Shown piece by piece: positions 1 through 64,000 of a DNA stretch of 64,000 bases. Positions within the stretch are counted from its first letter, which is position 1; the number at the start of each line of letters is the position of its first letter. A program made the position numbers and the translations under genes. The DNA is from Psychrobacter urativorans (GTDB lineage: Bacteria; Pseudomonadota; Gammaproteobacteria; Pseudomonadales; Moraxellaceae). The notes beneath the pieces were generated by a model. It saw nothing but the letters and a program-made list of their open reading frames with translations, was not told the DNA's origin and searched no databases. The DNA lies in assembly GCF_001298525.1 (NCBI RefSeq), contig NZ_CP012678.1, positions 806,001 through 870,000 on the forward strand. Direction: 5' to 3'.

Positions 1-20
1 AATCATTAAGTGAGCCTGTT

Positions 21-485
21 ATGCAAGCGGTACAAGTTAAAGTCTTAAACCCTAAAATTACTCAAGATGCAGCATTCTCTCTACCCACACGTGCCACTGA
101 TGGCTCAGCAGGTATTGACTTGCGGGCTTGTATTGATGAGCCTTTGATAGTCAAAGCGGGTGCAACGCATTTGGTAAAAACAGGTTTAGCCGTTTATATT
201 CAAGACCCTAATTATGCGGGTATGATTTTACCACGCTCAGGGCTTGGGCATAAGCATGGCATTGTACTGGGTAATTTGGTCGGACTCATCGATGCTGACT
301 ACCAAGGTGAGCTGATGGTCAGTATTTGGAATCGCAGCACAGAAGATTTCGTGCTTAATCCTGCCGAACGTATGGCACAGTATATTGTCGTACCGATTGC
401 CCGCCCTGAGTTTGAAATCGTTGATGAATTCAGTGACGAAAGCGCGCGCGGTGCAGGTGGATTTGGTCATTCAGGTCGTCAGTAA
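21..485 (+). CDS. dut: dUTP diphosphatase (dUTPase)
   Basis: Hydrolyses dUTP to dUMP and pyrophosphate in the cytoplasm, which keeps uracil out of DNA and supplies dUMP for thymidylate synthesis. The 154-residue protein has the usual length of trimeric dUTPases and shows their motifs in order: AGIDLRA (about 30-36), PRSGLG (71-76), [10 protein letters not shown] (88-97), and the C-terminal arm ending [16 protein letters not shown] stretch lies 6 bases before the ATG. The gene stands immediately before algC and argB. In related bacteria coaBC precedes dut, and the first 13 bases of the window could be its tail ending in TGA, but that is too short to call. Confidence 0.97.
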
Positions 486-574
486 CCCAAGTTTATCTAT
501 CTATATTTACAAAAAATGCGGTCGCGTAAACTCATTTAACGACCATTCATAGCGCTGATAAGGAGAATAAAGTA

Positions 575-2551
575 ATGACGCATTTTTCTGCGCAGCAATC
601 CTTATTTCGTGCCTATGATGTGCGCGGTGCGCGGCAGCTTTTTACCTCTGAATTTATACAAGCACTGGGTAAATCCTTCGCCCAGCTTTATCAGATACAA
701 AGTTGCGGTATAGAAGATAAACGCTTAAAAAACACTCATATAGAGAATCATCAGCCAGCTCCTAACCGTCATTCTACGCCACCCGCTAGACGTAACAATA
801 CTGTCGTTATTGGCTACGACGTGCGCTGTAATAGTGATACGATTGCGCACACGCTTGCCAATATTTTAAGTAGTCACGCATTGACCGTGATTAATTTAGG
901 TCTCATTACCACACCGATGATGGCATTTTGGGCTGAGCAATATGGCGGTCATGGCATTATGGTCACCGCTAGCCACTCAGAAAAAAATACCTTAGGGGTC
1001 AAATGGTTAGTAGCTAACGCTTCTCCCAGTAGCCAAGACATTCAAAATTTGTATCAGAAATTATTAGCTATTTATGATGCCAAAGCCAACTACTTTCAAA
1101 ACAGTCTCTCAATCAATACTCATTCTAATAATAGCTCTGAAAATAACCACGGTCTAAAAAGCTCCTCACAACCACTTACTATATCTGCCAACCGTATTAA
1201 TCACTTACCTACTACAAGGGTTGTGGGTGCTTATATTGAAGCGATTGCAGAAGTGTTTTCTTGTATTCATCAGCACAGTAATACGCGAAACAGTGATACG
1301 CAAATAACCCATGGTATTCAACCTTTATCTAAGCTCAATATCACGATTGTCATTGACTGTATGCATGGTGCGACCAGCAATATTGCTCAAGCGTTATTTC
1401 AGCGTTTTTGTCGTCAGGTCATTATGCTGAATGATACCCCTGATGGTAATTTCCCATTAGGTAATCCCGATCCTACCGAGCCTAATCGCCTTGCTGAGCT
1501 CCAACAAACGGTTATGATTCATGAAGCGGATATGGGCTTAGCATTTGATGGTGATGGCGATCGGCTGATGATTGTGGATAATCGTGGGAAGGTTGTCGCC
1601 CCCGACCATCTGCTCTATTTATTAGCGCAAGTGGCAATAACGGAGCGTCCGCTTTCTGCTGATGTAGACGCACCGCAGGTTTTGTTTGATGTGAAATGCT
1701 CTCATCATTTAACAAAGCTGCTCACCTCACTCGGGGCAACGCCAGTGATGACGAGAACAGGCAGTAGTTTGCTAAGGCAACAGCTCCAAGCTCGCGGCGC
1801 TCATGCTATATTTGCCGGTGAGCTATCGGGTCACTTTATCTTTAATGACGGTTATTTTATCGTTTTTGATGATGCGATGTATAGCGGCTTGCGGCTACTA
1901 CATTGGCTGACCCATTCCGTGTCAATAGGCACTATTCATCAATCAATAATGAATAAACAGACCGAACTTGGTAGCAATACTCCAAATTATTCAAAACCAG
2001 TAACGACAACTGTCGATGTGTGGGGTGAGCCAAAACCCGTGACCGCCCCTTATCAGCTGACAGATATTACCCAAAATCTACCAATGCTGGTCAGTACCGC
2101 CGATCACTATTTACCCTTATCAAGTAAAGTTGACAGCCACTGCACCATCATCGAGCATTTGGTCGCCTTCTGTCATTATTTACAACGCTTGGCTCATAAT
2201 GACAGCAGTTCTACTCGACTTGTGGCAGAGGTAGCTCCTAACACCGTTGCTGTCAATACTGTCAATACCTCGTCATCATGTGATTATGATCATACCCTAC
2301 AATACACGACTGCACAGGCGCAGCAGCTCTTGCCAGCAGGGACACGCTTATCTTGTATTGATGGTTTACGCCTAGACTTTGATAAGGGGTTTGGCGTTCT
2401 GCGCAAATCCAATACCAGTCACAGTCTCACGGTGCGTTTTGCCGGTGATAGCGTTGCTGATTTAAAAGACATACAAGCGCATTTTGTCGCCTTATGCCGT
2501 CCCTTTTATGACACCTTAGCAGAACAAATTGCCGCTATTTATCCCGAATAG
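575..2551 (+). CDS. algC: Phosphomannomutase/phosphoglucomutase (AlgC type)
   Basis: Interconverts hexose 1- and 6-phosphates, feeding LPS and exopolysaccharide precursor synthesis. Alpha-D-phosphohexomutase signatures are in order: the phosphoserine loop TASHS (Ser about 133), the metal loop DGDGDR (325-330), the sugar-binding loop GELSGH (415-420), and a phosphate-binding segment with SNT at 612-614. At 658 residues it is much longer than the roughly 460-residue Pseudomonas AlgC. The extra length sits in polar Asn/Ser/His-rich insertions near 45-75, 175-207, 230-250, 455-478 and 535-570, between conserved blocks. An AAGGAG ribosome site precedes the ATG. It probably shares transcription with dut and argB. 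Substrate preference cannot be read from the sequence. Confidence 0.9.
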   Translation: MTHFSAQQSLFRAYDVRGARQLFTSEFIQALGKSFAQLYQIQSCGIEDKRLKNTHIENHQPAPNRHSTPPARRNNTVVIGYDVRCNSDTIAHTLANILSSHALTVINLGLITTPMMAFWAEQYGGHGIMVTASHSEKNTLGVKWLVANASPSSQDIQNLYQKLLAIYDAKANYFQNSLSINTHSNNSSENNHGLKSSSQPLTISANRINHLPTTRVVGAYIEAIAEVFSCIHQHSNTRNSDTQITHGIQPLSKLNITIVIDCMHGATSNIAQALFQRFCRQVIMLNDTPDGNFPLGNPDPTEPNRLAELQQTVMIHEADMGLAFDGDGDRLMIVDNRGKVVAPDHLLYLLAQVAITERPLSADVDAPQVLFDVKCSHHLTKLLTSLGATPVMTRTGSSLLRQQLQARGAHAIFAGELSGHFIFNDGYFIVFDDAMYSGLRLLHWLTHSVSIGTIHQSIMNKQTELGSNTPNYSKPVTTTVDVWGEPKPVTAPYQLTDITQNLPMLVSTADHYLPLSSKVDSHCTIIEHLVAFCHYLQRLAHNDSSSTRLVAEVAPNTVAVNTVNTSSSCDYDHTLQYTTAQAQQLLPAGTRLSCIDGLRLDFDKGFGVLRKSNTSHSLTVRFAGDSVADLKDIQAHFVALCRPFYDTLAEQIAAIYPE

Positions 2552-2674
2552 TTTTCATTTTAAATACCAGCAAATAACAAAAAAATGGCTCAATCTCTCG
2601 ACTTCATTAATAATGTTTAATTCCCATCGATGTTTGCAGCATGCTTGAGCGTGCGCTTTAGAACCCGATTTTAG

Positions 2675-3586
<912 letters not shown>

Positions 3587-3618
3587 ATGAGCTAGCAGCC
3601 AATAGTCCTTATGAGCAT

Positions 3619-3656
3619 AAAAAGCCCAAACTTAATATCTAAGCTCGGGCTTTTTT
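3619..3656 (+). terminator. Intrinsic terminator after argB
   Basis: AAAGCCC pairs with GGGCTTT, and inside it CTTA pairs with TAAG; the hairpin is followed by a run of six T. It lies 33 bases after the argB stop. Confidence 0.8.
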
Positions 3657-3720
3657 ATATTCATCAATCGCACTGACCTTTATACTTATAAGACGAATTA
3701 TAGGGCAAAATTATTATTTT

Positions 3721-3741
3721 ATGGTTATGGTTATGGTTATG
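3721..3741. repeat. ATGGTT hexamer tandem repeat
   Basis: Three perfect ATGGTT units plus ATG run in tandem, 12 bases beyond the stop codon of the ArsC-like gene on the minus strand. No function is evident; it is the sort of tract that can change length by slippage. Confidence 0.75.
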
Positions 3742-3752
3742 CAGTCACATTT

Positions 3753-4118
3753 TTATGAAAAAGCCGTATCAAATTCTGCTTTATCCAAGCCGCATAATAA
3801 TACTGCTTTATCTTGATAACTGCCCTCCACTATCGGACGTTTAATCATACTGGTATTGGCGACAAGGAAGTCAATCGCGCTATCATTACTATCATCAGCC
3901 GCTTGTTTTTGTTCCTCTGACAGTTTACGCCATGTCGTTCCGCGTTTATTGAGTACTTTATCCAATCCCAATTTATCGACCCAACGCTGGACACTTTCTT
4001 TATCTATACCTTGTTTTTTATAATCATGAAAGTCATAGTCTACGCCTAGCTCATCAAGTTTAAGAAACGCTTTTTTCATCGTATCGCATGATTTAATACC
4101 GTAAATGGTGATGGTCAT
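3753..4118 (-). CDS. ArsC/Spx-family reductase-like protein (YffB type)
   Basis: A 121-residue thioredoxin-fold protein of the ArsC/Spx superfamily. It begins with a beta strand followed by YGIKSCDTMKKA (about 5-16), holding the single cysteine (Cys10) of the YffB subgroup, and has KRGTTWRKL at about 58-66 as in that subgroup. Family members are described as putative glutathione-dependent thiol reductases; arsenate reduction is not established for this branch. GGAG lies 5 bases before the ATG. It is a single gene, convergent with argB and divergent from leuS. The function beyond fold and cysteine is inference. Confidence 0.85.
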   Translation of the reverse strand: MTITIYGIKSCDTMKKAFLKLDELGVDYDFHDYKKQGIDKESVQRWVDKLGLDKVLNKRGTTWRKLSEEQKQAADDSNDSAIDFLVANTSMIKRPIVEGSYQDKAVLLCGLDKAEFDTAFS

Positions 4119-4203
4119 CTTGTCTCCAAATTATTTTTTATTTACATTGTGATTTAAGTGGCGGTTCATTTTTAAACAGTCTAGCATTTTACCAATCAAA
4201 TAT

Positions 4204-4251
4204 ATTGCCAAACACATTGCTAAACTTAATGGCAAACGCATTGCTAAACAT
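4204..4251. repeat. Four degenerate 11-13-base direct repeats before leuS
   Basis: Units resembling ATTGCTAAACNN occur back to back (starting at 4204, 4216, 4229 and 4240), ending about 120 bases before the preferred leuS start. The function is unknown. Confidence 0.6.
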
Positions 4252-4368
4252 ACTGCATAGCCATCATACGATTGGCGTATCATAGCATCGCAATTTTTAC
4301 TAAATTACGCTATGCTATGGCATTACAAAATATTCCCTTTTACCTGTGTTAACCAATTAGAGCCGACA

Positions 4369-7065
4369 ATGAGTAACTCGCAAACTGCCCCAACTGATCA
4401 TCAACCCGTAACCACCACTGACGCCAGTACGAATGCGTATCAGCCGCAGCTTATTGAAGCCGCGCAGCAAACCAAGTGGGCAACAGACAAGCGTTTTGAA
4501 GTCAGTGATGAGCCAAGCGACAAGCCAAGTCGCTACATGCTCTCTATGTTCCCTTATCCAAGCGGTAAGCTACATATGGGTCATGTGCGTAACTATACGA
4601 TATCAGATGTGCTCAGCCGTTATTATCGCCTAAAAGGGTTTGAGGTGATGCAGCCAATGGGCTGGGATGCGTTTGGCTTGCCTGCTGAAAATGCTGCGAT
4701 TGCCAATCAAACACCGCCTGCTGAATGGACGTTTGCGAATATTGATAACATGCGCGCGCAGCTGAAACTGCTTGGTTTATCCGTAGATTGGTCACGTGAA
4801 TTTGCCACTTGTAATCCTGAGTATTATCAGTGGGAACAGTGGTTATTTTTGCAATTATATAAAAAAGGCATGGTCTATAAGAAGCTTTCTACCGTCAATT
4901 GGGATCCCGTTGATAATACCGTCTTGGCAAATGAGCAAGTGATTGATGGTAAAGGCTGGCGTAGTGGTGCTGCGGTCGAAAAGCGCGATATCCCGATGTA
5001 TTACTTTAAAATTACTGATTATGCCGATGAGCTACTCGATGATTTAGACCAACTAGAAGGTCATTGGCCGTCTGAAGTACTGACCATGCAGCGCAATTGG
5101 ATTGGTCGCAGTGCGGGTATGGAAGTGCATTTCCCTTATAATCTTGAAGGTCAAGACAATACGCTAGATGTCTTCACTACTCGTCCTGATACCTTGATGG
5201 GCGTTACTTATGTGGCGGTTGCTGCTGAGCATCCACTCGCGCAGTATGCGTCTGAGCACAATAAAGCCATTGCTGATTTCTGTGCGCTGTGTAAAAAAGG
5301 CTCGGTTGCGGAAGCGGATTTGGCAAAAGCCGATAAAATTGGTATGGATACGGGTCTAACAGTTACGCATCCACTGACTGGTGAACAAGTGCCAGTTTGG
5401 GTCGCCAATTATGTATTGATGAGCTATGGCTCAGGCGCCGTTATGGCGGTTCCGGCGCATGATGAACGTGATTATGAATTTGCAACCAAATACAATTTGC
5501 CCATCAAACAAGTCATCAATATTCCTGAAGGCTATTTTGATAATGTAGAGTCCGATGACGATAATCGTGCTTATACCGAGCGTAATACCTTGGTTAATTC
5601 AGGCGAATTTGACGGCATGGACTTCGAGCAAGCTTTTGAAGCCATGTTAGCGAAGCTGGCGCCGTCAGAACTTGCCAACAAAAAAATCCAATATCGTCTG
5701 CGTGATTGGGGCGTATCGCGTCAGCGTTATTGGGGCTGCCCTATCCCAATGGTGAACTGTGAGCATTGCGGTACGGTTCCGGTAGAAGAGCAGAATTTAC
5801 CCGTTGTCTTACCGACTGATGTGGTGCCTGATGGTCGTGGTAATCCACTTAAAAACATTCCAGAATTTGTCAATACCACTTGCCCAAAATGTGGCAACCC
5901 TGCTGAGCGTGAGACGGATACCTTTGATACTTTCGTCGAGTCAAGTTGGTATTACGCCCGTTTTGCCAGTCCGCATGATGCAGTAAATATGGTGAATAAA
6001 GCTGCCGCTAACAAGTGGCTACCTGTCGACCAATACGTTGGCGGTGTTGAGCATGCGGTAATGCATCTTCTTTATGCACGTTTTTTCCATAAGCTGATGC
6101 GTGATGAAAACTTGGTATCAGGCGATGAGCCATTTGCCAATCTCATGACTCAAGGCATGGTACTTGCAGGCACTTTCTATCGTGTGAATAGCGATGGTAG
6201 TACGACTTATTATTTCACACAAGATGTCGATATTGACTATAACGAGCGTGGACAGCCGATAAAAGCCACACTTAAAACTGATGGTCTGCCTGTTACGATT
6301 GGCAAAATTGAAAAAATGTCCAAGTCAAAAAATAATGGTATCGACCCACAAACCACCATTGATCAGTACGGTGCTGATACCGTGCGCTTGTATACTCTAT
6401 TTACTGCCCCTGCAGATCAAACCCTTGAATGGTCAGATGATGCGTTAAAAGGTCCTTATAACTTTATTAAAAAAGTTTGGCGTATTGCCATTGAGCATAT
6501 ACAAGCGCTGAATGATGCTCATTTAGACCTTATAACGTTAAATAATACGCCGTTAAATACGGAGGGTTTAACCAAAGCTGCCAAAAATTTACGTCGTAAA
6601 ACTCATGAAACGATTTCTAAAATCGATGGCGACCTTGGTAATCGTTTGGCGCTTAATACGCCTGTATCAAGCTTGATGGAATTATCTAATGAGCTTGCCA
6701 GCTTTAAAGCCGACAGCGCGCAAGACTTACAGATTCAGCATGAAGCCTTGATTGACTTACTCATTATGCTATCGGTCTATGCCCCACACGTCGGTGAGCA
6801 TTTGCTTGAGCAGTTAGGATTTGATACCAAAACGATGGCTTATCCTACGCTTGATGCCAGCGCCTTAGTACAAGATACCGTTACTATGGTGGTTCAGGTC
6901 AATGGTAAAGTACGTGGCAAAATGGACGTGGCACCAAATGGCGATGTTGAGCAGCTAAAAGCACAAGCACGCGCGATTGAAAGTGTGGCAAAATTCATCA
7001 CTGGTGAGATTAAAAAAGAGATTGTCGTGCCGAATAAGTTGGTCAGTTTTGTGGTAGCAGGTTAA
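4369..7065 (+). CDS. leuS: Leucyl-tRNA synthetase
   Basis: Charges tRNA-Leu with leucine. The class Ia catalytic core has PYPSGKLHMGH (the HIGH box) near the N-terminus and KMSKSKNNG (the KMSKS loop) two thirds along. The CP1 editing domain lies between them (TRPDTLMGVTY and PAHDERDY motifs), and the anticodon-binding and C-terminal domains follow. The frame opens at 4312, but the ATG at 4369 gives a usual bacterial N-terminus and 898 residues; the extra 19 residues (MLWHYK...) look like read-through of the leader. The Zn-type cysteines are visible as CEHC and CPKC. It is the first gene of leuS-lptE-holA, an arrangement typical of gammaproteobacteria. Confidence 0.97.
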   Translation: MSNSQTAPTDHQPVTTTDASTNAYQPQLIEAAQQTKWATDKRFEVSDEPSDKPSRYMLSMFPYPSGKLHMGHVRNYTISDVLSRYYRLKGFEVMQPMGWDAFGLPAENAAIANQTPPAEWTFANIDNMRAQLKLLGLSVDWSREFATCNPEYYQWEQWLFLQLYKKGMVYKKLSTVNWDPVDNTVLANEQVIDGKGWRSGAAVEKRDIPMYYFKITDYADELLDDLDQLEGHWPSEVLTMQRNWIGRSAGMEVHFPYNLEGQDNTLDVFTTRPDTLMGVTYVAVAAEHPLAQYASEHNKAIADFCALCKKGSVAEADLAKADKIGMDTGLTVTHPLTGEQVPVWVANYVLMSYGSGAVMAVPAHDERDYEFATKYNLPIKQVINIPEGYFDNVESDDDNRAYTERNTLVNSGEFDGMDFEQAFEAMLAKLAPSELANKKIQYRLRDWGVSRQRYWGCPIPMVNCEHCGTVPVEEQNLPVVLPTDVVPDGRGNPLKNIPEFVNTTCPKCGNPAERETDTFDTFVESSWYYARFASPHDAVNMVNKAAANKWLPVDQYVGGVEHAVMHLLYARFFHKLMRDENLVSGDEPFANLMTQGMVLAGTFYRVNSDGSTTYYFTQDVDIDYNERGQPIKATLKTDGLPVTIGKIEKMSKSKNNGIDPQTTIDQYGADTVRLYTLFTAPADQTLEWSDDALKGPYNFIKKVWRIAIEHIQALNDAHLDLITLNNTPLNTEGLTKAAKNLRRKTHETISKIDGDLGNRLALNTPVSSLMELSNELASFKADSAQDLQIQHEALIDLLIMLSVYAPHVGEHLLEQLGFDTKTMAYPTLDASALVQDTVTMVVQVNGKVRGKMDVAPNGDVEQLKAQARAIESVAKFITGEIKKEIVVPNKLVSFVVAG

Positions 7066-7134
7066 GCGTATTCATTTGGTTGATTCAAGGTGGCTTGATT
7101 AAAAGCCACTTGACTAAAAATAAGGATAGCAATT

Positions 7135-7866
7135 ATGTCGTACCAGCAGCACTCTGCGCCGCTGTCGTCAGTGACAGCAAATGACTGTGCACAGCAATAC
7201 CGCGCAAAAAGATCGGTCAAGATGCTACTGGCGGCTTTGCCAATGGTTGCTGTGCTGGGTACGACCAGTATCCTAACGGGTTGTGGCTTTCAACTGCGTG
7301 GTTATGAAGCGCCTTTGCATTTTAATGTCGCTAAGACCGCCATTATCATTGCAGATGATCGCCTTTCCTTTCCATTAAAACTACCCTTAACCAGACGTTT
7401 GGAAGCGTTGGGCGTAGATATTGTTAACAAAAATTCTGCTAACAGCTCTACGACTAATACCTCTGTGGCAAATAACAGTGGTGCTGAGCAGATTGCGACT
7501 ATTAACGTGAATAACGTGCGCTTTAAGCGTTACGAATTGGTTGGCGTGCTAACAGAAATCCGGCTGGTATTATCAGCCGATGTCACTTACCAGACCATTC
7601 AAGACGGTAAGCCTGTCACGCTAACCAATCCCATTCAAGTTGAGCGTAGCTATCAATATAATGAGGCAACGGTCAGTACCGATGACCAGCAAGGCAATCA
7701 AATTCGCGACTGGTTATACGACAGTTTAGCGCGCCGTATTACCGATCAATATGTGGCGATTAACCTACCTAAAGTATCACCTGCCAGCATCAATAAGTCC
7801 TCGCAACTTATTAAAAATCCTGTGAATAAGTCAGAAGTTACGACTATTGTCACGCCAAATTCTTAA
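7135..7866 (+). CDS. lptE: LPS-assembly lipoprotein LptE
   Basis: Outer-membrane lipoprotein that plugs and supports the LptD barrel in LPS insertion. A hydrophobic signal segment ends in the lipobox LTGC (Cys about 50), followed directly by GFQLRGY, the hallmark of LptE. The signal peptide has a long 29-residue n-region; an internal ATG at 7222 would give a conventional one, but AAGGA 9 bases before 7135 supports the longer start. A polar Ser/Asn/Thr insert lies at about 100-120. Its place between leuS and holA matches the conserved leuS-lptE-holA order, which strengthens the call. Confidence 0.93.
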   Translation: MSYQQHSAPLSSVTANDCAQQYRAKRSVKMLLAALPMVAVLGTTSILTGCGFQLRGYEAPLHFNVAKTAIIIADDRLSFPLKLPLTRRLEALGVDIVNKNSANSSTTNTSVANNSGAEQIATINVNNVRFKRYELVGVLTEIRLVLSADVTYQTIQDGKPVTLTNPIQVERSYQYNEATVSTDDQQGNQIRDWLYDSLARRITDQYVAINLPKVSPASINKSSQLIKNPVNKSEVTTIVTPNS

Positions 7867-7911
7867 TTATTTTCTCTACTATTCGTCTTTTTATTTTGTA
7901 GCACAACGCCT

Positions 7912-8988
7912 ATGCAAGACACTTTTATTCAAGCCTATCCAAAGCTACTGCAATCTGATGTTGCAGTCGCAGGCTTGTGGCTGGCTCATGGTGATGAGCC
8001 GCTGTTACATCAGTGGCTTATTGATGCGCTACGTCCGCATTGGCGGGCGCAAAACTATGCGATTAAACGTATCGAGCTGGTGTCCGTGAAAAGCTGGCAA
8101 GACGTATTGTCAGAACTGGGAAGTTTATCTTTATTCGATGATGCGAGCGCCCTGATTGTGACGGGCAATCATAAGCCTGACAAAGCAGTCATTGCCGAGC
8201 TAGAACGCTTTGCTGTGGAAGCGCAAACCGGAGTCAATAGTAACAGCTTATTGTGGCTGACATCCAAGCAAGACCGCCGCGCCCAAACGAGCAAATGGTT
8301 TGCCCCTTTTGCGCAATACGGTCATATTATTGATTGCAACTTATACGATGAACGCGGGCGTCAGCAGCTGTTGCAAATTCAGGCGCAGCAATTTGGTTTG
8401 AGGTTATCGCAAGAGGCGTGGCAACTTTTGCTGTCGCAAACCGAGCATCATCTGTTAAGCGCGTATCAAACCTTGTGGCGGCTGTCTTACTTATTTGCAC
8501 CAGAGCTCATAGCAGATATCAACAAAAACAAACATGACGCTCATCATCAGAACCGTACTGCCGCAACTGTGGTGTTAGATATTACTGATTTACAAGCAGC
8601 TTTAGTCAGTGATGCCCACTTTAGCGTGTTTGATTTATCCGACGCCATGCTTGCAGGTAACCAAGCACAAGTGGCAAAAATCATATTTCAACTACAAGCC
8701 ACTGATGAGCCAACGACGTTAGTGCTTTGGGCAATCAGTAAAGACATGCGCCAAATCATGGCGTTAATGGATGGACAAGATCCACAAGCATTGGGAATAT
8801 GGCGCAGTAAACAAGGACTGTATCAGCAGGCGTGTCGCCGTCAAACCAAAGCCCAAACGGCCGAGTGGTCTGCGCTTATTTATCGTTGCGATCAAGCGAT
8901 TAAAGGCGTTATCCGCCAGCCCGCGTGGGAATTATTATTACAAGCGGCGTTAGAATTAGCCGGTCAGCGCCTATTTTCTCCAAGATAA
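7912..8988 (+). CDS. holA: DNA polymerase III delta subunit
   Basis: Delta subunit of the clamp loader, which opens the beta clamp. The 358-residue protein fits the family length and shows the HolA pattern: an N-terminal AAA-like region (LWLAHGDEPLLHQW, SLSLFDDASALIV), a middle ALVSDAHFSVFDLSDAMLAG segment, and a helical C-terminus with the QGLYQQACRR region. No P-loop is expected in this subunit and none is seen. It lies 45 bases after lptE in the conserved leuS-lptE-holA cluster. The ribosome site is weak, so translation may depend on coupling to lptE. Confidence 0.93.
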   Translation: MQDTFIQAYPKLLQSDVAVAGLWLAHGDEPLLHQWLIDALRPHWRAQNYAIKRIELVSVKSWQDVLSELGSLSLFDDASALIVTGNHKPDKAVIAELERFAVEAQTGVNSNSLLWLTSKQDRRAQTSKWFAPFAQYGHIIDCNLYDERGRQQLLQIQAQQFGLRLSQEAWQLLLSQTEHHLLSAYQTLWRLSYLFAPELIADINKNKHDAHHQNRTAATVVLDITDLQAALVSDAHFSVFDLSDAMLAGNQAQVAKIIFQLQATDEPTTLVLWAISKDMRQIMALMDGQDPQALGIWRSKQGLYQQACRRQTKAQTAEWSALIYRCDQAIKGVIRQPAWELLLQAALELAGQRLFSPR

Positions 8989-9112
8989 CTCGATTTTTTG
9001 ATATTTCATCATTATTAACGATAGCTATGATAACAAGTCATCTTAGTTAATCTTCTTCACCTTAACCTTTCGCAAACTAATTATCATTTCTTTTTGGCAA
9101 TGAAGCCTTTAC

Positions 9113-9142
9113 CATACCCATACTCATACTCATACTCATACT
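9113..9142. repeat. CATACT hexamer tandem repeat before macA
   Basis: Five tandem hexamers (CATACC followed by four CATACT) end 27 bases before the macA start codon, where promoter or leader elements are expected. Copy-number change would alter spacing in the macA upstream region. Confidence 0.85.
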
Positions 9143-9169
9143 TGATTTGACTGTAATTGGACCCTCAGC

Positions 9170-10582
9170 ATGCGCAAACTAAGCAAAAAGTCTGCTATTA
9201 AATGGGGCATTATTGCCTTAATTGTCGTAGCATTAGGTGCTTTAGCCTATAAAACCTTAAAACCAAAAGAAGTTCAGCCCAACTATCTGACGGCAACCGC
9301 CGAGATTGGCGATATTGAAAATAACGTCATGGCTTCTGGTAAGGTAAAAGCGCTTAATACCGTTGACGTTGGTGCGCAAGTATCTGGCGAGGTCAAACGG
9401 CTATTTGTTGATGTGGGCGACGAGGTGCAAAAAGGTGATCTTATTGCACAAATTGATCAGGTCACGCAAAAGAATAATTTAACCAATCAGCAAGCCAGCC
9501 TTGACCAAAGCCAAGCAGCCACTGAAAGCGCGCAAGCCGAAGTGTCGAGCCGTGAAGCAGGATTAAAAAGTGCGTACGCTGACCTTGCCAGCCGTCAATC
9601 AGAGCTAAAACAAGCCCAATCTGACTTCGGTCGGCTGCAATCTTTGCTTAATATCGATGCGATTTCACAACAAGAATACGATACTCAAGCTACTCGCATT
9701 GATACCGCAAAATCTGCCGTTGCCAGTGCTCGTGCTTCTATTGAAACGGCTAACGCTGCTATCGCTACGGCAAAAGCAAATATCAATAGCCAACAGGCGG
9801 CACTACGCAAGTCACAGACCAATGTGGACACCGCACAAGAAGACCTAAGCTATACTACGATTCGTGCGCCAATGTCAGGCACTGTGGTCTCAGTCACGAC
9901 CGAACAAGGCACTACCGTTAACGCCAATCAAAGCGCACCAACCATTGTTACCTTAGCGGACTTATCAACCGTGCGTATTAATGCACAAATCTCTGAAGCC
10001 GACGTCATTAACGTCAAAGCAAATATGCCCGTCTATTTTAATATCATTGGTAATCCCGACCAAAAATACGATGCTGTCCTTAAAGCCATTGAGCCTGCAC
10101 CTGAGCGCATTAGTGACACCAGCTCGACCGATGCCGCCATTTATTATGTCGGCTACATCGAAGTGCCCAATGCCGAACGTCGCTTCCGTATTGATATGAC
10201 CGCGCAAGTTTATGTCATCATCAACCAAGCCAAAAACGCCTTATTAATCCCTTCTGCCGCCCTACAACCTGCCGGTAAATCTAAAAAAGGTAGAGACGCT
10301 AATAAAGCGCCTACTAATGCTAAAGATACCAATGCTAAAGATACCAATGCTAAAACTGCTGATGCTAATCGTGAAGATGGCGTCACTACGGCTACCGTTC
10401 GCGTCCTGCAAGCTGACGGCACAGTGGTTGAACAAACCGTGAAAGTGGGTATTAACAATCGCGTTAATGCACAAATCCTCAGCGGTCTAAATAAAGGCGA
10501 TAAAGTAGTTATCAGTGAAGAAGGTCCAGCAAAAGGTCAAAAAGGCGGTAGAGGTGGTCGACCAGGTGGCAGACCGTTTTAA
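9170..10582 (+). CDS. macA: Efflux periplasmic adaptor subunit (MacA type)
   Basis: Membrane-fusion protein of a tripartite ABC efflux pump. One N-terminal membrane anchor (about residues 11-28) is followed by a split lipoyl/barrel-sandwich domain (GKVKALNTVDVGAQVSGEV; TIRAPMSGTVVSV) flanking a long Ala/Gln/Ser-rich coiled-coil hairpin (about 95-225), then beta-barrel and membrane-proximal domains. The C-terminal region has a Lys/Asp/Asn-rich linker with the repeated peptide TNAKD and a basic Gly/Arg tail. It stands directly before macB. Macrolide or enterobactin export is known for E. coli MacAB; the substrate here is unknown. Confidence 0.92.
   Translation: MRKLSKKSAIKWGIIALIVVALGALAYKTLKPKEVQPNYLTATAEIGDIENNVMASGKVKALNTVDVGAQVSGEVKRLFVDVGDEVQKGDLIAQIDQVTQKNNLTNQQASLDQSQAATESAQAEVSSREAGLKSAYADLASRQSELKQAQSDFGRLQSLLNIDAISQQEYDTQATRIDTAKSAVASARASIETANAAIATAKANINSQQAALRKSQTNVDTAQEDLSYTTIRAPMSGTVVSVTTEQGTTVNANQSAPTIVTLADLSTVRINAQISEADVINVKANMPVYFNIIGNPDQKYDAVLKAIEPAPERISDTSSTDAAIYYVGYIEVPNAERRFRIDMTAQVYVIINQAKNALLIPSAALQPAGKSKKGRDANKAPTNAKDTNAKDTNAKTADANREDGVTTATVRVLQADGTVVEQTVKVGINNRVNAQILSGLNKGDKVVISEEGPAKGQKGGRGGRPGGRPF
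10316..10353 (+). repeat. 15-base in-frame repeat within macA
   Basis: The unit GCTAAAGATACCAAT occurs twice in tandem followed by a partial copy, encoding TNAKDTNAKDTNAK. The unit length is a multiple of three, so copy change would keep the frame and only vary the linker length. Confidence 0.8.
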
Positions 10583-10699
10583 TCATAACTCTTAAGCATT
10601 AAGCATAACGGTTTAAAATAAAAAACGGCACCTTAAGAGCTTAAAAGTTCCGTAGCAAAAGATGAGCATTGATATAGATTAATATAGGCAGCATGACAG

Positions 10700-12706
10700 A
10701 TGAATAACCAAGATCCCCATTCAAGCGCCGCGACCGATGCGACTGAAGTCCCCTTAATGCAAGTTAAAGGACTCATCAGAGAATTTAAGGCGGGTGAACA
10801 AACTATTCGCGTGCTGCATGATATTAATTTGACGATCAATCAAGGTGAGATGGTCGCGATCATCGGACAGTCAGGCTCCGGTAAGTCTACCTTAATGAAT
10901 ATTTTAGGCTGTTTGGATCAAGCCAGCGCCGGTGATTATAAAATCTATGGTCAGTCCGTCAGCCGTTTAGATGCAGATGAGCTTGCAAAGTTACGCCGTG
11001 AGCATTTTGGGTTCATTTTTCAGCGTTATCATCTACTAGGCGATATTAGCGCTCGTGATAACGTTGCCGTACCTGCCGTCTATGCCGGAATGGATGGACA
11101 AGCCCGTAGTCAGCGCGCTGAGATGCTGCTGTCAGATTTAGGACTCGGTGAGAAGGTTAATAACCGTCCCAGTCAGTTATCTGGTGGTCAACAGCAGCGT
11201 GTTTCTATCGCACGCGCCCTGATGAACGGTGGCGATATCATTCTAGCCGATGAGCCAACCGGTGCGCTTGATAGTAAGTCTGGCGAAGATGTGATGGAAA
11301 TCCTGCGCGACTTAAACGCGCAAGGTCACACCATTATTATGGTCACCCATGACCCTAGTATTGCCGAACAAGCTGAGCGCGTCATTGAAATTAAAGATGG
11401 CTATATCATCGCTGATTATAAAAATGAACACTATCAGCACACCCAAGCAAAACCTGAATCTATCCTAGACCAACACCGAAAAAGCGCCTTTAGTAGCTTT
11501 ATAGATCGTTTATTTGAAGCCTTTAAAATGTCCTTATTAGCAATGCGTGCGCATAAAATGCGCACCTTGCTGACCATGCTAGGTATTATTATTGGTATTG
11601 CCTCAGTAGTCTCTGTTGTTGGGCTCGGTAAAGGCTCACAAGCACAAATTTTATCCAATATTAGCTCGCTTGGTACCAATACTATTACCGTCACTGACGG
11701 CTATCCTTATGGTGATCCTAGACGAAAATATAATGATAAGAATCTGACCCCACAAGATGCGCAAGCAATCGCTGATCAGCCGTATGTCGTCAGCGTCAGC
11801 CCGCAAATTAATAGCAATACCAATGTACGCTATCGTAATGTACAAGAAGCAGCAAGTATCAGCGGTGTCGGTCAAGACTATCTCGATGTCACTGGCGAAA
11901 AACTGATTCAAGGTCAGGGTTTTGATGAGCAAAGCATTTTACGCCGTACTCAAGATATTATTATTGATGACAATGCCAAAAAGACCTTTTTTCCTGATAA
12001 TGCCAATCCTATTGGTGAAGTCGTATTAATTGGCAGTGTACCGGGGCGCGTTATTGGCGTACTTGCTCCCAATGATGGCGGTTTTGGTCGCAGCGTAGAT
12101 TCACCGACCTTATATATGCCCTACACTACTATCATGTCGCGCCTTGTGGGCAGCGCCTATATTGAAAGCTTTGTTGCTCTAATTGATAATAATATTTCTT
12201 CAGCAGCAGCAGAATCAGCGATTTCTCAACTTATGGAAAGTCGCCACGGTACGGATGACTTTAGAATCCGCAACTCTGACTCTATTCGCCAAACGATTGA
12301 ATCTACCACCGCCGCAATGACGTTACTGATTTCATCAATTGCGATTATCTCCTTAATCGTCGGCGGGATTGGCGTTATGAATATTATGCTGGTATCAGTG
12401 ACCGAACGTACCAATGAGATTGGTGTACGTATGGCAGTTGGTGCGCGCCAAAGCGATATCATGCAGCAGTTTTTAATCGAAGCGATACTCGTGTGTATTT
12501 TAGGTGGTTTACTCGGTATTGGCTTAGCCTTTGCCATTGGAGAATTGATAAATCGCGTGGGTGGAGACAGTTTTCAAGTCATTTATTCCTCTACCTCTAT
12601 TATTGCTGCTTTTTTATGCTCGACGCTTATTGGTGTGGTGTTTGGCTTTTTACCGGCACGTAATGCCGCCAAACTTGACCCTGTTGAAGCCCTTTCTAGA
12701 GATTAA
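10700..12706 (+). CDS. macB: Macrolide-type ABC exporter MacB (ATPase-permease fusion)
   Basis: Inner-membrane half-transporter that drives MacA-coupled efflux. The N-terminal ATPase has Walker A GQSGSGKST, signature LSGGQQQR and Walker B ILADEPTGALD. A first membrane helix follows (about 275-300), then a large periplasmic domain and three C-terminal helices of the FtsX/MacB fold (GGIGVMNIMLVSVTERTNEIG motif). At 668 residues it is slightly longer than E. coli MacB (648). The start codon lies 117 bases after macA, so the two are likely co-transcribed. No TolC-type outer-membrane channel gene is adjacent. Confidence 0.95.
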   Translation: MNNQDPHSSAATDATEVPLMQVKGLIREFKAGEQTIRVLHDINLTINQGEMVAIIGQSGSGKSTLMNILGCLDQASAGDYKIYGQSVSRLDADELAKLRREHFGFIFQRYHLLGDISARDNVAVPAVYAGMDGQARSQRAEMLLSDLGLGEKVNNRPSQLSGGQQQRVSIARALMNGGDIILADEPTGALDSKSGEDVMEILRDLNAQGHTIIMVTHDPSIAEQAERVIEIKDGYIIADYKNEHYQHTQAKPESILDQHRKSAFSSFIDRLFEAFKMSLLAMRAHKMRTLLTMLGIIIGIASVVSVVGLGKGSQAQILSNISSLGTNTITVTDGYPYGDPRRKYNDKNLTPQDAQAIADQPYVVSVSPQINSNTNVRYRNVQEAASISGVGQDYLDVTGEKLIQGQGFDEQSILRRTQDIIIDDNAKKTFFPDNANPIGEVVLIGSVPGRVIGVLAPNDGGFGRSVDSPTLYMPYTTIMSRLVGSAYIESFVALIDNNISSAAAESAISQLMESRHGTDDFRIRNSDSIRQTIESTTAAMTLLISSIAIISLIVGGIGVMNIMLVSVTERTNEIGVRMAVGARQSDIMQQFLIEAILVCILGGLLGIGLAFAIGELINRVGGDSFQVIYSSTSIIAAFLCSTLIGVVFGFLPARNAAKLDPVEALSRD

Positions 12707-12725
12707 ATGAGTTGTAATGAGGGCT

Positions 12726-12762
12726 TTTATCAGAAAATTGATAAATAAAACCATTTTTTTTA
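12726..12762 (+). terminator. Possible weak terminator after macB
   Basis: A 7-base AT stem (TTTATCA / TGATAAA) with a 6-base loop is followed after 9 bases by a T-rich run. The stem is weak, so this is only a candidate. Confidence 0.3.
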
Positions 12763-12792
12763 TATAATTTACGTTTTTTTGATGAAATAGGG

Positions 12793-12820
12793 TTGTAATT
12801 GCTATAAAACTATATATAAT
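12793..12820 (+). promoter_or_regulatory. Candidate promoter for the tRNA-Lys pair
   Basis: TTGTAA and TATAAT are separated by 16 bases, about 105 bases upstream of the first tRNA. The -10 box is a perfect consensus; the -35 matches four of six positions. Confidence 0.6.
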
Positions 12821-12823
12821 GTG

Positions 12824-12861
12824 CTCTCACGTTTAGAGATAGAAATAAATAAACGTGAGAG
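12824..12861 (+). repeat. Perfect 12-bp inverted repeat in the tRNA-Lys leader
   Basis: CTCTCACGTTTA and TAAACGTGAGAG pair perfectly around a 14-base loop, starting only a few bases after the -10 box, so it would form at the very 5' end of the transcript. No T-run follows, so it is not an intrinsic terminator. Confidence 0.8.
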
Positions 12862-12925
12862 AAGTCCAGCATCAAGGATTTCAACTTGTAGAGTTAAAAA
12901 GCACTGCTTTTTTATAATCTCTTCA

Positions 12926-13001
12926 GGGCCGTTAGCTCAGTCGGTAGAGCAGTTGACTTTTAATCAATTGGTCCCGCGTTCGAATCGCGGACGGCCCACC
13001 A
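12926..13001 (+). tRNA. tRNA-Lys (TTT)
   Basis: The 76-base cloverleaf has acceptor stem GGGCCGT pairing with ACGGCCC, D-loop GCTCAGTCGGTAGAGC, anticodon loop CTTTTAA (anticodon TTT), T-loop GTTCGAATC, and an encoded CCA. It is identical in sequence to the second copy 140 bases downstream. Confidence 0.98.
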
Positions 13002-13080
13002 TTTTTAGTGTTTAGTATGGCTTCTTATAATCGTTATTATTTTTATAGATAATAATTATGCTAAGATAGCACAGTTAGAC

Positions 13081-13096
13081 CCATCCCCTAGGATGG
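13081..13096 (+). repeat. Hairpin CCATCC/GGATGG between the tRNA-Lys genes
   Basis: A perfect 6-bp stem with a CCTA loop lies in the 140-base spacer. It may be part of a processing signal, or a remnant of the duplication that made the two tRNA genes; no T-run follows. Confidence 0.55.
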
Positions 13097-13141
13097 TAGC
13101 TTTTAGAGTTAAAAAAAACCTTGGTTTTTATTCTCTCATTA

Positions 13142-13217
13142 GGGCCGTTAGCTCAGTCGGTAGAGCAGTTGACTTTTAATCAATTGGTCCCGCGTTCGAA
13201 TCGCGGACGGCCCACCA
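13142..13217 (+). tRNA. tRNA-Lys (TTT), second copy
   Basis: Identical to the tRNA at 12926: same 76 bases, anticodon TTT and encoded CCA. Some 35 bases of upstream sequence are also related, including an A-run/T-run hairpin, which points to a tandem duplication. The strong terminator follows 8 bases later, so both copies probably come from one transcript. Confidence 0.98.
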
Positions 13218-13224
13218 TATTCGA

Positions 13225-13258
13225 AAAGCTCAGTCATTGATATGATTGAGCTTTTTTT
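13225..13258 (+). terminator. Terminator after the tRNA-Lys pair
   Basis: AAAGCTCA pairs with TGAGCTTT, with an inner TCAT/ATGA pairing, followed by seven T. It could also partly serve the minus-strand MBL gene that ends at 13333. Confidence 0.85.
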
Positions 13259-13332
13259 GCTTAAATTTTTTAGATAGATTTTTTAATGTATTATTATTTT
13301 CTACAGCTTCATAACTATAGCGTTCAATGAAG

Positions 13333-14103
13333 CTAGCCTAGCTGCGACTCTTTATTGCGCCACCATAATAGTTTATGACGAATGGTATCTTTTACGGTGC
13401 GTTGATGCTTTGGCGCTTGCTGAATCAACCTATCAAACGTCGCTGCATCAATAGCTAGCTCACGCCCGTGAGCCATCATTACATTAGAGGGCTGCAAATC
13501 TTTCACTTTTTGCAAAGATTGAATATAAGCTTTTGGGTCATAAATCGGAAATGGCGCCACAAATTTATGACGCAGTTTAATAATTAAATCAGCAGTATAG
13601 ATTTGACGACTTGGACGATGAAATAAAGACAAATCACGATCGGTATGTCCTGGCGTCTCTAACACTTGCCAGTCCTCAAAGTTAGGAATAGCGTCGCCTT
13701 CTTGCACCGTCTTATTTGGCTGAAGATGCGCAGGATACCACAATCTTTTAAACGGACGACCTTGACGCTTAGCGACATAATGCGCCAGTCCCGTATCTAC
13801 CAGATGCATAAGCTGACCACCGATACCGGCATACCACTGCATCGGTTTATCTGCCGATACAATTTGGCAGCCCGTTGCTTCCCTAAGCTTATGGGCGCCG
13901 CCTGCATGATCAGGATGCATATGCGTTACTATCACCACTTTCAAATCGCTAGTAGGACGCTGTAACGTGGTCTGTATATAGTTCAGTATCATTGGTACAT
14001 CAGGGCGACAGCAGCCATCAAGTAGCAGTAGTTTATCGGGATATACAGCCAAATAAATACTCTGAATATAACCCTCTAAGCGTACTATTTCACATAAGCT
14101 CAT
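13333..14103 (-). CDS. MBL-fold metallohydrolase
   Basis: A metallo-beta-lactamase-fold hydrolase with the zinc motif THMHPDHAGG, a later metal-ligand stretch ETPGHTD, and a C-terminal MAHGRE histidine. The set fits a glyoxalase-II-like or lactonase-like protein of 256 residues; the substrate cannot be told. The frame is open to 14121, but AAGGAAGA sits just before the ATG at 14103, so I prefer that start. It is a single gene convergent with the tRNA-Lys pair. The next gene on the same strand upstream is katE, about 250 bases away behind its own terminator. Confidence 0.88.
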   Translation of the reverse strand: MSLCEIVRLEGYIQSIYLAVYPDKLLLLDGCCRPDVPMILNYIQTTLQRPTSDLKVVIVTHMHPDHAGGAHKLREATGCQIVSADKPMQWYAGIGGQLMHLVDTGLAHYVAKRQGRPFKRLWYPAHLQPNKTVQEGDAIPNFEDWQVLETPGHTDRDLSLFHRPSRQIYTADLIIKLRHKFVAPFPIYDPKAYIQSLQKVKDLQPSNVMMAHGRELAIDAATFDRLIQQAPKHQRTVKDTIRHKLLWWRNKESQLG

Positions 14104-14264
14104 AAGTCTTCCTTGATTCATATTTTGTAATTATTTTCATCTGTCATTACTAAGTAAAAGTCTACAATGTTGATTGAGTATAACCTTGTCGCTATTAGCC
14201 AAACTTACTTTATATGAACGCTGACGTTTACTAATGAATACTAACCCATCTTATTGATCTAAAA

Positions 14265-14293
14265 TGCAAAAACTCAGCACGACGGCTGAGTTT
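14265..14293 (-). terminator. Terminator after katE
   Basis: AAACTCAGC pairs with GCTGAGTTT across a 6-base loop; read on the minus strand it ends in a T-run. It lies about 60 bases past the katE stop. Confidence 0.7.
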
Positions 14294-14354
14294 AAGAGAA
14301 ACAATTAATAAGATTGTATAATTAAAATATGTACTTAAAAACAGTTAAGCAAAA

Positions 14355-16442
14355 CTAAGCAAGGTCACGTACTTTTGGTTCACGCTCCCACAGACGTGAT
14401 TTCGCATTATCAATAAACGCATCTAAATCAGCCAATGGCGTGACAAAGCTGTCTTTTTCAATCGGTAGCTTGCTTAAGATAAACTCATCGGTCGCACCGC
14501 AATAGGCAATCGCTTTACAGTGCACATAGGCATCTGTAAACCAATCTAGAGCCGCGCTGTCTTTAGCAAGCTTCTTCGCTTGCTCTGGCATGATGATACT
14601 AACGACCGCATCAAACATCACAGACGGACCGCCTGCTACGCGCTCATCAGCTTGTATAATGGTATCATCGTCTAACTTCACCTCTTTATTCGGTGCAATG
14701 ATTTTAACACTTGCGCCCTCTGCATTTGCGGCATCTTCAAACTTCTTAATTTCGCTATGCTTTGAGCCTTCTGCAACTAGTATTCCAATCATACGACCTT
14801 TTAACGTCTTAGGCGTACGACCAATCGTTTGTAATACCTCAGACGTCGCCATGTCTTGTATCGGTGCAGCTGCCTCTGCCGCTTCGGGTAATTGCATACC
14901 CAGCGCCGTTGCAACACGATTTGCCAAATCTTCATCGATATTAATCAGATGACCCAACATACGTGTACGCACATGCGCGGTATCTACTTTACCCAACTCA
15001 AAGGCATAAGCAGAAGCAATATGCGCTTGTTCAATTTTAGTTTGACTGCGATAGAACATTCGCGGCTGGCTATAATGATCCGCAAAGCTCTCAGCACGCA
15101 TGCGACCTTTAACGCCATCATCTAGCGTCTCGGCAAAAGACGCAAAGCCTTTCTTCACGCTCTCACGTGGGCGCGTTGGATCGAGACTCTGTGGTTCATA
15201 TAACACACGAGTTTTCGGCACGTGCATCTGCATATGACCATCTTGCTGATTATTGGCAAACGGGCATTTTGGTGCATTGATTGGAATTTGGGCAAAATTC
15301 GGTGAGCCCAAACGCGATAACTGAGTATCTAGATAACTAAATAGGCGACCTTGTAATAACGGGTCATTACTAAAATCGATACCCGGTGGCAAATGTGAGG
15401 GACAAAACGCTACTTGCTCTGTTTCGGCAAAGAAATTATCCGGATAACGATTGAGCACCATTTTACCGACAATTTTTACCGGTACCAATTCTTCTGGAAT
15501 CAATTTGGTGGCATCCAAATGATCGAATGGAAATTCATTGGCTTCGTCTTCAGTAAATAACTGTACGCCAAATTCCCACTCTGGATAATCACCATTGTTG
15601 ATCGATTCAAACAAATCACGGCGATGATAATCAAGATCAGCACCGGATATTTTTACCGCTTCATCCCATGTAGTCGATTGCACACCCAGCACTGGCTTCC
15701 AATGGAAACGTACAAAGGTGCTCTTGCCTTCTTTATTAATTAAGCGATAACTATGAATACCAAAGCCTTCCATCATACGCAGGCTACGCGGCAGTCCGCG
15801 ATCACTCATTACCCAAATCAAATTGTGCATCGTCTCAGGGCTGAGTGAGACAAAATCCCAAAAGGTATCATGAGCAGATGCCGCTTGTGGAAAACCACGA
15901 TCTGGTTCAGGTTTGACCGCATGTACAAGGTCTGGAAATTTCATCGCATCTTGAATAAAGAAAATCGGCATATTATTGCCAACGATATCCCAATTACCCT
16001 CTTCGGTATAAATTTTTACCGCAAAGCCACGCACATCTCGCGGGGTATCTTTTGAGCCTTTACTGCCTGCTACTGTAGAAAAGCGTGTGAATAATGGCGT
16101 CTGCTTACCCGTTTCACTTAAAATCTTCGCAGTGGTATATTCTTCTAGCGATTCTGTCAATTCAAAATAACCGTGTGCTGCACTACCGCGCGCATGAACG
16201 ATACGCTCTGGAATACGTTCATGGTCAAAGTGATTGATTTTTTCACGTAAGACAAAGTCTTCTAACAGCGTTGGTCCACGTGCGCCAACCTTTAGCGAGT
16301 TTTGATTGTCAGAGATGACAACACCTTGCTGGGTGGTCAACGCTTTGGCGTCATCACCGGCACGCTGATGGGTTTCACCGCCATGACCTTGTTCTGTATT
16401 CATGTCTTTAGCGGGGTCAGTATGATCAATATTCTTATTCAT
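14355..16442 (-). CDS. katE: Catalase HPII (large-subunit clade 2)
   Basis: Decomposes hydrogen peroxide. The 695-residue protein is a large-subunit catalase. The distal catalytic His (about 83, in VHARGS) and Asn (about 156, in GNNMPIFF) are present, and the haem-ligand Tyr is in [14 protein letters not shown] (Tyr about 370). A C-terminal class-I-glutamine-amidotransferase-like domain starts near residue 545 ([15 protein letters not shown]). AGGAT lies a few bases before the ATG. Its long upstream region is shared with the divergent exported hydrolase and carries repeated ACGCTAT boxes. E. coli KatE is RpoS-dependent, whereas related bacteria often use OxyR; the sequence does not decide between them. 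Confidence 0.97.
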
Positions 16443-16897
16443 AAAATATCCTAGCTAGCTAATGAGTAAAAATGGGCTATTACTAGACCATTCAATAAGC
16501 GCCAACACAGTTTTATATCCGTAGGAATAATAGCGACTTCAAATGTCCGTTAATTTCTGCATGGTGGCACGGTTGCGGATAAAATCGACTCAAGCAATTT
16601 TTAGATAGCAATGCTGAGACAGTAATTCTGATACCAACAATTATCTTACTCAAAAATCGCCGACAGGTATGTCATCTATATCGTTAAGCGTGTTGATATT
16701 TGGTTAAGCAAAATAGCAATGATTTCAGCTTTAAATAATTTTAAACGCTATTATTTTTAACAATATAGCGTTGTTATGTAGTTATTCTTTACGCTATTCT
16801 CTAATAGATGTCTGCTCATAAATGTTAAAAGGGTAGATTGGCTGTTAACTACGCTATTTTTCACTGACATTTTTTAACTAACATGATGAGGCTAGCT
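16443..16897. promoter_or_regulatory. katE/hydrolase divergent intergenic region with ACGCTAT boxes
   Basis: This 455-base AT-rich gap holds no gene. ACGCTAT occurs at 16745-16751, 16791-16797 and 16851-16857, and in reverse at 16765-16771. The first and reverse copies form the inverted pair AACGCTAT-n13-ATAGCGTT (16744-16772). This suggests an operator serving one or both genes; no regulator is identified. Confidence 0.5.
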
Positions 16898-16956
16898 ATG
16901 ACATTGATATCAACATCCACTTTTACCAAACTACATAAGCGCTACGGCGAAAAGTT

Positions 16957-16988
16957 ACTGTGCAGCGCCTCTACTGTGCAGCGCCTCT
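16957..16988 (+). repeat. Perfect 16-bp tandem duplication in a signal-peptide region
   Basis: ACTGTGCAGCGCCTCT is present twice back to back. Sixteen is not a multiple of three, so the second copy shifts the frame between a well-placed ATG (16898, with GAGG 7 bases upstream) and the hydrolase body. Removing one copy would rejoin the frames. Confidence 0.95.
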
Positions 16989-17003
16989 TTAGCCTTAGCG
17001 GCA

Positions 17004-17717
17004 TTGCTGCTCAGCCAAACTGCTACTGCGATTACCACTAAAAATGTTATTTACACAGTAGACAACCAACCCTATGAGGGCTATTACGCCAAAGCGGACA
17101 AAGCGAATGCACCGTTTATCTTACTGATTCATGATTGGGATGGGCTCACCGACTATGAGCGCAAGCGTGCTGATATGTTAGCGACTGAAGGCTATAACGT
17201 GCTGGCTGCTGATATGTTTGGGCAAGGTATTCGCCCGACGACTATTGAAGAGAATAAACGCTTAACCGCAGCATTATATGACGATCGCAGCAAGATGCGC
17301 CGCTTGCTGCAAGGTGCATTGAATGCCGGTCAAGCGCAAGGCAATGATGCACGCACAGGCGTGACGATGGGCTACTGTTTTGGCGGTACGGTTGCTTTGG
17401 AGCTAGCGCGCTCAGGATTCCCGCAAAAGGCATTTGTACCCTTCCATGGTGCCTTCGATACGCCAACGAGTCAAAGCTATGATAAGACCACTGGCGAGAT
17501 ATTGGTGTTTCATGGCTCTGCGGATGACTCTGTCTCCCTAGAAAGTTTTGCTACTTTGGGCAAGACGCTAGAAGCGGCAAAGGTACCACATGAGATGGTT
17601 ACTTATAGTGGCGCGCCTCATGCCTTTAGCGTGTTCGGCAGCGATAGATATGATGCTCGCGCTGATCAGCGCTCTTGGAAACGTTATTTAGATTTTTTAG
17701 CAGAAACCTATAAATAA
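17004..17717 (+). CDS. Dienelactone-hydrolase-family protein, signal peptide frameshifted
   Basis: An alpha/beta-hydrolase of the dienelactone hydrolase family. The nucleophile Cys is in MGYCFGGTV, followed by an acid in GSADDSVS and His in GAPHAFSVFG. As it stands the body frame can begin only at a TTG (17004). A proper start is at ATG 16898, but a 16-bp tandem duplication at 16957-16988 throws that frame off, and it stops at 17041. With one repeat removed the reading is a classic export signal: a basic n-region, a hydrophobic SLALAALLLSQ core and ATA before ITTK. The gene is therefore either a recent pseudogene or switchable by repeat loss. It stands beside katE, a flavodoxin-like gene and osmC; its substrate is unknown. 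Confidence 0.85.
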   Translation: MLLSQTATAITTKNVIYTVDNQPYEGYYAKADKANAPFILLIHDWDGLTDYERKRADMLATEGYNVLAADMFGQGIRPTTIEENKRLTAALYDDRSKMRRLLQGALNAGQAQGNDARTGVTMGYCFGGTVALELARSGFPQKAFVPFHGAFDTPTSQSYDKTTGEILVFHGSADDSVSLESFATLGKTLEAAKVPHEMVTYSGAPHAFSVFGSDRYDARADQRSWKRYLDFLAETYK

Positions 17718-17752
17718 TTTGACTGTATGCAAAAATATTATCAGCTCTACAC

Positions 17753-17804
17753 AAAAAGACCTCTCAATCGATCGTTATAAGATCTTGATTGAGAGGTCTT
17801 TTTT
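17753..17804. terminator. Bidirectional terminator
   Basis: A 17-base stem (AAAAAGACCTCTCAATC with its complement) encloses a short loop, with A-run and T-run flanks. It lies between the convergent hydrolase and DUF938 genes and can serve both. Confidence 0.9.
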
Positions 17805-17823
17805 GTTCCAAAGCTTAGCTGAT

Positions 17824-18474
17824 TTAATATTTTTGAAATACCAGTAGCTGGTTGTTAGCGGGCATCTCATACTTATTAGATAGCTTTAGATGATGCGTCT
17901 CTGCCAAAACTATTATATCCTCTAAATGGCGGATACCGCTTTTTGGATCGCGTTGCCTGAGACTGATATCAAATTGCTGATTTCTGGCACTGGTGTAATG
18001 TCTATTTTCGTTAAATGGTCCATAAACGATCAGCTTCCCATTGATAGCTAAAGCATCACCTACTAACTCAAATAATTGCTCAACCAACAACCATGAGATG
18101 ATATGCAGGGTATTGGCAGTAAATACCGCATCATAAAGCTGATTACTAGCAAGACTTATCGGTAATGGATCGACTTCTAAATCAAAAGCCAGTGGCGCAT
18201 ATAGGCTGGGCGCAGGATAGGCAGTATGCCAAGCATTGATCGTAGAATGATGCGCTAACACGTCACTGGTCTGCCATGTTAAATAGGTCAATCTCGGTGC
18301 GAAATACACACTATGCTGCCCCGTACCTGAACCCACTTCTAATACATGAGTAGACTCTCGCAACTCTTTCTGTAAAACGTCCAAAATCGGCTGCTTATTA
18401 TTTTCACACGCTTGAGAAAAAGGTATTCCAGCAGGAGCAATAGATTGGCTATTATCTGAATTATCATTAAACAC
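17824..18474 (-). CDS. DUF938 SAM-dependent methyltransferase-like protein
   Basis: A class I methyltransferase fold with the SAM motif LEVGSGTGQHSVYFA and a later FTANTLHI stretch, matching the DUF938 family, whose substrate is not known to me. The frame is open to 18546, but the extra N-terminus is hydrophobic and unlike the family. A GTG at 18474 preceded by AGGAT at 7 bases gives 216 residues beginning MFNDNSDN, which I prefer. It follows the flavodoxin-like gene on the same strand and ends at the shared terminator. Confidence 0.82.
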   Translation of the reverse strand: MFNDNSDNSQSIAPAGIPFSQACENNKQPILDVLQKELRESTHVLEVGSGTGQHSVYFAPRLTYLTWQTSDVLAHHSTINAWHTAYPAPSLYAPLAFDLEVDPLPISLASNQLYDAVFTANTLHIISWLLVEQLFELVGDALAINGKLIVYGPFNENRHYTSARNQQFDISLRQRDPKSGIRHLEDIIVLAETHHLKLSNKYEMPANNQLLVFQKY

Positions 18475-18546
18475 TGCTAATATCCTTATATGTCTTCCTA
18501 CTACAGTTGTGATATTAATAATGGCGACAAGCAAAGCGTCAAACAA

Positions 18547-19011
18547 CTAATAAATACCCGCTTCTACCCCAGCTGCCAGCGTCATCGCCAACTCTTCGAC
18601 TTGCTCAGTAAATACCTCCTGCCAATCACCTTGTAAAATCAGCGCTTCTTGAATCCATTCCCAACGCAGTCCTGTCGTAATCGTCTTGATAGCAAGCTTA
18701 GTACCCGTACCATCATGTCCTGCGCGTATATATAACGCAAATGGCATGCCCTGCTTCTTCTCTAACACCGGATAATAACAACGATCAAAAAATTCTTTAG
18801 TCATCCCTGCCATATAAGCCAAGTTCTCAGTCGTCCCTAATAGTAGCGCATCAGCTGCCAGTACATCTTCAGGCTGGGTATCTTGTGGTAACTTTAATAT
18901 GACATGGATATCTAAATCAGGATGACTAGCACCATCGTAAGCCGCTTGAGCTAATTTCTCAGTATTAGGCGATGGTGCATGAGCGACGATAAGCAAGGTT
19001 TTGGTAGCCAT
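18547..19011 (-). CDS. Flavodoxin-fold NAD(P)H oxidoreductase-like protein
   Basis: A 154-residue single-domain flavodoxin-like protein. The N-terminal TLLIVAHAPSPNTEKLAQ is the FMN phosphate-binding region, and LLLGTTENLAYMAG (about 60-73) is a second flavin loop. The ATG at 19020 overlaps the ribosome site AAGGATG; the ATG at 19011 has correct spacing and is preferred. It lies between osmC and the DUF938 gene, all on the minus strand, in a neighbourhood of oxidative-stress genes. An NAD(P)H:quinone or azo-reductase role is possible but unproven. Confidence 0.82.
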   Translation of the reverse strand: MATKTLLIVAHAPSPNTEKLAQAAYDGASHPDLDIHVILKLPQDTQPEDVLAADALLLGTTENLAYMAGMTKEFFDRCYYPVLEKKQGMPFALYIRAGHDGTGTKLAIKTITTGLRWEWIQEALILQGDWQEVFTEQVEELAMTLAAGVEAGIY

Positions 19012-19063
19012 ATTAATCATCCTTATAGAAGTTACTAATTTTTGGAATTAGTAGGTCTTGGAA

Positions 19064-19474
19064 TCAATAGCTTTTAGAATTAATAGTCACTTTTTGGATA
19101 ATATCAGGATGGATACTTTTCGCAACCGGACAAGTGAGCGCAGTGTTATAAAATATTTTTTGCGTTTTCTCATCTAAAGGCTGACTAAAAGTAATCGCGA
19201 CATGTACCTCACTGACTCGTCTTGGATCAGCTGCCATCACTTTGGTCACTTCAGCCGTAGTGCCTGCAATATCGATATCCATATCACGGGCTTTGATACC
19301 AATAATGGTCAGCATACAACTGGCTAAACTGGTCGCCAATAAATCAGTCGGTGAAAATGCCTCTCCTTTACCTTGATTATCAACTGGTGCATCAGTGATG
19401 ATTTCATTGTTTGATTGTATGTGAATAGCGGTAGTACGTAGATCACCTTGATAAGTTACTTTTGAGGTTGTCAT
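19064..19474 (-). CDS. OsmC-family peroxiredoxin-like protein
   Basis: An OsmC/Ohr-family hydroperoxide reductase-like protein of 136 residues. Both catalytic cysteines are visible, in SLASCML (about residue 53) and in LTCPVAKS (about 113), with the conserved FSPTDLLA before the first. AGAG precedes the ATG. The spacing is closer to the YhfA/OsmC-like branch than to Ohr, so I give no gene symbol. It lies about 50 bases ahead of the flavodoxin-like gene, so the two may form a short operon. Confidence 0.88.
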   Translation of the reverse strand: MTTSKVTYQGDLRTTAIHIQSNNEIITDAPVDNQGKGEAFSPTDLLATSLASCMLTIIGIKARDMDIDIAGTTAEVTKVMAADPRRVSEVHVAITFSQPLDEKTQKIFYNTALTCPVAKSIHPDIIQKVTINSKSY

Positions 19475-19612
19475 AGGTTTCTCTTTGATAGTTGTTATTT
19501 TTAGTTTACTTTATTTAAAAAATTCCGTATAACGCTTCGTTAAGCGAGAATCAATGATTGGGTATAATACCGAAGCGATAGTCAATTGTGAAATTTCTAT
19601 TTATGCGAACTT

Positions 19613-20233
19613 TCAAGCATTATTTCCTTTGCTCCATAGATAAATATCAAAAACTCTTTCATGAAACCATTTACTTGAACTTATTTCATCTATGTATTGC
19701 CTGTTAGCAAACCTTTGATCTACTGCATATAAACTTAGACTAGATAATTTTTTACAAACACTTTGGATTTCTTCTGTATGATTTTTAAATTCAGCTAGCC
19801 AATTTCCATAATAACTTTGTAAATCACCATCTTTTGACTCTACTGCAATTCGAGCTTGCGAATCATATATTAATATTGGGGATTTAAATTTAAGCCAAAG
19901 AAATTTCGTAGTCAAAGATAAAACACCTCTGTTGCCATATCTACTTGAGATTTCAGTTTCAATTTCTAATATTTTTTTAACAGGATCTTTTTCAAACTGG
20001 TCAATTGATAAATTATCTATAATATCTAGAACAGGCTGGTACCGTTCTATACCAATTTTCTCATCAAAAGCAGTTGGAAGATTTCTTGCTACCCTATAAA
20101 ATCCTCCTGCACTTTTCAATGCAGATAATTTTTCTTTTTGATTAGTGCCTGAAAGGGCTAAACAATAACCTCTATCATAAGATAACCATTGATTAAGATA
20201 ATACATAGAACTATATTCAAATGTTTGAATCAA
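19613..20233 (-). CDS. Hypothetical protein, AT-rich, next to a PLD nuclease
   Basis: I do not recognise this 206-residue protein. It is soluble, mixed helical, with a central GVLSLTTKFLWLKF followed by IYDSQARIAV, and Trp/Tyr-rich ends. It starts with TTG, strongly supported by AGGAG 6 bases upstream; no ATG gives the same full frame. Its base composition is visibly AT-richer than its neighbours. It lies 148 bases downstream of a PLD-type nuclease gene on the same strand. Together they look like an acquired cassette between osmC and the rrn operon, and a defence role is a guess from context only. Confidence 0.75.
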   Translation of the reverse strand: MIQTFEYSSMYYLNQWLSYDRGYCLALSGTNQKEKLSALKSAGGFYRVARNLPTAFDEKIGIERYQPVLDIIDNLSIDQFEKDPVKKILEIETEISSRYGNRGVLSLTTKFLWLKFKSPILIYDSQARIAVESKDGDLQSYYGNWLAEFKNHTEEIQSVCKKLSSLSLYAVDQRFANRQYIDEISSSKWFHERVFDIYLWSKGNNA

Positions 20234-20381
20234 CTTACACTCCTAAATGTATCATGCTGCATTAAGCGAACTAAAATCTCCACTCAACCAAATTAAAAAG
20301 TCTTTTTTAGATTAATTGGTCACAATACTTTTCTCTAGAACTTAAAAGCAGTAGGATTTGATATCAACACTCATACGTTTG

Positions 20382-21182
20382 TTAATTTTTTTGGTTATAA
20401 AGCTCAATAAACTGCCTTGAAAACTCTTCAGCTAATGTTCTGCTATCTGTAATAGTAATACTTTCGTTATTGTGTTGAGCATTACTTGTCCAATTATACG
20501 ACCCATGAATAACTTTGCATAAATCTATTATACAAAATTTATTATGCATTAACTTTTTTCCCCAACGAGAGCTTGGGGAAATCTTTTTATATTCAATGCC
20601 TCTAGAGCCAAAGTCTAAGCCGTATTTATTAGTGGTGACATCATTGTTTACGATTATTCGTACATTTATCCCACTCTGATTTTTATTACGTAGTTCATTC
20701 CCAATATCTTTATCTGTAAACCATGCTACAGCGACCCATATAGTAAATTCTGCAGCCTGAATAGCTTCAATAATTTGATTCTTTATTTCCTGAAAATGTG
20801 CGGCAATCAGTATTGGGTCATCAACCCCAGAGCCAGTCACTTTAAAAATTCCTAGGTCATCCATTTCAAAAAAATAACCGTCATACTTTATTATACTACT
20901 AAGTTCAGATGCTATTTCATCAGGGTTACTAACTCTTCTCCTGTCAGGAATCGATTCAATTAATTTTTTAAACTGGGGATTACCATTTACTTCTTTCAAT
21001 CGTTCATAAGTATACTCGTTTCTCGACCATGCATTTGGAAGACCTCCACTAGAATATTCATCAGATAACCCAAAAGCATTGAAAAACTTAATTAGTTCTG
21101 GTCCTGACATGTAAGCAGTTGGAGCACCATCGCCTGTAATGTAAGACTTGATTGCATTTAAGGTAAGATCTGAAACCTTCAA
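20382..21182 (-). CDS. Phospholipase-D-like nuclease with an extra N-terminal domain
   Basis: The C-terminal half (about 125-266) is a PLD-superfamily domain with one HKD motif, HNKFCIID, then GSYNWTSNAQHNNES, the pattern of Nuc-type endonucleases that work as dimers. The first 80 residues form a separate helical domain (YMSGPELIKFFNAFG, GLPNAWSR, YTYERL). From memory it resembles N-terminal domains of abortive-infection-type proteins, but I cannot confirm this. The start codon is TTG with GGAGG 11 bases upstream. AT-rich and close to the rrn terminator. It may act on nucleic acid; antiphage activity is inference. Confidence 0.82.
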   Translation of the reverse strand: MKVSDLTLNAIKSYITGDGAPTAYMSGPELIKFFNAFGLSDEYSSGGLPNAWSRNEYTYERLKEVNGNPQFKKLIESIPDRRRVSNPDEIASELSSIIKYDGYFFEMDDLGIFKVTGSGVDDPILIAAHFQEIKNQIIEAIQAAEFTIWVAVAWFTDKDIGNELRNKNQSGINVRIIVNNDVTTNKYGLDFGSRGIEYKKISPSSRWGKKLMHNKFCIIDLCKVIHGSYNWTSNAQHNNESITITDSRTLAEEFSRQFIELYNQKN

Positions 21183-21358
21183 TTCCGTATATCCTCCAAA
21201 CTATAGCTTAATAATACTTGAAAACTCACTATCCTATAGACTTAGTACTAATATCACAATCAATAGTATAAAAAGAAAAAATATCATTCAATCACATTTA
21301 TAGACAACGTTATAGGTAAAAAATATTGAATATCAAATAAGCCCAAACCGCAGCCAAA

Positions 21359-21393
21359 AGAAAACCCCCCTCTGCTTTCGCAGAGGGGGGTTT
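21359..21393 (-). terminator. rrn operon terminator
   Basis: AACCCCCCTCTGC pairs with GCAGAGGGGGGTT across a 4-base loop; the minus-strand reading continues into TTTTCTTTT. It is located just past the 5S gene. Confidence 0.92.
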
Positions 21394-21407
21394 AACTTTG
21401 AATGGAG

Positions 21408-21522
21408 AGCTGACGATGACCTACTCTCACATGGGCGAACCACACTACCATTGGCGCGACGATGTTTCACTTCTGAGTTCGGGAAGGGATCAGGTGGTGC
21501 CATCGTGCTATGGTCGTCAGCA
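21408..21522 (-). rRNA. rrf: 5S ribosomal RNA
   Basis: About 115 bases in the correct position after 23S. The complementary ends (GCTGACGACC at the 5' end and GGTCATCGTCAGC at the 3' end) and the internal CCGAACTCAGAAGTGAAAC are diagnostic. The ends are accurate to a few bases. Confidence 0.95.
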
Positions 21523-21706
21523 AAGGGGTTAGATATGAGTCTGTTATTATTGTTTTGACGTCAAGATATTATCTATTGGTCGACCAACTTGTAACCTAAC
21601 TGAATCAAGGTTAAAGGTGATATCGAAATATATATATATTCTATAAGCTTACGCTTATACAAGATAGATTAATTAGAGCGGTTCATACAAACCACTTGGG
21701 TGTTGT

Positions 21707-24569
<2,863 letters not shown>

Positions 24570-24571
<2 letters not shown>

Positions 24572-24910
24572 ACAACCCCAAGTAGTCTTAACCTATAAAT
24601 AGATTTTGACTTCAAAGTGTCATACGCTCTAATTATGATAACGATATCACCTAATTTATACGCTTGATTCAGTTCTCTTTACTTTTTTGATAATCAATTC
24701 CTGGGATAACAACTGATGTCGTTAAGGAATTGATTATCAAGGTTAGAAACAACACGTGAACATGTTGTTCTAACCCAGACTCATATCTATGTTTTTAAAT
24801 AGTTTCTATGCTCTCATCGAGTCACAGATTCTGTGTAAAACAGAAGTAAATAATCAATAACGATCACTTAATTCTGTTTATTTATTAGCATCTAAAGCTT
24901 GTCTATTAAG
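24570..24910 (-). other. tRNA-Ala to 23S spacer with two inverted repeats
   Basis: A non-coding transcribed spacer. It holds a perfect 15-bp inverted repeat, TTGATAATCAATTCC at 24687-24701 and its complement at 24726-24740. A second palindromic stretch at 24742-24774 pairs GTTAG...AACAACA with TGTTGTTCTAAC. Both would fold in the precursor rRNA. Confidence 0.7.
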
Positions 24911-24986
24911 TGGTGGAGCCAAACGGAGTCGAACCGTTGACCTCCTGCGTGCAAGGCAGGCGCTCTACCAACTGAGCTATGGCCCC
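24911..24986 (-). tRNA. tRNA-Ala (TGC)
   Basis: 76 bases in the 16S-23S spacer: GGGGCCATAGCTCAGTTGG at the 5' end, anticodon loop CTTGCAC, T-arm GGTTCGACTCC, and encoded CCA. It lies 8 bases after tRNA-Ile. Confidence 0.98.
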
Positions 24987-24994
24987 ATATAAAA

Positions 24995-25071
24995 TGGTGG
25001 GTCTAAGTGGACTTGAACCACTGACCCCCGCGTTATCAACACGGTGCTCTAACCAGCTGAGCTACAGACCC
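24995..25071 (-). tRNA. tRNA-Ile (GAT)
   Basis: 77 bases in the 16S-23S spacer: acceptor stem GGGTCTG/TAGACCC, D-arm GCTCAGCTGGTTAGAGC, anticodon GAT within TTGATAA, and encoded CCA. Between it and 16S the minus strand has TTGTTCTTTAG, resembling a boxA antitermination site. Confidence 0.98.
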
Positions 25072-25147
25072 AATTACGCTTGCAATAAACGTAAGCTTAA
25101 ACTAAAGAACAACTTGTTGTGAATTCTTGCTGACCGAATGCCATCTA

Positions 25148-26686
<1,539 letters not shown>

Positions 26687-27001
26687 AATCTTGCTATGAA
26701 GCTCTTTAAAGAAGCTTCTAAACTTGGCTCATCTAATCTGGCAATTACGCTCTCGTATGTTTCATTTAAATGAATTAACTTTGAGTTTTCTTGCTGTCTT
26801 AAATGATAATTTTTATAGTTAGTCACTCACCCCGAAAAGAGGTCAGTCCCAACTTTAATTTTTAGCATTCTGAATCAGCAAAAATCCACACAAGTTGTTC
26901 TTTAGTTATGCTTTTAAATAGTGTCTCTACTGTCGTCCAGTAGATGATGTTCTTTGCTATTCAATCAAAGCGATTAGCTTATCTCGTTTAGCGAGCTGAC
27001 T
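26687..27001 (-). other. rRNA leader
   Basis: The transcribed region between the rrn promoters and 16S is AT-rich with no gene. The stretch next to 16S (26698-26720) is palindromic around CTCTTTAAAGAG. I could not identify a clear forward boxA in it. Confidence 0.6.
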
Positions 27002-27029
27002 ATCATATCATGATTTATATGTTTGTCAA
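27002..27029 (-). promoter_or_regulatory. rrn promoter, proximal
   Basis: On the minus strand TTGACA and TATGAT are separated by 16 bases, about 315 bases upstream of 16S. Confidence 0.75.
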
Positions 27030-27113
27030 GCCTTGGTTCTAATTCGTTTCAACTTAAGTCGTTAGGTTGTAAGTTTGTTAACTCACTGCCTAGCTTCCTT
27101 TGCTGTGGGGCGT

Positions 27114-27141
27114 ATTATATAGATTTTGGGAAGGGTGTCAA
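27114..27141 (-). promoter_or_regulatory. rrn promoter, distal, perfect consensus
   Basis: On the minus strand TTGACA and TATAAT are both perfect and 16 bases apart, followed by the GC-rich discriminator ACGCCCC typical of stringently controlled rRNA promoters. The upstream sequence is AT-rich, as in an UP element. Confidence 0.85.
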
Positions 27142-27367
27142 GGAATTATATACACTAATTTTAGCCTTAGCTGACAACATAACTAATACTACATACTTAT
27201 CAATATGTTAGGGGTGAAAATAATCTTAAATTATTATCAGAAGCTCTTTATTCATTATTAAATATGTCCAGTAGATATAATAATACTATTATTGTCAATA
27301 ATTTGAGCCTATAGGCTGATGTTACAATTATCGTATTAATCTATTATAAACTCTTCGCATAACTGCT

Positions 27368-27919
27368 CTAAGGGCAAAGGTTTTTAGTCCATTTACCTGA
27401 GTTCTTACCACGCGCACATTGATATTGTACGCCGTACTGTACCCAATGCCATTCTGGATTAGTCTGCTGATTTTTTAGCTGAAAGCTAATACGATAACGT
27501 TCTGCTCTAACACTATCGTCCATCAAATTTGAACGAGTAACGACAACTACTGCAGTTTTAGGCTGTGATTTAGATGGAAATATAAAACTTTGCGCCAAAT
27601 CGTAATCAGCATCTATCTCATTAGTATTGCTATTAATTAAAGCTAACTTTTCAAGCGCACAAGTCAGCAGTCCTTTTTCAACTGGACAGGGAGCTGATGA
27701 ATAGGTCGCGGCACGACCATTAACGCTGATAAATTTAAAATTAGCTGGATTTGCCGCTTCAGTACGCGATATTGGACTTGATGAATTAGTATTGCTTGCA
27801 TGAGTAGATACTGAAGTGAATGACAATAATAGTAAAGCGCTAGCTAATGAACTTTTCAACAAGTCTGTGGGTACTCTTGATCTAGGATATAAGCGTTTAA
27901 AACTATTTAATTGCAACAT
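27368..27919 (-). CDS. Putative secreted protein, function unknown
   Basis: A 183-residue protein with a signal peptide: a basic n-region, a hydrophobic core SSLASALLLLSF (about 25-36), and a cut likely after THA near residue 42. The mature part is polar, with four Cys (in SAPCPVEK, LLTCALEK, YQCARG and NLCP) that could form two disulfides, and a C-terminal WHWVQYGVQYQC pattern. The ATG at 27919 with GAGG 6 bases upstream is chosen over an upstream TTG. I recognise no domain. It is a single gene between the rrn promoter region and the pssA terminator. Confidence 0.75.
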   Translation of the reverse strand: MLQLNSFKRLYPRSRVPTDLLKSSLASALLLLSFTSVSTHASNTNSSSPISRTEAANPANFKFISVNGRAATYSSAPCPVEKGLLTCALEKLALINSNTNEIDADYDLAQSFIFPSKSQPKTAVVVVTRSNLMDDSVRAERYRISFQLKNQQTNPEWHWVQYGVQYQCARGKNSGKWTKNLCP

Positions 27920-28017
27920 AATAACCTCGGCTTTTATTATCAAATAGATTTATTTGGAATAACTTTTATCCTTAAGCATAACCCTTACAGAAAATGATTG
28001 ATATCCCTTGCTTCCCA

Positions 28018-28060
28018 TAAAAAATAGCAGCCAATCTGAGGACTGGCTGCTATTTTTTTT
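28018..28060. terminator. Terminator after pssA
   Basis: AAAAATAGCAGCCA pairs with TGGCTGCTATTTTT across a 10-base loop, flanked by A- and T-runs. It lies about 50 bases after pssA on its strand. Confidence 0.85.
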
Positions 28061-28111
28061 ATTTATACTATTAATGTAGTAAATATCTTATCGAAAATTT
28101 TTAATCAGCTT

Positions 28112-29023
28112 TTATAGTTTAGCCTTTAGAGTCGTTACGATACCGGATAATGCATAAATAATACCAATCGCTAATATACCGACAGGTATATCGTATAACA
28201 CGATACTCATCACTAATACACCAACAATAAGAACCACAAACGGCACTTTCTTTTTATCAAATTCTTTAAAGCTATAATACTTGACGTTACTAACCATTAG
28301 TAAACCACAAATGACCACCCAAGCGGCAAATAAAGTCATCACTAACGAATCATATTGCCCTATCCACTGATTATGATCGATAGCAACCATGACAGCTGCG
28401 GTGACCAAAATCGCAGCAAGCGGACTGGCTAAACCGACAAAATACTTTTTATCGACGGTACCGACCTGTACGTTAAAGCGTGCTAAACGAAACGCTCCGC
28501 AAGCGGTAAAGACAAACGCGCAACCAATACCAATACGACCTAATGGCTCTAAAGCAAAACTATAAATGAGAATGGCTGGCGCAACACCAAAGGCTAACAT
28601 ATCTGCTAAGGAGTCATACTGCTCGCCAAAGGGGCTTTGCGCATTAAGCATCCTTGCCACTCGACCATCTGCACCATCCAAAATGGCGGATAAGAAAATC
28701 GCTAAAGACGCTTGATAAAACTTACCATCAGTACTGGCCAAAACTGAGTAAAAACCAGATAGCAGCGATAAAGTAGTAATCAGATTAGGGGCTAAATAAA
28801 CCCCACGACTTACTACGCGCTTGCCTTCGGCAACTTCTGCTTCAATCACCTCAAAAGTAAGACCATCATAGTCATCATTATCCGCTAAATGAATATTAAA
28901 CTCATGCTCGTCAACGAAAGGTGGCTGTGTCGCCGCGCTATCCTGTAACAGTCCATTATGTAATAAGCTATCATTTGGATTATTGCTATGTAGTTGCTTT
29001 TTTGGTGATTGCTCAGTTGTCAT
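28112..29023 (-). CDS. pssA: CDP-diacylglycerol-serine O-phosphatidyltransferase
   Basis: Makes phosphatidylserine, the precursor of phosphatidylethanolamine, in the inner membrane. The CDP-alcohol phosphatidyltransferase motif is complete (DGRVAR, then G, D and D in FGEQYDSLAD), followed by about eight hydrophobic segments. A polar N-terminal tail of some 80 residues is longer than usual. The frame opens at 29059, overlapping rlmJ, but the ATG at 29023 has AAGGA 7 bases upstream, giving 303 residues. It follows rlmJ by 10 bases, so the two are probably co-transcribed. Confidence 0.92.
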   Translation of the reverse strand: MTTEQSPKKQLHSNNPNDSLLHNGLLQDSAATQPPFVDEHEFNIHLADNDDYDGLTFEVIEAEVAEGKRVVSRGVYLAPNLITTLSLLSGFYSVLASTDGKFYQASLAIFLSAILDGADGRVARMLNAQSPFGEQYDSLADMLAFGVAPAILIYSFALEPLGRIGIGCAFVFTACGAFRLARFNVQVGTVDKKYFVGLASPLAAILVTAAVMVAIDHNQWIGQYDSLVMTLFAAWVVICGLLMVSNVKYYSFKEFDKKKVPFVVLIVGVLVMSIVLYDIPVGILAIGIIYALSGIVTTLKAKL

Positions 29024-29033
29024 AGCTGTGTCC

Positions 29034-29909
29034 TTATTCGCCAACCAACCAGCGCACATTAGTCGCGCTATCTGGCGTTAAGTCTGGCGCATCAGCCACT
29101 TTAAAGATAGGTTGTAAGAAACGTACTATCTCGCGTGCATGGTTATCAAACTGCCATGGTGGATTAATAATCAGCATTCCTGTGCCATTAAGACCAACAG
29201 CGATATCATTCGGATAAATATTCAGCTCACAGACTAACTGACGGCGCATTTCTGTACGCTTCAGCTTTTTATAAAACAGCTCTACCGCTTCAATATTTTT
29301 AATCGGGAACCATAAGGCGTACGTGCCTTGTGGCCATTTATTATATGAGGCGACTAATAAGTTAATCAGACGAGTAAAGTCTTTATGTTCTTGCTCATAC
29401 GGAGGATCAAGAAAAATAAGACCACGTTTCTCTTTTGGTGGAATGACCGCAGCAATACCTTCGAATGAATTGCGATGATGAATACCGATTGGTAATTTAT
29501 GCAATTGATAGTTGAGAGCATCATATTCGCTGGCTTTGGCTTCAAACGCTTCACCACGTACGCCGCCATTAGGATTTTTTTCAACATGATGGGCAATCCA
29601 CCACGGTGAACCCGGATATACTTTTTTATCATAAGTAAAGCGGGCTTGCTTGATACCTTCCACATAATCTTTAACAGCAGCAGGCGCTTTTTCGGTGTCG
29701 GCATGCATTAAAGCTTGAATCCCACCTTTGGATTCACCTGTCTTACGCGCTTCTTCACTGGCAAGCGAATACAGTCCACGACCGCCATAAGCGTCAAGCA
29801 CATAAAAAGGTTTATTTTTTTGGCTTAATTGATTAAGCAGTTGTACCAATAAAATGTGTTTAACCACATCAGCAAAGTTACCGGCGTGATAAGCGTGTTT
29901 ATAATTCAT
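29034..29909 (-). CDS. rlmJ: 23S rRNA (adenine-2030-N6) methyltransferase
   Basis: Methylates A2030 of 23S rRNA. It has the hallmark N-terminus MNYKHAYHAGNFADVVKH, a SAM-binding region VLDAYGGRGLY, and the N6-adenine catalytic motif DPPY in FLDPPYEQ. The length of 291 residues is close to the E. coli protein (280). No clear ribosome site precedes the ATG. It stands upstream of pssA on the same strand. Confidence 0.95.
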   Translation of the reverse strand: MNYKHAYHAGNFADVVKHILLVQLLNQLSQKNKPFYVLDAYGGRGLYSLASEEARKTGESKGGIQALMHADTEKAPAAVKDYVEGIKQARFTYDKKVYPGSPWWIAHHVEKNPNGGVRGEAFEAKASEYDALNYQLHKLPIGIHHRNSFEGIAAVIPPKEKRGLIFLDPPYEQEHKDFTRLINLLVASYNKWPQGTYALWFPIKNIEAVELFYKKLKRTEMRRQLVCELNIYPNDIAVGLNGTGMLIINPPWQFDNHAREIVRFLQPIFKVADAPDLTPDSATNVRWLVGE

Positions 29910-30031
29910 AAGTTCAAAAGTTTAAATAAGAAAAATTGCATCTATGGTAGCATAGGATGGGTAAAAGATAACGAAGGTTTTGGTAAATAGACGTTGATTG
30001 ACAGCCGTTTGATAAAGGTAATATAGATATA

Positions 30032-30796
30032 ATGAAAAAAATAGCAGCAATTACCAATAATCTTGATCTGACGAACTTGCCCATTAATAATCCTATAGGC
30101 GCAAATAATCCGCCTTTACTGAATCCTCATGCTGATAAAGTCGCTATTGATATTCCGACTCAACATGAGCTACAGCTCGTAGATTTTGCGGTCAATTGGG
30201 GCGATAGGCTGACTAATACGCAACTTGATAAGCTCGTTCATGAAGGTTGGATTGTTATTGATGATGTATTTGAGATTAAAGCTTTATTAGCCTTACAAGC
30301 GGAAAGCGGTTTTATTGACTATCGTGACGCGCAGCTCACTGATGGTATTCGGGTAACTGACATTCGCGGCGATAAGATTCGTTGGATTACCAAAGACATT
30401 TTTGCGGGATTTTATTACTTAGATAGCATCAATCAACTGGCGGCAGTGCTGAACCGCGCTTTGTTCGCAGGTATACGCCATAGCGAGGCGCATTATGCCT
30501 GCTATCCTGTCGGCTTTGGCTATCAGTGGCATAGTGACAATCCAGTTGGGCGTGATGAGCGCGTTATTTCAGCGGTTTTTTATCTGAATGATGACTGGTT
30601 AGCAGATGACGGCGGGGCGCTAGAAGTGGTTGATAATCACGGTGAGCATCATAACGTCATGCCAGCTGCAAATCGCTTGATCATATTTGACAGCAACTTA
30701 AAGCATCAAGTGCAAATCGCCCATCGTCAACGCTACTCTATCGCGACATGGATGCGCCGAGATGGTTTGGTGCCTTTTGTTGAATCTGCCAATTAG
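30032..30796 (+). CDS. 2OG-Fe(II) oxygenase (prolyl-hydroxylase-like)
   Basis: A non-haem iron, 2-oxoglutarate-dependent oxygenase. The Fe ligands HxD are in YQWHSDNP and the distal His in DSNLKHQV, with the 2OG-binding Arg in RQRYSIATW, as in prolyl-4-hydroxylase-type proteins. An N-terminal polar tail of about 45 residues precedes the domain. It is followed by dapE after about 85 bases on the same strand. The substrate is unknown; a protein target is typical of this branch. Confidence 0.88.
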   Translation: MKKIAAITNNLDLTNLPINNPIGANNPPLLNPHADKVAIDIPTQHELQLVDFAVNWGDRLTNTQLDKLVHEGWIVIDDVFEIKALLALQAESGFIDYRDAQLTDGIRVTDIRGDKIRWITKDIFAGFYYLDSINQLAAVLNRALFAGIRHSEAHYACYPVGFGYQWHSDNPVGRDERVISAVFYLNDDWLADDGGALEVVDNHGEHHNVMPAANRLIIFDSNLKHQVQIAHRQRYSIATWMRRDGLVPFVESAN

Positions 30797-30870
30797 TCAT
30801 CATTAAAGTAAGAGTACATATTTATTTGCAACATCAACTGTACCTAATAAATTTTACCTTAAGCTTTTAA

Positions 30871-32118
<1,248 letters not shown>

Positions 32119-32155
32119 AAGCATAGCTAAATTAATACTATAGGGATCAGAAATT

Positions 32156-32884
32156 GTGAAAATTAATAAACTTTATCAGTTCTTTATATTTGCCAGCTTA
32201 GGTTTAGGTATCAGTAGCTGCACCAATGTTAGAGAAATAAATTCTGATGTCGCAGACTCTAAAGTAGTAATAAAATCATACGACGGTAGTCTTGCTAGCG
32301 CTCAAGAAGAGCCACATGCTGTTACCCAAGTCTTTAAATCAAAAGACCATATAGATTGGTCTAAACCTAAGGATAGCAAAAAGGTAGATGAAATAAAACG
32401 TATTGTCAAAAGTTACGGTGGCGAATTGCAAGGGCTTGCTTATTCAGATAAAGGAATTATAGAGACAGCTGACATTTATATTTTAAATGCTAATATATCA
32501 ACAGTTAAGCGCGTACAACTGAAAGAAACCTTGTCAGAATTAATAGGCAATCCTATAGTAGTGAATATTCAAAACAGTAGATTAACTAATGAGATGGGAA
32601 GATTAGAAATCTTACAGCCATCAGTAGCTAACCAAAATCAAATGCCACGTTTTTCTATTGATAATGACGAACAAGTTAATGAAGTAGCGCGAATTGTAGA
32701 AATACATGGCGCTAAATTGCAATCTCTTGGTTACTCAGGCGATTCAGAACTTAACCTTTCAATTAGCTATTATCCAAAAAAACTCACTATTTCTGAGTTT
32801 GAGAACTTAGAGGCAGATTTAGAAGTCCTGACTGGTCTGAAAGTCACAGTGTTTAAAAAGAGCGTAATTATTAAGCCGCTTTAA
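32156..32884 (+). CDS. Putative lipoprotein with a duplicated domain
   Basis: A 242-residue protein starting at a GTG (AGGGAT upstream). The signal peptide ends in the lipobox GISSC (Cys about 22). Two halves of about 62 residues resemble each other. The first has EIKRIVKSYGGELQGLAYS (about 76-95) and the second EVARIVEIHGAKLQSLGYS (about 176-195). Each continues into alternating strands, a helix and a V-V/F strand (IVVNI, VTVFK). I know no family with this pattern. The base composition is AT-rich. Being 37 bases after dapE it may share its transcript. The envelope location is inferred from the lipobox. Confidence 0.75.
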   Translation: MKINKLYQFFIFASLGLGISSCTNVREINSDVADSKVVIKSYDGSLASAQEEPHAVTQVFKSKDHIDWSKPKDSKKVDEIKRIVKSYGGELQGLAYSDKGIIETADIYILNANISTVKRVQLKETLSELIGNPIVVNIQNSRLTNEMGRLEILQPSVANQNQMPRFSIDNDEQVNEVARIVEIHGAKLQSLGYSGDSELNLSISYYPKKLTISEFENLEADLEVLTGLKVTVFKKSVIIKPL

Positions 32885-32911
32885 TCTACCTTCACACATA
32901 ATCGTTCAATT

Positions 32912-32937
32912 GGTGGGTTATGCTGCGCTAACCCACC
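32912..32937. repeat. Palindromic GGTGGGTTA repeat
   Basis: GGTGGGTTA and TAACCCACC enclose TGCTGCGC, followed by CTAC. Similar palindromes are widespread as dispersed intergenic repeats in many bacteria. It sits between convergent genes and might act as a weak terminator, but it has no T-run. Confidence 0.65.
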
Positions 32938-32976
32938 CTACAGCCACTTAAAAGATTGCGTCACAGACTGGCGACT

Positions 32977-33510
32977 CTACTCAATACCAATATACAATTC
33001 AACTTGACCATATTCCAAATTACCCTCAACGTAACGCTCAAAATCAACATTATAAGTTCGGGTATGCTCACAGCTTGGGTCATTAAAATATTCCCATGCT
33101 TTCTCCCACGCATTCATCACCGTATTCGGCATGTTACCGTATTCAGCAAATACCATGTAATTTCCTGCAGGGATGCTGACTGTCACTAAATTGCTCGCAT
33201 TTTTATTTTTACTGGTCTTGACCGTACTTGCCGTATCGTCATTGCCTGACTGTGCTTGCTCATCTGGCTGACTGTCTACTTTCCAACTGGCAACCACATC
33301 AAAAGCGCCGACATCATCACTTTCATAGTTATGATAAACGCCATAGATATCCTTACCCTTTTCAAGTTGGCTCACATGATTTTGATAAAACTTTTGCCAC
33401 AACTTGCCTATTTTTGCCGTTTCATGGCTGATTTCAGCAATATTAGTGGTACGAATGCTGATGCCTGTGCACGTTTGGTCTTCGGTTAGCGCTTGAATGG
33501 GTGCCGTCAT
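32977..33510 (-). CDS. GyrI-like effector-binding-domain protein
   Basis: A stand-alone GyrI-like or AraC-effector-binding-type domain of 177 residues. It contains a KLWQKFYQN helix, IYGVYHNYESDD, the strand VVASWKV, then a Lys/Asn/Ser-rich loop of about 30 residues, then VSIPAGNYMVFAEYGNMP and the C-terminal VELYIGIE. Members bind small molecules or proteins; none is identified here. The frame extends to an ATG at 33549 without a ribosome site; the ATG at 33510 has AGGA at 11 bases and starts nearer the domain. It lies downstream of iscX on the same strand. Confidence 0.8.
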   Translation of the reverse strand: MTAPIQALTEDQTCTGISIRTTNIAEISHETAKIGKLWQKFYQNHVSQLEKGKDIYGVYHNYESDDVGAFDVVASWKVDSQPDEQAQSGNDDTASTVKTSKNKNASNLVTVSIPAGNYMVFAEYGNMPNTVMNAWEKAWEYFNDPSCEHTRTYNVDFERYVEGNLEYGQVELYIGIE

Positions 33511-33575
33511 GAGTCGGTCTGTCCTATATTTATTTAAGGTAATGTTCATTATTTAAAAAGGATATAAATATTGTG

Positions 33576-33785
33576 TTAATCCGCTTCGTCAATCCAATTC
33601 ATCTGAATGGCTTCTAAAATACCTTCATTAGAACGCTGTGGATCATCATCAAAGCCTTCAAGCTCTGTCACCCAGCGATGCAAATCGGTAAAGCGAATAT
33701 ATTGTGGGTCAGTCTCAGGGAATTTTTCATACAGCTCAATCGCGATGTCTAAACTGTCCGTCCATTTTAATTTTTGCGGGGTCAT
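33576..33785 (-). CDS. iscX: IscX-like Fe-S cluster assembly protein
   Basis: A 69-residue acidic protein. The pattern [19 protein letters not shown], then [19 protein letters not shown], and a C-terminal WIDEAD matches IscX/YfhJ, which binds IscS and iron and tunes Fe-S assembly. In E. coli it ends the isc operon; here no isc genes are adjacent and it stands ahead of a GyrI-like gene. The length matches the family (about 66). Confidence 0.93.
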
Positions 33786-33895
33786 AATGATACCTTTATG
33801 GTAAATATTAAAATAAGGGTGATAAGAATAAGGTAGCTTATCCTAGCAAAATTTGTCAGAGGATTATAGTCAAGCGCACGTTTCACGTTACTTTA

Positions 33896-34429
33896 TCATG
33901 AGGATAGCGTCGATTTCACAGCGTTTTGATGGGTATTCCAAGTGGTGACAACATTGGTGAACTGCTCGCCTATCATATTAAGCTCACTTGGCGGACACGC
34001 ACCTTGCTTATTCACCAAGACTACCTTGGTCATACCCACTGCCATCAGCTGATTTTTTACAAAAAACCGATGCGTAAAGTAAATATATTTATTATCCCAG
34101 CCTACTACCTGACTGTTCACCGACATTTTATCTAAAAATTTCACCTCTTTTAAATAAACCATCTCTTGCATGGCGATAATCCAACGTAAGGATTTGATTT
34201 TCTTTTGATGACAACATGCCAGCAGCCATTGAGTAATATTTAATTCAATAAAAGATAAATAGCGATAATTGGGCAAATGATTACGAAATCCCATGTCATG
34301 CGGTAAGATACGATAATGGCGTAGCGTGGGTGCGGTCACTGTCTCTAGGCTCAGCTGTCCCGTTGATTGCTGTTTTTGTTGCTGCTTAAGTAAACTGACC
34401 ATAATAAAAAAACGTAATAGCATGTTCAT
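33896..34429 (-). CDS. Thioesterase-like (4HBT-fold) protein
   Basis: A hot-dog-fold protein of the THEM6/4-hydroxybenzoyl-CoA-thioesterase group. It has HDMGFRNHLPNYRYLSFIEL, resembling the active-site helix region (an Asp or equivalent followed by HxxN-Y), then MVYLKEVKFLDKM and a YFTHRFF strand. A short hydrophobic N-terminus (MLLRFFIMVSLL) may be a membrane anchor. 177 residues. It lies about 70 bases beyond the pntB terminator on the same strand. Substrate unknown. Confidence 0.75.
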   Translation of the reverse strand: MNMLLRFFIMVSLLKQQQKQQSTGQLSLETVTAPTLRHYRILPHDMGFRNHLPNYRYLSFIELNITQWLLACCHQKKIKSLRWIIAMQEMVYLKEVKFLDKMSVNSQVVGWDNKYIYFTHRFFVKNQLMAVGMTKVVLVNKQGACPPSELNMIGEQFTNVVTTWNTHQNAVKSTLSS

Positions 34430-34497
34430 AGGTTGCTCTCTTATGGGTTGTTTAGCACGCCTAAGAAGTCATGCTAAAAAAGCAAACTTCCAAGCGC

Positions 34498-34523
34498 AAA
34501 AAAGTCACCGCAGCGACTTTTTA
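34498..34523 (-). terminator. Possible terminator after pntB
   Basis: AAAAAGTC pairs with GACTTTTT across an 8-base loop, with a T-run on the minus strand. It is about 115 bases beyond the pntB stop. Confidence 0.5.
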
Positions 34524-34638
34524 GCAAATTAGCAAAAATACTAATCTAAAAATGACATTATCAAATAGTAACATGGTAGTTGATTTGCACTAGACATCCG
34601 TGTAAACGCAAGCGTGTCATGGACACATAAGGCATAAC

Positions 34639-36054
34639 TTAGCTACTTAAACCATTAACACTGCGTACCATTTCTTCAACCATTTTTTTGGCATCACCAA
34701 ATATCATCATGGTTTTATCCATATAGAATAAACTGTTATCTAAGCCTGCATAACCAGTGCTCATTGAGCGTTTAATAACCATAACCGTCCGCGCTTTATT
34801 GACCTCTAAAATCGGCATACCAAAAATTGGCGACGTCGGATCATCTTTTGCAGAAGGATTGACCACATCATTAGCCCCGATGACCACAACCACATCGGTA
34901 CTGGAAAAATCCGAGTTAATGTCATCCATCTCCAAAATATCATCATAAGGAACGTCCGCTTCAGCAAGCAATACATTCATATGCCCTGGCATCCGCCCAG
35001 CAACCGGATGAATGGCAAAGCGCACATTTACGCCTTGTTCTTTTAGCAGCTCATACAATTCTTTAACTGCATTTTGGGCGCGACCTTGTGCCATACCATA
35101 ACCTGGGACGATGATGACATCGCTGGCATTTGCCATTAAAAACCCCGCATCTTCTGCTGAACCTGATTTATAATTTTTGGGAACGCCATTATCTGTAACA
35201 GCTCCCACTACTGTCGTACCCATTCCACCAAATAATACGTTTAATAATGACCGATTCATCGCTCGGCACATAATGTAAGACAAAATTGCACCCGATGAGC
35301 CCACCAACGAGCCCGCGATAATCAACATCGAGTTACCCAAAGTAAAGCCAATACCTGCCGCTGCCCAACCCGAAAATGAATTTAATAATGATACGACTAC
35401 TGGCATATCGCCGCCACCGATAGGCGCAATCCACATCCAACCAAATATAATAGCGATGCTAGCCATGGCATAAAATGCGGGTAGTGAATCGGTCGTAAAG
35501 TAGAGTACGCCAAAACCTATCATCGCGATAAACAAGAGTGCTTGGACGGGCTTGACCCAATTGCCAACTAAGGTTTTTGCCCAGTTTTTTGCCGCCAATT
35601 TGCCAAAAGCGAAAACGGATGCGGAAAAAGTAATCGCACCGATAAAACAGCCGATAAATAACTCTAACCGCGCCACCGTACTATGTGCTTGTTCTGTATG
35701 TAAGACAGTAGCTAAGGCAATTGCTACCGCTGCCAAACCCACAAACGAGTGCATCAATGCGACCGTTTCCGGCATCTGGGTCATGGCGACTGTTTTGGCT
35801 TTCCATAATCCGACAATTGCGCCCAGTATCATGGCAGCAATAATTAACCACAATACTGGTCCTTCTGCCAAGAAAAAGGTAGTTAGCACAGCTATCGCCA
35901 TTGCTACCATACCCAAGCGATTACCACGAATAGCGGTCTTTGGACTAGATAAACCACGTAAAGTTAAGACAAAGAGGATGGCACCGATTAAATAAAACCA
36001 ATCCGCATTTGCCGCAATCACATTCATATCTACTAATGGGGTTAAATCGCTCAT
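34639..36054 (-). CDS. pntB: NAD(P) transhydrogenase beta subunit
   Basis: Proton-translocating transhydrogenase subunit carrying about nine membrane helices and the NADP(H)-binding domain III. The latter shows [35 protein letters not shown] and the terminal [10 protein letters not shown]. 471 residues. The ATG overlaps the pntAb stop by 4 bases (ATGA), with GGAGGTGATGC ahead, so translation is coupled. It is the last gene of the three-gene pnt operon. Confidence 0.97.
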
Positions 36055-36431
36055 GCATCACCTCCACTTTCAGTCGTAACCACTGCGGCTTTTTTAGCTT
36101 TGGGTTTAAACATGGAGAGCATACGCTCAGTAACCGCAAAACCACCAAAAATATTAATACTGGCTAAAAATACTGCAAAAGTGCCAAGCAAGCTGGTGGC
36201 GGTAAACATAGAGCCATCGATAGTCACGGTTTGGAGCATGGCGCCAACAATGACAATACTGGATAAGGCGTTGGTCACCGCCATTAATGGGGTGTGCAAC
36301 GCAGGCGTGACGCCCCAAACCACGTAATAGCCAACAAAAACAGCCAATACAAATACGGTAAAAATCGCTACAAAAGGCGTGCTATTCATGACTTCACTGG
36401 CTGGTGTCGCCGTTAAAACAGTCGCAATCAT
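36051..36431 (-). CDS. pntAb: NAD(P) transhydrogenase alpha-2 subunit
   Basis: A small membrane subunit equal to the C-terminal membrane part of E. coli PntA. At 126 residues it has about four hydrophobic segments and the conserved [18 protein letters not shown], plus [11 protein letters not shown] near the end. AGGAGG lies 6 bases before the ATG. It lies about 80 bases after pntAa and overlaps pntB by 4 bases. Confidence 0.95.
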
Positions 36432-36513
36432 CTTATCCTCCTAAAAATATATTTATGACCACTTACTGGTATTTATGAGTACATATCGCTTGATTATGGG
36501 GCTTTTATGACGT

Positions 36514-37680
36514 TTAACGCTTGGCGATCCTGACTTGACCTTCATGAGTGACTGCCAATGCGCCTTGGATTTCGTCTTTCATATTGATATTAATGCTTAG
36601 GCTGTTGGTTGATGGATTATCACAACTATTATTGTTATCAGTAGATATTAAAGTTGTGATGACATTAAGCAAATTATTGGCATAAAAATCGGACGCTTGC
36701 GCTGCGAGCATCGATGGAATATTACTAGCCCCAACGATACGCACGCCATTCTCTGTAGTAATCGTTTCATCTGCGACACTGCCTTCAACATTCCCACCCG
36801 TTCCAGCTGCCATATCAATCAGCACCGAACCTGCTTTCATTTTGACAATCGTTGCTTGATGTACCAAGCGCGGTGCTTGCCTGCCAGGGATTTGCGCCGT
36901 AGTAATCACGATATCAGCAGCAGTTACTGCCTTATCCACCACCGCGGCTTGGTCTTTAATATATTGCTCTGACGGTATCCAGGCATAGCCGCCTGTTGCT
37001 TTGGCTTTTTGCGCTTCATCTGCGCTCATCGGTACATCGAGCCATTTACCACCAAGCGATTCCACCTGTTCTTTGGCATCAGGACGCAGGTCACTGGCTT
37101 CAACCACCGCGCCTAAACGCTTAGCCGTGGCAATGGCTTGTAAACCTGCAACCCCAACGCCCAAAATAACCACTTTAGCTGGCTTGACTGTACCCGCCGA
37201 GGTCATAAACATCGGAAAAGGACGCGTATATTCATTAGCCGCCAACAATACGGCTTTATAACCGGCAAGATTCGCCTGCGATGACAGCACATCCATATTC
37301 TGCGCACGTGACAAGGTGCGCGGTAGCAACTCCATGGCAAAGGCAGTGACGCCTTTTTCAGCATACGTTTCAAGCTGAGTATTACGATAAGGGTCTAGCA
37401 TACCGATGACTATTTGCCCAGATATCAAGCTATCCATAATCGTCGTTGGCAAGTCCTGTACGGTAGTGATGATTTGCGCATTAGCAATCACATCAGCGCC
37501 ACTACTGGCAATCATTGCGCCTGCTGCTTGATAACTATCATCAGAATAATAAGCGGCTTGACCTGCACCTGACTGCACCATCACCTCAAACCCAAACTTA
37601 CGCAGCTTTCTGACCGCGTCTGGAGTGAGCGCCACACGGTTTTCATGGGCGATATCTGCACTAATCACACCAATTTTCAT
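36514..37680 (-). CDS. pntAa: NAD(P) transhydrogenase alpha-1 subunit
   Basis: The soluble NAD(H)-binding domain I of a three-subunit transhydrogenase. It starts MKIGVISADIAHENRVALTP, has RAQNMDVLSSQANLAGYKAV, the dinucleotide-binding VVILGVGVAGLQAIATAKRLG (about 170-190), and VLIDMAAGTGGNVEGS. 388 residues with AGGAG before the ATG. The split alpha subunit is known from Rhodospirillum and many non-enteric proteobacteria. Together with pntB it couples NADPH formation to the proton gradient. Confidence 0.96.
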   Translation of the reverse strand: MKIGVISADIAHENRVALTPDAVRKLRKFGFEVMVQSGAGQAAYYSDDSYQAAGAMIASSGADVIANAQIITTVQDLPTTIMDSLISGQIVIGMLDPYRNTQLETYAEKGVTAFAMELLPRTLSRAQNMDVLSSQANLAGYKAVLLAANEYTRPFPMFMTSAGTVKPAKVVILGVGVAGLQAIATAKRLGAVVEASDLRPDAKEQVESLGGKWLDVPMSADEAQKAKATGGYAWIPSEQYIKDQAAVVDKAVTAADIVITTAQIPGRQAPRLVHQATIVKMKAGSVLIDMAAGTGGNVEGSVADETITTENGVRIVGASNIPSMLAAQASDFYANNLLNVITTLISTDNNNSCDNPSTNSLSININMKDEIQGALAVTHEGQVRIAKR

Positions 37681-38133
37681 ATCATCTCCTGATATTTACG
37701 GACTATTTTAGGAACGTCTATCTGCATAGATACCTATCAATAAGCAAAATAACTCACCACAACGTACTTTTATAAAATAATGCGCCCTTAAAAGATTTTG
37801 GCTGCGGTTTACACCAAGAATAAATTCGCCAACTATCAATTAAATAAATGAGATGTTTCTTTATCATCACACCTTTTTATTATAGAGACATCATTTGCTA
37901 ACTTTCATCGCTTATTGATGACCACTAAGTAAAATAAAAAGTTAAGGATTTATGCCACTTTCATAACTTTTATTGCTATATTTGGAAGGTTTTACTTTTA
38001 CGTTCGTTATAGTTAGCACGCCATAAGATAAATCATCCAAAGCCTTACAGCGTTTATCTCATAGGCAGATTGGTATAGCTAATACACGCTTTATGGTATG
38101 GTAGGCACATCCTATTCAACACAAGGCATACCT
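37681..38133. other. Intergenic region between pntAa and yaaA
   Basis: This 453-base AT-rich region between divergent genes must hold both promoters. A weak plus-strand candidate is TTGGTA/TATGGT with a 16-base gap at 38070-38097, ahead of yaaA. I see no gene, RNA or repeat in it. Confidence 0.4.
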
Positions 38134-38934
38134 ATGTATTTTGTCCTATCCCCTGCTAAATCCTTAAACGAAACCGACGCTGTACCCTTAGATATTGCCA
38201 ATCATTACAGTCAGCCCGCTCTGATTACTGAAGCGGCGGCGCTCATCAAACAGCTTAAAAATAAAGACCCATTAGATTTACAAGAGCTGATGCATATCTC
38301 CTCTGAGCTCGCGACGCTAAACGCTGAGCGTAATCAGAATTGGCAAGTGCCGTTCACAACAGATAACGCAAAGCCCGCCGCTTATTTATTTGACGGCGAT
38401 GTCTATACAGGGCTTGATAGCTATGACATGGATAAAGACACCATGCTGTATTTAAATAATCATTTAGGAATCTTGTCAGGATTATATGGGTTGATAAAGC
38501 CTTTAGATTTAATCCAACCTTATCGATTAGAGATGGGCACTAAGCTTAAAAATGAGCGCGGTGATAATCTGTATGAATTTTGGGATACGCGAATTACCGC
38601 ACTATTGAATAAACGTATTAAAGAAAGTCAGCCAGATAATGACGATAAAATATTGATTAATTTAGCGTCGAATGAATACTTTAAAGCGGTCAAAAAGAAA
38701 GCGCTAAAAGTAGAAATTATTACGCCACGCTTTGAAGATGAAAAAAATGGCACGTATAAGGTTATTAGCTTTTATGCCAAAAAAGCACGCGGACTGATGG
38801 TGAAATATGCCGCTGATAATAAATTGACCGACGTTGAGCAGCTTAAGACGTTTGATTTGGCAGGATATTATTATTGTGCGGATGCGTCTGATGATAAGAC
38901 GTGGGTATTTAGAAGGGATGAGAGTGCTCAGTGA
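38134..38934 (+). CDS. yaaA: Peroxide stress protein YaaA
   Basis: A DUF328/UPF0246 protein, which in E. coli limits intracellular iron and peroxide damage to DNA. It shows the family N-terminus YFVLSPAKSLNE, GDVYTGLDSYDM, ILSGLYGLIKPLDLIQPYRLEMG, NLASNEYFKAV, and the C-terminal YYYCADASDDKTWVF. The frame opens at 38098, but the ATG at 38134 (AAGG 7 bases upstream) matches the family start and gives 266 residues. No operon partner. Confidence 0.94.
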   Translation: MYFVLSPAKSLNETDAVPLDIANHYSQPALITEAAALIKQLKNKDPLDLQELMHISSELATLNAERNQNWQVPFTTDNAKPAAYLFDGDVYTGLDSYDMDKDTMLYLNNHLGILSGLYGLIKPLDLIQPYRLEMGTKLKNERGDNLYEFWDTRITALLNKRIKESQPDNDDKILINLASNEYFKAVKKKALKVEIITPRFEDEKNGTYKVISFYAKKARGLMVKYAADNKLTDVEQLKTFDLAGYYYCADASDDKTWVFRRDESAQ

Positions 38935-38983
38935 TCAGCCCTTCTTCTAACATTTTAATACGACCTAATTCTTCAAGATTTTA

Positions 38984-39670
38984 TCATGATATACCGTAGA
39001 ATCTATCCATAATTTCAGGTGTATGCATTGGTAAACAATCTAAATAAACATATTGGAGATTAAGTACTTCTTGCATTATTTCATTAGATTCGACTAATGT
39101 CGCAAGTAACATTGCTTTTAAAGCTTCTAGTCCATTAGAGTTCTGTAGAATCTGAATCATTAAGGGTTCTGGAAACCAATCTTTTCTTCTAGAAAATGCA
39201 TGCATACCACTATGAACATATGAGTTAGAAGCTTTTAAAGCCATATCTTTAAATTCTTGCATTAGCATTAATGCTTTTTTAGGAACCTTGCCTTCTTCTA
39301 CTTTAACCTCAAGTTCGGATAAAATAACGTTAATTGTAGGTATTCGTTTTTCGGCTTGCTTTACATTCTGCTCATTTAAAGGTTTATTAAACCTCTCAAT
39401 AACATCATTAGAAGCTATCCAGTAAAGCCACTTTGCTCTTAATAAAGATTCAAACTGTAAACGTAATAAGCTACTTGCTGAAACACTGCAACGATTCTTC
39501 GCTAAAATATGAATGGCATGGCCATGTTCTGAAGATATATCGGCCAAAACCAGAGTAGCTATATCTTTGTGTTTAAGTTCCTCAAATGTCGAAACATTCT
39601 TAGTTTCTCTTAACAGTGCCTCACGAAATTCAAAAGACTTTGAACAAAACTCATTAAAGGTGGTTTGCAT
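38984..39670 (-). CDS. Hypothetical helical protein
   Basis: A 228-residue protein, predicted all-helical and soluble. It includes SASSLLRLQFESLLRAKWLYWIA (about 63-85), a later SNSYVHSGMHAFSRR and a hydrophobic C-terminal helix. The pattern of Arg/Glu-bearing helix followed by YxHxG resembles DUF5677/DUF6988-like proteins, which I recall only vaguely. An AGGGAT ribosome site precedes the ATG. It is AT-rich compared with yaaA and groEL on either side, which suggests an acquired gene. Function unknown. Confidence 0.7.
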   Translation of the reverse strand: MQTTFNEFCSKSFEFREALLRETKNVSTFEELKHKDIATLVLADISSEHGHAIHILAKNRCSVSASSLLRLQFESLLRAKWLYWIASNDVIERFNKPLNEQNVKQAEKRIPTINVILSELEVKVEEGKVPKKALMLMQEFKDMALKASNSYVHSGMHAFSRRKDWFPEPLMIQILQNSNGLEALKAMLLATLVESNEIMQEVLNLQYVYLDCLPMHTPEIMDRFYGIS

Positions 39671-39747
39671 AACTATCCCTTTATATAAATATTTATTTTA
39701 ATTCATTATAATTTAGAGAGTTTAACTAAGCTATTGTAATGCACATT

Positions 39748-39782
39748 AAAAAAGCCCCAGCTCATTGAGTTGGGGCTTTTTC
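39748..39782. terminator. groEL terminator
   Basis: AAAAGCCCCA pairs with TGGGGCTTTT, with a further CTCA/TGAG inner pairing and A/T-runs on both sides. It lies about 70 bases after the groEL stop. Confidence 0.9.
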
Positions 39783-39850
39783 TTAGCAGTTATCATCAAT
39801 ATCTATCACTGATGATTTTTAGCTAATGGGAATATTGGGGTTAGTGCAGC

Positions 39851-41506
<1,656 letters not shown>

Positions 41507-41588
41507 TTACTCCACTATTATAAGTATGAGAATACAATTGAATGATTTGATAATACAGTTAAGAGTGTTATTTATTAAAATTAATAAA

Positions 41589-41879
41589 TTAACCTTCTAA
41601 TACACCCAATACATCAGCTTCTTTCATAATCAATAGTTCTTCGCCGTCAACTTTTACGGTTTGACCAGCATATTGACCGAACAATACTTTGTCGCCGACT
41701 TTTACGTCTAGCGCGCGCGTGTCGCCGTTATCACGAATCTGACCGTTACCAGTTGCCAATACTTCACCTTGTGAAGGTTTTTCTTGTGCAGAACCAGGAA
41801 GCAAAATACCACCAGCCGTTTTTGTTTCTTCTTCTATGCGGCGGACGACAATACGGTCATGTAAAGGACGAATGTTCAT
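41589..41879 (-). CDS. groS: Co-chaperonin GroES
   Basis: Heptameric lid of GroEL. It has the family start [14 protein letters not shown], the mobile loop [14 protein letters not shown] and a C-terminal [16 protein letters not shown]. The frame could begin at a GTG at 41888, but the ATG at 41879 has GGAG 8 bases upstream and gives the usual 96 residues. It is the first gene of the groSL operon. Confidence 0.98.
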
Positions 41880-41995
41880 CGATATCACTCCAAAAGTTGG
41901 TTAGATAAATAAAGGATTTATTTGAGTTCATGGTCTCAATACTGACACTCTGTTCATCATAGACGATTCAAGATAAGTATTGAGCTTGTTCCCAA

Positions 41996-42024
41996 AAATG
42001 GGGGCAATAGGAGTGCGCTTCAAG
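41996..42024 (-). promoter_or_regulatory. Sigma-32 heat-shock promoter of groSL
   Basis: On the minus strand CTTGAAG and CCCCCATTT lie 13 bases apart, a near-perfect match to the E. coli sigma-32 consensus. The implied 5' leader to groS is about 110 bases. Confidence 0.85.
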
Positions 42025-42397
42025 AGTAAAGGCATAAATTTTATAAGAATACGCTCTAAAATAAGTGATTCATCCGTATAACCATTATTTTTAATCAAAG
42101 CCCAAATCTTTATAAGTTGTAAAATATAGACTTGATAGTGATTCCTTGATAGTGATTACTTGAGAAATATAAGCGTTTAAATAAAGTAAGTAATAGCCTT
42201 AGCCACCGCTCGCTACCTACAGCAACAACACTAGCGTTTGCGCAACATTAGCAACAAATACTCAACGACCTTACGCCTAGCTATCCTTGAAAATGTAACA
42301 GAGTATAACCATCATAGTGGCTACTAATAATATTGACCAAAATACTTACAAGCATTATCAACAATAGTGATAGCGTAAAACCAATAAAGGAATAATA
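42025..42397. other. Intergenic region upstream of groSL and a DUF3108 gene
   Basis: About 370 bases between the heat-shock promoter and the divergent DUF3108 gene. I see no gene or structured element; a plus-strand promoter must lie here but none stands out. Confidence 0.4.
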
Positions 42398-43156
42398 ATG
42401 AATTCACCAAAAATCGTAAATGACCAGTCTATTCAAGAAAAACCTAGCAAGTATAAGCTCTTGTCAGCGTTGACAGCGGGAGCGAGTATTGCTGCTATTA
42501 GCGCATTGAGTATGGCTGCGCCTAGTCTTGCCAGCGCAAAAACTATTCAGCCTTCAAATGCTGACTATAACTTTACCATTGAAGACAAATATAAAGGTAC
42601 GGCAACCCGCACTTTAAATAAGTCAGGTAATAACTGGAAATATGACGTTAAAGCACGCGTTGCTGGTGTGGCAACCGCGTCACAAAGTAGCGCTTTTACG
42701 ATTGCAGGCAATAACGTGATTCCCACACAAGCCAGTACTACTTATAAGTTATTCGGCATTGGGCGTACTCATAATCTGAATTTTAATGCAGGTAAAAAAC
42801 AAGTTTCGAGCAGCTATAAAGGTAAAACGGTCAACCTGAGCATGGCACAGCAAGCCTTTGATGATTTAAGCTTAGAGATGCAAATTCGTCAGGATTTATT
42901 AAATGGTAAATTCTCTGGTAACTATTATATGGCGAAACACGATAAAGTCGAAAAAACACCGTTTAAAAAATCTGGCAATACTAAAATAACCGTTCCTGCC
43001 GGTACTTTTGATACCGTACGTGTTGACCGGATTCACGATGACAACAGCCGCTCGACCAGCTTTTGGCTTGCGCCAAGCTTAGATTATTTGCCTGTGAAAG
43101 TGAGCCAAATTAACGATGGCAAAAAAATGGATTTGGAATTGACCAAAGTTAATTAA
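42398..43156 (+). CDS. DUF3108 periplasmic protein
   Basis: A 252-residue exported protein. The n-region is long (about 22 residues), the hydrophobic core is LLSALTAGASIAAISALSM, and the likely cut is after ASA near residue 48. The mature region is beta-rich, with the DUF3108 pattern YKLFGIGRTHNLNFN, SLEMQIRQDL and FDTVRVDRIHD...SFWLAP. AAAGGA lies 6 bases before the ATG. Some DUF3108 proteins are envelope-associated, but the function is unproven. It ends at a terminator shared with the DUF2069 gene. Confidence 0.85.
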   Translation: MNSPKIVNDQSIQEKPSKYKLLSALTAGASIAAISALSMAAPSLASAKTIQPSNADYNFTIEDKYKGTATRTLNKSGNNWKYDVKARVAGVATASQSSAFTIAGNNVIPTQASTTYKLFGIGRTHNLNFNAGKKQVSSSYKGKTVNLSMAQQAFDDLSLEMQIRQDLLNGKFSGNYYMAKHDKVEKTPFKKSGNTKITVPAGTFDTVRVDRIHDDNSRSTSFWLAPSLDYLPVKVSQINDGKKMDLELTKVN

Positions 43157-43226
43157 AGTGCAATGAATCTAATTTTTATCTTATTCACCTTCAATGTATC
43201 TGTAGTGATAAATAACAATGATAAAT

Positions 43227-43266
43227 AAAAAAAGCGGTAGCCCAAATCAGGCTGCCGCTTTTTTTA
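43227..43266. terminator. Bidirectional terminator
   Basis: AAAAAAAGCGGTAGCC pairs with GGCTGCCGCTTTTTTT (one T-G pair) across a 7-base loop. It lies between the convergent DUF3108 and DUF2069 genes. Confidence 0.9.
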
Positions 43267-43292
43267 AGTAATTTTTATTGAGCAATAAACCG

Positions 43293-43817
43293 TTAGTGTG
43301 AACGCGGTTTTTTTATTACATTATTCATTGAAGGCAGTCGTTTTAACAGCATAAATAACCACGTATTAATCAATAACAATAATACAAAATCAGCCACATA
43401 AACGATAATTTCAAGTCCGCTACTACCATAAACCCGCGTAAACAATACCACGCCACTAGCACCCAAATAAACCAAAATGAGCATACTCGCCACTAATAAC
43501 GCATAAGGTGAGCGTCCCCGTAACATCCACGGTGTTACGATAAACGCAGGGATCAGCCATAGCCCTTGCCATGCAATACCACCGATAATATCAGGATGCG
43601 TCTGATTAAGCATACTAATCAAAATGGGCAAACCTAGCAGCCGATACACAAGCCACACTGACCACGTGAGCATCAAGCGTTGCTGCATGGAAGCGATAGG
43701 CTTATTTACTTTGTCCACCGTAGCCGTTTTTTTAGGAATAGAAGAATGGTTAGTGGTCGCGCTAGTGGCTTTAGTATTAACATTAACGTTATCACTATTA
43801 TCAGAATGGTTCGGCAT
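43293..43817 (-). CDS. DUF2069-type membrane protein
   Basis: A 174-residue protein with a polar N-terminal 45 residues rich in Asn, Ser and Thr, then four hydrophobic segments (about 50-66, 80-98, 106-124 and 138-158). WQGLWLIPAFIVTPWMLRGRSPYAL fits the DUF2069 pattern. No known function. A single gene, divergent from the YihY-type gene. Confidence 0.75.
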   Translation of the reverse strand: MPNHSDNSDNVNVNTKATSATTNHSSIPKKTATVDKVNKPIASMQQRLMLTWSVWLVYRLLGLPILISMLNQTHPDIIGGIAWQGLWLIPAFIVTPWMLRGRSPYALLVASMLILVYLGASGVVLFTRVYGSSGLEIIVYVADFVLLLLINTWLFMLLKRLPSMNNVIKKPRSH

Positions 43818-44058
43818 TAGATATATTTACGTCCTAATTGATAGCATTACAGTAATACATTAAATTAGCGATGCCAGTCAGCTTGTGCTAATAAGGGTTA
43901 ATAGGGAATATTTATGTCTACATTATGCCCGACTCATAAGCTGACATGCAAATATCACTTAACAAACTACTTTGCATTTCAATACAATTCATTGGCAGAT
44001 TCCGTACTCCTATTTTTGCTACACTGTTGCTACTTCTTATCGCTCTTAGACGGTCAAC

Positions 44059-45567
44059 ATGGAAAACTTACTCAAAAAACTCCCTTTCTTACAACAGCGT
44101 TGGTTTCAGTTTTTGCGCTTTTTAACCAAGCATTTTCTTGAAGACAATTGCCAACAAAAAGCCGCCTCTCTTACTTACACCACCATGCTGTCCATTGTAC
44201 CAATACTGACAGTATTGCTGATGATTTTGTCGTCTGTACCCGCACTGGCAACCGTTCGAGCACAAATTTATGAGATCATTTATAGTAATTTATTGCCACA
44301 ATCAAGCTTACAAGTCAGCAAATATATCAATAGCTTTGCTGAAAAATCTACTAACTTAACGGCTATTGGGGCGATATTTTTATTTGTTACTGCCATTATG
44401 ACATTGACCACGATTGAACGCGCCTTTAATCAGATTTGGCGGGTGGAAGAGCGCTCTGGTGGTATCAAAAGTATGTTGCGCTACTGGGCGATTGTCACCT
44501 TAGGACCCTTATTGTTGGGCACCGTCTTTATTGTGTCGAGTACCGTGCAAAGCTTGAGCTTTTTAAATCGGCAAATCGCTGGATATGGCATTGATTGGTC
44601 ATTTTGGGTACAAGTGGTATCCATTGCCATCACCGTCGCTGGTTTTATTGCCATGTATTGGTTTATTCCAAAAGCACGAGTGCCGGTGAAAAATGCGGTT
44701 ATTGCCGGTGTTTTTGTGGCAATCATGTTTGAGTTACTAAAGTATAGTTTTGGTACGGTCATGAGCAACTTTACCAGCTATGAAGCTATCTATGGCGCAT
44801 TTGCGGCAATCCCAATTTTATTACTTTGGATCTATTTGGCATGGAACTTAATTTTATTGGGTGTTGAAATCAGTTATACCTTGACCATTTTTGGCACTCA
44901 AGAAGTGTATCCGCGTCATCCTTTGCTGAGCTTACTGGATATGCTTAATTTAGTGTATACCAACCACTTAAAAGGCGATTCAGTTAGCGAGCAACAGCTG
45001 CGAGATGTGTTGGGTCGTAAGGAGTTGCCAAAATGGTACACCTATATTAACTATCTTGAAGACAGCAAACTCATTACCATGACTGAAAAAGACGAGTATG
45101 TGCTGAAAAAAGATTTGAGTAATATGACGTTATGGGATTTTTATCGTACTCTACCTTATCCGTTGCCGATTAAAGATGAATTGGATGAGATGAGACAAGA
45201 AGACCAACAGCCTTGGCTCGGATTGCTAGTCGGTCGCTTTGAAAATACGGAAGCCTGCGCCAAACAACAGCTCAATTTGCCGTTAGCGGACATCTTTGCT
45301 CAAAGCGAACCGCGCAAAAAATCATCAACAGATAATAAAGATAACGCCAAACCTCATAGTTCAACTAACAAAAATACGCCGCGCTTCGAGGCAGAAGCTT
45401 ATGACAAAGACAGCGATGTGGTTTATGACAACCATAATCATGAAGCAGTACTTCCAGAGGATAACAGCAGCCGTAGTAGAGATACTGGACCAACAACTAG
45501 GTCGAGTAAAAACGATAGTAAAGGCAACATTATCACTGAAGCGGATAATCCAGAATCTCATAATTAG
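44059..45567 (+). CDS. YihY/BrkB-family inner membrane protein
   Basis: Formerly annotated as ribonuclease BN, now UPF0761. About six membrane helices are found in residues 30-275, with the family motifs QKAASLTYTTMLSIVPILTVLL, TTIERAFNQIWRVEE and AAIPILLLWIYLAWNLILLG. The C-terminal 220 residues are soluble: a winged-helix-like segment, then a charged, disordered Asp/Asn/Ser/Lys tail from about 415. 502 residues, longer than E. coli YihY (290). Its function is not established. Confidence 0.9.
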   Translation: MENLLKKLPFLQQRWFQFLRFLTKHFLEDNCQQKAASLTYTTMLSIVPILTVLLMILSSVPALATVRAQIYEIIYSNLLPQSSLQVSKYINSFAEKSTNLTAIGAIFLFVTAIMTLTTIERAFNQIWRVEERSGGIKSMLRYWAIVTLGPLLLGTVFIVSSTVQSLSFLNRQIAGYGIDWSFWVQVVSIAITVAGFIAMYWFIPKARVPVKNAVIAGVFVAIMFELLKYSFGTVMSNFTSYEAIYGAFAAIPILLLWIYLAWNLILLGVEISYTLTIFGTQEVYPRHPLLSLLDMLNLVYTNHLKGDSVSEQQLRDVLGRKELPKWYTYINYLEDSKLITMTEKDEYVLKKDLSNMTLWDFYRTLPYPLPIKDELDEMRQEDQQPWLGLLVGRFENTEACAKQQLNLPLADIFAQSEPRKKSSTDNKDNAKPHSSTNKNTPRFEAEAYDKDSDVVYDNHNHEAVLPEDNSSRSRDTGPTTRSSKNDSKGNIITEADNPESHN

Positions 45568-45720
45568 TCAGTAGAAAGAAGTACTAATGGCTTGTATTAC
45601 AATAAAGTGCTACAAGCCTGATTCAGCTAAGCGTCCATGGAATAACAAAATAAGCACTGCATACTATCCGTACAAGCATTAGTCTTGGAGTAATTTCTAC
45701 CGCAATCTGAGACTCTTTCC

Positions 45721-46995
45721 ATGGCATCTACAACTGGCATGACCGTGCTCGATATTAGTGCTATCTTTTTATCTATTACCGCCTTACTAACCTATATCAA
45801 TCACCGCTTTATTGGTTTACCAACGACGATTGGGGTGATGGTCATCTCTATATTACTGTCTATTGGCGCCATATTTTTAGGGTTTTTAGGGTTTGATCAG
45901 CTGATTGATTATGAAGTTAGCTTATTAAATCAGCTTGATTTTACAGAGGTTTTACTGGATGGAATGCTATCCATGCTCCTGTTTGCAGGGGCTTTACACG
46001 TCAATATTGGGGACTTAAAGCGCTATAAGTTGCCTATCGGTATTCTTGCTTTTTTTGGCACTGTGCTCTCTGCTGTACTTATTGCGACTGCCATTTATTT
46101 TATGCTGCCACTGTTTGGTTTTGATATCTCTTATATTTGGTGTCTATTATTTGGTGCCTTAATCTCTCCTACCGATCCGATTGCGGTCATGGGTATATTA
46201 GCCTCAGCAGGCGCGCCAAAAAGTATTGAGACGGTCATTGCAGGCGAATCCTTGTTTAACGATGGTGTTGGTGTGGTCATCTTTGTACTATTACTAGGAA
46301 TTTTATCTAGTGGTGACATTCCAACAGCTAATGACGTAGTGCATACGTTGGCTGTCGAAGCTGGTGGCGGTATTGTCTTTGGTTTAGGGTTGGGCACAAT
46401 TTTATATTATATGCTCAAAAGTATTGATAGCTATCAAGAAGAGGTGCTATTAACACTGGCAGGCGTCATAGGTGGCTATGCGCTGGCAAGCCATTGGCAT
46501 CTGTCAGGACCTTTGGCTATGGTGATGATGGGGATAATGGTTGGTAACCGTGGGCGCGAATTGGCAATGAGTGACAAGACGCGCCACTATATTGATCTGT
46601 TTTGGGAATTAATTGATGAAATTTTAAATGCGATTTTGTTTGTCTTAATCGGCCTTGAAGTGGTAATGATAGCGTATTCTGGTAATTTATTTATGGCGGC
46701 AGGTTTGACCATCATTATTGCCCTATTGGCGCGGCTTATTGTGGTCGGTATGACCACTAGAACTTTTAGACACCAACTTAACCTACCAATAGGTGCATGG
46801 AAGGTACTTACTTGGGGTGGTTTACGCGGAGGTATTTCGGTTGCTTTGGTATTACAGCTACCGTCAGGTACGGAGCGCGATATTTTATTGGCACTAACTT
46901 ATGCGGTCGTAGTGTTCTCAATTTTGGTACAAGGTTTAAGTATTGGCAAAGTCGCCAAAACCATTTGCCCTACTGAGAAGCCAGAAAACGTTTAA
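45721..46995 (+). CDS. Na+/H+ (or K+/H+) antiporter, CPA1 family
   Basis: A cation/proton antiporter with about twelve membrane helices in 424 residues. Core motifs include MLLFAGALHVNIGDLK, SPTDPIAVMGIL with the Asp in helix 5, and GESLFNDGVGVVIF with the ND pair used for cation exchange. The NhaP-like pattern GGLRGGISVALVLQLPSG lies near the C-terminus. It stands 150 bases after the YihY-type gene. An internal ATG (residue 7) is an alternative start. Ion selectivity is not evident. Confidence 0.92.
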   Translation: MASTTGMTVLDISAIFLSITALLTYINHRFIGLPTTIGVMVISILLSIGAIFLGFLGFDQLIDYEVSLLNQLDFTEVLLDGMLSMLLFAGALHVNIGDLKRYKLPIGILAFFGTVLSAVLIATAIYFMLPLFGFDISYIWCLLFGALISPTDPIAVMGILASAGAPKSIETVIAGESLFNDGVGVVIFVLLLGILSSGDIPTANDVVHTLAVEAGGGIVFGLGLGTILYYMLKSIDSYQEEVLLTLAGVIGGYALASHWHLSGPLAMVMMGIMVGNRGRELAMSDKTRHYIDLFWELIDEILNAILFVLIGLEVVMIAYSGNLFMAAGLTIIIALLARLIVVGMTTRTFRHQLNLPIGAWKVLTWGGLRGGISVALVLQLPSGTERDILLALTYAVVVFSILVQGLSIGKVAKTICPTEKPENV

Positions 46996-47016
46996 GTAAA
47001 CATTTTCTTAATCCAT

Positions 47017-47060
47017 AAAAAAGCCAGCATTAAAGAGAGTTTCTTTGTGCTGGCTTTTTA
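47017..47060. terminator. Bidirectional terminator
   Basis: AAAAAGCCAGCA pairs with TGCTGGCTTTTT, with an inner AAAGA/TCTTT pairing. It lies between the convergent antiporter and DUF2127 genes. Confidence 0.9.
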
Positions 47061-47095
47061 TTATTAATATCATCTGTCAGGCAAAACTTAAAACT

Positions 47096-47644
47096 TTATA
47101 TCAAACCTTTGCGTTTCATATTACGATAAACCACGATAACGATGATAATGTTTAATAGAAAAATACCCAACTTAAACCAGTCAAATGGGCTAGTGACTAA
47201 ATAGTAAAGTTCAATGGGAATAAATATGCCATAACCAATGACACTAAACCAATATGCCCACGTTTTATCTTGCCATAAGCCATAAGCCTCAATGAAACGT
47301 AAACTGGCATAAGCGAAAATTAATAATAAAAATAGTGGCCAGTTTTTACTGGCTTGCTGCGCGATTTGCACCGTACTGTCGACTTGAGGTGCCAAAAACT
47401 GACCAAATTTCTGCTGCCAAGTATGCGTCGCAGTCGCAAGCCAACGCTCAAGATCGGTATGCCAAAACCATAAAGCACTCGCTCCTAATAGTGCGCCCAC
47501 ACCTTTAACAATCTCATAAATGGCAACTGCCTTAATAGATTCGCTAGATTCGCTATGTGGTTTATTATCATTGCAGTTTATGCCATGACTTTTATCCAGC
47601 GAGGACGATTGCTGTTTGTCGTCCTGTGGGGGCAAATTAGCCAA
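47096..47644 (-). CDS. DUF2127 membrane protein
   Basis: A 182-residue protein with a polar N-terminal 35 residues and four hydrophobic segments. AVAIYEIVKGVGALLGASALW, YASLRFIEAYGLWQDKTWAYW and a C-terminal basic MKRKGLI mark the DUF2127 family. Starting at TTG (47644), with GGAGA 6 bases upstream, it overlaps the pyrC' stop by 8 bases; an upstream ATG at 47704 would overlap pyrC' by 68 bases and add unlike residues. Coupled translation with pyrC' is likely. Function unknown. Confidence 0.8.
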   Translation of the reverse strand: MANLPPQDDKQQSSSLDKSHGINCNDNKPHSESSESIKAVAIYEIVKGVGALLGASALWFWHTDLERWLATATHTWQQKFGQFLAPQVDSTVQIAQQASKNWPLFLLLIFAYASLRFIEAYGLWQDKTWAYWFSVIGYGIFIPIELYYLVTSPFDWFKLGIFLLNIIIVIVVYRNMKRKGLI

Positions 47645-48839
47645 AGAACGTCTCCACAACTTTACCCTGCAATTGCTGATTGAAAAATGGCGTGTTTTTA
47701 CCATTTGATAGCATGGTATCTGCCGTTACTTGCCACTCAAGGTTAGGATCGACCAATACTGCACCACCAATACTTTCATACTGTGCGTCGATACCTGCGA
47801 TTTTTGCTGGGTTAAGGCAAATTTTATCTACCAATTGCGCTACCGTAAGCACGTCATCACGTACCAATTGACACGCCAGCGCCATAAAGGTATCTAGGTT
47901 TGATATACCTGCGGTACTTTCGGCAAACGGTGCTTTCTTCGCCGTACTATTTAGCGGCTCATGATGACTACAAATCGCATCAATAGTGCCATCAGTTAAT
48001 CCTCGACGCAATGCTTGCTGATCGGTGTTACTGCGTAAAGGTGGCAACACGTAAGCTTGGGCGTTAAAGCCTTCTAAATTATCATCGGTTAAATGTAGCT
48101 GATGCATGGCAACATCACAAGTCACCGGTAAATTTTTACCTTTTGCCCAACGCATGAGCTCCACTGAAGACTTACAACTTAATTGGCTAAAATGAGCAGC
48201 TATACCCGTTTCTTCTACCATCAAAAGTTGTGTCGATAGCGCCACAGTTTCGGCAATCCATGGAATCCCTTGCAGACCATGGTAAGAGGCAATATAACCT
48301 TCGTGAGCCACACCGCCCTTTGATAAGCTCGGCTCATCAGGATAAAAGAATACTTTCATCCCAAAAGTTGCCGCGTATTCAAGCGTTCTTAGCAACACCA
48401 TATCATTCGCAAAAGGTTGGCGGGCGTTTGAGACGGCAATACAACCGCCTTTTTTAAGACCGGCAATATTAGATGGACGTTCGCCTTCCAGTCCTGCGGT
48501 CAATGCGCCGAGAACATGCAGATAAATCCCACCATCCTCAAGCGCACGCTCACGCAAACCTTTAAGCAGTGAGCCGTTCTCTAAAATGGGATTGGTGTCA
48601 GGTGGAATAACAACGTGTAAAAATCCATTCGCGCGTGCCGCCTTGCCTTCTGAAGCAAGCGTTCCGTGCTGCTGTTGTCCCGGTTCACGCAAGCGCGCGC
48701 ACAAATCAACCAACGGCGGTAGTAGCCACGTTTCATGTTCAGTTGCCAGCTGAGCAGTGACCGCGCTTGGTAATGATTCTTTGAATACTTTAGGAAGTAA
48801 GTCTAACATCGGGGCATTCGGGGTTATAACATTGGTCAT
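47637..48839 (-). CDS. pyrC': Dihydroorotase homologue, inactive type (PyrC')
   Basis: A cyclic-amidohydrolase-fold protein that lacks the zinc ligands of dihydroorotase. The expected DxHxH motif reads PLVDLCARLREPG, while the following REPG and later SHHEPLN are retained. In Pseudomonas such a non-catalytic PyrC' is needed to assemble aspartate transcarbamoylase with PyrB. Here it follows pyrB directly, so the same role is inferred. I take the ATG at 48839 (400 residues), since the upstream extension (MWRIYF...) is a hydrophobic leader with no family match. A true dihydroorotase must lie elsewhere. Confidence 0.88.
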   Translation of the reverse strand: MTNVITPNAPMLDLLPKVFKESLPSAVTAQLATEHETWLLPPLVDLCARLREPGQQQHGTLASEGKAARANGFLHVVIPPDTNPILENGSLLKGLRERALEDGGIYLHVLGALTAGLEGERPSNIAGLKKGGCIAVSNARQPFANDMVLLRTLEYAATFGMKVFFYPDEPSLSKGGVAHEGYIASYHGLQGIPWIAETVALSTQLLMVEETGIAAHFSQLSCKSSVELMRWAKGKNLPVTCDVAMHQLHLTDDNLEGFNAQAYVLPPLRSNTDQQALRRGLTDGTIDAICSHHEPLNSTAKKAPFAESTAGISNLDTFMALACQLVRDDVLTVAQLVDKICLNPAKIAGIDAQYESIGGAVLVDPNLEWQVTADTMLSNGKNTPFFNQQLQGKVVETFFG

Positions 48840-48986
48840 GAGCTTTATTACCGTAACAATAAAAATAAAATAAAATGATAAAGTGGGCAAGTTGCTTATA
48901 AAATAAATCCGCCACATTCAATAGAACTTGGTCGGCATCATTAATACTTTAGGCTTGCCATACTTTTAACGTTTTCGCATTGGTTA

Positions 48987-50060
48987 TCATTTTCCAGCGG
49001 CTTGATGCGCACGCTGCCCTTCCATTGCCAGCGACAATACCGCCATACGAATGGCAATACCGTTATTTACCTGCGTCAGAATCACTGACTGCGCACCGTC
49101 TGCGACACTCGAAGCAATCTCAACCCCACGGTTCATGGGTCCTGGATGCATCACGATGGCATCAGGCTTAGCCAACGCGACGCGCTCTGGTGTAATGCCA
49201 TAATGCTTATAATATTCATTAGACGAGGCTAATAGTGGCGAACCAATACGCTCATTTTGTATTCTCAGCCCCATGATGACATCACAATCGGTCACACAGC
49301 TGTCCATATCTTCATAAACTTTTACGCCAAAGCGTGCCATACCTTTGGGCAATAGCGTACGTGGCGCACAAACCCGAATGTCTTTAACACCTAAAGTTTG
49401 CAAAGCGCTAATATCCGAACGTGCTACGCGTGAATGCTTAATATCACCGACAATCGCCACCGATAACTCTTCAAACGGACGCGGCGCTTCACGGTGAATG
49501 GTCAGCATATCGAGCATACCTTGGGTCGGATGCGCGTGCCAGCCGTCGCCGCCATTGATAATCGCAATATCAGGGGTAACTTCTGTTGCCATAAAATGTG
49601 CCGCGCCCGATGCCGAATGTCGTACCACAAAGATATCAGCGGTCATCGCCTGCAAGTTCCACAACGTATCGCGTAGGCTCTCACCTTTCTTGGTGCTAGA
49701 GCGCTCAATATCAATGTTTAGCACATTAGCGCCTAAACGCTTTTCTGCCACTTCAAAGGTAGTACGGGTACGCGTTGACGGTTCAAAAAATAAATTCATG
49801 ACCGTACAACCTTCAAGCTCAGGGCTATTAATCAGCTGACCCTTATCATCAAAGAACGTTTCTGCCTTGGCAATAATCGCTTGTAACTGGGCTTTATTTA
49901 GACCTTCCACCCCTAAAAAATGCCGAATACTGCCATCGCTGTTTAACTGCGGGCGACTTAACGACTTATTCAGCTTTTGATGAATGGTATTATGGTCGAA
50001 TTTAGCGTATTCAGTCGGTGAGACTGTATTTTTAGCACTATTTTTTTCAGAAGTTGTCAT
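48987..50060 (-). CDS. pyrB: Aspartate carbamoyltransferase catalytic subunit
   Basis: Condenses carbamoyl phosphate with aspartate in pyrimidine synthesis. The carbamoyl-phosphate site [12 protein letters not shown], the 80s-loop SSTKKGES, the HPTQGMLD signature and [10 protein letters not shown] are present. 357 residues; the N-terminal about 40 residues are an extension, a feature also of Pseudomonas-type PyrB that associates with PyrC'. It is first in pyrB-pyrC'-DUF2127 with 147 bases to pyrC'. No regulatory pyrI is adjacent. Confidence 0.97.
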
Positions 50061-50405
50061 AATGGTCAGTCTTTATCGTTGGTTTATATTGAGTCAATCA
50101 CGGTTACTTATTCATATATGACCCTGACCATCATCATAGATACGAGGACATTTCAGCACTTATTTGCTACACTTCACCACAGTAGCATAAGACGCTGTGC
50201 TAAATCGGTATGAATTATGATGGACGGCACGCCTAAGCAAATGACAGATAATAATAGATATAGTGTAGCTGATTTTGTGGTCAGGACAAAGATACCGCGA
50301 TGGCTATTTGTGTATTTACCAAGTTTGCAGCTTTATTTTGGCTTATTTTAACTTCTAATATTATTTTTTACTTTTTAATTATCATCTCATGTATCAGGAA
50401 CTGTT
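50061..50405. other. pyrB/fbp divergent intergenic region
   Basis: 345 AT-rich bases hold promoters for both genes. I see no gene, tandem repeat or clear attenuator for pyrB in this stretch. Confidence 0.4.
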
Positions 50406-51389
50406 ATGACCACCCTAGCCCATTATCTAAACAATCATGCCTCTGACCCTGCGTTAAGTGATGTTATTACCACCATTACTGACGTTGGCAAAACCATCTC
50501 GCAACTCCTGAGAAAAGGGGCGTTAGCGGATATTTTAGGCGAAGCCGGTAATCAAAACGTCCAAGGCGAAGACCAAAAAAAGCTCGATGTACTTGCCAAT
50601 GATTTACTGCTTGATGCGTTATCTAAAAATGCTCATTGCGCAGGTGTGGCATCAGAAGAGCTAGATAACGCAACGCCTGCCAATGCCGATGGTAGTTTAC
50701 TGGTATTATTCGACCCACTTGATGGCTCGTCAAACATTGATATCAATATGGCAGTGGGCACTATTTTTTCAATTCTGCCGTATCAGCGTCAAGGTCAAAA
50801 CAGTGAAAATAGCGATTTCTTACAAGCGGGCAATCAACAACTTGCCGCAGGCTATTTATTATATGGCACATCGACAATGCTGGCGTTAACCGTTGCAGAT
50901 AATGTCGTCATGTTTAGCCTAGACCCAGATAGCGGTGACTATATTTTAATAAATGATAACGTGCAAATCGATGCAGACACCAGTGAATATGCGGTGAATA
51001 GCTCAAACTATCGCTACTGGCTTGCACCAATGCAACAATATATTGATGAGTTAATTGCTGGCGAAGTAGGTGTTCGCGGTCGCGACTTTAATACACGCTG
51101 GGTTGCTGCGATGGTTGGTGATGTGCATCGTATCTTATGCCGTGGTGGATTATTCACCTATCCATTCGACACCAAATATGCACACAAAGCCGGTAAACTG
51201 CGTCTGATGTATGAAGCCAATCCGATGAGTTTACTCATTGAACGTGCAGGTGGCGGCGCAACTGACGCTGTCAATCGTATCCTTGATATTGAACCTACCG
51301 ATATTCATCAGCGCGTGCCTGTGGTACTCGGTAGCAAAAATGAAGTTAACTATGTCAGAGACTTACATTTGCAGCATGCAGATAAATAA
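50406..51389 (+). CDS. fbp: Fructose-1,6-bisphosphatase class I
   Basis: Dephosphorylates fructose 1,6-bisphosphate in gluconeogenesis. The metal and substrate loop [20 protein letters not shown] (about 101-120), VASEE (metal Glu, about 82-86) and the sugar-binding [15 protein letters not shown] are all present. 327 residues, with AGGA 7 bases before the ATG. An SPOUT methyltransferase gene follows after 53 bases, probably co-transcribed. Confidence 0.97.
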
Positions 51390-51442
51390 ACCTTACTTTA
51401 CATAAGCTATCTTCACCTCTATTTACTTTTAATTGGTCTGCT

Positions 51443-52237
51443 ATGACATCGTATTTTAATGAGCTGATTACCTCAGATAAGAACCAAACGGTAAAACTGG
51501 CAAAAGCGTTATTGACCCAAGCTCGTCAGCGTAAAAAACTGGGACTGACCGTACTCGAAGGTACGCATTTAATTGATGCCGCCTTGCGTAGTGATTATCC
51601 GTTTGTACAAATTTTGGTCGCAGAATCCGCACAAACGCATAGCGAGGTGCAGCAAATTTTAACGCGTTTGCCGACCTATACGCCTATCTTAACCTTGTCC
51701 GATGCGTTGTATACCAGTATTCGCAGTTTAGGTACAGGCATTGACATTATGGCGATAGTCACCATACCAACGCCACGTTTGGCGGCGATTCATGAGGATT
51801 GTCTCATTCTTAACGATGTGCAAGACAGTGGCAATGTTGGCACGCTGCTACGTACTGCCGCCGCCGTTGGTATTAACACCATCCTATGCACCAGTGCCAC
51901 AGCACAAGCATGGTCACCCAAAACCTTACGAGCAGGTATGGGGGCGCAGTTTGCTTTGACGGTCTATGAAGGGTTAAGTAACGCTGATATCTTAGACTAT
52001 GTCAAAGTGCCGTTGTTTGCCACCAGTTCACACACCGATACCTTGATTTATGAGCATGATTTGCGTGCGCCAATGGCATGGATAATGGGGCACGAAGGGC
52101 AAGGCGTTTGCGCTGAGCTGATGCAATGTGCAACACCTATTGCACTACCGCAGCCCAATGGTCAAGAAAGCTTGAATGTCGCTATCGCTGGCTCGTTATG
52201 TCTGTATGAAACATTACGTCAACGCCAATATAGTTAA
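51443..52237 (+). CDS. TrmH/SpoU-family RNA 2'-O-methyltransferase
   Basis: A SPOUT-class RNA ribose methyltransferase. The knotted SAM-binding motifs are NDVQDSGNVGTLLRTAAAVG (motif 1), MGHEGQGV (motif 2) and LPQPNGQESLNVAIAGSLCLYE (motif 3). The N-terminal L30e-like substrate-binding domain spans about 1-100. 264 residues. The RNA target is unknown, so no symbol is given. It follows fbp and ends at a strong terminator. Confidence 0.9.
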   Translation: MTSYFNELITSDKNQTVKLAKALLTQARQRKKLGLTVLEGTHLIDAALRSDYPFVQILVAESAQTHSEVQQILTRLPTYTPILTLSDALYTSIRSLGTGIDIMAIVTIPTPRLAAIHEDCLILNDVQDSGNVGTLLRTAAAVGINTILCTSATAQAWSPKTLRAGMGAQFALTVYEGLSNADILDYVKVPLFATSSHTDTLIYEHDLRAPMAWIMGHEGQGVCAELMQCATPIALPQPNGQESLNVAIAGSLCLYETLRQRQYS

Positions 52238-52258
52238 TTATAATATTTCTTTAAGCAT

Positions 52259-52293
52259 AAAAAATCCCGCTATTAAAAATAGCGGGATTTTTT
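52259..52293. terminator. Bidirectional terminator
   Basis: AAAAATCCCGCTATT pairs with AATAGCGGGATTTTT across a 3-base loop. It is shared by the SPOUT methyltransferase gene and, on the other strand, etfA. Confidence 0.92.
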
Positions 52294-52337
52294 TATTGAG
52301 AGAGTTATACAATATTCAGAGAATTATACAATAATAA

Positions 52338-53270
52338 TTAAAGCTTGCTGGTCAATTCAGGTAGCGCTGTAAATAAATCCGCTTCTAAGAAATAATCAGC
52401 CACACTGGCGATAGGCGCATCTGAATCGTTGTTAATTGCAACGATAACTTTAGAGTCTTTCATACCCGCTAAATGCTGAATAGCGCCTGAAATACCAGCG
52501 GCAATATATAAGTCTGGCGCAACGATTTTACCCGTTTGACCGACCTGCATATCATTAGGTACATAGCCGGCATCAACAGCAGCGCGCGATGCGCCAATAG
52601 CAGCACCAAGCTTATCTGCCAACGGCTCAATGTATTTAGTGAAGTTTTCGCCATTTGCCAATGCACGACCACCTGATACCACGATTCTAGCAGAGGTTAA
52701 TTCTGGACGGTCAGATTTTGCCATTTCTTCGTTAACAAAGCTTGCCTTACCAGACTCTTGCACATTATCAATGGTTTCAATAGTAGCTGTACCACCTGTA
52801 TCGGCTACTGGATCAAAACCTGTGGTACGTACAGTCAACACAATTTTATCTTCAGTTGTTTTTACTGTTGCCGTGGCATTACCGGCATAAATAGGGCGTT
52901 CAAAGGTGTGCGCATCAATGACAGCAGTAATATCAGATATCATACTGACATCAAGTAAAGCGGCAACACGCGGCATAAAGTTTTTGCCAGTCGTAGTAGC
53001 AGGTGCAATAATATGACTGTAACCGTCTGCGATACTTACCACTAATAGGGCGATATTTTCTGCCATTTGATGTTCATAAGCCGCGTTATCAGCAAGTAGT
53101 ACTTTACTGACGCCTTCAGCCTTTGCCGCTTCGTCCGCAACCGCTTGATTACCACGTCCAGCGACTAAGACATGAACCTCATCACCCATTTGCTTAGCAG
53201 CAGCGATTGTATTTAAAGTTGCCTTTTTTAGACTGGCATTGTCATGTTCTGCATATACCAAAATTGCCAT
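52338..53270 (-). CDS. etfA: Electron transfer flavoprotein alpha subunit
   Basis: FAD-binding subunit of ETF, which passes electrons from acyl-CoA and other dehydrogenases to ETF-ubiquinone oxidoreductase. The FAD domain is seen as RIVVSGGRALANGENF, GQTGKIVAPDLYIAAGISGAIQHLAGM and IVAINNDSDAPI. 310 residues. AAGGAT lies before the ATG. It is 94 bases after etfB, in the usual etfB-etfA order. Confidence 0.97.
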   Translation of the reverse strand: MAILVYAEHDNASLKKATLNTIAAAKQMGDEVHVLVAGRGNQAVADEAAKAEGVSKVLLADNAAYEHQMAENIALLVVSIADGYSHIIAPATTTGKNFMPRVAALLDVSMISDITAVIDAHTFERPIYAGNATATVKTTEDKIVLTVRTTGFDPVADTGGTATIETIDNVQESGKASFVNEEMAKSDRPELTSARIVVSGGRALANGENFTKYIEPLADKLGAAIGASRAAVDAGYVPNDMQVGQTGKIVAPDLYIAAGISGAIQHLAGMKDSKVIVAINNDSDAPIASVADYFLEADLFTALPELTSKL

Positions 53271-53364
53271 TATTCTTATCCTTTATTTATTTTTTCAGGT
53301 TGTCACACAGCTTCAAAAAATAGCGCTAAAGGTCTCATCGTCCGATGCGCATCGTCACAAAAGC

Positions 53365-54114
53365 TTAAATTACTTTTGCTTCATTTCTGAGCTTATCAAT
53401 CAACTCATCAACTGAACCTACCTTGATACCGGCTTTACGCTCAGCAGGTGGAACAACTTTAATCACTTCTTGCTTAGACGTCATATCAACACCAAAATCA
53501 GCTGGCGTTTTTTCATCTAGTGGCTTTTTCTTCGCTTTCATGATGTTTGGTAGCTTAGCGTAGCGTGGTTCATTCAAGCGTAAGTCAGTCGTAATCACCG
53601 CAGGTAGCGCTAGAGCGACCGTTTGTAGCCCACCATCTACTTCACGAGTAACATTGACGGTATCGCCTGCAACTTTCACTTCTGACGCGAATGTTCCTTG
53701 ACCGATACCCATCAATGCGGCAAGCATTTGACCCGTTTGATTGTTATCATCATCAATGGCTTGTTTGCCTAACAGGATAATATCAGTACCTTCTTGCTCA
53801 GCAATACTTTTTAGAATTTTTGCGACCTGTAGCGGATAAGGCTTAGCATCGGTTTGAACCAACACCCCACGGTCAGCGCCCAATGCTAATGCGGCACGGA
53901 TTTGCTCTTGTGATTCTTTTGGACCAATAGAAGCAACGATAATTTCATCAATAACGCCCGCTTCTTTTAAACGTACCGCTTCTTCAACCGCTATCTCATC
54001 AAAAGGATTGATCGACATTTTAGTATTCGTTAAATCTACACCAGAGTTATCCGCTTTGACTCGAACTTTAACGTTATAATCGATAACACGCTTGACCGCG
54101 ACTAATGCTTTCAT
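53365..54114 (-). CDS. etfB: Electron transfer flavoprotein beta subunit
   Basis: The AMP-binding partner of EtfA. It starts [20 protein letters not shown] and has [41 protein letters not shown] and [10 protein letters not shown], the ETF-beta signature. 249 residues, with AGAGGAATGT just before the ATG. First gene of the etfBA operon. Confidence 0.97.
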
Positions 54115-54675
54115 ACATTCCTCTTTTATTAATGTTATGAGTTAAAAATTTATCAATCAACCTGATTAAATCATCCGAATTTAAAATTTTACTGCAAGGC
54201 AATGGTTCAGTAAGCAAGTATTTATTAGAAAATATCAGTATATTCTGAAGTAAAACCTATCGACGTAACAATTAATAGTCAATATATCTAACTAGTCATA
54301 TCTACTGAGCTCAAACCTACTACCATTCATTTATTAGACCTAGCTATCTTGCGTGAGCACGCTGATAAGGTCAAGACAACGCCGTGAATAATGCGTCATA
54401 AATTTGTCACTATTTTATGAAAAATAGTATCCTATTAAAAAATAGCATTTCACCACAAGCGACTAGTATCTTCTCTTATTATCCTGTCTATAGCTTTTTT
54501 AACTTTATAGCATCTGTAAAACTATAATGGCTGAACTTTTTGTTATTATTTACTATGATTCAGCATTTTTTAGATATTTTAACAGTGTGAAACCATAGCA
54601 TGGCTATAGCGTGAGCGTGCGTCACCTGATACAGCTATATAACATATACATTAACATTAAGCTTATTTTATTGAC
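54115..54675. other. Intergenic region between etfB and a possible small RNA terminator
   Basis: 561 AT-rich bases contain no gene. A plus-strand promoter-like TATAAT lies at 54523-54528 with TTAACT 18 bases upstream, and palindromic stretches follow (GCTGAA...TTCAGC, CCATAGCATGGCTATAG). With the terminator at 54676-54710 this could be a small non-coding transcript; no protein is encoded. Confidence 0.4.
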
Positions 54676-54710
54676 AAAAAAAAGCAACCTGATGAGAGGT
54701 TGCTTTTTTT
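54676..54710. terminator. Intrinsic terminator near the cold-shock gene
   Basis: AAAAAGCAACC pairs with GGTTGCTTTTT across an 8-base loop, with runs on both sides. It lies about 115 bases after the csp stop and may serve that gene; it could also end a plus-strand transcript. Confidence 0.8.
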
Positions 54711-54825
54711 ATACAGTCTAAACAATATTTTTTTTGTTTTAACAAACAAAGTAATCAATGCTTACTTATCATTTTGTTTTATCGAACTTGACTGATAAAT
54801 CAATCAAGCTCAACAGTAACCAAAA

Positions 54826-55038
54826 TTAGATAGCTTCGATTTGCTCAGCTTGTGGGCCTTTTTTGCCATCACCTAAGATGAAAGACACTTTTTGGCCTTC
54901 GGCTAGAGTTTTGAAGCCGTTACCTTGGATAGCGCTGTAGTGAGCGAATACATCTTGTCCGCCGTTGTCTTGAGCGATGAAACCAAAACCTTTAGCTTCA
55001 TTAAACCACTTTACAGTGCCTTCAACTTTATCTGACAT
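54826..55038 (-). CDS. CspA-family cold-shock protein
   Basis: A 70-residue single OB-fold nucleic-acid chaperone. The RNA-binding motifs are KGFGFI (RNP1) and VFAHYS (RNP2). The frame extends to 55083, but the ATG at 55038 with AGGA 7 bases upstream gives the standard [13 protein letters not shown] start. Which paralogue it is cannot be told. A long non-coding stretch lies upstream, as for cold-inducible csp genes. Confidence 0.95.
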
Positions 55039-55449
55039 AAATTTTCCTAACTCTTTAACTGTTGGCGAGACGTGTGTCATCACCGATTAATTGATATATA
55101 CTCATCTAACTTTCAAGCAAATGCTTGTGCTAAAACTATACAATGTCTTTACAACATCTTATTTTTTTAGTCTCAAATCCTATGAGTACATCTGCAGTAT
55201 AACATTTTTTATTCACAACGGAATATTAAATTAGATATTTTTGTAACTATTTTTCTCAGAAAAACCACAAATATATGTTTGTTTTTGAGCAGCTATTTTT
55301 GCTGTTATTTTATAGTAAATAGCTTAAAGAATGAGCCTTTATAGCGATAAGTCTAGCCATAGGTCAATATACTATTACTAATAATAAATAGACATTTGTT
55401 ATTAGTAAATCAATGACCTCACTCGGCTTAGGTTTTTAATAAATAGCGG
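55039..55449. other. Leader/intergenic region upstream of the csp gene
   Basis: 411 bases without a gene. Cold-shock genes usually have a 5' leader of 100 bases or more, so part of this is probably transcribed on the minus strand; I could not fix a promoter or cold-box. Confidence 0.4.
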
Positions 55450-55875
55450 CTAAAATGCTATTGGCAACCAAGGCGCAGCCAAAACTAGCAAACATAATCC
55501 GAAAAATATTAGGGCAAATGACTGGCTATAAGCAATATATTTAGTCGGTACGACCAAGTCTTCAGCAGAGTCAGGAATACCACGACGCTTGAGCAACCGT
55601 ATACCATAAATCCATCCAAACACGGTGTAGATACCATAAGCAGCAGGGACGGTGATGGCTAAGGGCGTAAAATCAAGCATATACAGCATGACCGTCGAGA
55701 CAAAAAACCATGCAGTATCTATTAAAGAGCTGAACTGAAAAAATGAGGATTTGGGTAATTTACCCGCATTACGTTTGAGCATCTCGCCTTCTATCCATAT
55801 CAGAACGGCAACTACGGCGCTGAGAACGATATATGCAGTTTGCGGCGTCAGCCAGTCTGGAAAAGATATTTGCAC
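55450..55875 (-). CDS. Small integral membrane protein, unknown
   Basis: A 141-residue protein with four hydrophobic segments (about 9-28, 47-68, 71-92 and 116-138) and RLLKRRGIPDSAEDLVVP between the third and fourth. I do not know the family. The frame opens at a TTG (55884), but the GTG at 55875 with TAGG 10 bases upstream is a better start. A single gene between the csp leader and the ilvC terminator. Confidence 0.68.
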   Translation of the reverse strand: MQISFPDWLTPQTAYIVLSAVVAVLIWIEGEMLKRNAGKLPKSSFFQFSSLIDTAWFFVSTVMLYMLDFTPLAITVPAAYGIYTVFGWIYGIRLLKRRGIPDSAEDLVVPTKYIAYSQSFALIFFGLCLLVLAAPWLPIAF

Positions 55876-56019
55876 AACACACAACCTATTATTTAAGAAT
55901 AAAAAATGAAGGAACAGTCAGCTTGTCGAGCACTATGCCGGACTCATATATAAGGTGGCTGTCACTGCTTTTCAAGTTAAATGCTAAAGTAACCAAAATT
56001 TTATACATAACAATGCAAT

Positions 56020-56054
56020 TAAAAAACCCATGCTATCTAGTCGATAGCATGGGT
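56020..56054 (-). terminator. ilvBHC operon terminator
   Basis: ACCCATGCTATC pairs with GATAGCATGGGT across a 5-base loop; on the minus strand a T6 run follows. It lies about 60 bases after the ilvC stop. Confidence 0.85.
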
Positions 56055-56115
56055 AATAATCAGTCTTAAGTATGCATAGCTAAGCTAGCTACTGATAATG
56101 ACTTATGATAATTAT

Positions 56116-57153
<1,038 letters not shown>

Positions 57154-57313
57154 TCATGGAGAGCCATGGGTAGTTAACGCTTATATCACCGCCATTATAT
57201 AAGAACAGTGCGTGTTATAAGCGTTATTTTAAATTTGAAATAAATAGTTTTATATATAATGATTTTTTACCATTCCTGCTTTTATCATTCAAGCACGAAC
57301 GGCAAAGCGAATA

Positions 57314-57811
57314 TTATACACTGAGTGTTTTTTCACCGCGAGCGATACCAATCACGCCTGAACGCACGACTTCTAAAATACGTTCGCGCCCAATAACGTC
57401 AATAAAGCCATCAAGCTTAGCAGTGTCACCAACGATTTGAATCGTGTATAGATTGGCATTCACATCGACAATTTGTGCACGAAAGATATCCGCGCTGCGT
57501 TTAATTTCATCACGACTACTGCCTGTCGCACGAACTTTAATCAGCATTAATTCGCGCTCAACATGCACGGTATTTGATAAATTTAATACTTTCACCACTT
57601 CAATCAATTTATGCAATTGTTTGGTGACCTGCTCGATTTTCTCAGGTGAGGTAATAGTAGTCAAGGTTAAGCGTGAAATAGACGGATCTTCTGTAGGCGC
57701 AACGTTTAATGTTTCAATGTTATAACCACGCTGAGAGAATAAACCGATCAAGCGCGACAACGACCCCGCTTCGTTTTCCATTAATACCGAAATCAGATGT
57801 TGTTGTTGCAT
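57314..57811 (-). CDS. ilvH: Acetolactate synthase small (regulatory) subunit
   Basis: Regulatory subunit that binds valine and activates IlvB. An N-terminal ACT domain (HLISVLMENEAGSLSRLIGLFSQRGYN) and a C-terminal regulatory domain follow. The frame extends to 57838, but the ATG at 57811 overlaps the ilvB stop as TAATG, with GGAG 8 bases upstream; this gives 165 residues. Translation is coupled to ilvB. Confidence 0.97.
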   Translation of the reverse strand: MQQQHLISVLMENEAGSLSRLIGLFSQRGYNIETLNVAPTEDPSISRLTLTTITSPEKIEQVTKQLHKLIEVVKVLNLSNTVHVERELMLIKVRATGSSRDEIKRSADIFRAQIVDVNANLYTIQIVGDTAKLDGFIDVIGRERILEVVRSGVIGIARGEKTLSV

Positions 57812-59655
57812 TAGGTACGCTCCCCTTTTGATAACCACATATCACGCATCGTTTGCCCCGCGATTTGCATCGGATACACATGCTCATTACGATCGATATA
57901 CACGTCAATAAATACCAATTTATCTTTCATTGCCATCGCTTCAGCCAATTGTGCTTCCATAGTTTCAGGGTCGGTGATCTTGATACCAACGTGACCATAG
58001 CTTTCGGCTAATTTGACAAAATCTGGCAACGAGTTCATATAAGACTGGGCGTGACGACCATCATAAAGCATATCTTGCCACTGCTTCACCATGCCCAACT
58101 GTGCATTGTTTAAGTTTAATATTTTGACTGGTAGATTATATTGCAGGCACGTTGATAGCTCTTGGATATTCATCTGAATAGAGCCTTCACCGGTGATACA
58201 TACGACATCACGCTCAGGATGAGCAAGCTTAGCTGCCATCGCATAGGGTAAGCCAACGCCCATCGTACCCAAACCACCTGAATTTAGCCACTGACCTGGC
58301 TCTTTATAAGTATAATAAAGCGCGGCAAACATCTGATGCTGACCAACGTCGCTCGTTATAATAGCGTTACTATTAGTCACTCTATCTAACGCCTGTACAG
58401 CAGCTTGCGGTTTAATACCATGCTCAGTACTGGTGTCATAACGCAAACCATGACGCTTACGCCATTCATTAATCTGTGACCACCAATCTAATAATGCAGG
58501 CTGATCTAACTCTTTATCAGTACCGATAATCTCTAACATATCTGTTAATACTGACTTCACATCGCCTACAATAGGAATATGTGTAAAAATAGTTTTTGAG
58601 ATAGACGTCGGGTCAATATCAATATGAATGATAGTGGCATTTGGGCAGAATTTTTTGACATTATTAGTCACACGATCATCGAAACGTGCACCAATAGCAA
58701 GGATAACGTCCGCATGATGCATACTCATATTGGCTTCATATCTGCCATGCATGCCCAGCATTCCTAAGAATTGACTGTCATCACCTGGGAATGTACCCAA
58801 ACCCATCAGCGTATTGGTAACGGGTAAGTTCAAACGATGAGCAAGATCAGTCAGCTCTTCGTGAGCCTTACTCCAAATAACACCGCCGCCTGCATAGACT
58901 ACAGGACGTTTTGCTGCGAGTAACGTTTCAACGGCTTTTTTGATTTGACCGCCATGCCCCTTGATAGAAGGCTGATAAGAACGTACAAATACCTCTTCTG
59001 GATATTCATAAGCAAATTTTTCATTAGGCGCAGTCATATCTTTAGGGATATCAATAACAACCGGGCCTGGACGACCAGACGCAGCGATATAAAAAGCCTT
59101 TTTGACAATCTCTGGAATTTCGCTCGCATGACGTACCTGAAAGCTGTGCTTAACGATAGGACGCGATACACCGATCATATCGGTTTCTTGGAAAGCATCT
59201 TCGCCAATTAAACTGCTCGGTACTTGTCCTGCAATAACCACCATTGGTACTGAATCCATAAAGGCAGTGGCAATAGCGGTAACAGTGTTGGTCGCGCCAG
59301 GTCCTGAGGTGGCTAGCACCACACCCGTATCACCAGTGACTCGTGAATAGGCATCTGCCATATGACCCGCTGCTTGCTCATGACGCACGAGAATGTGTTC
59401 AATGTTCTCTTGTTTGAACAAAGCATCATAGATATGCAGAACTGCGCCACCTGGATAACCGAAGATGTATTTGACACCTTCATCGGTCAGTGCCTGTACC
59501 AGCATTTCAGCACCGGTCAGCATCACTGGCTGTGAGCTATTCTCAGCAAGCTGTTGTTGTTTTTCAGGGAAATTTTTGGCAGCATTACCCGTTTGGGTAT
59601 GACCGGTCATGTTCGGACTTTGTGTGGTCTGCGTAGTTTGCGTCACTGTCGTCAC
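57811..59655 (-). CDS. ilvB: Acetolactate synthase large (catalytic) subunit
   Basis: Thiamine-diphosphate enzyme that forms acetolactate and acetohydroxybutyrate. The catalytic Glu is in [16 protein letters not shown], the ThDP motif is [14 protein letters not shown]...LNLNN (Glu in place of the usual Asp, seen also in pseudomonads), and GPGATN and FGYPGG mark the N-terminal domain. A Thr/Gln-rich N-terminal tail of about 40 residues is present. The start is uncertain: GTG at 59655 or 59646, or TTG at 59697; the first ATG is at 59610. First gene of the ilvBHC operon. Confidence 0.94.
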
Positions 59656-59947
59656 CTTTATCCATATCAAGAATGTGTACTCACTATGCCAAAGCAAAGC
59701 CGCTTAAAATAGCAACCAGATACTTAAACACAGCAAATGAGATGGTCAGTGTTTGACGAAATTTTATCGATATACAAGGACAAGACGCTGGAGCATCTAG
59801 AGAAGAGACTTATTATTCAAGATTAATGTAGTCTAACTCGATGATAGGATAACGCTAACATCATTGATAAAATAACTTGCACATTATAAAAAGCTATCAT
59901 TTAAAAAATCACTCAAGGAATACCACGTAGGCGGCTGCACCTTATTT

Positions 59948-59976
59948 TTTATATGACATGACTTTTATTGTTGCAA
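59948..59976 (-). promoter_or_regulatory. Candidate ilvB promoter
   Basis: On the minus strand TTGCAA and TATAAA are separated by 17 bases, about 290 bases upstream of ilvB. Confidence 0.35.
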
Positions 59977-60320
59977 ATATCATATTTGACACATTAAAAA
60001 TAACAAGTTTATCTTAGTCGTTGTAGACCGATAAGTCCGGAGACAATAAACACAATAGCGGTTTTTATACCTGCTATATTTGCTGCGATATTGTCACAAA
60101 GAAAACTAACTTAGCCTAACTACCGATAAGTAGATAAGAAAGTTTCATTTTCAAGTGCTTCGGCAATATAATAAAAGCCGTTCACTGACCAATCAACTAG
60201 GGTTATAGTCGGTGGTTTAGGCGCTGTTGTCAAGAAAAACTTGTGAATCCTAGACCTAACTAATCGTTATGAAATAATCTATATCGATAAATAATTTTTT
60301 TAAAAATCAATTATTAATGT

Positions 60321-60351
60321 ATTGATATTGTTATCAATATACCGCTATGAT
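60321..60351 (+). promoter_or_regulatory. Candidate promoter with a palindrome for the DUF4124 gene
   Basis: TTGATA and TATGAT are separated by 18 bases, ending 14 bases before the start codon. The -35 lies in the palindrome ATTGATA-ttgt-TATCAAT (60321-60338), which may be an operator. Confidence 0.4.
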
Positions 60352-60365
60352 GTTTTTTCGTAACT

Positions 60366-60890
60366 ATGAACATTTTTTCTGTTAAAAGGATTGCCGTCAT
60401 CATACATTCAAAAATAATAAATACCGCAGCTAAGTTACTGGTTACACTTAGTGCCACAGGTATATTGTCCCTTACTATGACTACCAGTCATGCGCTTCAG
60501 GTTTATAAATCTATTGGCGCTCATGGTGAGGTTAAATACAGCCAACATCAGCCACAGAACGGTAAAAATGTTGAGCTTATTGAGTTTCGTAGCGATGGTC
60601 GCCAAAGTGATGCCGGCAAGTTGGCAGGTAAAACAGACGCGAACCAAAATACGCCTACACAAAACCCTGAAGAGCAACGGGTAGCACAGCTAGAAGCTCG
60701 CATTAAGGAGCAAGAATCAAATGCGAATGCACAGCGCTGTCAATCTCTGCGTAATAACTTAACCAATCTTAATGTGGGTGGGCGTATTTATGAGATGGAT
60801 ACGAATGGCAAACGCCAATATCTCGATAGCCGCGAAATTGAAGTCAAACGAGAGCGCGTTCAGCAAGCAATTACTCAATACTGCAGCTAA
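60366..60890 (+). CDS. DUF4124-domain exported protein
   Basis: A 174-residue protein with a signal peptide (basic n-region, core LLVTLSATGILSLTMTT, probable cut after SHA near residue 43). It is followed by LQVYKSIGAHGEVKYSQHQP, the DUF4124 pattern, then a disordered Gln/Asn/Asp-rich stretch and a Glu/Gln/Arg-rich probable coiled coil (about 100-165). No ribosome site is visible at the ATG, which is odd. Convergent with nnr, with only 11 bases between stops and no terminator. Function unknown. Confidence 0.8.
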   Translation: MNIFSVKRIAVIIHSKIINTAAKLLVTLSATGILSLTMTTSHALQVYKSIGAHGEVKYSQHQPQNGKNVELIEFRSDGRQSDAGKLAGKTDANQNTPTQNPEEQRVAQLEARIKEQESNANAQRCQSLRNNLTNLNVGGRIYEMDTNGKRQYLDSREIEVKRERVQQAITQYCS

Positions 60891-60901
60891 TTTAACGCCT
60901 A

Positions 60902-62680
60902 TTATATTGTAATTAAATGCATAACATGACGAATGGCAGCAGGCATATCTTGTGCCTGTAAGCCACGTTCTCCAATGAATAGGCTAACATTTTTGTTAGA
61001 GGGACATGATTGTTGATGAACCAAGACATCTCCTGCCAAACCATGAATAAGTACTGCTTGACGTAAGCTGCGTTGGTCATCTGCTAAGTCTTGTTGCGCT
61101 AATAATCCCGCCGTCACTCCTGATAATACATCACCCATGCCAGCCGTTGCCATACCAGCATTACCAACGCCACAGACGTACACATGCCTTTCCTCTAATT
61201 CCTGTTCAAGTGTCGGCTCTAATACCTGCTCTAATATTAAGGAACCTGCCCCTTTTAATACCCAACTGCCACCATAAATATCTGCGCATTGTTTGATAGC
61301 GGCGAGACGATCCATTTCTACCTCCGCGACGCTTTTATCTAATAACCGTGCCGCCTCGCCACTATGCGGCGTTAAGCAAACTTTATGCTTGGTACTATAT
61401 TCTCGCAACTGACCGACTACGCTATGCTTGTCTATCTGTAATGACGCCAAATGATAGAGACCGTCTGCATCTATCACTATAGATTTACCCTCTGTCATAG
61501 CCGCTTGCATATAATCGATAAACAGTACTTTTGCTGTTTCATCGCGTCCAAACCCCATGCCAATCGCAATCACACTAGCTTCTTTGATAAGATGTTTTAC
61601 GCCCTTTTGATCATGTAAATCTATGGTCATTGCATCAGGCAACGACGTCAATAAAGCACCGTGAAAAGCCTGATGACAAGCCACTGTCATTTTACCCGCG
61701 CCTGTCGCCATGGCACTAGCAGACGCTAATATAGCGGCACCGCCCATCCCTTGTGAGCCATCAATCCGATTACCACCAATTATTAATACGTGTCCATAAC
61801 TGCCTTTATAGCTGTTTTGCCGACGTACAGACAAACCATGCGCACGATTAAGGAGCAGAGCAACTGGCTTTATTTTGGTATAAGGTATCAACGGAATATC
61901 AAGCACTTCTCCCGCATAATCCATGCCGTCTTTGGTATGTAAACCGAATTTACGCGCAATCAAACACAAAGTCACATCGGCTTGTATCGCCACCTGCTCA
62001 AACACCTGACCGGTAGATGCCACTAGCCCACTTGGAATATCAACCGCAATTACCAATGCGTGCTTAGATAAGGTATGACTGGATTTTACAACCTGATTAA
62101 AGCTCTGAATAGCCTGTTTATAAATACTGGTAAGCGCACGATCAAGCCCGATACCAAATAGTGCATCAACGTAGACATCAGCCTGCATCAGCCTATTTTC
62201 TTGATTGTGAAGAACAAACTCACTGTCCTCAAAACGTTGATAGGAACAATAAGCGGCTACTGCCATGCGCTGTGCTTTTATGGCATCAGATACTACAGCC
62301 GAATCCATATCAGCAAAGGCATTGCTATTTTCAATGTTCTCAATACCGACCGTGATAACTTGTACTTGCCAGCCAGCTTGTTGTAAATAATGCGCAATCA
62401 GCCAACCATCACCGCCATTATTACCGCTTCCTACCCAAATACTCACTCGTGGCTGTCTATCATCGTGCCTACAAGCAACTCCATTAGCAATACAGGATTG
62501 TTTTTGGTAATAGATATTAATAATATGCTGAGTCATTTGCCATGCGGCTTGCTGCATAAGCGCAAAACTATCATAACCCTGCGCAAACCACTCCTGCTCC
62601 ATTGCATAAACTTGCTGGCTGCTATATAGCGCAACGGGCTTTGTATTCTGTAATAAACGAGAAGAAGGCGGTATGTGCAT
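60902..62680 (-). CDS. nnr: Bifunctional NAD(P)H-hydrate epimerase/dehydratase
   Basis: Repairs hydrated NADH and NADPH. The N-terminal epimerase domain (YjeF-N) has GSGNNGGDGWLIAHYLQQAGW and a catalytic VDIPSGL region. The C-terminal ADP-dependent dehydratase domain has KGSYGHVLIIGG, LTPHSGEAARLL and the nucleotide motif AGMGDVLSGVTAGLLAQ. 592 residues, longer than E. coli YjeF (515), with polar inserts. AGAGG lies before the ATG. Divergent from queG, as in E. coli. Confidence 0.96.
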   Translation of the reverse strand: MHIPPSSRLLQNTKPVALYSSQQVYAMEQEWFAQGYDSFALMQQAAWQMTQHIINIYYQKQSCIANGVACRHDDRQPRVSIWVGSGNNGGDGWLIAHYLQQAGWQVQVITVGIENIENSNAFADMDSAVVSDAIKAQRMAVAAYCSYQRFEDSEFVLHNQENRLMQADVYVDALFGIGLDRALTSIYKQAIQSFNQVVKSSHTLSKHALVIAVDIPSGLVASTGQVFEQVAIQADVTLCLIARKFGLHTKDGMDYAGEVLDIPLIPYTKIKPVALLLNRAHGLSVRRQNSYKGSYGHVLIIGGNRIDGSQGMGGAAILASASAMATGAGKMTVACHQAFHGALLTSLPDAMTIDLHDQKGVKHLIKEASVIAIGMGFGRDETAKVLFIDYMQAAMTEGKSIVIDADGLYHLASLQIDKHSVVGQLREYSTKHKVCLTPHSGEAARLLDKSVAEVEMDRLAAIKQCADIYGGSWVLKGAGSLILEQVLEPTLEQELEERHVYVCGVGNAGMATAGMGDVLSGVTAGLLAQQDLADDQRSLRQAVLIHGLAGDVLVHQQSCPSNKNVSLFIGERGLQAQDMPAAIRHVMHLITI

Positions 62681-62853
62681 GAGTAGACCTCTATTGTTTT
62701 GTCATCTGCTAATTCTGTAATGACAAGCGTAGCAAAATTTTGTTCATCATGATGTATCAATATGAGTTATGAATAATGATTTATTTTTTATACTTGCGCG
62801 CGCAGCTATTTGGCTTATCATAGTCACATTTACGCTATCATTTATTGGCACTT

Positions 62854-64000
62854 ATGAATATTAAACTGTTCGCAAACCGTTCATCAACAAATGACTCTTC
62901 AACCAACAGTATCGCAGTGGCTAACACTTCCCCGTTTATGACTCCAGAGGACGTTAAGCACTGGATTAAAACACAGGCTCAAGCACTAGGATTCGCTGAT
63001 TGCGGCTTTTTATCTGTGCACCATCCGTTATTTGCCCAACAAATTGAGCAGCTGCAAAAATGGCTAGCCAAAGGCTATGAAGGGCAATTGCAATTCATGC
63101 ATAACAATCATCACCTGCGCGCGCATCCAGAACAGCTAGTAGAGGGCGCAAAAACCATCATCAGTGTGCGCATGGACTATCTGACCCAAGCACCGACAGC
63201 GCGAACGGTAGCAGATAACAATCGTCCCAATCACGGCATTATTGCCCGCTATGCACGTGGGCGCGATTATCATAAAACCATGCGTAACCGTCTCAAGCAA
63301 TTGGCATTAAATATTGAAGCGATGCTGCCAGAGTGGCAACATCTAGATATCGGTACTCAAGCCGATTTTGTTTTTCGCCCATTTAGCGATTCAGCCCCTA
63401 TTTTTGAGCGACCCATTGCGGATGCAGCGGGGCTTGGTTGGACAGGCAAGCACACCTTACTACTCAACAAGCAAGCGGGCTCATTTTTTGTGTTGGGTGA
63501 ATTATTTATCAGTTTAGAGCTGCCCGATGATAAACCTGTCAAAGCACATTGCGGCAGTTGTAGCGCTTGCATTGATATCTGCCCAACTCAAGCGATTATC
63601 TCGCCTCATGAGCTCAACGCTGCCGCCTGTATCTCCTATTTAACCATCGAGCATGACGGCATAATAGATAAAAAATACCGCCGCGCTATTGGCAATCGCA
63701 TCTTTGGCTGTGATGACTGTCAGCTGATTTGTCCTTGGAACCGTTATGCTAAGCTGACAGCAGTAGAGGATTTTGCCCCAAGAAACAATCTTGATGACAG
63801 CACTCTACTAGAATTATGGCAGTGGCAAGAAGCTGAGTTTTTACAGAAGACTCAAGGTAGTCCCATCAGACGTACTGGTTACGTTAATTTTTTACGAAAT
63901 ATTGCAATTGGGCTTGGGAATGCTGAGGCTAGTACTGACATCATTGTTCAGTTACATTCTAAACTCAGTGCTCACAATGATATTCTTGATGAACATATTC
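62854..64000 (+). CDS. queG: Epoxyqueuosine reductase QueG (cut at the window end)
   Basis: Last step of queuosine biosynthesis: reduces epoxyqueuosine in tRNA, using cobalamin and two 4Fe-4S clusters. 382 codons are visible and the frame is still open at the end. The cofactor region ARYARGRDYHK, the catalytic-type segment ADAAGLGWTGKHTLL, and the cluster cysteines HCGSCSACIDICPT and GCDDCQLICPWN are present, then a HEAT-like C-terminal region. About 28 N-terminal residues precede the family core. Confidence 0.95.
   Translation, partial: MNIKLFANRSSTNDSSTNSIAVANTSPFMTPEDVKHWIKTQAQALGFADCGFLSVHHPLFAQQIEQLQKWLAKGYEGQLQFMHNNHHLRAHPEQLVEGAKTIISVRMDYLTQAPTARTVADNNRPNHGIIARYARGRDYHKTMRNRLKQLALNIEAMLPEWQHLDIGTQADFVFRPFSDSAPIFERPIADAAGLGWTGKHTLLLNKQAGSFFVLGELFISLELPDDKPVKAHCGSCSACIDICPTQAIISPHELNAAACISYLTIEHDGIIDKKYRRAIGNRIFGCDDCQLICPWNRYAKLTAVEDFAPRNNLDDSTLLELWQWQEAEFLQKTQGSPIRRTGYVNFLRNIAIGLGNAEASTDIIVQLHSKLSAHNDILDEHI

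Follow-up and report, generated by a model that had tools for sequence, protein, structure and literature searches.

Is the export of an enzyme switched on and off by a short tandem duplication in its signal-peptide region, or has the duplication simply broken the gene? The question is raised by a locus in the 64,000-nucleotide stretch of Psychrobacter urativorans DNA analyzed here in full (hereafter the window), where a doubled 16-base unit lies between a start codon and the body of a hydrolase gene. The original prediction favored a reversible switch, with a TTG start giving a cytosolic form, and offered recent inactivation or an assembly artefact as alternatives.

A perfect doubling separates the start codon from the hydrolase body

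The doubling is as exact as predicted. On the forward strand, the 16-base unit ACTGTGCAGCGCCTCT fills 16957–16972 and recurs unchanged at 16973–16988, as read from the sequence and returned by both TRF and a separate tandem scan; with the preceding T included, the array spans 16956–16988 and 2.06 copies, and the duplication junction has one base in common. Among 100 simulated sequences of 64 kb (first-order Markov), none had a perfect two-copy tandem with a unit of at least 14 bases, and those with a unit of at least 12 occurred at 0.01 per sequence; the 16-base doubling is therefore a real duplication. The 16-mer has no further site in the same genome, allowing up to two mismatches. Hairpin-promoted slippage was dropped as an origin because the duplicated stretch folds no better than its shuffles (z 0.27; 111 of 200 shuffles fold at least as well), and a promoter and terminator scan over 16440–17900 gave nothing exceeding shuffles.

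The frame opened by the ATG at 16898 reads into the repeat and, as foreseen, ends at 17041. It comprises 47 codons (16898–17041, forward strand) with the TAA stop at 17039–17041. The first 25 residues correspond to the beginning of the nearest relative's protein, and those after them are out of frame. The hydrolase body (17004–17717, forward strand, 237 codons) begins 106 bases from this ATG, which sets the two frames one base apart; the TTG at 17004 is its earliest ATG, GTG, or TTG codon, in agreement with the claim that the body has no other start. A GAGG ribosome site is present at 16888–16891 as predicted, with an energy of −5.6 kcal/mol (equalled by 6% of 300 random TTGs), although its spacing to the ATG counts 6 bases and not the 7 first given. 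The body frame is fully open, without an additional lesion. An exact tandem duplication inside a gene, accompanied by a frame shift, is one feature of tandem-duplication phase variation, and this locus displays it.

Directly 5′ of the start codon, at 16857–16884, lies an imperfect 14-base direct repeat, TTTTTMACTRACAT, a stretch found unchanged in one relative (L005) and with one base different in another (L004). This direct repeat is possibly an operator.

The body scores 132 bits with the Pfam DLH family (PF01738; cut-off, 21) and matches seven solved structures at E ≤1e-10, five of which are named dienelactone hydrolases (best E, 6e-29). In an alignment of six sequences, C125 (in GYCFGG), D174, and H206 are invariant; by analogy, we take them to be the catalytic Cys, Asp, and His of the dienelactone hydrolase family. 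The mature part is expected from about codon 10 of the body (ITTKN...), and the signal-peptide-like N-termini of relatives suggest that this family member is probably exported. As context outside the lesion, the divergent neighbor (14355–16442, reverse strand) encodes a catalase related to HPII, with 952 bits against NCBIfam PRK11249, below the 1102-bit cut-off. A relative of this HPII-like catalase is found near the orthologue in 57 of 60 named Psychrobacter loci (positions printed for 12).

Nearly all readable orthologues in the genus have one copy and an intact frame

The gene is present in 82 of 105 genomes of the genus, this genome included. The other 23 contain weaker matches only (best E, 1.8e-13 to 2.8e-27), three of these genomes being less than 90% complete; given 23 genomes without a better match, the hydrolase gene is dispensable in the genus. 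Upstream DNA was compared in the 81 other orthologues, of which one (L165) is cut by a contig end, leaving 80 readable. An in-frame ATG stands 22 to 60 codons 5′ of the mature start in 79 of these 80. All 79 encode at least one Lys or Arg in the N-terminus, and 77 have an 11-residue window with a mean hydropathy of at least 1.6, the remaining two reaching 1.45 and 1.55. The AxA-I motif is seen in 79 of the 80, with SAA instead in L157. Signal-peptide-like character was judged from these features and not by a signal-peptide predictor. The orthologue without an in-frame ATG (L164), which retains the motif, comes from a poor assembly that is 84% complete (G049); its gene is broken once more, and by eye the frame is lost at an A-run. 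The original prediction had proposed that the duplication shifts the signal peptide out of frame and that orthologues be compared for a one-copy, in-frame allele. The comparison supports a frameshift in an ancestral signal-peptide region: the in-frame ATG and hydrophobic segment occur in 79 of 80 orthologues, and no doubling of this size occurs in any.

Allowing up to three mismatches, the doubled 32-mer is found in 1 of the 105 genus genomes, and across these genomes and the 80 other readable orthologue regions no repeat tract conserved between strains or species was found at the locus. Perfect doublings with a unit of 6 to 60 bases are absent from the region in 79 of the 80 other readable orthologues. 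The exception, L004 (genome G005), a near relative, contains two in-frame 6-base tandem doublings (CCATGA and GCATTA) around the same signal peptide, which indicates that the signal-peptide region gains small duplications without loss of frame.

A search of 5.8 billion proteins returned 2891 matches, of which the best 120 are considered here. The nearest among the matches listed (P0001) is 95% identical, 267 residues long, and continuous, and its N-terminus is identical to the peptide from ATG 16898 at 23 of 25 residues. An [A/S]xA-I motif lies at residues 21–66 in 117 of the 120. Two of the remaining three (P0015 and P0096) are seemingly annotated from earlier starts and the third (P0031) from a later one. 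P0031, from Psychrobacter sp. AOP22-C1-C5, has 242 residues and lacks most of the signal peptide. It may have been annotated from too late a start, or its gene may be a second broken one; none of the compared loci holds its DNA, the best match being 89.6%.

We take one copy to be the ancestral state, and the duplication to be private to this genome in the sample, because 79 of the 80 readable orthologues are in frame, the 32-mer occurs in 1 of 105 genomes, and P0001 is continuous and shares 23 of 25 N-terminal residues. The one-copy state is known from relatives at 95% protein identity or less, the closest sequences in the comparison.

The duplication is probably recent. In the mature region, dN/dS between this gene and six relatives is 0.038–0.061, and among those six it is 0.030–0.066. 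The sequence set comprised the 65 of 81 other orthologues that were ungapped and full, with 16 left out, and the terminal branch of this gene ranks 57th of 76 in ascending length. No sequence decay is visible in the mature region. A recent break would explain this, and so would the limited ability of the dN/dS test to register an event of recent date. Recent inactivation, an alternative in the original prediction, fits best.

Starts available to the two-copy allele

The two-copy allele might still yield hydrolase: a cytosolic form if translation begins at TTG 17004, or a product of a rare start (ATA 16935, CTG 16974, or CTG 17007) or of a +1 frameshift. On the 5′ side of the TTG, 32 codons of the body frame are open, encoding a lysine and then a long hydrophobic stretch, and some of the rare-start or frameshift routes would retain this hydrophobic export segment. 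A fully open body frame is also compatible with a product from some start, which counts against product loss. The ribosome-site energies point the other way: compared with −5.6 kcal/mol at ATG 16898, we obtained +1.3 at TTG 17004, where 92% of 300 random TTGs are at least as good, +2.4 at ATA 16935, and +0.9 at CTG 16974; CTG 17007, at −1.7, equals the median of random TTGs. The codon at the position of TTG 17004 is TTG in 13 of 80 orthologues, and a search by eye recognized no frameshifting signals. With such poor energies and so little conservation, a second product from the TTG or a rare start is unlikely, the cytosolic form first proposed finds no support, and continued hydrolase synthesis from the two-copy allele by any of these routes is hardly probable.

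The two copies in the assembly

The two copies could also reflect a mistake in assembly or consensus, or a minority allele chosen by the assembler, in a strain that really has one copy; a mixed culture is another possibility. One copy is the rule among orthologues, which favors this explanation, and our inference is drawn from assembled sequence. Three points speak against it: reads are far longer than the 32 bases of the array, homopolymer-type errors do not typically take the form of an exact 16-base doubling, and the array is situated at about 823 kb in a 2.8-Mb contig. Gene breakage elsewhere in the window, which would be a sign of bad assembly, was sought by comparison with relatives in a scan that is blind to N-terminal breaks: of 125 relative open reading frames, 96 had hits and 92 were compared. 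Eight of these were flagged. They map to five places, and each lies opposite a longer reading frame of the window, so none is a broken gene; the present hydrolase gene was unflagged. Overall, we consider an error in the assembly unlikely.

Short doublings are background in two sampled genomes, and a switch is not supported

In samples of 400 kb each, this genome has 5 perfect doublings with a unit of at least 10 bases, and G005 has 21. In the two genomes sampled, short perfect doublings are therefore an ordinary background class of mutation. The G005 sample (L186–L205) has about four times as many per 400 kb as that of this genome. One of the five sampled here (13 bp, L173:4414–4439) precedes a 187-codon open reading frame. 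The window itself has a second doubling besides 16957–16988, at 10316–10354: an in-frame 15-base repeat of 2.6 perfect copies inside a 470-codon open reading frame (9170–10582) that, by eye, looks like an efflux adaptor.

A phase-variable locus would pass between one copy (exported hydrolase on) and two copies (off) at a useful frequency. Perfect tandem repeats are able to contract, and in pneumococcus, tandem duplications that arise spontaneously in capsule genes, described by Waite in 2001 (type 3 locus) and 2003 (cap8E and tts), are reported to cause phase variation (PMC4022640). The same paper puts reversion of a 9-bp insertion at most at about 1e-5, which weighs against a switch; the value applies to 9 bp and not to the 16 bp of this locus. 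Several observations speak against a switch: no relative has a repeat of comparable size to expand, the junction shares one base only, shuffled sequences fold as well as the stretch itself, and doublings of this kind are background in the genomes sampled. A conserved repeat-based switch was thus dropped as the main reading, there being no comparable repeat in the relatives examined, and the reversible switch of the original prediction, with its array in 1 of 105 genomes, gained no support from the comparison. We regard such a switch as very unlikely, and nothing suggests that the locus has evolved to act as one. The further proposition that one and two copies interchange often enough in the species for hydrolase export to be a bet-hedging trait is the least probable of those considered here.

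Discussion

A loss-of-function or loss-of-export mutation fits the locus best, and we consider it likely that a recent 16-bp tandem duplication, rather than an evolved switch, has cost this gene its main frame and left little or no exported hydrolase. The duplication would have arisen once, within the part of a conserved, probably exported hydrolase gene that encodes the signal peptide; slippage during replication or template switching is a possible origin, with the one base common at the junction. The main frame is thereby shifted. From the normal ATG, a dead peptide of 47 residues would result, and hydrolase would be exported in small amounts or not at all. As with any short tandem duplication, one copy could in principle be lost again.

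Known systems include both outcomes. As in the pneumococcal capsule duplications, a short tandem duplication inside a reading frame would abolish the product here and be precisely losable in principle; it affects the signal peptide of a hydrolase instead of a capsule gene, and whereas phase variation is reported for pneumococcus, here we have one genome, relatives without the repeat, and no sign of switching (PMC4022640, in the portion available). Tandem duplications of 26–116 bp make up 3 of 25 distinct mutations among Xenorhabdus nematophila lrp mutants, according to the available portion of PMC6786866, and are likewise one kind among plain loss-of-function mutations, although with longer units and under selection in stationary phase. 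The reversion assay in that portion covered eight other lrp mutants and not the duplications, and is uninformative on duplication reversion. Fission yeast ssp1 offers a local one-to-two-copy duplication within a coding region that may likewise revert, but it uses flanking microhomology pairs, compared with the one shared base here (PMC13207564, in the portion available). A search on Psychrobacter and phase variation, covering open-licence literature, listed no paper with either term in its title or abstract. The evidence fits a plain mutation, and the literature alone does not decide between switch and mutation.

The locus provides a clean case, from an environmental bacterium, of a conserved export signal broken by a short tandem duplication. 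Automatic annotation of such a gene could report a shortened, seemingly cytosolic hydrolase. If the locus did switch, Psychrobacter would join the organisms in which duplication-based phase variation is reported.
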